Shown: positions 1 through 64,000 of the stretch, one piece after another
Numbering within the stretch: the stretch's first letter is position 1
Layout of the letters: every line of letters begins with the position of its first letter
Source: Hydnum rufescens UP504
Lineage: Eukaryota; Basidiomycota; Agaricomycetes; Cantharellales; Hydnaceae
Assembly: GCA_014904985.1 (NCBI GenBank)
Contig: MU128945.1
Span: forward strand, 124,001 to 188,000
Reading direction: 5' to 3'
Length of the DNA: 64,000 bases
Program-made: the position numbers and the translations under genes
Notes under the pieces: generated by a model
Seen by the model: only the letters and a program-made list of their open reading frames with translations
Told to the model about the DNA's origin: nothing
Database searches by the model: none

Positions 1-429
1 CGGCGAGGAAAGAACAAACACAGTGCTTCATGTTTCCGGAACTTCCACAATAACCCTTTCCTCGATTTGACCTGGATCTCCTCGCTTATCTAAGTCAGAC
101 ACCATGTTCTGGTATGTGCGAGACTCCATATGTGGATACCGTGACTGCAATAGATGAGAATAGCCCGACTTTGAAATGAAACATCTAGCATACCTCTATT
201 CTTGACCACACGGCAATTTCAGCATCCCCGTTATGAAAAGATGCTCGCCGAGTTTCTCTCGCAATCGCAACGACAACGGCTCCCTGCCGGAGTTGTATGA
301 TGAGATCTAAACATGACGAAGGCCGCACAGACCATACCTTAGCTCCCATCGGTCCAAGTTGGACCTTGGAGGTGGCGGCTGGCGCTTCTTGGAGATATGC
401 ACGCGAATGCAAACTGTTTTCATGGCATC

Positions 430-2636
430 CTATCCTCAGTAAAAGTGCAGTAACGGGAGAGGAATGACACCTACAGGGAAAGTATCGCTATTATATACAC
501 TAGAATAAAGTCAGTAATGCAAGCTAGGACCACCTTTACGATCACTCACAACTCCCGTAGCATTCACCAAGGACTATGACCGCTTGTCCTACCCCGCTAA
601 GAACAAACTTGGACCGGGGTCAATCTTGATAGAGGGAATACGAGTGGAAAAGACAATCGTACTGCCGCCAATAGTATAGATGCAAGACTGGGACGAAAAT
701 GAGGGGGGGAGATATTTCGAGTCCAATCAAGAAGATACACACCTAGTGAAAATTCCGGTATTCATTAAACATATCACCATGCGTGCGACCACCTGGTCAG
801 TCCTGTACAATTGGAAAGGTTGTTCAGAAGAGTTCTTGCTCAGTGAATTGTGATGTGCACCGATGACTCCCCCCCCGTCTCCGCTAACAATAACACGGCC
901 ATGCACATAGTAAGCGTGCTGTCGGCCAACGCGCCGGACACCGCCCACGACACTAGAGCCCAATCAGGAGTCGAGGCGAAAGCATTTGACCTATGCATTG
1001 CTCTGTGGCAATAATGGATCGACGCACACTCTACGGGAAGACTCGTGCACTGTGACTTACGTAGTAGTAACGAATACTGGTAGAAACAAGATTATGATTG
1101 TTATTTTAGAAGCATTCAGCAGAAGGGCGAAAAAACTTGCCGATCGCGACGGCTAGTGCAGCGAAGGATGAGCATACGCAGTGAAATTAGCAACTGGGCT
1201 TACCAAATGAGAAGAAAACAAGTACAGCCTGGAAATGATGAGGAGTCAGCGGGATGAGGGGGGAGGCCATTGATATGGTCACTCACATTGATACACATTA
1301 AAATTCGAGAGTTGTTCACTGGCCGTCGAGTTAGAGATAGAGATCAGAGAAGAGTCATAAGTGACAGACGTTGGTATATTCTCCAGACCAAATATGATTG
1401 CAAGACGAAAGCCCCCAAGGCCTAGAATTGAAGTTAGTGTGGCTAGAGTGAGATAAAGATCCGGAGAAGGACCATACGCCAGCCGCCAACGGCACACGGG
1501 TCTCCCTGCAAGAGGTGTAAATTCAGGGATCGAGTGCAGCGTATTCACAATTACAAACGCACCAGGGGGACAACTGGATAGCCGTGAAATTACCGAATCC
1601 AGTCGCAAGGTACCAGTAAACGGCCCGACACGCGCAGGATCTAGGAAAGAGACGACGATGTTAAGACTAAATCACTAATCAACCCTGGCGGCCTTACGTC
1701 TGGAGTCCTTGGAGTAGCCTGAGGAAAGTGAGAATTTTTTTTCTTATTCCAAACAGTGCAAAGAGTAGACTTGCCAGAGGGCAGCCACCTGGGGATGCTT
1801 GAGACGAAGAATCCAAACGGAGAAGTCCATATATACTCACAGTGCATTTTATAAACAAACTATCATGAGGAAACTCCAAGCTATAACTCCGAGTCTGGAT
1901 GGTCGCAACACCAAAGCAACTGAACCCCGGTGCACAGGGTGAGACAATGGCGCAAAGGGGTAGACATGGCGTTCTCACATTGCGGAGACGATATTTCCCG
2001 CAAGTAAACATTTCACGACCTCGATACGAGAGACGTAATGCATTGAACGTGAGAGAGGCTACAGGATAGATGGAAGTTGAGATAAGAGCAAGCGCGATGA
2101 GGAAAACTAAGGCCAGAGGGCCTGCAGTCTGTGGGACCGGAGCAGCTGTGAACAAGTCTGTTCTTCTCCGATCAGAGCTTATAAGGTTCCTGGCAGCCAG
2201 TGCAGGCACAAGCATTTTGCTTCCGCAGATGGGAGAACAGTTTAACCTCAATGAATATTTCTGTCACATGGCACCTTTCACCAAGCTACAACAGGCACAA
2301 TTTCCTCTAATTATCGAATGATATATAGAGTTTATGATGCCATCACCAAACAAGGAGAGGATCAGACTGCCCCATTTGAGATACGTGACCTATTTTCACC
2401 GATAACTCACCGGATCAAAGGCGGTCTAATCGCCTGCGATCAATTCGTTTGCCGGGCTGTAGGCCTGGAAGGCGGGTGATGATACGGGTGAGGGCCAGGT
2501 GGATACACAATGGAGTCGAAAAGATCCGTAATAAGGATGGAGATGGGGAGGGGAAACAAATCAAAGGATCCGCGGGTATGACTACCCACATCTCCAAAAC
2601 ATAAAAGCGTAGTGTGGAATTACCTTCATATATCAT
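430..2636 (-). pseudogene. possible multi-exon membrane protein gene or remnant (DUF6534-like), uncertain
   Basis: Several minus-strand open stretches contain hydrophobic segments: around 2130-2070 (LVFLIALALIS), around 1450-1380 (LATLTSILGLGG) and around 800-740. The last segment has a TDQVVARMVICLMNTGIFT pattern. It resembles, from memory, the TD..NRLILFTINTGL segment of basidiomycete DUF6534 membrane proteins. No continuous exon chain, clear start or convincing C-terminus could be built, so this may be a decayed copy or a coincidence of open frames. Nothing firmer is visible in 1-2640. Confidence 0.22.
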
Positions 2637-2655
2637 GCTGGTTACAGTTCTGTAA

Positions 2656-2702
2656 CCCTCAAATGTAGCCTGAGCTTGCGTGTGTCTCGATGGGCCTTGG
2701 GC
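2656..2702 (+). repeat. short dispersed repeat, copy 1 (partner at 60439-60485)
   Basis: About 46 bp beginning CCTCAAATGTAG and ending TCTCGATGGGCCTTGGGC aligns to 60440-60485 with roughly seven differences and a one-base gap. The similarity fades on both sides. It may be the edge of an old transposon copy; no terminal repeats or coding capacity were found next to it. Confidence 0.5.
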
Positions 2703-3455
2703 AGCGATCAGCCGGCATCGGCCGGGGCATGCAGTTCCATCGGTCTCGCTAGCTCCTAGTTTTTCAATGTTAGTAGAAGGAACTACGGGAAGGAGAACAG
2801 TTCCTCTTTGGCGAGCTCAGATCAAATCTCATATATATCGTCCTTTTATCTTGATCTCACTTCGTCATGTGTATTCGATATGTCGGGCTCGACCCACCGC
2901 TGTTTTTAAATGTCCCGCCATCCGGATATGTTGGCAGGAGCCCCTGGATGGATCGTAGATACCCTCCAAGACAACAAATTGGCAGAAGGTTAGGATGTGA
3001 GTGAGGAAACATCATGATGTGGGCTTGACAAGAGGAAGACTGCCTTCAGCACTCCAAGGACCGCGTACGCTCCCCCAATTTTTTTTTGTAGACAATCCAC
3101 GGACCGCGAAGGGCTATGAATGAGACAACGCGACACTTCGAGGCAGCCGTAACATCCTACCAAAACTTGACCCTAACACAGCTGCTGATTCACAGTACCG
3201 ATCCTAACACGCAATGCTCCCACATGATTGAGAAACAGCTACATCTAGGCAATATACACCTCTTTCGTGTTGCCATGGTCTTCGGTCCTTTCAAGTTTCG
3301 GAACTTTTGAAAATGATGCCCCATGGTGACATCACTACATGCCTCTAACTTGTCGACTTTCATTCATATGAATGCATTCTTTGTCATCCTGCGCTCCCGA
3401 TGTATCGTAGTTAGTGAGAAAAAAAGGACTCAAGACTCGACTCACTTTAGTTCTC

Positions 3456-3599
3456 CTTAGACTCGTGACCAGTCTTCCTCAGCTTGCTGAGGGACTGGTA
3501 AAATGGGGTTTGCCGGCAGGTTGTGGTCGAAACTTATCCGAAGGACCAATCACATCATTCTTCCCACGACAATTAATCTTAGACCAGTTGCTTTTTGAA
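3456..3599 (+). repeat. left terminal inverted repeat
   Basis: This is the left arm of the inverted-repeat element. It contains a perfect internal palindrome, CCTCAGCTTGCTGAGG, at about 3478-3493. Its inner end (TTAATCTTAGACCAGTTGC, about 3572-3590) is followed by a degenerate direct copy at about 3606-3630 that lies outside the inverted repeat. Confidence 0.9.
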
Positions 3600-3659
3600 T
3601 GGCACTTAATCTTCGACCCAGTTGCTTTTTAAACGGCTGTTACGAATAGCCTATCTCTT

Positions 3660-4097
3660 TCCTCTGATGACGATGAAGAAAGTGAGATTCCAGACTGTGA
3701 GACAGATTCGGAAGACAAGGATACCTGCGATCCTGTACGGGTTTGTCCCCTGATTGGGTATCAGACGAGACTTATGATCGACAAGCTTCATTCACTGCCC
3801 CACTCTTGCCGAGAGCCTTCTTGGATGCTCTGTATATGATTCTTTTCGCTCTGATCACCTCCACATCATTCGAAAGGCAACTGAGCGTCCATGGACAAAG
3901 TCGAATCACAAGAAGATTGTTTGCACAGCGCAACTCGAGACGGTCATTGCCGTTGAGTGCGACGGTAAGAATGTCATTCATGAGGCAGCGACAGGTTCGG
4001 GCAAGACTATCACAATGGGCATCCTAATGCTCCTTCATCCCAAAACCATTTTTATCACTGTTTCACCTTTGAATGAGCTGCATTGTCTTGAGTGAGG
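3660..4097 (+). pseudogene. fragment of RecQ/DEAD-type SF2 helicase inside the TIR element
   Basis: One plus-strand frame through about 3928-4097 reads into GKNVIHEAATGSGKT, an SF2 helicase motif I (Walker A), followed by a motif Ia-like KTIFITVSPLNELH. It ends at a stop at about 4095. Upstream, 3660-3740 encodes an acidic stretch rich in Asp/Glu, but frame changes and stops separate it from the helicase motif. No motif II (DExH) or helicase C-terminal domain is present, so the gene is a fragment that cannot make an active enzyme. The homology resembles RecQ-like helicase genes that are numerous in Agaricomycete genomes. It lies wholly between the terminal repeats, so it probably moves with them. 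Confidence 0.7.
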
Positions 4098-4327
4098 ACT
4101 GCGTCTATAACCAGATTGAGCATGCAATGAATATTTGAGTAGACCAGCCATCAATGAGCAAGAGGAAAATACCAATAGTGTGGACATAGGTCCATGCCTC
4201 TCGGAAGCAGGTGCAATGTTTCGAGGCCTAGCTGGTAGCTTGGGCACAGGAGCTTTTGACCGAGGGGCCATCTTAATTGTACGGAGACAAGGGTCAATTT
4301 ATTGATTTAATTATGATTATTTTCCTG

Positions 4328-4471
4328 TTCAAAAAGCAACTGGTCTAAGGTTAATTGCCGTGGGAAGAATGATGTGATTGGTCCTTCGGATAAGTTTCGA
4401 CCACAACCTGCCGGCAAACCCCATTTTACCAGTCCCTCAGCAAGCTGAGGAAGACTGGTCACGAGTCTAAG
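4328..4471 (-). repeat. right terminal inverted repeat
   Basis: Reverse complement of 3456-3599 with two transitions, both near the inner end. It is directly followed by the TTCTC copy of the target-site duplication at 4472-4476, only about 90 bp upstream of the eIF6 start codon. Confidence 0.9.
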
Positions 4472-4568
4472 TTCTCCTCGCAGGCGTGACGAGAAACGGC
4501 TCTTGCCGGAGCTGCAACGAGTCTCAATCTAGTTCAAATTCACACACGACGAGGAAACCAGAGTTCAT

Positions 4569-5795
4569 ATGGCTACCCGTACGTGACCCTTTCCCCTCAT
4601 ACCATTCACCGCAGAACTTTGTGGGCGTTGTAATTCCCAGCCACGCCGATCACCTGCATGGTACCCTTCTGTGGCCACTTACCCACTATTTCTAGGCACC
4701 CAATTCGAAAATAGTAGCGACATTGGCGTATTTTCGAAACTGACAAACAGGTCTCTTAATGTCATTCTACTCAGGAGGCCGGTTATTGAAATCGAATTCT
4801 AGCTATTGTCTCGTTGCGGTTGGCGGCAGCACAAATTTCTACTCTGTTTTCGAGAGCGAACTCGGCGACATTATACCCATAGTACACACCACCATCGGTG
4901 GGACCCGTATTGTTGGCCGACTAACGGCAGGTAGTCGCTTCCCTCCAGAGATCGTTCTACGCGATCCTGACTCATCTCTCAAAGGGAACCGTCACGGGCT
5001 CCTAGTCCCATTCTCGACCACAGATCAAGAATTACAACATCTTCGCAATGCTCTTCCAGATTCTGTAGCCATACAACGCGTAGAAGAACGTCTTTCCGCC
5101 TTAGGAAACGTCATTGCGTGCAATGACTATGTAGCACTCGTCCATCCAGACGTCGATCGCGAAACAGAAGAAATCATTGCGGATGTATTGAAAGTAGAGG
5201 TGTTCAGGCAGACTGTCGCCGACAATGTCCTTGTGGGCAGCTACTGTGTGTTCACGAATCAAGGGGGTCTCGTACACCCCAAGACGAGTGTGCAAGATCA
5301 GGACGAGTTGAGTAGTTTGTTGCAGATCCCTCTGGTGGTCAGTCGGTCATTCACTGGGTGTTTGTATTTTTGTCATCCGTGGTGGGCTCATTCTTGGAAA
5401 TCGTAGGCAGGGACTGTAAATCGAGGATCAGATGTACTAGGGGCGGGACTCGTTGTGAATGACTGGTGCGCATTTACGGGACTGGAGACGACCGCAACGG
5501 AGGTCAGCGTCATCGAGGCCACATTCAGTACGTGCACCCTTGCTTCCATTTTCTCCCTGTTTTCTCTTTGGCTGGTATGCCCTTTCTTGCTGCGAGACCA
5601 TGTTCTTTTGGCATCCTGCTGGTTTTTTATCCCAATCTTGGTTCTTCATTTTGTTTTCTCTCCATTATACCGTCCCCAACTCGTCTATATGCCTCACAAT
5701 AATCTTCTCTCCTTGCATGTGCAGAACTTCAAGGGAACCAACAAAGCGCGATCATTGGCGAGATGCGAGATGCACTCATTGATAATTGGGCATGA
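4569..5795 (+). CDS. TIF6: eukaryotic translation initiation factor 6 (ribosome anti-association factor)
   Basis: eIF6 binds the 60S subunit, blocks premature joining to 40S and is needed for 60S biogenesis in the nucleolus. Six exons rebuild a full protein: 4569-4578, 4696-4750, 4803-4930, 4985-5337, 5407-5527 and 5725-5795. The product is exactly 245 aa, the usual family length. It starts [16 protein letters not shown] and contains the conserved [31 protein letters not shown] and [12 protein letters not shown] blocks. The first exon is only ten bases. The intron 4931-4984 is 54 nt, a multiple of three without a stop, so it reads through as an apparent 18-residue insertion unless spliced. 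No frameshift is seen. The promoter region is squeezed against the mobile element that ends at 4471. Confidence 0.96.
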
Positions 5796-5858
5796 AGACA
5801 GTTGGGATAGGTTGAGGGATTGGAAATCGTTGGCCTGAGTCCTCATGTAATAAGAAGT

Positions 5859-6065
5859 TTACTTCAAATGAGCCTCCTGTTGTTTTGTTGTGAGCGTTGG
5901 AAAAAGAGATCGGCTGGATCCGGCAACTACCGTTTGTCTTCCTGATCTGGATGGCCTATCTTCCACCTCGGATTCATCGGTCCCGAGGAGCACTTGAAGC
6001 CATCTCAGCGCATTGTCTTCCTCTGCTGTCTTCGTCGGGACCATCAACACTATGCTTGCGCCATC
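5859..6065 (-). other. small open frame between eIF6 and the plus-strand RRM gene, doubtful gene
   Basis: An ATG-initiated minus-strand frame (ATG about 6065, stop 5859) encodes about 68 residues of mixed, soluble-looking composition and lies in the spacer downstream of eIF6. The plus strand is also open here (5897-6220), so the frame may be chance. No family was recognised. It is listed because the spacer between eIF6 (stop 5795) and the next start (6221) is otherwise unexplained. Confidence 0.15.
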
Positions 6066-6220
6066 ACTCATCACCTTCTCTGCTCCAATTATCTTCTGCT
6101 CACCCGGCCTCAAGCTTTAGGGTTTCCATTCCCCATTGTTCCAGGGGACACCCATCACTCGTCTCGAGAAATATTCATAGTGCTCCCGGGACTAAGAAAA
6201 GGGATTTTGAATCCCAGGAC

Positions 6221-7470
6221 ATGAACGAAGACAGATCTGCTCACCACCATACCACATCCTTTGCACCCTCCGATACATTGCTCCTTTCTGGAAGCAACTT
6301 TGAAAAGTTATCTACCACCGAACTTAATGAACACTTCGAAGGCTTTGACGGGCTTTTGCATATCGAACTTTCGAGTAACTCCAGTATGCGCATGGATTTT
6401 GCGAGGGGCGGACATTCATCTATCTCACCTGATTGTGATTCCAGAATATTCTTATCGACGAATGCCAAGACTCCTGACAGTAATATTTCGAACGCTGCAA
6501 CACTCTGTGCAAGCGTTCCATCGTCTTTATATACAGAAGCATAGACGTGAATCCAATGGTTTGCGCATCACTGGGATAGAGTTCAGTCCCTTCTCACAAC
6601 AAAGACACACACCCCCCGATTCCGTCTTTCGCCTGAACTTATCGGCGCCCATCATACTAGAGAAACCCCTGCTCCTTCTTTCCACCGTGGACGACGTGGG
6701 CCCTGTAGTTGTGAAGGAATATCTGTCACAATTCTTTGGATTCAAATTCCATGGGGGTGCGAACGGGATGTCGTTGATCCCATAAATGTCATGTCCTTAT
6801 TGTTGACTTCATACAGAGCCGCGGACCAGTCGTTCAGGGAGAACGACATTTCTCGTCGCATTTGACACCATAGAACACGCCATGTGGGCTCTTCACCACG
6901 TCCACTATTTTCCACCGATTCATAACACTCAACCCCTATTTCAAGCCATGCATTTCCACCTCGACATCAATCGTATGGAAGACGCACCCCGGGTGGCACC
7001 CTCTGAGGGCGAGATGCTTCAAGCAGAAGGAGATGAAATCGTGAAGAAGTTTGAATCTGTGAGCTTGCATTGGCCAAAAGAGAATGGGGCGCGGTGGATC
7101 CATGTTCGAGGTTTGCCGTCAATCGACCAAAGCATTCTCAAAGCATTTTCATACCCTGGGCTCCGCGATGTCAAGACTCATGAAGGTGAGCTGCGGCTGA
7201 AATTAGGACTATGTTACTGCCACTGATTCTTTTTTCTTTTTTCTTAGCTCTGCGTGCCATCCATGTTGCATACGAGAGCAAAACCGCAGCAGATCATGCA
7301 TTAAGAGAACTGCATCGCCAGAGGTATGGCGGGCCTTATGTTGGTTAGAGTCAGCGCTCAACGTTCTTATTTTCGCCAGGATATGGCCTGGAGGGCCCAT
7401 TATACATTCAGAGCGAAAAAACTCGCCATCGTGGCAAAGCTTCGCCCAATCTAATGATCCTAGGACATAG
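6221..7470 (+). CDS. protein with three degenerate RRM-like folds
   Basis: Five exons with matching splice phases (6221-6374, 6445-6756, 6817-7185, 7248-7323, 7380-7470) give 333 aa. Three stretches look like RNA-recognition-motif folds. The first starts at about residue 18 (TLLLSGSNFEKLSTTELNEHF, then LLTVIFRTLQHSVQAFHRL). The second starts near residue 125 (LLLLSTVDDVGPVVVKEYL, then TTFLVAFDTIEHAMWALHHV). The third starts near residue 235 (RWIHVRGLPSIDQSILKAF, then AIHVAYESKTAADHALREL). The beta-strand and helix pattern is clear, but the aromatic RNP1/RNP2 residues are mostly missing, so RNA binding is inferred, not shown. The gene is convergent with the RRM-like gene at 7502-8708, with only 31 bp between stop codons. 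The start ATG at 6221 is the first that keeps the domain frame; an upstream start is possible because the frame stays open to 5897. Confidence 0.65.
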
Positions 7471-7501
7471 TCATGCCCAATATAATCTATTGCTTTGGGA
7501 A

Positions 7502-8708
7502 TCACCCCGCAGGTGGTTCAAACTCGGATGGATCTTTTACTTGCATCATCGGTCCTCGATGCCAAAGACGGCGGCCATTTAATACATGGAGCATGTGCTG
7601 TGCCTCCTGCCACGATGAAAATTCGACGTGAACCTGGTCTCCAACTAGGATCTTTCATTAGTTTCCTTTCCCGCGAGACGACACCTGTAGTCGAGGACGT
7701 ACCTGTTTCTACACACATTTGCCCGGGGCTATCTAGTACTTCTCGCATCTCAGCGTCACGATCGGGCAAGCCCAACATGATTAACTCCTCCGAATCAAGG
7801 AATCCATACAGTTTCACAATATGTGGGGCTTGTTTCGGGGTAAACTTTTCGTCCTCTCGCTCTCGTTGGTATCTTCGAGGTCGTAGATAGTTTTCTGGTC
7901 GCCCGATCATGCGCTGACCAAACAGTTGTGGCACACTTCCTTCCTCAAAGCGGTCCAGCATGTGGGCCGCTGCCGTGATGGAAGAGAAAAACAATGCCAT
8001 GACCGCCTTCTGTTCCATCATTACTATTGTGCGAGGTGCCACTTTCTTTCGACTTCAGGAATATTGTCTGGCACCAACAGTCGGGAAATAGTTACGTACG
8101 AAAGCGACAGCTAGTGTAGCCAGGATAGTGAGAAAAAAGATCTTCGATGTCGTCTTCAGTTACGCTTGGATGAACGCCGTGAACCCATACAATGGGTTGT
8201 TCAAGTTTTGCCAGAGACTCCGCGGACGGCGGTCGGGCGGGACCACGCATATCGTTTATTATTGGGACGAGGCTTCGAGGAATGTTGGCGTCGGAATTGG
8301 CGTCTACACCTGCTCCTACCGGAGGAATAAAACAAGCAGTGATAGTACCCCCGTCTCGGAGACCCAGCCGTCCTGATTCACTGTATAGCCATTCCAAGGC
8401 CGCTGCAGCATAACTTGCATTGCCATAACACGCCACTGCAGCGTCCACTTTCTTTCCTTCTTCAGTCCGAGAGCCTAAAATCCAAGATACATAAGTCCTG
8501 CTATTCCAGCGGTAACCCTGTTTGAAGATGCACGCACACAGTCGCAGATGTGAATAACCTGCAAATGCAGAGAACTTATCTTGTAATTCGGATAGGGTGG
8601 TGCGGGCAGAGAACCCAGTGACAAGAAGAGACTCGGATCGCTTGCCCAGTAATGGGGCGGGGGTGCGGGGGTATATTCGCCTTGGGCGGATGCCTTGGTT
8701 GAAGTCAT
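7502..8708 (-). CDS. second protein with three RRM-like folds
   Basis: On the minus strand, exons about 8708-8538, 8474-8096, 8052-7703 and 7644-7502 join in phase. Fold one: SLLVTGFSARTTLSELQDKF, then AAVACYGNASYAAAALEWL. Fold two: IVWVHGVHPSVTEDDIEDLF, then VMALFFSSITAAAHMLDRF. Fold three: HIVKLYGFLDSEEL, then DQVHVEFSSWQEAQHMLHVL, the last part lying in the final exon. A basic RTRKK run spans the second intron. The chosen ATG at 8708 opens MTSTKASAQGEYTPAPPP, but this is one frame away from the first fold; the shift falls in a run of G/C homopolymers at about 8654-8671, so a consensus indel is likely. The architecture mirrors the convergent neighbour at 6221-7470, suggesting related roles in RNA processing; neither was matched to a named family. 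Confidence 0.68.
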
Positions 8709-9080
8709 GCGAGGAGTCAAAAAAACTGGACAAAATCCACTTTTCAGTGCTTCGTGCCGGTGCGATATTCTGTGCAATCTATATAGGCTGTAGGATTGTA
8801 AAGAACTCGCTAACGAGCGCCGCAGCATTATCGATCCTTGCTTTGGAGATCCGGGCTCGGCAAAATCCGAAGACTCTCCCCACCTAGCTTTTGGCTTCGC
8901 CGCGATCTCTTCCCAGTCCCTGCCTGGTGTACACAAGCAAGATTTTCACTTAAATATCTCTGTCCCCGCTTTTCATCTTTCTTGTGTGTTCTTTTCGAAC
9001 TGTTATCTGGCTCAACCGACTTCTCCGACTTGCATCGTGGAATATTCATTCACCAAAGCACTGTACATCACGAACATAGC

Positions 9081-11619
9081 ATGCAGGATGGTTACACACT
9101 TCCTCAACAGTCTGATGGGGTCCCTGTGCACGTAGTGTCCCAGCAGTCAAGTTCATCCCATTCTCCCGTGTACAATCCTGCGCCTACGGCGACCCCCCAC
9201 GTCATTGCCCTCTCGAGCCCTCTTCATAGTCCTTCGGACCTTGATTTAGGAGACCATAGTCCCCCTTCGTCTGGGAGCGCTCCCATGAATTTTGTTCCCC
9301 CGATCGATGGGTTGTCATTCTATCGACATGTACCGCAGCACTCAGACCCCTTTTCGTCTCAGAACCCGACGCAAATGAATTATTTTTTTCATGAACCCGT
9401 CCAATCCCCTGCCTCTTATTATCCCCAATTCCCGTCAGGACCTCTCAGAGATTCTGATTCTACGCCTCCCCGTCGTCCCCAGCGGTCATTCAATGTTCCA
9501 AACTCCTCCCTCTCTCCAGGTATTAATATGATCATGATTCGTACTTTCGTATGCTTTCGTAATTGCTTGTTCATGTTAGGTGATATTCCCTCGCCACCTC
9601 CATTACCTCCAAAATACTTCCACTACTCCGAGACGCTGACTATCGATGACCTGACCCGGACCCCTCCATCAAGACCGGCACCCCTTCCCCCGCTCCCTCC
9701 AAAACACTTGTTTCCCCTCTCCCCGCAGACACCGCCGCCTGTTCCATCCCGCGATATTATGATGCCACTGCCCTCAGATGTCAAGTCAGCGAGTAGACAC
9801 CCTTGGTCTTCTCCCAGTGATGATCCCTCACCTCCCACCAATGTGTCGCTGAACAAGGACGCCGAAGGGACACCTAAAGACGACGACGATCTTGAACGCG
9901 CATTAATGTTGTCGAGGGCTCATTATGATGAGACGGCCAAAAAGAACAGCCAGCTGCTGGAAGAACATCTAAGCCCCCTTTCCTCTGGTACCACATACGA
10001 CGAGCCTCTTATCGTGCGAGAAGAGAATGAGTCAGAAAGTAGCCCTGTAGATGATGGTGATGACGAATTCAATCGTGCTATCAGGGAGAGTTTGCGCATA
10101 GCGGAACTGGGGTCTTCGCAGGCTACCGGTTCTCTTTCACAATCTGTGGCCCATTCAACTGCAGATCTGTCTGAACTGACCGATGACGATGGCTGGGAGC
10201 CGTACGACCCCAGTGCGTTTGAAGATCCTCCACTTTCGTCAATGCAACCATCCCCGGAACCCCTCAGCCCTCTTACGGCCCCCACTACTCTCCCAGATGT
10301 ACAAGTGTATCTGAACCCCACGCATCCCACCCCATGACTAAGTCCCCACTCCCCTCGCCATTCATGAAAACAGTAACCCTAGGCTCTTCGTCTCCGATCC
10401 GTCTACCTCTACGGAAGAAGAGCCTTTTTCCTCGGCCACGCTTGATTCTTCCCTGCTAATGCCATCGTCTGTTCTAGACGGCTAACACCCGTGCTTCTCA
10501 AATTGCCCCCCAGCTCAGGACGTCTGCTAGCTTTAATGATGTAGCGATTCTGTCCCAGCCAACTACACCGTTGCGTTCGCTTTCAACTTTTCCAGTTCTG
10601 GAAGGACCGAGGCGTCCGCGATCAGGGTCGTACAATGTGAGCTCCCTCGAACTCAGGGACGGGGGAAAGGATACCGCACGCGAAGCAGATCCAGGAACGT
10701 CGATTCCCAAGGGTAGTGGAGAGTTGCAGAGGGCGAAAAGTGTAGGCAATCTCCCTACACGCGATACCAGACCCCCACCACCCCTACCTTCCATATCCTT
10801 TGTTGGGGACTTGATGACCGGGGTTTGTAAGTACTTTCTTCTTGCTGGTTCAATTGCATTAATTGATTCGCATCCACTAGCGTATGGATACGGCAGAGCA
10901 GTGGTGTTGCCCAAAACCGCCGTTCCTGATCCAAGGAGACCCTTTCCTAATGTCATTTCGCTTGGGAGGGGCGAGGTATATTTCATTGCGACACCCACTT
11001 TCCGCCAAGTTCTCCGATTGCTTGCATCTCTTGGGCATGCATCTATCACACCGAAGGTGCAGGCATACGCTACCATTGATGCGAACGAAATAGCCCTGAG
11101 ACCGACGCTACAGTTCGTGGCTTCCGTAATACCAGGGAATTCGTCACTATTCTGTGGCTTGAGATTGGTGTCCCACAATCTCGATCAGATATGACCGCAA
11201 ACCAGCGTACACATGGCGATACAGCGCGTCGTGGGTGGCGGACAGCATTGCCTGAGTCTGTCCAGCATCGACCCGGTCTAGGCTCGCATATGTACACGTG
11301 CCAGGACCCGCTTCCCATTCTCCCTTTGATATTGCCAGATTTGGCGAGTTATTTGCAAACTCTGCTTTGGGAGTCTCGGCGTGCCAGTGACTCCAGTGGC
11401 CTACGTCGTCTCAGTAAGATTGTGGATTCAATTTACAAGAAGGATGACGGCGACGTGGAAATTGGGGGTCGAGCGTCAGTCATTTCTGTGGTCCCTGGAT
11501 CGTCTCGAAAACTCTCTGGTATGCTATCCCGTGTCATCCCTCGGCAGAAGAAGAAGACCGCGGGTACTGGGGCCAACGAGGAGACATATGACCTTGTTAC
11601 ACCTTTACGTCTCGACTGA
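9081..11619 (+). CDS. proline-rich protein with two ubiquitin-interacting motifs
   Basis: The gene begins MQDGYTLPQQSDG at 9081. The first roughly 250 residues are rich in Pro and Ser with poly-proline stretches (PSPPPLPPK, PLPPLPPK) that could bind SH3 or WW domains. An intron at 9520-9579 lies inside this region. Two UIM-type helices follow at about 9885-9935 (DDDDLERALMLSRAHYDE) and 10060-10110 (DDEFNRAIRESLRIAE), each with the acidic start and central Ala-x-x-x-Ser, so ubiquitin binding is likely. The frame then changes at C-rich runs near 10331-10355 and again near 10480, probably consensus indels, and there is an intron at about 10825-10880. The C-terminus (DLASYLQTLLWESRRASD to DLVTPLRLD) ends at 11619. 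No named family was recognised; an adaptor in ubiquitin or actin/endocytic signalling is a guess from composition. Confidence 0.7.
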
Positions 11620-12047
11620 CTGGCGGACTTGACCAAAAACGAAACCGAGTATTATTAATGTATTTTACCTATTTAGTGTTTGCGCCTACAACGTAGGACC
11701 GTAATCCATATTTTATGCACAGGAGGTCCTGGCTGCCCTCAACATTGAATAACCCAGATAGATGGCTCCCAAAGAAGTCCCAAACGAGACTACAAATTGG
11801 TACAAATCCCGGATGGCCGTGTTCTTTGATAACTAACGCGCCCTTCCGTTGTATAGTGTAAAGGAGAGACGATGGTTTTTAGAGGTTTCGTTCGAATCAT
11901 TTTCAAGTGCCTATTGACGACGATGTTCATCTCAGCGCACAGGTAGATACAGGAAAGTATGACTAATAATACAGCGACCGCTAACGCAGGCCAATCAGCA
12001 ACATCCCATGAAACCCGAAGGAATTGAATATGAGGGAAAAGAAAAAT
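11620..12047. other. 428-bp convergent intergenic spacer
   Basis: AT-richer sequence between the stop codons of the UIM protein and the chitinase. It holds their 3' ends only; no ORF, repeat or RNA gene was seen. Confidence 0.6.
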
Positions 12048-13899
12048 TCAACGACCATCGAAAAAGCCACTAATTATCGCATCAATTGATGGCTTCACAG
12101 GTACAGAAGGCAACCCAAGACCAGATCGGAGAGCATCGGTAAGGACGTAGTCAGCGGTATCTCCGTGAACGTCGAACATATTGACACCAGCAATCCCAAG
12201 GACCTTTGGAAAGAGAGGCTTTGAGGGAAAGGGACGTCGGGTCATCATATGTTACCAGTTGGTCCTGTGACAACGACATGAGGAAAGGCTAAATAGCCAA
12301 TGGCCATAAGGACACGAACAAGACAGAAAGAGGAATTAGAAACGTACAGTAGAGGAACATGCATCCCAATATCTTTGAAACCCTTTCGCCCGACCCAAGC
12401 AGGCCCACTATTCACGGGTGACGTCGACGCTGGAGATAATGTAGGAGACCCGGTGGACTCAGCAAGTTGTATAACACCCTGTTGCACAAGATCAATAAAT
12501 TGAATCTGGTTGCCCTCGATGCCTGTCAATCGATGGTTTGCAGCCGGAGCTGCAAGGATCATAGGGGGCAGAGACAGTCCCAGACAGCAGAGGAGCAGCT
12601 GACGCCGCAGCAGGCGCAGAGATCACGGTGGAGTCTTCCGGCACCAAAATTGGCAGAATGTCGACCCCCCGTTGTCTTAGGGACGTCGCCTGAGATTTCT
12701 GGACATACCCATAGCTAGGCACTCCAAGCAGGATCTTGGATTTATCGAACCCCGCAGTTGTCCATGACCTTACGGCCCCCACCACGCTTGCGTCTGGCTG
12801 CGTAGAATTTCGCAAGCATTGGAAAGCGGTGCATTTGGGCCAGGGTTGCTATCGGATGCTCCCCATACATCGTAGTTCATAAGAAGGATGTAGTCTAAGA
12901 CTGCTGAAAAGGATGCCACGGAAGCGAGAGGCGTCGGAGGGGAAGAGGACGCAAACGGTGTAGTGGCCACTGCGGCAGTGATGAGAGCAGCATGGGGGCA
13001 GTGAGCTGCGTAGGAGAGTCAGGAAGAGCAGGTAATTCGCGCTGTCATGAGAGGAAACAATGTTCCCTGACGCCCCTGACACGCCTGGATATTCCCAATC
13101 ACTTCATCAAGACAGCCTAGTGAGTGCTAGGCGATGTCATGCAAGCGTAAAACACGTACATGTCAATACCATCAAGGTCAAATTGCTCATACATCGCAAC
13201 GATATTTTTAACAAATGTCGCACGACTGGCAGGTGTAGCCACAGCAGGGGAAAAGTACTTTGAGCCAGACCAACCCCTACGCTTAACTTGACCCGTTTGT
13301 TCGCCACATGTGCCAAGTTGACAAGGCGATTTAGGAGAGCGGCGGAATTATCTTGGGTCCATTCGAGGTCGAAGGAGGACGTAGGGACTGCGAAGGCTGA
13401 TACAGACTGTGGTGAGCTTAATCACGTGAAGGGTATAGAGGCAGTTACAAACCAAAATCAACCCAATCGAACCGAGCGAAATCAACTTGTTCAGGCGCCA
13501 TGCTTTCGAATGCCCAATCGGGATAGTAAGTTGCAACAACCGGGTTCGTGAGCGGTGCGCGGTTTGTGCCACTCGCAGGGACAGGCGATGGCGTAGCACT
13601 AGATGTCCCAGATGTAGCTGGAGAACTGCCAAGCTGAGAGGAAGGCAATGACACCAAGGACGTCGGCGTTGCCATTTGAAGCGTAGATGTGACTATGACC
13701 ACGACGGGAGTGCAGTCATCACTTCTGTAACTGTACGGAAGATAGTACTGGTGGCTGGGGGTTGGATTGTGACGGCTGGGGTGACCAGAGGAAGGCTCTG
13801 GAATGGAAGAGGGGAGTTGTCTCGCATCTTGTTTCCATGAGGAACAGCCAGGGAAAGACCTGCTACGCAGAAAACGATAAGATGTACAGATGTAGGCAT
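12048..13899 (-). CDS. secreted GH18 chitinase, reading frame interrupted by indels
   Basis: GH18 enzymes hydrolyse chitin with retention of configuration. The product opens with a signal peptide (MPTSVHLIVFCVAGLSLAVP), then a Ser/Thr/Pro-rich linker, then the barrel starting at VVATYYPDW. The catalytic DxxDxDxE motif is intact as DGIDIDWEYPG across an intron, and VNMFDVHGD lies near the C-terminus. Introns fit at about 13693-13738, 13395-13446 and 13088-13163. Five single-base frame changes break the gene: near 13274 (GG of SVGGW), 12994, about 12812, 12564 and 12205. Four sit in homopolymers. If these are consensus errors, this is a normal secreted chitinase of about 500 aa for wall remodelling or mycoparasitism; if real, it is a pseudogene. 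The family call is firm; intactness is open. Confidence 0.85.
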
Positions 13900-14320
13900 C
13901 TGAGAGTCTTCGAAGTTTCAGATAGCAAGACTGAGAGGGAGTGGGAGACAAGAGGCTTCAGAGCAGGCAGTATTTGAAGCTACATGGAGTCTTCGAATAC
14001 CGACTGGCCTAGGCGATACCAACCTGGGCCAGTCGGTGTTGAAAGAGCTTGGTTTGGTTTGCCACAGAATGCTATCCATTTGCAACTGAGGAGCTTATAT
14101 TGTAATCCGGCTAATGCCGATATATCCACGACCAACAACAAAGGTTGAAATAGAGCTGCGGGCGGGTTTCCTCCCCCAGAAACCATAAATACGCACCAAA
14201 TAAACAGGAAATAATAGGCGTTTCGGATACCAATATGCTGAAATTACGCACTCTTTTTAAAAGAGGGCAGAAGGATGTATTGTAGTTGCAAGTCAGCTAG
14301 TAGGTCACACAGTAGAGCAA
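13900..14320. other. 421-bp spacer upstream of the chitinase
   Basis: Lies between the chitinase start and the kinase stop on the same strand. It contains the chitinase promoter and kinase 3' region. No coding frame or repeat was recognised. Confidence 0.55.
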
Positions 14321-15942
14321 TCAACCCCGGGAGCTTGCTTCCCAAAGCGCATAGGCAGATTTCACTCCAGGTGCGATCATGTCAGCCAAGTCAATGCCAT
14401 CCCACCGTGTCTCCCACCTTACGTGAATGTCAGTGGATGAGTATGAATAGTCACGAGGCAGTATCAACGGAGCTCCGGAGGAGAACCATGGATGCTCAAG
14501 AATGGCAGGGGCACGTAAGCGTGATCCCGGGTCATAAACAAGCAGACGTTCGATGAGGTCGAGGGGAGAAGATGGATCTATGATTCGATATGACGCAGGC
14601 AGATTGGGAAGAAGGTTCGATATATCGGCAGCCATCGTTTGCTGAAATGACATCATCCGAGCACCAGGAAGCTGGGAAAAGCCCTACGACTTTCGAGGAT
14701 CAGAGGATTCAAAAGGTTGTTGGATTTAGATAATTGAGCTCACAGGCCACGACGTAACATTTGGAGTGCCCCGCACTTTGAAGACACTCCAGATGTACCC
14801 TAGTTCTCCTTGACTCGCATTAAACAATGTATCTCGGACCCATCCGGTAGATCCACTCTGCACAGCACGCCTGGAAAAGACGAAAGGAAGCGCCTTGATT
14901 TGTTCACTGTCCTCTTCGAGATCTGAACTGGTGGAGTCCTCATCTTCGTCTTCCCAACTGTATTTTCGCACAAGGCGGATGGAGGTGAAGAAAGATGATA
15001 GGAGGGCGCCAAGACTCCAGAGATCAATCGCAGCCGCATCATATGTGACGGGAGAGAACATTAATTCCACCGCCCGATAAGCCCTAACAAGATGCACTAA
15101 TTCCCTCAAATCGTACCAAAGGGAAACAAGGGGGAATCTCACCCGCTTCCCACCTGAGAAACCATGGCTTCTGGCGTCTCCTCTTGCGAATAAGGAGAGG
15201 TCGATTGTTCTGGCATTGAAGTATCGGATGCACCAGTGGGATTGGTGGGATTGAAGCTGGCCCAAGCTATTCCAAAGTCTATCAGTTTCACACATCCCGA
15301 CTCAGATATCAGCACATTCCCGGGCTTAATGTCCCTATGAGCAACAGGGACATCCATAGTATGAAGATAGGCCACGGCGCTTGCAATTTGAAAAAAAATA
15401 GACTTGACAAGGATGTCAAAGAGTTGCTCTTTGCGAGGAAGGAGGACAATTGGAGATGGGGGAAGCACGAGATCCGATGGAGGGGGAGAAGGTGCGAGGA
15501 ATGGAGAATCAAGGACGCCGGCGAGAGAGAGTGGCAACAGAGGGCTATGAAGCTCGTATTGTTGGAGACGTTGGTCGACGAAGAATCCCAGGCACGACAT
15601 AATCTGGAGGATCCCCTTGAACGTGATGAAGATTGATCCCCTTGATTAACACACGCACAGAAGGATGCGATGTATGTGCAAGTATGTCCGCCTCCTTAAC
15701 GATATCATGAGGCCTCACAGACTTGATGGATTGAAACGACACTGTCTTTACGGCAATCCAGGATCCAGATGATTCTCCCCGAGGCGTCGTGTCCCGTTGT
15801 CTGTACACCACAGATTGGATTCCGTCGGAGTGAAACTTCCTCTGAAATTAATGTCATTTTTCGCCTAGTCAGTGCGGAAAACCGCTCTGGAGCCTACCCC
15901 TGCAGGTTGGGACCACGCCTCTTCACTGTCGACGCTCATCAT
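14321..15942 (-). CDS. CDK-like serine/threonine protein kinase (CMGC group)
   Basis: The first exon starts [10 protein letters not shown] at 15942 and joins in phase 0 to [14 protein letters not shown]. Kinase landmarks in order: the VAVK-equivalent IAVKTVSF, the helix C Glu in [21 protein letters not shown] (HRD loop), KLIDFGIAW (DFG), [10 protein letters not shown] (APE-equivalent typical of CDKs), [13 protein letters not shown], and a C-lobe ending ILEHPWF. An insert of about 35 acidic residues follows the DLWS helix. The glycine-rich loop is poor ([11 protein letters not shown] lacks GxGxxG), as in the monomeric CDK-activating kinases Cak1/Csk1. That resemblance suggests a CDK-activating or related role, but this is inference. 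Introns include about 15620-15668 and 15845-15897. It is transcribed divergently from the F-box gene, 89 bp apart. Confidence 0.8.
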
Positions 15943-16031
15943 TGACGACAAGTTGTACACTGTTGGGTAATGAAGCCCCACTTTTCTGGGTTCGGGTTTC
16001 TCCGCACCGCGGCAAGTTATCGACGCATTCC
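15943..16031. promoter_or_regulatory. 89-bp shared divergent promoter, kinase / F-box gene
   Basis: The start codons of the minus-strand kinase (15942) and the plus-strand F-box gene (16032) are separated by only 89 bp, so both promoters and 5' leaders must overlap here. No clear TATA box was seen. Co-regulation is plausible but not shown. Confidence 0.4.
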
Positions 16032-17447
16032 ATGCCTTTGACACGCTCTACCGCTGCTCGGAGAGTGCGAAATGAGAATAATGAGACAACACCCATCTAC
16101 CGGTTGCCCAACGAGATGATTGTAGATATCTTCAAACATCTCCCGGAAGAACGTTGGGCAAGACACAAATTCCTGTCCTCGATTAGTGGAACTAGCAGTC
16201 TGTGGCGGCATATTGCACTCTGTACCCCTTTTGTAAGTATCATTCGAGCGACTGTTTTCATGGATCCGTTTATCGAATGATGGTGATAGCTTTGGAGTAC
16301 CATTACGCTATACCCCTCCTGCACCGATGAGCGGTGCCGCACAAAGCTCAGGACCTTGAGAGCTTTGGACATGGCTCGCCTTTACCTGGAAAGGGCGGGG
16401 CCGTCGATTCCCATCGATCTCTGGCTTGACTTCAGACTACCGCCGAGGATATCCGATAATAACCCCATTATTCCATTCCTTCTCCATAACATCCATCGAT
16501 GCAAATCCCTTACCATCCAGGCTAGTGGATACAATATCGTCGGACTCTTTCCCCTAACGGGGCACGTGTATCTCCTGCGTAACTTGGACTTGCGGTTGGA
16601 CGGGTTGTATCCCGTTATGGGGACATCGCCGCCCCACCTGCTCCCGTATTCTGGACTCCGCCTACACTCTCTGTCAATTTCGGGGTTCCCGCAGGCGGCG
16701 TGGCCGAATATCGAGTGGGAGTGGCTCTCTCATCTGACGTTGTCTAGAGTAACAATGTTGTCCTCTCACTATTTTGAGACTATACTCCGCCAATGCACGA
16801 ACCTCGTTTCGCTCCAGTGCGATTTAAGCCCGATTGAGGTCATGCCTGGAGCATCCCCTGGTCACATTGAGCTTCCCCGCTTGACCCTTCTTGACATGGG
16901 CACATGCACCTCCTTCCCTGCATTTTTAATACATGCACCCCAGCTACTGCATTTGTGTATTCGGGAAGTTGCACCTCTCCTGGTAACCGACCCTCCCCTT
17001 AATCCTGAGCTCATTGAGTTTCCCCTTCTGCGGACGATTGTCTTATCTCAAAGTCCTAACTGGGCCCAGTTTCTCCTCGGATTTCTCGATGCATGTCCCA
17101 ATCTCACGGCACTCGAATTGCTGGCACGAGAGCCCATGGCGGACATTCTCAAAGAGTTTGCCCTAAATCCCCTAGGAACAACCTTGGAGACGAACATGAT
17201 GCGCAACCCGGCACTAATACACATCCGTTTGCGAATCCCCCGGCAGACCGGCACTCCAACCCTCTCCAGGAAGTCTATTTGGACGTCCCTCGAGAGGATT
17301 CTCCACCAACGGCCCCAGCTTTCTCTCGACTTTGAGGCCACGTCGAGTTTCACCAATGGACTCAAGGATTTATCCTCCGTGTTTCCGGGTCGGGTACGTG
17401 CCGTGGATGATTTCGAGAAGGAACCCCCACTTTCTGACTTGTATTGA
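16032..17447 (+). CDS. F-box and leucine-rich-repeat-like protein
   Basis: Starts MPLTRSTAARRVRNEN at 16032. An F-box follows at about residue 22 (IYRLPNEMIVDIFKHLPEERW...SSLWRHIALCTPFLW), the fold that docks a substrate receptor onto Skp1 in SCF ubiquitin ligases. One intron, 16233-16289, interrupts the F-box end. The rest, about 370 residues, is a series of irregular leucine-rich units (LRNLDLRLDGL, LHSLSISGF, LSHLTLSRV, LVSLQCDL, LTLLDMGTC, LLHLCIRE, LTALELLARE). This architecture is one of the largest expanded families in Agaricomycetes; individual substrates are unknown. The reading frame is uninterrupted. The stop at 17447 lies 303 bp from the convergent histone H3 stop at 17751. Confidence 0.88.
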
Positions 17448-17750
17448 GTAACTATTGAGGGGAGTCTTGAGGGCGGGAATGAGACCAAATGGCCATCTTG
17501 CTCATTACTGTGGCATTTCGTAGTTACCGCTTGCACCTCGAAAAATGCTAACCTGGCCTGCCCAGGTTATCGAACTTCGTTTTATTTTTACTGTATCTTC
17601 ATGCCAAACCTTAACCCTCCCACTAATATTTCTATTTCCTTCACTGCTGCGTTATCATACGAAGTCGATTCCATAAGGACAATAGAGAACATGATAGGGT
17701 TACAAATCGTAATAATGTATGAAGAGCATAGAGGATTAGGGACAGGAAGC

Positions 17751-18523
<773 letters not shown>

Positions 18524-18672
18524 CACTGCTGTTGTCGGTGGTGAGATAGAAAGAACGGTGGAGAGTTAGATTGTGGTAGTTGTGGATCAAGAGGACGAGG
18601 TCACAGTTTCTGACTCCGGTTATATTCGCGGTCAAAACATCACGTGAAAAATAAACAAAGATTATCTGAGCT

Positions 18673-21459
18673 CATCCCTGATCATCCGCATCCCTCTTCC
18701 TCTTCATATCCCTCGTAATCTTCTGCTGAGCAGCCTCGTGTCTCGCGAGCTCGGGCGGGACTTTCGACACAGGACTCTTTGCAATTTCTAGGGGGCGAGG
18801 CGCTTAGCAAATTGGCATGAAGGGAGCGACGAAAACGCACCATTCTTCAGTTCATACATGACTTCATCGTCATCGTTGGAAAGGAATGTAATTGCCGTCC
18901 CAAGCTTGCCAGCACGTCCGGTTCGCCCTGGGAACGCAGCAACACATAAGCTTCAAGGCTCGGAGCACCGCATAAACGGGAGGCATACCGATACGATGGA
19001 CATACGCCTCAATTGTCCCTGCCATCTGGTAGTTGATGACCAGAGACACATCTTGGACGTCAATCCCACGTCCAGCAAGATCGGTGGCCACAAGAATGTC
19101 TGCTTCGCCCGTTCGAAGCGCGGCGAGAGCCGCCTCTCGCTGTTCCTGATTCTTCCCGGAATGCAACGTCGACGTGCTCCACTAGATTGCGCAGGGAATT
19201 AGAAATCTCAGTACACCAGGTTCAAGAGAATGCACATACCCCAGCCCGAGATATATCCTTGGCAACCATATCCGCTGTCTTCTTCTGATTGACAAATACA
19301 ATGATAGGGGAGGAAAAGCCCCCGTGGTTGAGGATTTCCAGCATACGTTGCCTGCATGAGAAGAGACACATAAACACTGCGTAGAAACAGCAAAAGAATG
19401 GAACCACTCACTTCTTCTTCTCGTCCCCGGTAACAAACTCGACTCTCTGCTCGACGGTATCGACAGCACGACCAGCTTCCCCAATCGTGATGACAGCTGC
19501 TTTACGAAGATACTTGCGGGAGAGGCGCTCCACGGCAGGTGGCATGGTAGCCGAGAATAAGGTTGTCACCCGGGTCTTGCCTTTCTGTCCTTGAGCATCG
19601 TCAAGATCCATAGCATTGCCATCTTCGGCTGATAGTGAATCGGTCGGGAGCGAGTCCAAGATATAGTTGAGATCGACTTCGAATCCAAGGTGGACCATTC
19701 GATCGGCTTCGTCCATCACTACGTAAGTGCATTGAGAGAGGACCAGGACGTGCCGGTCAATCACGTCTTTCAGACGACCTGGAGTAGCAATGATGATCTC
19801 GGCGCCCTCGCGTAGGTTGAATTGTTGTTCCTCAACCGCACGCTGGAGCAGACAAAAATGGTCAACTCTAGCACATATGAAATCGAGGCAAAGAAAACAT
19901 ACCCCTCCGACAATGGAGACACACTTGTACCCAAGGGGAGTAGCAAATTTACGTGCCTCAGACTCAATCTGTTGGGCCAATTCTCGAGTAGGAGCCAAGA
20001 TGAGTGCATATGGACCTAAATGCCGGTTCTCGTCCGTAAATGGTGGTAGTTGGCCAATGTATACCAACATGGGAATAACAAATGCGGCCGTTTTGCCAGA
20101 ACCTATATCATGCATCAGATTAGACCTTCTTCGACAGAAATGGAACGAACCTGTCTCGGCAATTCCGATGACATCACGGTTCTGAAGACCGATTGGAATG
20201 GCCTGCCGTTGAATAGGAGACGGCTCTTCGTACCCAGCGGCATCAATGACCTCGAGAATCTTCGGCGGAATAGTCGATTCCTTCCACGACCGCAATGGTA
20301 GGGGGATTTGGCCACCTGAATATCAACAAAGGAGGGAATCAGGTACAAAGACACAAAAGCGCAGGATGGACCGCAAACCTCGTGCCGCGATGTTGAAATC
20401 TTCACGGAAGATACGCCAATCACGATCCTTCATTTCCGCTAAAGACTTATCGGACCAATGGCGCTCGTCTATTCCAGCCTTGCTGGCTTTCCGTCGTTCC
20501 ATAGGATCAGTATGCCGATTGTTCAGGGCAGCTTCTTGAATTCCGCCATCATCCATTCCGGCGAGGTGGCCTCTTCCAAACATGACCGCACCTGGGGTCT
20601 GCCCTGCACCGGGGACGACAGTTGTTGGTGTCCCAGAGTCCGCAAATGTATCTTCCTGCTCATCCCAGTCGAATACGAATTTCCGGTCGTTCATCTTTCT
20701 GATCTTGCGCTTCTTTTTGTCCACTCCGAGATACCGGGAGCGGATCGCAGAGAGATCATTGTCCGTCATAGGCGGGACGAAAGTGCTGGACTGGTCAGCA
20801 CTGGGTCGTGGAGTGGCGTCATTGGCACTAGACGGACCTGGGGGCGAGTCAGCTGGAGCAGGTGGAGGGGGCATATTCGAGTTTGGTGGCGGCGGTGGTG
20901 GTGGCGGCATGGAACCTGAGGGCGCAGAAGGCGCAGAATTTTTAGTTCTCTCGGCTCTGGGACCTGTAGGTATGCCATTCTGAAAGGCGGGGCGCTGAGG
21001 CGTAGATGAAGGGGGCGCAGCGCGATCGTCGTACCGCCTATTATCTCTTCGTCCAGAATTCCGATCATCATCTACGCAGTCCCAATGTCCCAGGATGCAT
21101 TCTTAGTCAAGGGCAGTGAGGGATAAGATTAGACCTACATCGGCCGCCATCCCGCGAGCTTCCACCATATCTCTCTCCGTTCTGTCTGGCGTCGAATTTC
21201 CTCAGCCTGCACTTCCAAACGTTCACGGTCTTGTCTGAGACGATCCTCTTTCTCTCTTTGTTCATTAATCTCTTGAACGCGTTTCTCGATGGCAAGTTTC
21301 GCACGTTCTTCCTTGCTCAAGAACTTGGGCTAGTCGTAACAAGAGTGCGATTAGTCTCTTCCAAGACTGTGAATGAACCTGAATTACTTTCGAATTTGCC
21401 TCCCTTTCTGCCTTTTGCCTCTGGACCAGCAGCTCGATTGACAACGGTTCTTTGCCCAT
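18673..21459 (-). CDS. PRP28: pre-mRNA-splicing DEAD-box ATP-dependent RNA helicase Prp28 (DDX23)
   Basis: Prp28 drives exchange of U1 for U6 at the 5' splice site during spliceosome activation. The N-terminus ([20 protein letters not shown], then [17 protein letters not shown]) and a charged, Arg/Asp- and Pro-rich region match the family. All DEAD-box motifs are present: Q motif [22 protein letters not shown] (split by an intron), [51 protein letters not shown] and HRIGRTGR (split by an intron). The C-terminus ends [10 protein letters not shown]. About seven introns. One anomaly: near 21171-21178 a GA dinucleotide run appears two bases short, shifting the frame between RRQTERR and [11 protein letters not shown]. 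Since this gene is essential in yeast, a consensus error is likely. The Pro-rich tract at about 20880-20910 is normal low complexity. Confidence 0.93.
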
Positions 21460-21726
21460 TATGATATCGGGCGAGTCCGAATGTAACGTGACAGTTATGT
21501 TTACATAACTGGGATTGGGACAAAATTTTGTTCGCTACATCCACGGTCTCTAGCCAGAAGCACGACGACAGAAGATCGGGCAAGCCAAGTAAAACAGAAT
21601 ACAACAATTTGTTCCTAATTGTTGCAAGCCGCAATCAATCTGTGGCCACGAACATTCATCAAGCCTTCTGAACGCCTCCATGCTGGCAAAGAAAGATGAA
21701 CGGAATTCGGAAAATAACCAATCGAA

Positions 21727-23418
21727 TCAGAGGCTCACCTTGGCACTATCAAAGCCGGGTAACCCGGCGGCAATACGCAAGGCCGACACCAACGCGCTCC
21801 AATCGAGAATCTCAAATGGTGGTTTCGAGGGCGAGAGCGCGGAAGTCTCCAGTGCACGCGCCGTCACAAGGTGCTGATGGGCCTGGAAGAAGGATTGTGT
21901 ATCAAATGAAACATGACATATTAAGGCGCAGATATTGGCTAGGATCATTCACTTACAATATCGACGGTAGGGACAGTGGTGTTACTTTCGAGTGCCAGTC
22001 TGCGTATGTGGCTTGGCGTGGGCACTTGGTGTCACATTGGCTCGAATACACGATAAGACAGACATGATGTACCTTGCATCCTTCAAACCTCCCTCGATGG
22101 AGAGAGCCGTGGCACCATCAAAGCTATCCGTCAACATCTTCTGCCCATACCCGATCAACCTACAGTGACCCAGAGTCCAAGTCAAAGAATAATCAATGGC
22201 AATACGGGACACAGAGAGTGCCTACTTACGGGGGTGCCGGGAACATTTCTGCGATTGCATGGATCGTATCGGTGAATACGCAGCTGATAAATATTATCAT
22301 GAACCCTTTCACCTTTGATTATCTCGAAGAACTAAATGGAGATTAGCTGTGCGCTGGTCACAGAGTAAATGCAAAAAGGACATACGTTTGCTGCACCCAC
22401 ACCCGACTTGTCGGCTAAAGTCATTGTCTCCGCAAGAAGTTCGATCGCGCCCAAGATAAAGGCATTCCCGGTGAGCTTCAAAGCTAGTGCTATACCACGA
22501 GGACGTCATGTCAGGGACTTATTATGTTCAGCATCGGTTTCCCGTTCACCTTTCTCAACATTACCGCCCATATCGATCACCTTCGGGAAAATAGAGTGGT
22601 AAGGCATCAAACAGCAGGAAAGAAGCATTATCCAATGTCAAAATACCTTCCGGCCCACAGCAGGGACGACGAGATATGCAATTTCCTTCCTGATTTTGTA
22701 CTCCCCCGCCAATACGACAATAAGTTGTGCTTTGTCTGCCGCAGGAGGGCCCCAAACACTCTGGAGGAATAGAGATCTGCGTGTAAGATTCCAAATGAAG
22801 AGGATTTGACACCTACGGAGCAACGACGAAGTGGGTGTGGGGTATGCTGGTAATCTTGGCGTCGAGTTCACCAGCCACAGCTGGATAGATCTATAGAGTT
22901 CATGAACAAAGTTCATTTCATTATGACCGGCAGTGAGAACTCACGGTTGATGTCTCGACAAATATTTTGGGCGTCTTGGGTGGATGGGCCTAAATAGTCA
23001 ATACGTACCACAAAGCATAAGAGCAGCCTCGCATCGGGTAGATATAATAAATGATACATGCCTTGAGGAAGCTCACTATCTCGTCGTATACAGCATTGAC
23101 CACTTGATCATTAGCTAAGTTCGTGAATATGACGTCCGCCAGCCCTGCCACATCAGCGATACTGTCGACAATTTTGATTTTGTCAGGCCCAAGCTCGCGT
23201 TGCAGCTTTTCGCTCTTCGTTCGAGTACGGTTCCATACGAGCAGCGACTTTTCAGACTGCCGGGCGATATTCCGTGCCATGAAGTATCCCATGCTACCAA
23301 GGCCAACAAAAGCCTGCACCAGGTTAGCTGGGTGCAGAACAGGAGTGCCAGGTCGAGAGAAAGGCAGATCCGTTGCCGAATGGACTCGGGACATCGCGGG
23401 CGAGGGAGAGAGGGCCAT
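21727..23418 (-). CDS. NAD(P)-binding 3-hydroxyisobutyrate / 6-phosphogluconate dehydrogenase-like oxidoreductase
   Basis: The N-terminal Rossmann fold is marked by FVGLGSMGYFMARNIA (GxGxMG) and VWNRTRTKSEKL, followed by IVDSIADVAGLADVIFTNLAND. Later exons give VETST, the VVAPVFGPPAADKAQLIVVLAG block, and NVEKASALKLTGNAFILGAIELLAETMTLADKSG, where Lys of KLTGN matches the catalytic Lys of the beta-hydroxyacid dehydrogenase family (GxxxxxKxxxN). The C-terminal helical part includes LIGYGQKMLTDSFDGATA and ILDWSALVSALRIAAGLPGFDSAK. At least six short introns. Substrate cannot be told; fungal members act on small beta-hydroxyacids or are of unknown role. It is a lone gene with a 2.2-kb same-strand tandem relation to PRP28. 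The start at 23418 gives MALSPSPAMSRVHSATD. Confidence 0.82.
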
Positions 23419-26400
23419 TGCTATCCTGCACAAATTTGGAAGATGAGAGCGTTACAAACAATTACCGTATACCTAATCGAGATGATCATCCAATATTCCA
23501 CTGTATTAATCCCGAGGTCACATTTTGTGGCTTGAAAAAACCCCGTGCATGTAGCCAACTTGTTGGTGCGACGACGGATCATCTCAATCAATTTAAGTCA
23601 TGTTTCTCCCGTTTTAGAGGAACATGCACTTTGTGTACAGTGTTACGACCTGACGTCACAGTCAAAGGTCACATGCACAGCTAAACCAATTCTCAGTATC
23701 TGTCGGCGTGGATCTCTCATACTAAAGCAAAGCACTAGAAGAACTGAGAAGAGGTATAAAATAGCGTGCGGATGAAGTCCGCAGGGATAATTAAAGGATG
23801 AGTGACGACCGCGGTGTACCACCCACGCCGTTGGGGGGGAGCGGGGATGACGAGTCACTGAAGAACAAGTAACAAATAACACACACCCTTACCCACATTC
23901 AGCGAGGATGGACGGATCGCCTCAGTGAGCACATTATATAAACTTCCAACTTATCATTATCTTAGACCATAGACAGTCGGACTAATAAGGATCAATGAGA
24001 GACACCACTGGGCGTATGGTGTGGGTCAAGCGAACACTGCATTAGATCTGGCTGAGTGGTGAATTCCGTAGAGGCGAAGCACTCTGTAAGCACTGCGAGA
24101 TAGGGAACGTAGTTGGATTGCCCAGCCAAATATTCAAAGGTGGATGCAATGGCGGCGCAGATCGTGACGGGATGTATATTTACTTGTAGTAGAGTCTTTG
24201 GAATAACCGGAAGTTGACACATTAAGGGTGTTCCATAACAATTGCGAAAGGGACCTCAGTGATCCCCGGGGATATACGATCGCACCTCGTGCTTACCACA
24301 TCCCATACTAGGGCGACGGTGACACTACGCAGCTTTGGATAGAGCAGGAAGTGCAGTGACCTTACTTTCATCTCTCTTTGCCATCCACCGAGTGCGAAGG
24401 TATAATGAATGACGAGCAAAGTGGAGCCAGTTCTACTTCCGACTTGTCCCCGATCCGGGGGACGACAGAATGATGCCAGGACCAAGCTGCCGCATGATAG
24501 GGAGCATTCCCACTAGTATTCAGTTATAGTTGCTGGACGCGCTGTTCTTGGCGGGAGTAAGCGGATAGTGATATCTTCCACAGAGGAAAGGCTCCCTGTT
24601 ATAGTTGAGGCAAGCACGATGGGAGCATCGAGAAGGGCCAAGTAGGCGGGAAAATGTCGTAGTCTCGACCGAAGAGACTGATTGACTGTATCGGCCAACT
24701 TCAGACTGAGATGAATTGAACCTTGTGAGCTACTCACATGGCATGGACCGATGATCCAATATCACAGTGGAATAAGATAGCCAGAGTCCCTCCCAGAAAT
24801 TAACCCTGCTCGCTGTTTCTGTTTACGCAAGAACGCGTATTGATCCTATAAAACTCGATAAATCACAGCAGTCGCGGCATAAATCCCCCCCTTCTCGCAA
24901 GTTTGGATGCCCACACGAGATCCCAGGAGGTAGACCTTCGGACAGAGACCTAGCACGCAAGGGGCCGACGAGCGAAACCGGCCCGTCCGCCCCCTACTGT
25001 CTTATGCTTCGCCGAAGTAAAGCTCAGCGGCTGGTGGATCCCAGTGACCAATACGCAGAGTGTGGCTAGGCCGGATGTGGGATCTACACTCACTCTCAAT
25101 GCAGATGGGATTAACCCCTCCGATGAGGCACCACTTTCCACAGACTGCGATGATTCGTCGATCAGTATTAGATCAGGTCAGTATTGATCGCGATCGTCTC
25201 TCATGCGCATGCGCTTCTGTGTGCCATGATCCATGCTCCACGCCGAATCAGCAAGCGGAAAGGTGTGTTGGGAGCTGCGTATAGCGATAAGTGTTTTGGC
25301 CACCCCTCGTCATTGACTGAAATTACCTTGTAAACACACTGGGACCTCCGAGAGGACGCACCTCAAATGGCTTTGAAGATATTGGCGCAAAATTTACTAT
25401 CTCAACACTAGGTAATCAGTCGCAAGGTCATACGCCCGATCGAGTATGAAAGACGAGTACTTAATAACATACCTCGCACCCGAAGGTGGGTGGCTTCAGT
25501 CGGCACGATCCCATTTCCATAAGGTTGATTTATGGTAAAGCGAACAACGGGCGGAAGCGCCCATCGTTCTCGGGGCCACCTACATGGAATAGGGAGGACA
25601 CCATCAGGCCGCCTGAGATGTTACATCCACACCATTGTCGACATCGATATCCTCTTCCAAGTCCGGCCGCGTGATCACCGTCACAATAAGCTACCTCTAT
25701 AGCGGAAATAACACGTCCAAGCTGGACGCTATGGACGCGGTGGACTTTGATCACCCGTGAAAGGAATGTACGACATGCTTTGCAGGCTGCTCATGTTGGC
25801 TCGACATTTGATTACCAAGAGAATGGAAAATACTATGTGCACCTGCGCGGCGTGGTGTCGCAACTGTAGTCTACGGTCGCAGTCGCATTACGAGCTCATA
25901 CTGAGCGTCCATGGAGTACAGAGGGCGAGAGGCGCCGAGAGCGCTATTTAAACAGTCTTATTAAAGCCTGACTTCCTGTTTTTTCTTCCCTATTGAAAGG
26001 AGGGGGCGAGGATATTCGTGGACCTCTCTCTGAACGACGCTCGACGTGCGTCAACAAAGCAACAATGCGTGACAGTCACATCGGTCACATTCATTGATCA
26101 TATCAGACTAATCGAAGCGCCATTTCAATGGGGTCTGTGCACCAAGATACTTTGCACCTGGAAATTTGAAAAGAAAGGATTTGTCTTCCCAAGATGTTTT
26201 GCATCAGACTCTGTCGTCCTTGACAAGTCCAATTTCACGTGACCGGAAAACACCAGGCCAAAGTCACCTGTGACATTCATGTCACAAATGCTCCTCTTTG
26301 TATCCAAAGGGTGCCTCATTTACACAGTAATAATCGTCGTTTGGCCACTTTCCTGAGGTGATGTACCTTTTTGGAACATTCACGGGACACAGTGCAGTGT

Positions 26401-28749
26401 GGCACACTGCCAGAATATTAGTGGTGATGATCAAAATAGGCGAGTATCCAGGACTCCTCCCGCCAAATATTGAGCGTGCGGCTTGCGTCGTTCTGTCAAT
26501 AGCCGGCCGGGTGCATCCGAGAGTGCATTGACCTGAAGTCAAGTTTCCAAGTCCCTGTTTTTCTCGCTAACTACGGTAGATGCGACACTTCTTTTACGGC
26601 AGGATGGAATGCAACACTATCAAATGATGGGAGCCGACGAGGCGAGGGCCAGTCGTAATGCATTTCCTTTGTTCAAAGAGGACTGGAGTACGCGGCAACA
26701 CTACTCGGAATCTGAGCACGAACCTCTGGAAATCTGGACTATCAGAAGCAAACTCTACCAAGGCAACGGTATAGTGTGAGGACAAATAGTGCCCTCATGA
26801 TGCACAAACATTGCACAGAGTATACTCTAGACCTCTGGTAACTAGCCCGAGCAATCGCGAGCTAGTTCGGTCTGGTTACGACACTCATGCTCGAGTTCGC
26901 CGGGATTCACCCAGCCATCCTCGGGCGTGGGTGGCTCAGCACCCCCGTTCATCGATATAATCACAGACTGTGGCGCACATCCCTATTACCTCACAAGCTT
27001 ATCGCTCGTCGGCAGCCCAGAAGTTCCTAATCTCTGGGCTCATAATGTGTTCAGATTTTATATTCCTATCGCATCCATCAAGGACTGGGAGGTATTCACG
27101 GTTCTGACCATGCGCCGCACTCTTCTACTTCCGAACTCCTGTATCAGGCTATGAATACGTGGTGGATCCCGGTGAGTGGAACCATTGCATGGGTCGCAAA
27201 GAGGGGGGCCCGCGGAATTGGGACGCTCCACACCGGTCCGGCTTCACCCCGTTGTTCACGCGGTCTCGAATTTTCGCAACTCAAATCGTAAACGGTGCAG
27301 CGCCGTTATATATTGGGTTCATATCTTATGCTCCTGAAAACAGGGGTTATCTTGTGATTGGGGCTCTCTTGGCGCTTTTCCCGACCTTGCGGTAATGCCT
27401 CAACTAGATGGAGGGCCCCGATTTAGTCTATTCATGGTCTGGAAGCCTGTGGTCATGAGTGCATTCAACTATTATTCTAATTCTGCGGCAAAGCTGCGTT
27501 GTCTTCTTACCGTAGGGACGCAAACCCATCTCCCACCACGCGAGTCTTCTCATTCTATTTCAAGCTCATTCAGAAGAGTGGGCGAAAACGTGATTGGAAA
27601 ATATTTTCTTTAGGGGCCGACGATATTGTTAATTGACATTGCTCTATAAGGAGATGCTGTTGTTATCCGGGGACTAAAGCCTTAGTTATTATGTGGCCTA
27701 GGGAATGTCAACTCCTCTGGTGAACAATCCTTCATCACCGCTGAATTCGGGGTCGTTATGAAACGATCTGATCATAGGAATTGGCGCCCCCACTCGGCTC
27801 GTATCTGACGGCAACCGTGTCTGCAGCGACTTTTCATTCAATGATCCAACAACAATACACATCCCTTGCATGAAGATTCGAACCCAGAAAGGCAATGATC
27901 ACAGTGAGGGTGAGGACCAAAACCTGTGCATGGCTCCATCGTGCGCAGCACACCCCATCCACGCCATATACCCTGCGGATGCTCTTTGACTCCTGACTCC
28001 TGGCTTCCTGGAACCCAACACTCCCCCCTCCCCCCGCACAACTCCGCTTCGGCGGAAACACCACTTTCTTTTCCTTTCTTTCGCCCCACGAGACTGCAAT
28101 GAGATGGCGATCATTCCCGCTGAAACGTCTGGTCGGGCTTCACCGCTCAATGAACGAATGGATAGCTATTGTAGCAACCAGATCTTGGCGATGCATAGCT
28201 TACGGATGTGGGACAGGGAAATCGCGTGTGGAGAGCAGCTTGGTTCGCTTGATTCAGTACGTCAGATCTGGAACTGCTGTGTTACATATCGTTATATAAC
28301 TATTCTCATCTATTTGATTGAAACATCGGAAGGACAAATATACTTGGACCCCAGCCCTATAGCCCAGCATGCCCCATCGATCCGAGTACTCATCTATAAT
28401 AGGGGTACTCTTAGATAAGGAGCTATTTTCGCCTCAGCATCTTCAGAATTGAGCAAGAGGATATCCGGTGCTAGGGTTGTCAGGCCGTCATTTGTACTGA
28501 CAATCGTATATTGAGCAGGGTAGTCATAGTGGTAGCTGCGACATCTCCTGTGCGGTTGGAATTGCCGCGGTCCCTTCCACTCGATGGCATCAAGCACGAA
28601 AAAGGCGTCGATTTATGATTAAGGCTCAGAGGGCCGATAATTACAATGTACCGTCACATTTGGGTATAATACGCCATAGCCAGGGAGATAATGCACACAA
28701 GAACCTCATTTTAAAGGAATCGAAAGGGTATAAAGGAGTCAAGCCACTA
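23419..28749. other. 5.3-kb gene-poor region, no supported gene
   Basis: Only short open frames (under 110 codons) on both strands, with no recognised domain, no exon chain and no obvious terminal or tandem repeats. A C-rich/G-poor tract lies at about 28010-28040. Possible coding-like scraps at 24950-25141 (minus) and 27250-27395 (plus, hydrophobic ending) were not matched to anything. It may contain old mobile-element debris or non-coding transcripts. Confidence 0.5.
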
Positions 28750-31700
28750 TTATGAGCTCCCTTGCCGGGCAGGGTCCATATTTCCTAGGAGAAGGGAATC
28801 AATGTGCTTAGTGAACACTATACAATTATGTCCACAACAGAAAATACTTACCAAACTGGTATCGCTGCGGCGGCAGAGGTACCCCTTGTCGATCGAACAC
28901 TTGGAAGATAGAAGGGGCATGGGAGTGCATAGGTGGAGGCATCTGGTTGCGTGGCTGAGAATCAGGAAGGAGAGGAACATGATAGAGGGACGTTGAGAGC
29001 GTCGACGGGTCAGCAAATGGATCCCCAGAAGAGACAAATTCGTTCCAAAACGAATGTTCATTCGACCCCCGTCCTGCAGTCTGCACCGAATCCGCAGAAT
29101 TATGAAGTTGCGACGGCTGGAACTGATTTTTTGATTGTTGTTGCTGAAGCTCCGGGAAATTGAAAGGCGATGACGAAGAACGTGATTGATCAAGATATGA
29201 GTCTCCTGAGCCTGAATAAGATGATTGGTGGTCTTGGCTTGGGGACTGCAATGGCCATTGACTACGCTGTGGGGGTGGAAAGGTGGATTGTGGGGAAGCT
29301 AGGACTGAGTAGGAATTAAAGCGCGAGGAGACGTGGGGAAGTGGGTTTTGGTTATTCAGCTGGAGCGATGACGATTCTGGAGCTGTGAAGTCGGATGGAA
29401 CTGTATATGACGAGTCTTCTGCGGCAGGATGCGACGATAACTGTAGTGGAGATCGAAAAGAATTATAGGGCACTGGATTACTAGTCATCGGAGAGCGTTG
29501 AGGCCCTTGGGAAGTGGACTGAAAGGTTTGGGAAGCTTGGTGCCCGAGCTGATGATGCTGCTGTGTTTGGGACTGGTGAGGGTGCTGGTGGTGTTGATGA
29601 GAAGGGCCGCGACGCTCCAGGTCATCCTCAGCGACTCGCTTCCTCCGATCAGGATGGTCCTCTTTGTGGAAGTTCTCCGCATGACGAATGCTGGCCTTAG
29701 AACCGTCCAGGATGTCCCAGGCACGACCAGCGCTGGGCCACACGACAGACATTTTCTCCAAAATAGTCATTGCCTGTTGGAGAGCTCGGGCGGATTGAAG
29801 ATCACCCGGGTTGTCCAGCACTAAACGAAACAAGGAATGAATTTACAAAAGATCCCATTCAAGGCAAGCACGTCCACTCACACACGGTGACATGCATGAT
29901 ACTAGCTGTAAAGACATAAAATGTCACAAATGCAGGGAGATGGTCCAATGAGAACACCTCCGAATAAGCCGTAGCTGCAAACGACGAAGTCAGTTCCATG
30001 TAGCGGATCCTCAAAACAAAGAGCCTCATGAGAAACACGAACCGATCGAGACCAAGCGGTTCGCAGCATTTTGACAGATACCGTAGGCTTTTTGGGAAGT
30101 GCGCGTTGCATTGGAAAGTCCATCGTCAGACTCTACCTTCACACCCTTGGACGCCGCTTTTACGCGTATACTTGAAACCAAGCGAGATATCAGCGGGACC
30201 ATTGCAGTGAGATAAACGCTAGGCCAAACTTACAACGGTCGATGGAGAAGTAGTACGGTGCACCAATAGTCCAGATGGAGGGTAAGGATATGTGGTGCGG
30301 GAATCGGTGATTTCGAATGACAATCATATCGGAGATATTCGGGGAGGTCGTAATACCACTTGTCCAATCGTGCTTCAAGGTTCGCCGCTTCTGTGATGCG
30401 ACTCCACGTAGGTCTGATCGAATAGACCTTATGCATGACAGCGGCAAGAATACGTGACAGAACTGCGCGAGAGCGGAAACATGAGATGATCCTGGACGGG
30501 GCAGGGAGGTATCGCAGGGAATTTGAAACGCATGCTCCTGGCGCTCTTGCAGTTGGCGTCCGTGAAATAAGGTACAGAATTTCCATATCTTCGGCATCAT
30601 CGTCGGGAAGTGGAGTGTCGTAGTCCGAGTCCATTACAGAGAGCGGTCTGCCAATATAGGTCGAAATATAACTGTTGGAAATCCCAGGCTCGTGAGCCAA
30701 TGCAATCGTGTCGAGAACTAATGAAGGCAACGTACTTGTCCATCAACATCACCGCGTACCAGATCCTACGACATGACTCCTTCTCCTCCGGTGTGTACAC
30801 CACCATCGCACTGGCACCCGCGTGCCATTTGTCGACCGAACGATTAAGGCCAGCATCCAGCGCGGTTCGACATGCGAGGCCAATTGAGTGCCATGCCATT
30901 GCCATCGATCCGACGCCCACATCCACGTAGGACAGAAGAAGGATAGCTTGGACAGATGATAATCGACTTGGAATTTTCCCGTGATCTGCCACCACAGATT
31001 GGAATGATCAGTTGTCCGGGCGAAGGTTGACGTGAGGAAATAATCAAGGATGGACGTACAAACAATTTCGCGAACTCGGTCTGCATAGCCTAGTCCAGCC
31101 GCCCACATGTTTCCAGCAGGAACGCTTGGTTTGCCTTCATTCGTGAACCGGGAGGCCACAGCAAGCATCGCAAATAAAAGAGCAAGCGAGAGCGGCTTAG
31201 GGGGAGGTTTCTGAGAGTCCCCATTGGCGTCTCTGATCCACTCAACTCTGCAGGAGCGATCCGAATATTCGGTAGGGATTCAATAATGTGGGCACGTCAA
31301 GGAATGGATCTAAGACTCACACGTCTCTATACACCTTCAAGAAGTGGGCTTTGTGCACGATGGGAAACACAGGATGCACATGGGTGAAATAAAGTGAAAG
31401 GAGATTCTCCTGGACATCTCTGGAAGGAAGCATGTCACCTAAGCCTGCGAGGCCCTTCTCCTCTATGCAAGCGGCGAACGGCTCCCCGGCCTGCGGGGTG
31501 AACCCGAAACCTTGTGGTGGGGCCTGACCAACACCACTTCCAGGACTGGAGATGGTACGCGGAATTTGTGTGGAGCCAAGATGTTCCCCGACATTCAGGA
31601 GCCATGGAGATATCTCGCTTGGTGGTCGCTCAGCAGTGAGCACGTCCAGAGGAGGCCAGACACCCGCGCGAGGAAATTGCCAAAAGCCATTCCGATGTTT

Positions 31701-33481
31701 TGCATTTTCCTCCGAAGACACACCATCAGTACCTTGGTTCAAAGTTGAAGAGAGGGAGGGATTGGCAAAGCCGGAGCTAGTTCTGCTGCGACTGGCGAAG
31801 GAAGACATAGAAGAAGCACTTGCAAGGAGATGTAGACCGGATGTTCGACCATGATATCGTATATCTTTCTGGTCGTCGATCGATAGTTGTCCCATAGCGT
31901 CCAAATCTGAACTTGCGGCTTCGTTTTCAGCGAAGCGGGAAGTATCGACATCTGTGAATTGGTCCTCTTCATCTACCGCGTCTGGGACTGTGGAGGTCGA
32001 AGCAGTAGATTGCTGGGCATTCTGGGACGCGATAGAGGGAGCGCGGTGGTGAATAGAGGCGGGGGATGACACCGACGAGAGCGGCGACCAAGAATCTAGC
32101 ATCCGCAAGAAACAACTAGGTCAGCGTTCTGAGGCATGAAGGTCATAGCTATTATGACTTGCGAGGGGTGGTTAGAGACGAACCGTGAGAGTCATTAAGA
32201 CCAATCCCAGACGTTGGCCGGCGTACCCGCCTCTGGTCATCGTTTTCCAAAGCATCACTATCTAGGCGACGCCTTTGATTCCCTGACGAAGTAGTTGCAG
32301 TCCATGTGGAAGAAGCGGGCAATTGTCGAAGCGATCTATTTGCGAGACTGTTCGCAGTACTCGGAAGGTCAGGAAATGAGTTACTGTCAACGCCATAAAG
32401 ACGCCTTGGGCCAAGTTGATCAGGTTGATCGCGGGGAGGAACTGGAGGGAGGATAATTCCGTCCATTATAGAAGCCGACATCCGCGATGTTCCGTTGCGC
32501 TGCGTTATAGCACGTTCCAGGCGATCTTGCCACTCGTACGGATCTAAGTCAATGGGGTCTATTCGACAATTCGTGATGTAAGTGGTATTAAAATCAAGGG
32601 AAATGGAAGGGCGGGTCAGAGTCTACAGACAGACAGACTTCGCAAGGCGTCAGCGACAAACCTTCAGGGGAAGAAATAGACATCTTGGCCCCGGGTGCCG
32701 TGTTTCTACGTGCTGAACCGCTGGTGCCCTTCTTTCCCACACCATTACTGGAAGAAGATGCAGCCGATGGGTCCTGGGCATCTGCTTTGGCCTTGGGACC
32801 AAAGGGGCCTCCTTCAATTCGAGTAATAACGGAATGCGCCAAGTCGTCGCCCGCAGCAAGATCAGCAATAAGTGAACGGGCGCGCGGGTCGGAAGATACG
32901 ATGAGGGCCCCTAGGATCGCTTCCAGCTGGTGAAGTCTTGATTCGATAGCATCTATATAGCCCTTCGGAGGGCCTCTGAAAGCGAACCATTAGAACAAAT
33001 ATATCTGTAAGTACCGAAATAAGGCCAGGAGAGGAGAGGGGCGGTCGGACCTTTTGCGACTTGGGCCTAATGAACGCGAATCAGATGAGGGGCCGAAGGG
33101 AACATGTGTCAAGAGCGGACATATAGCACATATTGCTGAAAAACAAACCTAAGAAAGTACAGCCTGAAGAACAGAAGGTTGAAAAAGGGCGACTGAGCGA
33201 GAAGAATGGAAATTTCGTACCAAGACCCAAGAGGTGACAATTGCGGCAGGGTTCACCTGTATTCTGGCTGGGCTCACATTTGCACTTGGCCTTTCTGCAG
33301 TTATCGCAAGCTAAATAATAGAGACAAACGGCGTCAAGGAGAAAACACAATAAAACCGACCAGTATTGACCAAGGCGAAGAGCCCACCTTTTGAGCTGCG
33401 CCGCCTGATACCCTTGTCCTTGGAAGAGGAAAGGAGGTCCAAGCCATCGTCGTCGAATTCTTCACTCAAACGGAGAGCCAT
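28750..33481 (-). CDS. Zn(II)2Cys6 transcription factor with fungal-specific regulatory domain
   Basis: Starts MALRLSEEFDDDGLDLL at 33481. The DNA-binding cluster has CDNCRKAKCKCEP...CRNC with the sixth Cys in the next exon (TCS), followed by a KRGPPKGYIDAIESRLHQLE linker and dimerisation coiled coil. A long Ser-rich region follows (about 32500-31400). The middle homology (Fungal_trans) region runs from LLSLYFTHVHPVFPIVHKAHF (about 31400), through LLFAMLAVASRF, SIQAILLLSY, AWHSIGLACRTALDAGLNRS and CRRIWYAVMLMDKY, to IYIGRPLSVMDSDYDTPLPDD. The C-terminal third is rich in Gln/His/Ser/Pro and ends GNMDPARQGSS at 28750. About ten introns; no frameshift was noticed. The family includes XlnR/AraR-like regulators of carbohydrate use, but the target is unknown. 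It lies tandem with a second Zn cluster factor and about 5.6 kb from the NRPS. Confidence 0.9.
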
Positions 33482-34444
33482 ATGGAACAAATTGGTTGCT
33501 GCTATGTGGTAGAAGGGGAATCACAAGAAAGCGAAGAGCAGATGGACGGTAGAAATGGGTTTGGGTCAGAATGGTGTAACGGCCCTGGGATCGCCGACCT
33601 AATTTAATCTCGCAAGTGACCGAAATTACGTAATGATCCCAGCCTATCCTTGCGGTTGCGAAGGCGTCTTGAATTAGCGCGCAGAAGTTGATGCTGCGCG
33701 TTCCGACGGTGCAGGCACTGGCTCCGAGAGAGATCCACCAGTCGCGTTCCATGGAAGTGATCGTGGTCCCAGCCGTGAGGGACGATGAGTACGCTTCTGT
33801 TTTCGTCCTCCTCAATGGTTTCCTAGCGGAGTTTTCCGTGATCAGATAATGAGTGAGATCTTGATTGCGAAATCTATTGGCTTTGCTCTCATATCCAAAA
33901 TTCCCATTTCTCGTGCGCGTGGACGTTGCTCTGACAACCGTCGATTTAAGGATGCCCTCGGTTCATGCAGCGAGCGAATGTATGTTTATTATTTCCGATG
34001 GCATCCGTGAGCCCCCCGATGTCTGCCGTGCTCCCCCAGCGTTTCTCAGGGTCAGAAGATACCCAGCGAATATCCTCCGGTGCACGGCAGACATCCATCG
34101 GAGACTTCATACGAGCTCAGCGAGGGACTGGATAATGAAGGACTATACGCGAGAATCTGCCAAGCCATATTGGTCGATGTCTCTGTGTTTTCCTGTATAC
34201 TGTATATGAGAGTTTTACGTTCTTATTCCTTCACGACGATAGAAATGGATTCGTCCCTGCTCGCAAACAACAATGAATTGATCGATCAGGTGATCATCCA
34301 GACGCGGTACATTGGAGATGAAATATTACGGACATCATAGAGACAAATTATGGATGTGGCCCCGAGGCATACATCGATGGGGCGCCCATCAGGAGCAGTA
34401 TTATAGTACAGTAAGCTGAATAGGTATAGGAATCACCCTCATGA
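33482..34444. other. 963-bp spacer between the two transcription factor genes
   Basis: Contains the promoter of the 28750-33481 factor and the 3' region of the next one. Short open frames on both strands show no recognisable product. An inverted pair CCGATGTCTGCCGTGC (about 34016) and GCACGGCAGACATCCATCGG (about 34081) could form a hairpin with a loop of about 50 bases. Confidence 0.5.
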
Positions 34445-35954
34445 TCACCTCATTGAGATACCCCTCAACTCGCCGTCAAAGCCCGTAAACATTCCCATGC
34501 TCGTTGCATGTGGGTTGCCTTGTTGTTGTCCGTCATCCCTACCCCTGAACGCTGGGCCACCATTGGAAAGCGCAACATGTGGATTGTGAGGATTGTCGGG
34601 ATATACCGGTCCTCCGGGAATGCCCAGGTCATGGTCGATTGAATGCTGGACATAATCAAGACTCGAGGGCTCGTGGAACGCGGTGGAGTAGTAATGAGGA
34701 GTGTGAACGGGTGCAGGTGCGTACACGGGGGAAGGATTCTGATACGAGCGTGGGGTGCTAAAAGCAAAATCGTCCAGGATATAGGCTCCGTCGATTTGCG
34801 CGGGTCGCATCATTGTGGGATACATTGGCTGAGAGTGGTATTCCGGATAATGCTCATGTTGATCTTGCATCACGTTAGGGTTGTCCATTCCTAGCGAAGG
34901 ATACGTGTAGGGGTGATGAATGTGAGGGCCGGGTCCGGTATACGATGAGCCAACAGGCATAGGGAAAGAGGACGTGTGGTGGCTCGGGCCAGGAGATGGC
35001 AGAGACATAGGTAACACGTCGCTCGGGGACCGATTCGATGGGGTCCTTGAGGACCTTCCACTACTAAACTGGGTTCTGTGGGGCCAAGGACGTCAGATCC
35101 CTGTAGAGTATCAAGAAAAGAGAACTGACATGTCCTCGGGTGGAGTGGTGACGTCACCTAGAGCCGGACCCTCAGGCGCGCTCTTTGGAGGGGTGGAATT
35201 CTTTTGGCGTCCTCGCCTTGCATCGCCCCATACACATCGTTGGCTCATGCGAGTGCATCGCATGCACACCTTGGGATCTGCCTCGCCGTTCACGTTTTCT
35301 GCGTCGGCCTGTGAAGGCGGCGGGACAACACAGCGCACTTTGCGCCTGCGGCATGCATCGCACGCCTGGGGTGAGCGGAGGGAATTAGGTCTCATGTAGG
35401 CAATGGTGGCACGTTCGCCCTGAACAAGTCCTCCTTCTTGCGATGGGCCAGGTACGGGACGAGTGTGAGCAATATTAGGGGCAATGCGAGTACTGTACTT
35501 GTGCTGATTAGACTGCGCCTTTTGTGCAGTTTGCCTGGGTTCTTGGGCGGTACCGAGCTGCCTAATCTGTCGTGGGAGGTCCTGCTTACGGAGAAAACCC
35601 TCCTCACCCCTCGGTTCCGATTCGGTGGAGGACGTAGCGCCCATAGAAGCCGGAAGCGGACACACTGAAGAAAAGCAAGGGAGTTTAATCGACATAGCCT
35701 TTGTTCCGGTAGGGTGCAACGAGTGACATACAGTTAGATGGTGGGGTGCTCGAGCCATCGAAGCGATACCAGTGCTCTGATCCAGGATAGGTCCGAGGAT
35801 CTGGGAATTGGTAATCGCTGTAGTCTGATGAAAATGAAAGAGGTTCCGAGTCTATGTTGCCCTCAGAGGAGTTGTCGGACATTGGTTCCAAGTAATGCCG
35901 GGGAGAATAAGGGCCGAGAGGATGGGCATCATTATCCATGGAAGAGGAATTCAT
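34445..35954 (-). CDS. second Zn(II)2Cys6 transcription factor, low-complexity type
   Basis: Starts MNSSSMDNDAHPLG at 35954. An N-terminal Ser/Tyr/acidic region precedes a Cys6 zinc cluster at about 35370-35210: ACDACRRRKVRCV, then a 22-residue spacer, then CMRCTRMSQRCVWGD. The spacer between the two halves of the cluster is longer than in Gal4-type proteins, which is common in basidiomycetes. The rest is His/Pro/Ser/Tyr-rich with no Fungal_trans domain, ending GFDGELRGISMR. Two or three introns (near 35725-35680 and 35110-35060). The total is about 450 aa. No target is known. It is the closest regulator gene to the siderophore synthetase (3.1 kb), which makes a cluster regulator possible but unproven. 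Confidence 0.85.
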
Positions 35955-38900
35955 AGTAGAGGGCAAACTAGCAAGCCAGAATTTAGGCCTGGGGCAAAGA
36001 TAGTATAAAGCGGGAGACTCGCACTCGCGATTATATATGAATTCTGCGGAAGACTTAGATCACTTCTTGGTTTTGGGCGAGTCACTATGTGGTGAGTAGC
36101 GCCGAGACACCTGGTGTTTTGTTTTACTTCCGCCGTCAATGCTTGGACAGTCCACTACAAAGAAAAGGACAAACTGTGGAACAAAGAGGTTCTATGGACC
36201 TGCGGAGCTCGAGCCTGAGAAATTCTAATGCTTATCAAGTATCGTTTTGACGAAACGGCATACCCGTTTCAGTATCTGAGCTTCGAACAAGTAGTGCTTT
36301 TCGAGGCATATGCCATCACCTTGTTACTACAGATGCTTAGGACCCCAATGCAGTGTCGCTTCATTGAAAGGCTCAAGAGAGTCCAGCATGTGCTGCGCGG
36401 CCTGTTAAGGCGAGACAGGTCGAAACCGCATCGCCGGCAAACACCGTGCACCGCAATTACATTGATCTCTTCGCTACGAATAAGAATAAGATAGACATTT
36501 TAAGTAAAAGCGTCAATCTGAACATGGCGTTTTCTACCCAAGGCTAGCCGTAAGGCTCAGGGGATGCTGTGCCACGTCATGGCAGTGAACGTCCAACACC
36601 AGACATCGAAGACAAAGGAGAATCCCAAGCTTCTGCTGACCGTGACTTTACAAATCAATGCAAAAATATTACATAGCTGAGGATGCCTTCAGATCAGTTG
36701 CAAGTCAGTACTGTATTCTGTGGCCTAAAAGGCTATTCGCTGGCGGAGCTTGTCCAATTTCTTGCTTGCTACATAATTTGATCCAAATATCCAAATATGC
36801 AAGAGCAGAATTTAGGTACATTGTACGTACCTAAGTCAGAGACAGGTCAGAGTCCCGATTTAGAGTTTGATAGACAGATGAGTGACCGTGAGTCGGCTGA
36901 ATTCTGATGGCTGAATCAGACTGGGCCACATCAAAATCAGGACACCACGCCAAATTCGCGAGAAATTGAAACCTGGGCATCCGTTTCAACCGGGAATCCG
37001 GGCGCTAATGAGATGAAAGTAAGGTGAGACCGCGTGGCTACTGAATAACGAGTTCGGGAATGCCGGGAAGTACAACTCCTTCCGTATTTAGCGATACTCC
37101 AAACAGGTTCTATGTTACGCGGGTGGGCCAGCAAGTCGGCAGGGCCCTCCACGACCGTTCGGTCTTAGGAGTGATTTCCGTGCTGAGATATTCTGATTCA
37201 ATCGCCCTTCAGCACAGTCCGAAGCGCTCACCTGAATCTCCACTGAAATCATGTGGTTGGCCGTGGTCTCGCATGCCCGATATCGAACACCATATATCGC
37301 CCTATGTGTATGTTTTCCTGAATCTCGTTGTCTGGGCGCTTCACTATGCAGGGACAATGTCTAATGCTCGGCTTGGCATTTACGCTAGCCACCTGATCAT
37401 AAAGGCAATGCCTACGGCTATCGTTCTACAAAAGACCTCGCCAGTACCTTATTCATTATTAGTTCTGGATATATTTGGATCGTCCTGTATTTATTATTGC
37501 AAGTGGCATGGAGGCGGAGACCGTACCGAACCTTAATTTAGGTCCTGGACGGAATATCCGTTTGCCAGGTTCTCCACATGAATGATAAAGCATTACACAT
37601 GGCTTCGAAAGCGTGTCATAGAGGTCGAATTAGGTGTCGAACTGAGTCCTGTGGATGCGAAATCGCAATGTAAATCCGCCAGCGCTAGATGGTACACTCT
37701 GATGATTATGCAACAAAATACTTCGTTTGGGCTTCCCTCACTTCATGGGCGAAGGAAGACAGCATGGGCGCCCGTGGGGATCTTCCGATTGGCTCGTCGA
37801 TAGGTGTCCCTATAGTAATAATATTCGATCCCTCAGGAGCATCACCCCTGGACGACCTTTCCAGGTCTATTGATCAATAATGCGATGCTCCATCGTGGGA
37901 GACTGTGCATCCTTCGTCTTTAGTACCTGGAGTATGGAATCACATTCGTAATCTGTGAGTCGGTCGCCAGTTGCTGTTGGCGGTTTGTCCATCATTAAAT
38001 GGTGCCTAACCACATGCGACACGCTGTGCCTGCGGCATGCTGTAACGTCTTGTATTTGTAGCCTCCATCCTGCGTCCAAAACATTTCCCACTGGGCCTGG
38101 AAGAGCCTGTTGGACCAAAACGCTCGGCGGACGTGGCCTTTTCTGCGCCGAGATGCGAATCTAGGCCCTCGCAGATCGTGTTGGATGAAAACGTTTTGAT
38201 CTAAATGACAAAGTTTGAATTTCCGAACCGTCAAATAACCAGAAACACATGAAACGTTTTCCTCCCATCGATCGCCCCAACAGGCCATCAGATGGACTTG
38301 ATCCTTTATTGGTTTGCAGATATCACCCATTTGAAGAGTCCAAACGCTATGGTTGGAATGGCGGAAATGATAGCACGTAGTGTCTCCGACCAGTCAATGA
38401 TCATGAGCCACGTCACTGAATGAACCACCGCTCATTAGCCAGGGCAGTTTCAGTCGGGTAACACGCCGTATCTTCGGCGTTCTGAAATGCCGCTCCATAT
38501 CACTACTTGCATGATATAAATGAAAGAGGAGCAAAGACTGAGGATGGCAACAGGCAGAATTCCGGGAGCAATAACATCCTAGGAGGAACAATGGGAAGTG
38601 GCATGTTAGGAAGTTGCAATCAATGGAATGAGCACACGAGGAGTCGTACCACGTCGAGGATGCTCATGTGTTCGCACGCCAAATGATGTCGGGTAGACTC
38701 ATAGTTTGCCAAGTCCCTCCATGCCAAGAAAATGCGACAGTGACAGCCAGAAGCCATGCAGAGAATGTCACTGACAGGGAGGACACGACAACCTGCCTAG
38801 GCTGCAGTCCTGACGAAAGCAAGGGTAGTAGCCACATGAAGAGCTTATTTGAGGGTAATCCCTGTGGCGTCCCAGCCATTTCTCACATACTTTATTGTTA

Positions 38901-39094
38901 CCGAACTTTGTACGGATTCCAAAATTCGGGGGCTATAGGCGCATTGTTGAAGGAATTCTAACCAAGATAGGAATATCTCTCAACACCAAGCCAAGAACTG
39001 CAGAGATCGGACGCAGAAGCATTACTGTATTGAATGTGCAGTTTCTGAGGGAATTGAGTGTGATTACGCAAGAAAGTCGCGGTCCCCATCTTCC
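35955..39094. other. 3.1-kb gene-poor region upstream of the siderophore synthetase
   Basis: No gene could be supported. Short frames at 36228-36494 (plus), 37060-37536 (plus) and 37995-38330 (minus) lack recognised domains. The last 500 bp should contain the NRPS promoter. A few GATA-like cores (TGATAG about 38368; AGATAG about 38974) are present at a frequency expected by chance. Confidence 0.5.
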
Positions 39095-42000
39095 ATGAAG
39101 GCGTTGCAAGACTACAACTATCAGCCATTTCCTAACCTCTCTTCCGCTCGTCTCCCAGCCGCCGATCGCCATCATTTCTTTCTCCCGTTCGATTGTAACA
39201 CTGATATCGGAATCGAGCAATTGAGACTCTTTGTCCGACTAGCTTTTGCGCATGTAATCCTACAATACGTCGAGTCGCGAGACTTCCTCTTCGGCGAAGT
39301 CTTGATCGACGACTCTGCTGAACACCACTCACACGAACTATCGCAATTGAAGCCAGTCCGATTACAGATCGATGCCCCGGTGAAAGATCGTCCTGCCGGA
39401 TTAGGGGGGGAGGACGTTTCTGTGACGTGGGATGATCTTGCCACTCAATTGAAATCTGCTCTGAGGAGCCCCGAGACGATCACAATCGAGCAGACGAGGA
39501 AACTTCTCGGGCTCGGTGACCAGCCCGAACGGTTTCCATTCCCCGCCGTGTTTTTATGGGATTGGAATTCAGATGGCAATATTCCACAGGACAGTGAGGG
39601 GGTTCATACCATGGCGAACGTCCCTTCCCGCTATGTCTTGTTGGCCCATGAAGCCACTTTGATCATAGGCATGTCACACCCGCTTGATGGTATGGAAGAT
39701 CCCCTTGTCTCTCGAAGTCGAAGTCTCCTTCACGTCTCGTCAAGTGGTACCCTTATGTCATCTACCATGGTTTCCACGTTTCTTCACCAAGTCCGCTTGG
39801 TTTTTGCCAGAATTTGCAGTGACCCCGCGGCACTGTACGAATCCTCTCTCCCGTACACTCCAACCGACGCATCGCACCATCTTTCTTCTCCCACCCCTTC
39901 TGGACCCGAACTCTCTGCGCCTGCTCTGTTCTCCGAGTATACCTCTCCGAAGTATGCTGCCCAACTGGAGTCCGCTATCTCGCCACTTAAGTGGCTCTCT
40001 ATGACTTCGAATTCTCATCCTACCAGAATAGCCCATGAGATATATGGTCCACATGCATTCACCAGACCACCATCTCCCATGCCTCGTGCTGCTTCAGAAA
40101 GCGAGGGCCATGCCATAGGCGATGATGACTTCGACGATTGATTTCGGACCTTTTAAGCCGACCTCCACTCTTAGTTATGGTCGTCTAAATTTCTGTTCTA
40201 ATGCTCTCGCACGCTGGCTTCTTCGACCCTTTGACACACCATTCCCAAACGGGGAGAGAAAGAGCAAGTGTGACCACTGGTCTCAATACATTTGACGACC
40301 AAGGTGGAGGTGGTATCAAGAAGGGCGACAAGATCTGTGTATGCCTTGAGCGCACCGCTAACTTTTATGTCGCGCAAGCTGCAATATGGAGGGCAGGCGC
40401 AGTTTACGTTCCGGTATGTCAGGGCTGAAGGCCGAGGGGCTGCCACCAAATTTCCCTCTCGCATCGATAGCTGATATGAGTTATTTCGGGAGATTGATCC
40501 CAGTCTCCCGTTAGAACGAAGAAATACCTCGTGGAAGATAGTGGCGCCACCTTGGTGTTCCTCTCCCCTGGGGAAGAGCTTGCAGGGGGCCTCGATTTCA
40601 AGCTCACATATGGGAATATAGTCATGTCGGAGTCTGAGAAGCCAGATACCACCCGGGAAAACACAACCCACAATTTCCTTAGCCGTCATATCCGGACCGT
40701 CATTCTCTCAGACGACATTGACCTTGATACAGTATTGGACAATTCAGTGGAGCCCCAGAATAGGAATCTCGCTATCAGTGAATTGATCGATGAGGGAGAC
40801 AAAGAAGCTTGGGACATTGAAGAAGCAGGATTAGATGATGTGGCCTATCTAATATATACTTCAGGTTTGCCTTTCTTTACTGTGTTACCGTGATGTTCTC
40901 CTAAGTGATGTCTCTGGATCAGGCACTACGGGAAAGCCCAAAGGCTGTCTGCTCACCCATCGCGGCGTGTATCATGCAGTTAATGCCATGTGTGAATACG
41001 TGCGATCCGGTATCAACCCTGAACGTGACAAAAGGCTCGCCATGGCATGTAAGTCGCTCGTGTTACATCAGTCTCTCGCAGTGAATGATTTCAGCGGTGA
41101 TGTCCTTCAGCGATAGCCTTCGATGTCCATATTTCTGAGATAGTGTTCTCATGGGCTCTTGGTATTCGATTGGTGTCCACACCCTTAGCCAGGTTTGAAC
41201 TGCTCGCAGATATGTACAATAATGTGCGCAGACTTGGTATCACCCATCTGGGCATGGTTCCCAGCATGATTGAAGGTACATTCACTGGTGGCGCGGAACA
41301 AGGAAACCAAATCGGCATTAAATATCTCGCTAGTGGGGGCGAGAAAATATCCGATTCAGTGAGCGGTATTCCAATGGGATTCTACGTATTCTGGTGTTGT
41401 TGACATGGAGAGTCATTTGTCTCTTTTAGCTTTTGAATAAGTGGGCTGATCATCCGAAGTTAATCCTGGCCAATTTCTACGGGTTAGCGAATCCAACTTC
41501 GTTAGGATTCAGATTTTAAGTCATATGGATAGTCCGACGGAAGCGACGATTGGATGCACCTCGCGCCGAGTTCGCGCCAACGATCGCAAGGAAAACATTG
41601 GAACACCGTTTTCCGCTTGTCGAGCCTTTGTAGTTCGGCCTCAAGACGCACGCGAGGACGCGCATCTTGAGGTGGTGCCCCGTGGTGCCCCTGGTGAACT
41701 CATCATTGAAGGGCCCCTCGTTGGTCTAGGATATCATAATAATCCTAAGGCGACGCGGAAGAATTTTGTTGAGTGGCCCCACCCGGGATGCCGGGCATAC
41801 CGCACTGGTGACCTAGGTGGGTTTTATTGTCCGATTACCTTCCGGTTGCGATGCTCATCCCGTAATGAAGTCCGGATGATGCCGGACGATACTCTAGAGA
41901 TAATTGGACGCATTGACTCCCAGATCAAGCTACGCGGCGTCCGGATAGAAACCGAAGGGATTTCCAACGTGTTAACTGAAGCCGCGAAGCGAGAATTGCA

Positions 42001-45000
42001 ACGCTCAATTGTTTCTATGACTGTCGTTGGCGGTCACGATACTATTGGGGGTGGGAGTGAATTGCTTCTCAGCTTCATCGCCCCTGGAGGCGATATGCAG
42101 CCCCCAGTATCGTCAAGGAAGAGCGGTCGAAGGCCAACGATAATCCACCCCTCCGTCTCAGATGGATTCTTCTCAGCCGAAATGATGCAGATAGTGAAAG
42201 AAGCCGCAAATAAAGAGCTCCCCAGCTATATGCGTCCAGCCTACATCCTTCCTGTTTCTTTCATCCTCTTAATGTCAACGGTAAGGCCGATGGTAAGGTT
42301 CTCAAAGAGCTATTTAGGGCGTCCCAATTTCAGGATATCGTCCGGACGCAGCGTTGGAATGGGGATGATTCTGAACAGAGGCATGACAGCGAAAGTATTT
42401 CCATGACTGTAGAGCGGGAATCAACCCCTTCCGAGATCGTGGTGATCAAACTAGTTTCACGCCTGATAAGATCTGCGAATCTTTCGTTTCGATCGAATCT
42501 TTTCGAGTTGGGCTTCGATTCGATCAAATTCTCGGTGCTGGCTCGCCTCATACGACAGGAATTATTGCAGAACTCCACCGGATCTCGTCCCGTCGGGGTA
42601 TCGGCACTAATGAGTCGTCCCACAATTCAAGCTGTTGTCCTCCTTGTTGAAGACCGATAGAAATCGCCTGGCCAATTCCCCCGAAGGCATCCGATCCCCA
42701 TCCGATAGGACTTACACGGCTGTGTTCGATGATACATGGAGAGCTGAGGCTAGTAAGGTCTTCGACCCATCCGAAATAGAAGCCGTGCTTCCGCCCTTCC
42801 CTGTCCAAGAGGGTGTGATATTCCAGTCTATCCAAGAACCTGGTCATTATGTGGAACACTTTCTCTATCAGTGTGAGACGGACATTGATTTGGAAAGACT
42901 CCGAAATGCTTGGGAACGGGTAGTCGCCCGACAGGCCATCCTGAGGTACGATCACGTTTTACTAGTTCCCTGTCACCCTTTGTGATGGTTACGTTTCAAA
43001 GGGTTGTATTCGTTCTCGACATCATATTGTTACAGGTCGTCTTGAAGCCTGGAGTGAGTCCGTTGCCTTGGCAGGTGAATCATGCGGCTAGAGTCGGGAT
43101 CAGATTCACCCCGGACTTGGTTCAGTCCTGAGAGATTCCAATCGATCGCTGAGGATATCACTGCAGATATCACCACTCCAATGTTTCGTATCCAGGTCTA
43201 CCAAACAGGGGTCCGCACCTACATGGCATTTTCAGTTAACCACGCAATTTATGATGGGATCTCCATTGGGCTGGTTATGAACGAGGTTGCCGCTCTATAC
43301 TGTGGACTTCCTAGGAAGGTGGAACCGGTCAATCTGGCTACGATTCTTAATGAAATTCCTCCGAAGGAAGATCTTTCGGTTAGATCTTTTTGGACCTCAC
43401 GCTTGGCTCACATTCGTCTAGATGATCGGCCGCGGCGTCGCCCCTCACGGCATCAGGCACCCACCCGAATTCAGAGGCCAATTGATGTGTCGTTCAGCGA
43501 TCTTTCACAGCGTTGTAGTGCCCTGCATATCACATTTCAGGCTCTCTCAATTGTTGCATACGGTATCGTTATTCGGAACGTCTTTTCTCCAGACCTGGAC
43601 AGTTCAGTATTTGGGGTGGGTTAGAATTATTTCGTTCTTGCTATGCAATATCACCTAATGACCACCCTATCTTTGATTGTTCAATAGGTGATACGATCTG
43701 GTAGATCCCTTCCCATTGATGACGTCGAGTATGCGGTGTGCCCGCTCGTCTGTGTCGTACCCACGGTTGTGAATCTGAAAGATGCCTCAATCCAACAACT
43801 TCTTTCAACTGCGCAAACGGACATAGGGGAGACATCTGCGTTTGAATACACTTCTATCGGTGGAATTCAGCGGTGGCTCGGCACAAGAGATCTCATTGAC
43901 TCACTATTTTCTTGTCGAGTGGAGAGCCCAAGAGCACCAAGCGAGGTCCTCCGTTATTTATCAACAGAATCTTCTCGAGTCGAGGTGCGTTGCAATGTCC
44001 AATTCTTGACAAAGTTCACAAGCATCACTGGTCTTTCAGTTTGTCCTCGCTGTTGAACTATTCGCAGACCCCAGCTCGGATAATGTTGAACTTCGAGCAG
44101 CGTTTTCCGAACCGGAGCTAGACTTCAGAACCGTTGAGTCGCTTCTGGAAGGCCTCGAATCAACCATCCATTCCCTCGCAATAGGATCGGGGCAGCTTTC
44201 TTCTCTTCTCAAGCCCAGACATCATGAGGACTTCCAGACTTCAACACCATTGAGCGAACCAACTAAATCGACGTCTGAAGAATATCACAATGAGGCTCTA
44301 GAAGATAAAATAGCTTGCCTAGTCTCCGAGTTTCTCAAAGTCGAACGGAGTGTTACCACCCCCACTGCTTCTCTTATTTCTTTCGGCTTGGATTCTCTGC
44401 GAGCGGTTTCGCTGTCGCGATTGCTCCATATGGAAGGAATTTTTGTCAGTCCTATCGATATTGTTCAAGCCGATTCCATCCGTACAGTGGCAGCCAAAGC
44501 CAATTCCCCTCATGCACATCTTGAAGTTCCGCCTGAGGTGGAGCTGGACCTTGTCAAGCTTCAAAATGCACTGGTGGAGGAACTACCACCAAACGATGTT
44601 CGGATAGATGCGGACGATGATGTCCTCATTTGCGGGGCAACAGCTCTTCAATCCGGAATGCTATCACAGGCGCGTGGGTTTGCTGCGCCCTTGATTATGG
44701 CTAAATCATATCTGCATAGACCCTGAGCTCTGATGGGTCTCTTTATGTCCACGCATTCACCTTTCGACTTCGTCAGGGCAGTGATATGGGGGCGGTGCGA
44801 AACGCATGGACAAAAGCTGTCCAACGCTTCGATATTCTTCGGACTTCATTCCATTTCGCGCATCAAATTGGCCGTTGGGCACAGGTTGTTCACTCCTCGG
44901 AAGACTTGAAGTGGACCTCTCTTTCAAAGGATGACGTTACGCACCTTGACACCGACTTCGTTGCTTCACATTCGTTCAAGGAGGAAAGAGATTTCGCGCG

Positions 45001-48000
45001 TAGCCCGTTGTTCTTCTATCACGTTTCCGCTCCTGCTGGAGAATACCTTGTCATCGTTATGCACCACGCCCTATATGATGGATTCTCGCTTCCGAAACTT
45101 CTTCAAGAAGTCCACGGGATATATCACAACGACCCTCAGTCTTCTCACGTCCAGTTGCATCAAATAATCACGCCAATTCTGACCCAGGAGATTGTGGGTG
45201 TTCGTTATTGGTCAAGTCGTCTAGCCGGGTTCCTGCCTTGGCGGTTTCCTCGTAAGATGGGGCTTTCCGGGCCAGCCTGGCGGGCTTCCGTCGTTGTTGA
45301 CCTTGAAAACACTGCCGTGGAGAGGGCCTGTCGAAGATACCAAGTTTCTCCTCAATGTATTGGGCAGGCCGCTTGGGCTAAAGTACTAGCAACGACATCG
45401 GGCGTCTCGGACGTGGTGTTTGGGCATGTGGTCTCAGGCAGGGCGCTGCCCGGAGCCAGTGAAATCATTGCCCCTGTGTTTGTACGTTGCGCAAATTTCC
45501 TATGCCGTGTACGATTGCTTTGACGCTGGTAGAATGCCTCAGAACACAATACCTTGTCGAGTTGTAATCCATCCGGGTGAAACAAATAAAGATCTTTTAC
45601 GTTCCGTTCAGAAATGGAATGTGGACAGCCTTCCTTGGCATCACGCCTCATTGCGCCTCGTTCTCCGAGATCTACGGGCTCCATATTTGTGCGATACGTT
45701 ATTTCTCTTCCAACCAAGGCCAGGAGAAAGTGCCGCAGCTCGATCGTATATGGGACGTCATCGGCAGGGTCGATGGGGAGCAAACGAAGACACAGGTGCG
45801 CCCCTGCTGATTGGAATACAGTAGTCACGATCTGACGATCTGATGACAACCTATGGCAGTACGCAGTCAATGTGGAATTTCATCAGAACCAGACTGATTT
45901 TAGCATACATGCTTCGTGTGCCTCGGAGATTATGGACCGATCCACTCTTGAGCGCTTGATTCATAAAATGAGTGACTCGATGATCCAAATAATCACTCTT
46001 CCAAACGCTCTAGCCCTTCCTGAGGGGCTGAATTTTCCTCCGGAATTGGCATTGCAAACTAGCATGCCGGAGACTGTCGACAGTGCTCACGAGACGCCCG
46101 GATCGTGGTCCCAAGATCGGCAAAAGCTTCGCGATATTATAGTGCACTTCGCTAGTCTCCCTGAGAAATTTGTGCGACGACATACCGATTTGGCATCTCT
46201 CGGTATTGACTCGATTTCAGCGATCCAAATTTCCGCTCTGTGTAAACGGGCCGGTCTAACATTGTCGACGGCGGATGTGGCATCTAGTACCACTATGAAT
46301 GATTTGATGGCCCGTCTCGATCGGCATCAAGGTCATGAAACCCAGGATATTGCCTCTCGCGCCCAAGAGTCGTATCATTTTACACCCGATTTGGAGGCTA
46401 TCGAACGGAAATTCTATCCCGGACTATCTCAATCCATCGACTTCATATCTCCCACTCTGGCGGGAATGGAATGGTTAATCGGCGGATGGCAGAGTGCTGG
46501 GGGAAATCAGTTTCACCATGCCTTTGTTCTTTCCAGTGCCCAACCCCTGAATTCGCCCCAGTTAAAAATTGCTTGGAAAGCTCTCACCGATCACCACTTC
46601 ATTTTAAGATCCACCTTCTGCTCACCTGGTATAAACGAATCCTCTAGCGCCCCCCTGCTGGTGACGTTTAAAAATTACGAACCGGATTGGAGCGAAGTCG
46701 TGCTGCAGGATTCGGATAGCGACAAGGAGTTAGATTCAGTGGCCAAGTATGCGTCAGCGTTAGTTAGAAGTCCCCCGTCGCCACAACGACCTCCATCACG
46801 CCTTACGTTACTGCGCGGGCGAACAATGTGCTATATGATCCTCAATTTGCATCATGTTCAGTATGGTAGGCTCGGATAATCATTCCCTTCCATTCTGTCA
46901 TTGACATGATTCCCTTAGATGCCTGGAGTCTTCGTCTTCTAGTTCAAGATCTTGAGTTTCTTTATCTGGGTCAGAAACCCAGGGCGAACAATGCTTATCG
47001 TGAATTTCTGCACAATGTCATGGCTGATCCCAATCGACTGGATATCCAAAGGACGTATTGGCAATCTGTCTTTCTTGGCTTTGGCAAGCCAACTCTGTTC
47101 CCACTATTGAATGACTCCCCTCTAGGAAAGGGGAACAAATCGCTCCGACTGAATTGCATTTTCCGCGAAGTTCTAAGAGATGTCGACGAACTGGAGCGTC
47201 GCTCCAAGGCACTTCGACTTCCCCTCCATACAATATTGCTTACGTGCTGGGCTGATGTTCAAAGACGCTGGTCCCATCGGTCTTCAGGGGTTACCAGTAA
47301 CTCCACTAACAAGGGTGAGGTAATGTTTGGACTATGGCATGCTGGTCGATCGATGGATTCTCCGTCTGCCGACCTGGAGATGGATAATCTTGCCATACCC
47401 ACCATTAATATCCTCCCCGTACGCGTTTCATTTAGCCCTTTGGATGAAAGTAACGGAGCCCGTGGCCTTGTGGCCGCTGCCAAACGATTACGGGTCGATC
47501 TACAAAGACGTACCCCTCTTATCGAGCAGACTCGCTGGACTGATGTTACGAACTGGATCCAAGGAGCCTCGACCGACGAGCAGGAGCACGCGAAACCGAT
47601 TTGCAATGTGTTCGTTAACGTGCTCAAGGTTCCAACTCCGGGCAGTCTGGGCGACAATGATTTGCACACCAAAGAGACCGAGTCTTCTCCGCGTACCATT
47701 GGATTATTCAAATTTATCAAGGTGTGGCCTACCCATCAGACTCCAATTATTTGAACATGGCGATAAACAGAACTCCCTGGAGTAGCTTCCATATCAGATC
47801 CCACCTTCGGACGAAGAGAACCCCGCATACTCTTTCGACTCGTACGCCATCACAGACCTTGTGCAGGTAGGCAAATCGTCCAGGCTCCATTTCTTTTCGC
47901 TTTGGTTGACTGTGTTCTTCGTGGTATAGCCGGACCTCCTTATAGAGATATTCTTTACGCCATCTACAAACAGCGCGGGTCTTGCAATCGAGTGCACCCC

Positions 48001-48097
48001 ACAGATGCTGAGCGAAGATCAAGCACGCAACATGATGGAGGCCTGGGTAATGGTTGTGCGTCAGGCATTGGAGATGGACGTGGTAGACAACAAATGA
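39095..48097 (+). CDS. ferrichrome-type siderophore non-ribosomal peptide synthetase (A-T-C-T-C-T-C)
   Basis: Domains in order: N-terminal extension (39095-40200); adenylation domain (40201-42400) with YTSGTTGKPKG, NFYGPTEATIG, YRTGDL, GRIDSQIKLRGVRIE and NVNGKADG; carrier (FELGFDSIKFS, 42500); condensation (NHAIYDGIS, 43235); carrier (ISFGLDSLRAVS, 44380); condensation (MHHALYDGFS, 45060); carrier (LASLGIDSISA, 46195); condensation (LHHVQYDAWS, about 46850-46925). The C-terminus ends MDVVDNK at 48097. A single A domain serving three T-C units is the layout reported for basidiomycete ferrichrome synthetases such as Omphalotus Fso1, where N5-acyl-N5-hydroxyornithine is used three times. Introns include 40414-40492, about 40863-40922, 41478-41535 and 46866-46918. 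Frame jumps of one base occur near 40137, 40195, 40525, 42270, 42645, 47723 and 47785. Either consensus errors or gene decay. Ornithine N5-monooxygenase and acyltransferase genes, expected partners, are not in the window. Confidence 0.88.
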
Positions 48098-48933
48098 AGT
48101 GACGAGTGGCTATGGTTGTTATGCAAAGGTGGTGCAAGTCTTTACGATCCCCCAACGATGCTGAGATATCAGAACGGCGATTCCAAGGATGTTTAGGGAT
48201 TGGGTGATTTAGCAATATACAGTACAACGAATTTTCACTCGCCCCCTGGAATACGCGTTGAATATCGGCACACAGAGTATACTTATGATTCCCTTACATG
48301 CCATTACAGGGTCCAGCATGGGCGCCAGAATTGCAACCATGCTAGGCGTCGTTATGAGCGTTTAGAACATCACCATATTCGATTTCACGGGGATCTATTC
48401 CCGCTAGCGAAAGTACCCACGCTCAGGCGTTTGGGCGATCGCAATAATTGTGTTCGGCTATGGGGATTCCTGTAATGGCCCAGCTAGATAACCCTCAACA
48501 TTATGTGCGACGGGCAGCGATATCCGCAGAGACAAATAAAGGATGAACTCGATTTGAAACCTGCCCTGCCCTTGGAGACATTCCTCTGTTAGTACCCCAC
48601 TTTCATCGGTCTTGAGTCGGGTACAGCTTGCCGTACTGTGCACCAGCCAATTTTGCCTGTCGCGTTCCATAAGAGAAACGAGAGTATTTACTCGATCCAA
48701 GTGTACATGCCCTGCCACACACGTTGACCGCAAGCCCAGTGTGCACAGCACTCCCATACTAAGCAAATCTAAAGTAATATTAACCGATTTATGTACGCGT
48801 CAAATGTGTGGCTGTGCCTGGCGAAAGGGGAAGGGGGGAGTATTTGGGACTATGAGTCTGGAAGGGGACAAGTCACCAAAAGAGGGCGAGATACATACGT
48901 GGTGCTTCTCTGATCAAGCGGAACCTGTGTTCG
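48098..48933. other. 836-bp spacer after the synthetase
   Basis: Lies between the stop codons of the NRPS and the convergent PQ-loop gene. Short open frames on both strands show no recognised product and no repeats. Confidence 0.5.
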
Positions 48934-50359
48934 CTAACAGGGTGTCCTCTCATCTCCATTTACATCTATACCATCATCCCTTGGTCCAGCCACTTCTCCA
49001 TCGGTATCGTCGACCGAGAGCGGTCTTCCGAAATCATCGATGCCGAGCCTTGCTTGTCTCTTCTTCCAGAATAGACACATGGTAAGAAGAACAGATTGTA
49101 ACATTCCTGCTGCGGCATATGTCGCCCAGCCTATTGGGATGCAGGTGCGGAGAGGAATGAAAAAAGTCAATTATGAATGGCGGATCACTACGCCAAAAGT
49201 AGGAGAAAGATGCTTAACTCGTCCAGTTGGTCCCGGGGCTACGTAGAAGAAATGAACAGAAAGCCATCAACGAGACAACACGAATGGAGTCGAATAGGGA
49301 CTGAGACTCACCGAATAGCGATACTCACGCACATAACCACTGCACCCGGACTCTGGATGCACATAGTAACAATGCTGAGACTTCCCACTAGTTTGGTCGA
49401 CCATGTCTTACGGATCTGCGGAATAAATTGGAAGGCGGAAAATAGGGCGGACAATAGGCCTAGGAAAGTGGCCCAGAGAGAGAGAAGAGGAGAGGGAGGC
49501 GAGACCTGTTGCGTCGTGATTAGGAGGAAAGTGACAAGGGTGCAGAAGCCACTGTGTAGAGACAGATATGGGTGAACACAAGCCGTAGATTCTGTTGAAT
49601 ATTAGGAGACATACAGATGTAGGCCCACTACAGCAGCTAATGTGACCCCGAGTTTCCACTCGGAGGTAGTGTCTCGATAATACAACGTGAAGGCGGGTTT
49701 TGAATCAGGAGGGTCAATTGCGGCCCGTACTCCTGTATATTTCAAGTGCGCTGGAAAGTAAATGAGGAATAGGACAAGGCTTCCAATGCAAGATAAGTCA
49801 CAGTCAGACAGAAGTGGATTGGATAGCAAAACTCCGTATCGTATTAGACGTACGTGAAGGTAAACAATGCCCATTGAATAGAAACTTGAAAGACCCCTCC
49901 GAGATTTTCGAAACACATTGCAGTTTTCTACGTCTTGCGCAATGAGTGCGCGTCAACTTCGTGTGAGTATTTCGGCATACCACTTCCTTGCAGCATTTGA
50001 TCACAGGCCACTGAAGTACCACGCTGAGAGACCCACATTGTCTCCCCAGATTTCTCAAATATGCATGGCAGGGCTTACACGTTCAGCATTGCAGCCGCAG
50101 AGGAGGTGCTACCAAGTAGTAAGAACCATGGGCTAAGCCCCTCCGAAGACCCTTTGAAGATTATTCGCAGATGCTGAAATGCGCATATGTGAGCGAACAT
50201 CCCATTGGAGAGACCAAGATCATAGGAAGACAGACTTGGGGAAGGTAAGAGACAATGAGGCCAAATGTAACGCCGATAGTCAGAGTTAGCGCTACAGGGT
50301 TGTGCTCCTAACCGACAGGAAATCACACAGTCATCATCAGTAATGATGCTTTCCAGCAT
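48934..50359 (-). CDS. PQ-loop repeat membrane protein
   Basis: PQ-loop proteins have seven transmembrane helices and include lysosomal/vacuolar amino-acid exporters and SWEET/MPC relatives. The first repeat is seen at about 50270-50080: LTIGVTFGLIVSYLPQ, then HLRIIFKGSSEGLSPWFLLLG, joined across an intron. The second is at about 49420-49330: FQFIPQIRKTWSTKLVGSLS, then IVTMCIQSPGAVVM. A cytosolic-looking YTGVRAAIDPPDS lies between them. The last helix is WATYAAAGMLQSVLLTMCLFW, followed by a charged tail KKRQARLGIDDFGRPLS and a C-terminus rich in Asp. Each PQ dipeptide is intact. Five or more short introns, with an intermediate region (49560-49900) whose exact exons are uncertain. The start near 50359 is tentative. 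Substrate unknown; vacuolar membrane is the likely site. It lies just downstream of the USP-like gene on the same strand. Confidence 0.78.
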
Positions 50360-50529
50360 CCGGTTATCGAGCGTACTGAGGAGCATGTTGGAAGACTCAT
50401 GTTTGCCGTCGTAAGAGGCACGAGGCACTAGTACAAACGGCGCGTGGATTCTCGGAGTACACAATGCACGCATTCGGGGGCTCACAAATTAATTCGAGTC
50501 CTATTAACATCCCGCACTGATCCAGTCAA

Positions 50530-53500
50530 TTATGAATGTGAACCCGAACCAGCACGTTCAGGAGGGCCAACAACAGTCGTCTCCTCCCCTAAGTCCATTT
50601 CTGTATCTGACACCTGCATCGATGGCGCGGGGCTTACGGCCTCCTCTTCATCGACGTTCTCATCAATCCCAAACCCAGGCCTCATTACTTCGATTGGCGG
50701 TTCGAGGTCATCAGTGCCATCGTAATCGAGCGCAAGGGCCTCAGCGGAAAAGGTGACACCGGTGTCCTCTGATGAGGCCGGTGGTCGTGGTCTCGCAGGA
50801 TGCTCAATTCCCTCCGGTATGTTGTCGAGCTTCGCGAGCTCCTCGATACTGAGAGTATTCGGCGTCATCTCCAATTCATTTTTGGGGGCCAATTCTTTGC
50901 GCAAATTCCGATTGTCTTCTTCTACGACGCTCTACGGAAGATATTGGCAAGGTCGAGCCATGAGTGTCATTTGGAGAGCATAGGAGTGGGTGAGGGGTGA
51001 TTCGGACCACTCACCAGGAAATCAAAATGCCATGACAACTTCATATCGACAGGAGGGATAGCCTGAGGTGGCCACGAAGGTTCTCCTGAGTCCCCGTCTA
51101 TCTCCCATTCAGGGGTAACACGACTGTAAAACAGCATATATGGGCCAGAGTTAAGGTATAGGCCGGCTCTGTCGGTAAGAACTGTTTCCTCGGTGACCTG
51201 TAACGAGAAAGTCATGTCGGGGGGCCGGAAGATCGGAGAATGCTTTCTGACCTTGGTGACAACGTCATAGACACTTTTCCACCATTCCCCAGAGGAAGAT
51301 TTGACATAGGCGTATACATTCTTCGGCCCATACGATCCATTATGCATGAGGACCGCCCGCAGGTCGTACTGCAGAGACCAGAGAAACAGTGTGAGTGCAG
51401 TCAGGCGCAAATGGACATGAGACGTACCCGGAATTCTTCCTCCAGCTCGCCCGTAGTCTCTTCATAGATACGTGATTGTTCTTCGAGGTTATGACGAATG
51501 GCAACTTTCGTTTCTACGGGCTCAAACACGTCTGAGGAAAATCGCTGAGTCCAATCGAGAAGGACGAGTCAACAGACTTTGGATCTCCTGCTGTATACGC
51601 TCGATGATTGCACGGAGCTTGGACGACGCCGCGGCATGAGCAGCCTTCCGTTCTTCCGTATCCCGGGACGCGACGTTCTCCACGTAGTAAAGGGCCGACT
51701 GCAAGCTTGCGAGATTATCGTGATCCTATCAAATACATCCAAGTTATGAAGAGTCGACCAAGGTAGGAACAGGGGGAGAGGGTCACAAGACGCACATTAT
51801 GCGTGAGAAGTCGTGCAAGTTTCCCTTCGAGTTCAACGGCCTCACTACGGAGTTGTCTAATCTCATAATTCGCGTCATTTGTGAAGCTCGCGTTATTAAT
51901 ATACCATCGATCCATTTGTAGTACAGAGGGGAACTTGAAAGGCTCAGGCTGTGGTTTCTCCCGTCTAGTACCACTCCCAGGTGTCAGTGAGCTGTTGGAG
52001 GCGGTGGTCACGAAGGCTGTCGTAGTAGTAGCTGAGACATTCGAAGATGACTTGATGTCAGTTGCAGCACTGGATTCATGGGGATCGCGGAACAGGCGGA
52101 AGATGAGGACGGGGGTTTGCCATTGCATGAATCGGCAGCTTCCTACAGCAGCGTCTTTTGCTTTTGCTTTACCGCTCTTCTGTGATCCGCGCTGGATATC
52201 CTCTGTGAAGAAGTACTGAAGGCATGAATGGAGGTCGTTGCGATATTGGGTCGGTTTCAGCAGGATATGAAATACAGGAGGGCTATGTGGAAGGAAGTGG
52301 GTCGTCAAGGTCCTGGGGGGAGAGAATGGACATGGTATAACAAGGAGAAGCGAGTATCAATCAGAGCGTCAACGCCCCAAATATTGTCTAAGATGATTCG
52401 AAACGTACGGTAACCGCTTTATTTGATATACGGCATAGTAGGCCATCAAGGCGCTTTCAATCGAATCGCACACATTATTCAAGAGGTCTAAGAGGAAAGA
52501 ATCTTAACCGAAGATATAAAATTGTGGGATCGCAAGGCTCACCGAGGCTCTGTTTCTCAGGCCTCTGTATTCGGGTTGGCACCTGGCACCCTAGGATCGA
52601 AAGAAGATAATCGATCTCGATATGAGCTCGCTGTGTATAATCAAGCATGCAGAACACTCTCTGTAGCTCGAAAAAATCTAAGGGTAGGCGAGAGACATTA
52701 AACCCAACGAGGAAATGGACTAGGGAGCAAGAAATGGGCTGACGTCGTACATGGTCATTTTGACCTTCATTAAATACCAATCTCTCATGTGTATCATACG
52801 GGTCGAGAGTAACCTCCATTAGCCTGTCGCGTAATTGGGGAACAGCGTAGAGAGCTTGAATAAGAAGAGCAGCAAATTGTAGTCGACCATTAGAGGCGCG
52901 GATCGCAACTGGTGCAGCCCATGCAGAGACAGGACTATCCGGAATGGGCGTACTAGCAGGCCACCCATAGAGTGAGCTCTAAGCAAATGAAACGACGGTC
53001 AACAACGGACCATGTCTTATCCACGCGGGTGCGGCCGGGAACCCATAGTTCATCACTGTGTTCATTATAACTAGAATTTAGACTAGCTTCCATCGCACGT
53101 TGTAGATCGTCGTCTTGGGCTATCGTCATGCTCGTGTCATTATTTTGGGATGATACGGGGACCAAGGCCCAAGATTGATCGACGTCGGTTCTTTCGGTTT
53201 TTTTGAAGGAATTTCCACTTCCTGTGTCGCCGACCTCGCCGTCGTTATGTGGCGAGACAGACAGAGAAAGAGCCTTTTGAAGTTCTTCATCATCAGAATC
53301 TCCTGTCAGGTCTATGATCGTTTTGGCTGCACTGGTGAATTAACTCGTCGTGGAGAGGCCCGTGCTGTATTTGTATGCAAGGGCAAACACCTGGAATTGA
53401 AGGCTGCATGACAAGGCTGAGAAGCAAGGAGACGTACGAGTAGGGGGTGGGGCTCCGGAGCGAGGAACAGGACGCAAGACTGTTCTTGAATTTAGTACAC

Positions 53501-53850
53501 TCGAGGAAGAACGCATCAGTGTCCTGACCTGCAAATTCTTCCAGTGGTGGGATATCATCGAGCTGTGAACCCGAATATTTCAGAGATTGTCAGATGGAAA
53601 CACAACTGAAAGTGCACATGGAGAGCTCAGGACCTGGGGGTCATCTAATTCGGACATGAGAGCGGAGGCAGTAGCATCCAAATCGCCATTATGCTTTCGA
53701 AGGGTATCTAAGGCATATCGCGCTGGAGACAAAAGAAGGAAGAGGCCCTGCAAAACACACACCTCTTATTTTTTTTTCGCTTGCTTGAATGCCAATGTCA
53801 GCAAGAGCCTGAACAGCCTCGTCCTCCTTTGTAGTGTATCCTGCAGTCAT
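50530..53850 (-). CDS. UBA-UIM-UIM-USP protein, probable inactive deubiquitinase of the USP25/28 type
   Basis: Starts MTAGYTTKEDEAVQALADIG at 53850, a UBA domain continuing after an intron as ARYALDTLRKHNGDLDATAS. Two UIMs follow: DDEELQKALSLS (about 53290) and DDDLQRAMEASLNS (about 53110). This order matches USP25/USP28. The USP fold is recognisable at FAALLIQALYAVPQLRDRL (about 52880), the position of the Cys box, and at YDLRAVLMHNGSYGPKNVYAYVK (split here: YDLRAVLMHNG / PKNVYAYVK, about 51320) to AGPYMLFYSR-like SGPYMLFYSR, the His box. The catalytic Cys is replaced by Gln and the catalytic His by Asn, so hydrolase activity is not expected. Coiled-coil segments lie between (about 51580-51900), and the C-terminus is acidic. 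A likely one-base frame change sits near 51560. It could act as a ubiquitin-binding scaffold. Confidence 0.75.
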
Positions 53851-53879
53851 ACCGGACTTATGGACACGAATCGGATACT

Positions 53880-54565
53880 ACCGACTCCTATGGTCACCGA
53901 ATGCACCTCAAATTTTCGATCATTTTGTAGGCCACAGAGACTCAGCTCCCCCCGTTCACGATTACAGTGACTCTCCCGAACATATTCCGCGTCTCCCGCC
54001 TGAACTTCACATTTTTATTTACCGGATGCCCGTCATCGCGAGGATGAGTCAAAGTCGATTCCAGGGCACAACAGGCTCGCGAGCGCACGTCATCGCAGGC
54101 ACGCATTATCCCACAAATCAGTAGGGTCTATGCATCTCGCCGTTTTGGGATGCGTCGTTTGGTTCTTCGCCGAAGGATCAAAGTTGGGAAAATGCGGTTG
54201 CACACCAAGAACAGGCTCAGAGTGGCGGTTCAGAGTCTTCGTTGATACACAGCAAGGCATGGAGTCCATCTTCGATTGCCGCATATGGTGCTGAAGTGGG
54301 GAACATTGAAGGTGGCGTGTATTTCTGTCTGGATGCTGTAGTGATTCGCGACGGGACGCGACGTGGCTCCATTCAAACGGTGACCCTAAGCGTCAACGGC
54401 GTCAACCAGCCAAGATCTCTCCACTGCGAAGTCTTTGCACGCAAATGGACAAGAGTTACTCTAGATCAACTCCCCGGTTTCCACCTTTCTGCTAATTTGC
54501 TGCATTTCGCGCCATTCTCGGAGGTTAAATGTTCTCTCAAAACGCGGTGTTACTATTCTGCTTAG
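53880..54565 (+). CDS. hypothetical protein, uncertain gene
   Basis: Divergent from the USP-like gene. Open plus-strand stretches at about 53900-54030 (PEHIPRLPPELHIFIYR) and 54200-54565 (VYFCLDAVVIRDGTRRGS, SLHCEVFARKWTRVTLDQLP) could be exons of one gene with an intron near 54030-54170. Composition is ordinary and the last stretch ends at a stop at 54563-54565. No domain was recognised, and the first exon would sit in the short divergent promoter of the USP gene. It may instead be a fragment. Confidence 0.25.
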
Positions 54566-55015
54566 TAGTCCCCGTCACTCAACCTCGGAAAAGGAAGCGT
54601 ATAGGTTTGCTCTGACATGTGGACATGTGGGCCCGACAAGGGGCTACTGTAATTTCTCCCAGACTTTTTTTGACTCTTTTCAACAAACGACCCTACTTTA
54701 CACATATACTCATGCTCTGAGATGAGACTGCGATTGAGCATGACTGATCTGATAGACTACTACTCAGCTATATCAAGCGACTATAACGCTATGTACTGAG
54801 CGAGTCTCCAGAACGTCATGCAGTTATGCAGTGCATGCACACATCATGTACAGGATTAATAATATGTATGTAAACCCCCCAAAACCAACAAACAAAAAGA
54901 GGTGTGTCGAAGCGAAAATGCAAAGCCTTACAACTGTCAATATTCCCTGAGTAATAGGAGGTCTGGCATGATACATAGTGAGCAAACGAAAAACCGATAA
55001 AGAAACAAGGCTACT
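54566..55015. other. 450-bp spacer without features
   Basis: AT-rich, no ORF. Contains the 3' region of the FAD monooxygenase gene. Confidence 0.5.
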
Positions 55016-57875
<2,860 letters not shown>

Positions 57876-58142
57876 TGGCGTCGAGGGAACGAGGAAATGG
57901 AACACACCCTCTAGTTATACTCGGCGTCGGTAACTCATTTCGAAAGGGGTCAACGATTATCCAGGTACATCACGTGTGGCGGTGAGTGCTTATGCAATGC
58001 CGACAACTAGTGAACACATGATCAAGGATTTCATTCTAAACGCTCTCTAACTGCCCCCACATTTTGAACTATTTACACTTGAGCAGACGAGATATAAAAC
58101 CTAGCCGAAGAGCAGTTAGCAAACGCGCAGAAAACTTTCCGG

Positions 58143-59431
58143 TTACAAAACCAACCATTTTGAGACTACAATACGGCAGGTCAGCAGCCGAATATACAAG
58201 TCAATAAGAATTAATCACTCACTCGAAGGATCGATAGGTGCCGGTGGCTTCCTCGAATCGGGCGGGAGATTAGCGTGCACAGGGCTGTTCCTCCCCACAT
58301 GACCGGGAGAATCGTCGAGAGTCAAGTTGGTGCTAAAGGCCCAAAAAGGTATTCAGCAAATAAGGGTGGGCCCATGCCGCTCACACGCACATAGAAAGGT
58401 CATAGCTGGCCGTCTTTGCTGGAGTGTCCCCGTTCACGAGGCGCTTCCAAGCCTCATGACACTCATGGACGATCGCAGTCGCGTACTTCTTGTTCTTGGC
58501 CTCCCCAGAGAATGCAAACGCATTCTCGGGCTTTCCATCGGCTGTAGATAGAGCGGTCAAATGACACTTTCGGGAAGCCGACCAATCAGCGCGTCAAAAC
58601 GCACGAATCTTGTAGATCCTGTGGGTGACTGGGCAGTAAACACTCATACAACAGTCTAAATTTCAACTTAGCGGCTCTCACCTGAACCACTCATTCGTAG
58701 CGCGGATCAAGCCAGGCAAGTGGCGTTCCACATCTTCGATGTCGTTCAACTTGGACGCCAGAGGGTCGTTAACGTCGACGACAATCAGCTTCCAGTCTGT
58801 CTCTCCCTCGTCGAGAAGAGCCATGATACCAAGAACCTTGACCTGTTTGACTTGACCCACATAACCAACTTGTTCTCCAATTTCACACACATCGAGTGGA
58901 TCATTATCGCCCTTTGCTTTCGTCTCGGGATGAGTCTGATTGGGATCCTCCCAGGTCTGAAAAGCGGTATAAGGGCGCTACTCGCGGGCTAGTCGCAAGC
59001 AGGGCAGGCCGACCTGAGGGATAGCACCATAGTTCCAAATATATCCATGGTGGGGGAAACAGTTCCTAACGAATCGGAGCTTTCCTTTTTTGATGTCCTG
59101 TTTGATAGGATTGAACAACTCTTCTTTCGAGGTCTCCATCTTGGCGTTGGTCCATCGAGGCACCTCGACGACCATGTTCAAGATACTATTGTTCTGATCG
59201 GCAAACAGAGGGACGTCGTGGAAAGGGGAAACGACAGCTCCGCCCTGTTCGATGTAAACACGGTGCTCTGTTGCCAATCGAGCGGGATGAGTCCAGTTGA
59301 TCGCTGACGATCAGTGATAATACATTTACCGAGAGTGTTGGGTGCGCCCACGAGACGAGTAGTATATTCTAACGAGGTGACTCTGAGCAGTGGGGGGGAA
59401 TGGGTGTTCGAGGGAACGTACGAGCTGTCAT
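58143..59431 (-). CDS. IPP1: soluble inorganic pyrophosphatase
   Basis: Hydrolyses pyrophosphate from biosynthetic reactions in the cytosol; essential in yeast. The start [19 protein letters not shown] joins a 10-base first exon (59431-59422) to exon two, then [50 protein letters not shown], the signature [12 protein letters not shown] (metal-binding Asp residues), [19 protein letters not shown], and [19 protein letters not shown]. The C-terminus is [15 protein letters not shown], ending at 58143. Five introns, all in phase, and no frameshift. Length is about 290 aa, near that of other fungal enzymes. The C-terminal tail after SKW is shorter than usual. Confidence 0.95.
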
Positions 59432-60959
59432 GTTGAGGTTGCTAATGATGGCGGTCGTTTGCTGTAGGCGTTGAGTTGCGCGAACGCTCATCGATTCACT
59501 TCCCAGAATCCACGTGACTAAGCTCTCCCAGTATCCGAAGTGCTGGAACTCGCGTTCTAAACCTTGGGGTGTCCACTGGCACCCGCGTTCCACGTCAGAC
59601 TTTGTCTACGTGATGTAATCCGCATTTTCTACCCCCCACATGTCTTCCTGAGTCTAGGTACAACCTCCCATACACTCGTGCAGTCGTCTCGTGGTGTCCC
59701 ACACGAATATTACTGGCATTACAATAACCGTTCTATTCTATGTTAATGTCTGAGTAAAAATCCGGCACCCAGCTACTTGGAGGGACCTAGGCGCCGAGCT
59801 TGACACCATACATGGCATCTCATCTGCAAATGGAGACTCTGGCTTCGGACCGGATATGTGTGCCCTGGTGACTGTGCCCTTTCTCCGGGGATAATCTGGT
59901 TTGATACCCCGAAGCAATCCACTGCCTCTCGTCAAATACATGCACGGTAGTCTGAGGGGGTCGTTCGTTCACCTCAATTCCTACTAGTTTGGGGCGTGGT
60001 GGCACGCGAGCCGACTCATAATCCGAGTGCGTTCTCCACGTTATTGGCACCACTTGATGCTTGAAACCTCGTGGTATATCTATCTTGAACCTTCGCCGGT
60101 GATGGTTAGGTCTACTGTTAGAATTCGTTCGTCCCCAGTATGAAGAAATGCGTACAATCTTAGCTGACGGGCGGACGGCGGCCAAGCTAGGGGATTTTTC
60201 GCTTCGAGTCCTACGATCTACACTGATCGCATCGCAGGTCCTCTGCACCCTGTTTATAGTTTAGTAAGTATTGAAATTACTGTAGAATAGCGTTCTTGAA
60301 CCACCTGCGAAATTCCTGCTCCCTTCGCATGATACCTACCTTACCCTAGAATCCCCTCGGCTGCAAAACCCAGAGCTGCACGACTTCAATCTTTGACTTC
60401 AGCCAACATCCGGATAATATGCCTTATTATCAGGGTGCCCCTCAAATGTAGGCGAGCTCGCGCGTGTCTCGATAGGTCTTAGGCGGTTGCTTCGGGCTAC
60501 CACAACTGCTACCACGCAGCAGCCAGCATTATATTTTCGCCGCCTTCTCACAGGTCTACCGTGGCGGCTCCCAGCCATGCGAAATTCACAATTCGGGAGG
60601 CCTTTTATACTCGATCAACCCCCCTCCAGTCCCCCCAGAAGCTCCATCCCGGGAGCTAATAATTTTTCTCCCAGGGCCATTTTGAATATATAGCGATTTA
60701 TGTAAACTTCATCTGGGCGTCGGTGGCCTGCTAGTGGTACACAACCTTGACTCTCTCATAGTGCAAATGAGCGCTTTATCAAAAACTGGTTCGTAGCCAC
60801 GTGACACCTTCCTGCCACTAAAAATACAGATAAGGAGTCACAGCGATTGGCGGAAAGCCGTCCGACCCTGGCCCAATCCAATGGTCAGGGGCCCTATTGG
60901 GGTGATTCGGTATCAACGGGTACCCCATCCCGTGTTTCCCTGCAAACTATCGCTATCGC
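59432..60959. other. 1.5-kb divergent intergenic region
   Basis: Carries the promoters of the pyrophosphatase and NADH dehydrogenase genes. A 142-codon minus-strand frame (60248-59820), basic and without recognised domains, and the repeat copy at 60439-60485 lie here. CAAT- or TATA-like elements were not clear. Confidence 0.5.
60439..60485 (+). repeat. short dispersed repeat, copy 2 (partner at 2656-2702)
   Basis: Same orientation as copy 1. It begins CCTCAAATGTAGGCGAGC and continues TGTCTCGATAGGTCTTAGGC. It may mark the end of an old mobile element located at 60440-60760, whose interior has no coding capacity. Confidence 0.5.
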
Positions 60960-63771
60960 ATGATAGCAAATCCCTATAACATGGCACCACAAACCTACTC
61001 CATTACAACTATGTCCCTCCTCCCGCGCTCTGCCTTTGCCTCTCTTGCCGTTCCTCGGCTCAAGGAAAGACTTGTTATCGTTGGCTCTGGATGGGGTGGT
61101 TTCAGCGTCTTGAAACGAATAAACAAGTCCAAATATGATGTCACCTTGATCAGGTAACACCAAAGTTTTCGTTTTCTATCAGAGTTGAATCGCTAATTTA
61201 TCTAAATATTTGCCTTCCTTAGCCCCAGCTCGTATTTCAATATGACACCCCTCCTTGCCGGAACCTCTGTGGGCACTTTGGAATTTAGAACGGCAATTGA
61301 ATCTGTGTGTATCCTTCTTGGCCCATTTCTATCAATTTGGGCTGATTTGGTCCAAGGTTCGCAAGTTCTCTCCACAATCTGTGCGTACCTCCATCGAAAT
61401 CGTGACGATTGTTCTGACCGTTGCTCATAGACTGTTGTCGAGGCGTGGGCAGATAAAATAGGTAGGAAGCTCATGCACTGACCTCATCAATAGTCCTCTA
61501 CTAATCTCATTGAATCCCGCCCTGGCCGTCTCTCAGATTTCTCGAATAATACCATACACTGTGTTCGTCCACCTGTCAACACTCACGTTCGGAGATTTTC
61601 AGCTCATCTTTCATCCTCAAAGACCCCTAGGACTCACCCTTATGGAACATCCTGGACGCTCCCTGATGATCCCTATGCCTCGACTGCATATACTTCAGAG
61701 ACAGATCCTACTGTCCCCCAGGCCTCATCCATCCCTTCGCCTCGTGCACCACCATTCACTATCAAATTCGACAAACTTGTGATCGCGGTAGGTGCACACA
61801 ATCAAACATTCGGGATCCCAGGGTCTGTCTTCAATTGCTTGCCCGAAAACTGAATCATTTATTTGCCCCACTTCCCGAATCCCTAGTGTGAAAGAATATG
61901 TGCACTTTTTAAAAGACATCCGCGATGCTCGCGCAATCCGCATGCGTATCCTCGAATGTCAGTTCCACCTTCCACTTCAGTGATCCTCATTCCCCTGTGT
62001 TGGTTTACCATACTTTTCCCATCTCATTTCCGCAGGTTTCACCCAAGCTTCCCAGCCAAACTGTCCCGAAGACGAACGTCGTAAACTTTTAAATTTTGTC
62101 GTGGTTGGCGGAGGTCCTACGGTCAGTCTTGGTCCTGCTCTTCTTTACCATTCTGTATTCTTACTTTGATTTGAATTTCCGTATACTCTGCCTTGCTAGG
62201 GTGTGGAATTCGCTGCAGAATTGCACGATCTTTGTACGACTGACATGCGAAAACATTACCCTGAATTGATAAAGTTCGTTCGGATCACCATCTATGAAGT
62301 GAGTCCTTATACCTGTTTTTGCCTGTTTTTGCGGTCATTCACAATAACGGTCCTTGTTAAGACTGGCGATAAGATTTTAAGCGCATTCGACAAGAGTTTA
62401 GCTGAATATGCTTCGCATCGATTCGCCAAAAAGGGCATGTGCGTCAATTTCTACCTACAGTATGATTATGTGCTGATTTCCTAACGAAAATGAAGACACG
62501 TGAAGAAAAATCATCGAGTGGAAGAAGTTAAACCTGTAGGTCTCTTCATCAAAGGGACGTTTCCTCTTGGTTTCCTTGCACTCATCTCGCTTCTACCTGC
62601 AGTTTAGCCTCAAGGTTGACAAAGAAGGATGGGGTATGTTTCAATCATGTTTTTTTCTACTCCTGGACTAGTTTTTTTGACAAATTGATTTTTTTAGTAC
62701 CGTTTGGTATGTGCGTCTGGAGTACAGGTCTGGCGGTAAATCCTCTGGTTTCGACTCTCGCCGGACAACTTCAATTGTGTGCCAAAAAGGGCTCGTGAGT
62801 ATTTCCTATTTCACCCTTCCATCCGAGTTAGCGTGGGGTGGGTGATTGCCCTCCGATTTCTAAGCTCTTGAACCCACCCCTGCACATAGGCTCGTGACGG
62901 ACGGACACCTACACGTTCTGGATGCCAAGACAGGCGAAGCTCTATCAAACGTTTGGGCCATAGGCGATGCGGTCGGGACAGTGATGCGGGAAGGGCGCAG
63001 CAATCCTGTTGCTGCTCCTCTACCCGCTACAGCACAGGTCGCTAGTCAGATGGGTAACGTACGTTCACTTTCTCTGTTTTTCGATCCTTGCCAAGCCTCT
63101 CGGTGGCTCGCACTCGACGTTCCGCTGGTTTCGGCTTTTGTAGCCAGTATGACGATACTGCCTTTTTTACTAACGTGCATCGTGATTGTAATGCAGTACC
63201 TCGTTAAAACACTCAATATAGGGGCTGAGCAAACGGAAGAATTCAAATTCGCATCAAGGGGTAACCTCGCATATGTTGGAGATGGGTATGTGTCGATTGC
63301 AACAGCCTATCTTTCCTCCCTCTCCTTTCTAGTAGTAGAGGGTCAGGCAGTTAGACGTCGACTTCTTTCTTTTGGTGCAGGAACGCGATATATGATCGTA
63401 GCATGGTAGAATCGGGTCCTCAAACCAAAGTTAGAGGGTGCGTCCCTCTTATTCTCCTTGGATTTTTCGTGAATTGTCCTAACCATTGATTACATTTATA
63501 CATCCTACCTCTGGACTTCCTCACACCAATCACCCCTAGTCGACTCGCTTGGTTGTTGTGGCGCTCTACATATGTTTCCATGGCGAGTCCCCGAAATATG
63601 TACGTGTTCCATTTCCCTTGCACTATCCGTTTTTATGCTTCGATTTCGACTCCTCGATACGAGCTAACCTCCCCCCCCTTTCCCTTTCTGTTTCGTCCTT
63701 TGGTAAGGCTGAATATACCATGGTATTGGTTCACGAATTGGGTCTTTGGGCGCGATCTCAGTCGTTTCTAA
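60960..63771 (+). CDS. NDE1: alternative type II NADH dehydrogenase (NDH-2), mitochondrial
   Basis: NDH-2 passes electrons from NADH to ubiquinone without proton pumping at the inner mitochondrial membrane. Two Rossmann folds are seen: VIVGSGWGGFSVLKRINKSKYDV (near the start, FAD; given as VIVGSGWGGF) and NFVVVGGGPTGVEFAAELH (NADH). Other conserved blocks are YFNMTPLLAGTSVGTLEFR, KLVIAVGAHNQTFGIPGV, FDKSLAEYASHRFAKKG, NVWAIGDAVG (FAD-binding), FKFASRGNLAYVGDG and the C-terminal YWFTNWVFGRDLSRF, which in the family anchors to the membrane. About ten short introns; the first falls at 61156-61222. The start at 60960 (or MAP at 60981) leaves a short N-terminus with few basic residues, so internal versus external orientation cannot be decided from it. 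No EF-hand was noticed. Confidence 0.92.
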
Positions 63772-64000
63772 GCTTTCATTATTCTGGCCTAGCCATGGGG
63801 GGGAGGGGGCGTTCATTTTGCGATTACACTACCACACTACCGTCGATACCTTGTGCATCTAGAGTCGCGGTTCGTAGATTTGGGCCATAGAATAGAGGCC
63901 CTTACATACAGAGTTTTTCACTTCAGAATATGATATCATTGGACACCCATTTCCTGGCATTCCAGATAGTACATCCCCCTGCAGGACTAATATTCTTAGG
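63772..64000. other. window end, no gene seen
   Basis: 3' flank of the NADH dehydrogenase gene; short open frames without recognised product. Confidence 0.5.

Follow-up and report, generated by a model that had tools for sequence, protein, structure and literature searches.

The element at positions 3458-4469 of the analysed stretch of Hydnum rufescens UP504 DNA (64,000 nucleotides, hereafter the window) is a routine non-autonomous transposon copy. Very probably (we put it at roughly 0.83), it arose by internal deletion from a cut-and-paste DNA transposon of the AcademH type that has two genes and uses the DUF6589 protein as its DDE transposase. The features of the locus are listed in Table 1.

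Table 1. The element and its immediate surroundings (window positions).
Feature	Position	Strand	Description
Target-site duplication, left copy	3449..3457	no strand	AGTTCTCCT; all 9 bp identical to the right copy
Left terminal inverted repeat	3458..3599	+	Starts TAGACTCGTGACCAG; 2/142 positions differ from the right arm
Fragment of a RecQ-like SF2 helicase gene	3805..4083	+	Open frame; motif I ATGSGKT and motif Ia region
Deletion junction	4081..4082	no strand	From BLASTN against C28:378695-386136; junction shared with the C21 and C92 copies
Right terminal inverted repeat	4328..4469	-	2/142 positions differ from the left arm
Target-site duplication, right copy	4470..4478	no strand	AGTTCTCCT; all 9 bp identical to the left copy
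TIF6/eIF6, 5′ part (outside the element)	4569..5406	+	Start codon 4569, short first exon, then frame 4759-5406

A repeat search of the window returned arms at 3456-3599 and 4328-4471 (144 nt, 99% complementary). The first-pass annotation had also given 144-bp arms with two differences. The two mismatches stand, but the true arms are 142 bp long, as each reported arm takes in two bases of the duplication at its outer edge. By coincidence, the first two and last two bases of the 9-bp sequence flanking the element on both sides are complementary. TTCTC, previously taken for a 5-bp duplication, is merely the middle of this sequence. The inverted arms around a helicase fragment were themselves confirmed by the repeat search and by a domain match.

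A DNA search of the assembly (63.2 Mb, 539 contigs; Cantharellales) listed 130 matching stretches, for which 40 of 44 candidates were scored and arms were counted on both strands. The exact 15-base terminus, TAGACTCGTGACCAG, has 82 hits in the assembly, 38 of them forward and 44 reverse, against none for its reversed control, so that the arms cannot be put down to chance. Most of these 82 sites lie outside the copy count, which is limited to 20 copies for which both ends were read. Of these, 19 belong to the family of the window element, and a more distant element on contig C17 represents a second family. An exact 9-bp duplication was found at 16 of the 20 copies, without any fixed sequence among them, and the 5-bp length was rejected on this basis. 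For the four non-exact cases, the two flanks agreed at 8/9 (C56), 7/9 (C9), 5/9 (C46), and 2/9 (C405) positions. Among 380 mis-paired left and right flanks used as controls, the longest exact match was 3 bp, and one pair reached 7/9. Both the recent mobility of the element and the multi-copy family, as first proposed, are borne out.

Several further stretches were kept out of the count. C116:40691-41700 was dropped beforehand; it has the flanks of C116:20408-21447 with an altered right end and is probably a segmental duplicate of it. In the others, one or both ends were missing, unrecognised, or not facing each other (C485, C4, C181, C256, C28:372669, C58, C103, C326, C41, C390, C172, C3:533727, and the trio C341, C13, and C3:63019). 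The flanks of this trio agree mutually, and these three look like one larger repeat. The counted copy C56:91840-91944, at 105 bp, has both termini and hardly extends beyond two joined ends.

Two relatives are of full length. The first, C28:378695-386136, spans 7442 bp, has ends of the same kind as the window element and is flanked by the duplication TCAACACTG. Helicase pieces lie on one of its strands and DUF6589 (PF20231) on the opposite one, the latter in two pieces (E = 2.5e-39 and 1.4e-34). The second, C17:84612-90537, is the cleanest relative (5926 bp, TIRs of ~137 bp at 85%, duplication TGGGGAGAC); its DUF6589 match is free of stops, while its helicase frame seems interrupted in a three-frame reading. 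Each carries two convergent genes, for a RecQ-like SF2 helicase and for a DUF6589 protein. Six-frame Pfam scanning (E 0.01) covered the C17 element and, in C28, the right 5.0 kb; only DUF6589 and DEAD came up. For the left 2.4 kb of C28, the scan was confined to chosen open reading frames. The earlier statement that there is no transposase therefore holds for the window copy and fails for its relatives. The check proposed at that time, for several copies with different interiors and for a full-length relative encoding a transposase plus a helicase, turned out positive.

BLASTN aligned the window copy to two parts of C28: positions 1-626, at 92.7%, and positions 7054-7442, at 96.2%. The two matches overlap by 2 nt at the joint, where element positions 624-625 connect positions 626 and 7054 of the C28 type. 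As judged from this alignment, the window copy consists of both ends of a C28-type element other than C28 and lacks ~6.4 kb between them, a deletion that interrupts the helicase gene directly behind motif Ia. Copies on C21 and C92 have the identical junction. The three differ pairwise at 23/996, 25/1010, and 26/997 positions (2.3-2.6%), and each has a 9-bp duplication of its own. Since the junction is shared and the duplications are different, the shortened form moved after it had arisen. The simplest reading of these sequences is that the deletion would have arisen once and that the shortened element then transposed two or more times. The C405 copy has a different deletion, at C28 positions 512 and 6976.

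We also noted that the elements are poorer in CpG than the 64-kb window as a whole, for which observed/expected is 0.91; the ratio is 0.68 for the window copy, 0.42 for C28, and 0.62 for C17, a hint of repeat decay that is linked to methylation or resembles RIP. Such depletion is expected if CpGs in repeats mutate faster, and the real ages of the copies may accordingly lie below what the raw differences imply.

The interior of the window copy is, as had been read from the sequence, a fragment of an SF2 helicase with motifs I and Ia. Taken alone, 3805-4083 scored 27.5 bits against PF00270 (cut-off 26); in a scan of the whole frame, the score was 24.1 bits, slightly under that cut-off. The fragment is 38% identical (E = 5e-9) to residues 25-115 of P0020, the deposited protein for the C17 helicase and the sole result of a helicase protein search. 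In P0020, DEAD and Helicase_C are both above cut-off, and its best match among solved structures is WRN (E = 1.8e-7). Its best NCBIfam match is recQ_fam (E = 2.1e-13), where 49.9 bits fall far under the curated cut-off of 219.8, for which reason we label the gene no further than ‘RecQ-like SF2’.

Helicase matches related to P0020 occur on five of the eleven contigs with DUF6589 (C17, C28, C31, C98, and C485), and the two genes are convergent in all five. The gap between them measures 457-889 bp in four contigs and 8443 bp in C98, where the pair amounts to co-location on one contig. No helicase match was obtained with the P0020 query on the other six (C427, C22, C45, C80, C247, and C213), which may represent lineages that lack the helicase or have diverged further. 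Nine further contigs, including that of the window, have helicase matches and no DUF6589. The suggestion that an ancestor had encoded a helicase is supported by the full-length relatives. Capture of a helicase, the other possibility raised by the first-pass annotation, is rejected, also for a host gene, since C28 and C17 carry the helicase as a gene of their own.

These observations bear on whether the window element is a MULE that captured a helicase fragment, in the manner of Pack-MULEs. MULEs typically have long TIRs and 9-bp duplications, and duplications in IS256/MuDR measure 4-10 bp; both the arm length and the duplication length found here would fit. However, apart from DUF6589, the scanned frames of the relatives contain no transposase domain, and the helicase is native to elements of the C28/C17 type. 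As the MULE transposase domain (PF10551) did not come up in the two stretches covered by the six-frame scan (C17 element; right 5.0 kb for C28), this reading was rejected and seems very improbable. Helitrons have neither TIRs nor a target-site duplication and were rejected in view of the 142-bp TIRs and the 9-bp duplication.

The putative transposase was examined separately. DUF6589 gave 17 matches on the 11 contigs, and the same search gave none in 14 control genomes, a null result with little bearing on fungi. By sequence, comparison with the PDB yielded nothing convincing; matches came from fold comparison alone, with AlphaFold models of two DUF6589 proteins. For the Coniophora model, the top 27 of the best 50 rows were DDE transposases or RAG, and for the Mortierella model the top 37 of the best 50. 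Among these top rows are Hermes, the P element, RAG1, IS256-type transposases, and Transib. In an alignment of 17 rows, a candidate catalytic triad is invariant among the rows with letters at the respective positions (D285, 15/15; D446, 13/13; E686, 10/10), as is a histidine (17/17). DUF6589 differs from the hAT (Hermes) and P element transposases in that sequence identity is ~10% and the C/DxxH motif is unconserved. When the DUF6589 alignment was used for another round of protein searching, just two new Coniophora proteins were added, where both DUF6589 protein searches scored only candidates sharing most words. From the modelled fold and the invariant D, D, and E, we predict that DUF6589 is probably a DDE transposase. 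Proteins of this kind in mushrooms and Mortierella, at present of ‘unknown function’, could then be relabelled as probable transposases, which would take them out of host-gene counts.

AcademH, a lineage of the Academ superfamily, was reportedly first described by Kojima in 2020. A 2023 report gives the duplication length as 9 or 10 bp for AcademH and as 3 or 4 bp for AcademX, a difference that seems tied to the encoded helicase or nuclease (PMC10045372). According to another, AcademH elements are low-copy in Basidiomycota, Ascomycota, and Mucoromycota (PMC10799480). Three features described for AcademH were found here: (i) an SF2 (RecQ-like) helicase, in C28 and C17 and on contigs C485, C98, and C31, and as a fragment in the window copy; (ii) a duplication of 9 or 10 bp, here exactly 9 bp in 16 of 20 copies; and (iii) a DDD/E transposase, for DUF6589 predicted by fold and residues only. 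Since the combination of RecQ-like helicase, DDE transposase, and 9-bp duplication fits what is reported for fungal AcademH, including its presence in Basidiomycota, AcademH is most likely the best filing by analogy of described features. The window copy itself differs in that it retains just the ends and a helicase fragment. Academ had already been hinted at, and helicase and duplication length agree with that hint. The element need not define a family of its own, as had been proposed, given that the AcademH description fits. AcademX was rejected, as 9-bp duplications stand against 3 or 4 bp and no nuclease domain was present in the scanned frames. Compared by description only, the putative non-autonomous Academ elements widespread in the genome of the mushroom Marasmius oreades are of a similar kind (PMC8290104).

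Possibly, DUF6589 and its helicase belong to a helicase-bearing DDE lineage separate from Academ that converged on the 9-bp duplication. The nearest solved structures by fold (hAT, P, RAG, IS256-type) would be in line with this, as would the literature search by the name or accessions of DUF6589, in which no relevant mention appeared. Yet helicase, 9-bp duplication, and fungal host together are the very combination described for AcademH, and we consider a separate lineage unlikely. It is likewise unlikely that DUF6589, with a fold close to those of hAT/P and RAG/Transib, forms a DDE branch of its own outside Academ and works together with a RecQ-like helicase; in that case, the superfamily would be an undescribed one and the window element a shortened offshoot of it.

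Kolobok elements of fungi that carry a RecQ helicase, known as KolobokH, share with the Hydnum elements the kind of helicase and the kind of host (PMC9587614). The same source places the RecQ helicase of a red-algal Kolobok on the complementary strand, as in Hydnum, which leaves the opposite-strand layout a weak criterion. It also gives TTAA, 4 bp, as the Kolobok duplication, whereas those in Hydnum are 9 bp long at 16 of 20 copies and varied in sequence. On this contradiction KolobokH was rejected, and its chances appear negligible.

Under the AcademH reading, a full-length element would have TIRs of ~140 bp that enclose the genes for DUF6589, as the DDE transposase, and for the RecQ-like SF2 helicase, facing each other. 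Of such an element, the 1-kb form would retain both TIRs and the first part of the helicase gene, whereas the ~6.4 kb from there towards the far end would have been lost. Transposase supplied in trans could then bind and cut at the TIRs of the short form, followed by insertion at a 9-bp stagger and gap repair, from which the 9-bp duplication would result. The helicase presumably opens or processes the ends, or remodels the complex. Some copies may still be active at present. With long, broken, and shortened copies that have clean 9-bp duplications, this would be a practical genome for asking why a transposase would need a helicase of its own.

The element adjoins TIF6, as first noted, and ends 99 bp upstream of its start codon. 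The start codon and the first exon were assigned by reading the sequence, and the frame that follows matched eIF-6 (PF01912, E = 8.6e-58) in a Pfam scan. The copy may therefore be seen as a natural insertion in a promoter region with an effect that could be measured. An empty allele was not found in the same assembly, where the right flank matched itself only and the left flank, besides itself, only a separate short interspersed repeat. An Rfam search of window positions 3200-4600, covering the element and this left-flank repeat, gave no match. The repeat comprises 3296-3452 of the left flank and has 26 other sites in the assembly at 68-89% identity, most of them covering 3296-3442 or part thereof. 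Its matches break off short of the insertion point and extend no more than 4 bases into the left duplication copy.
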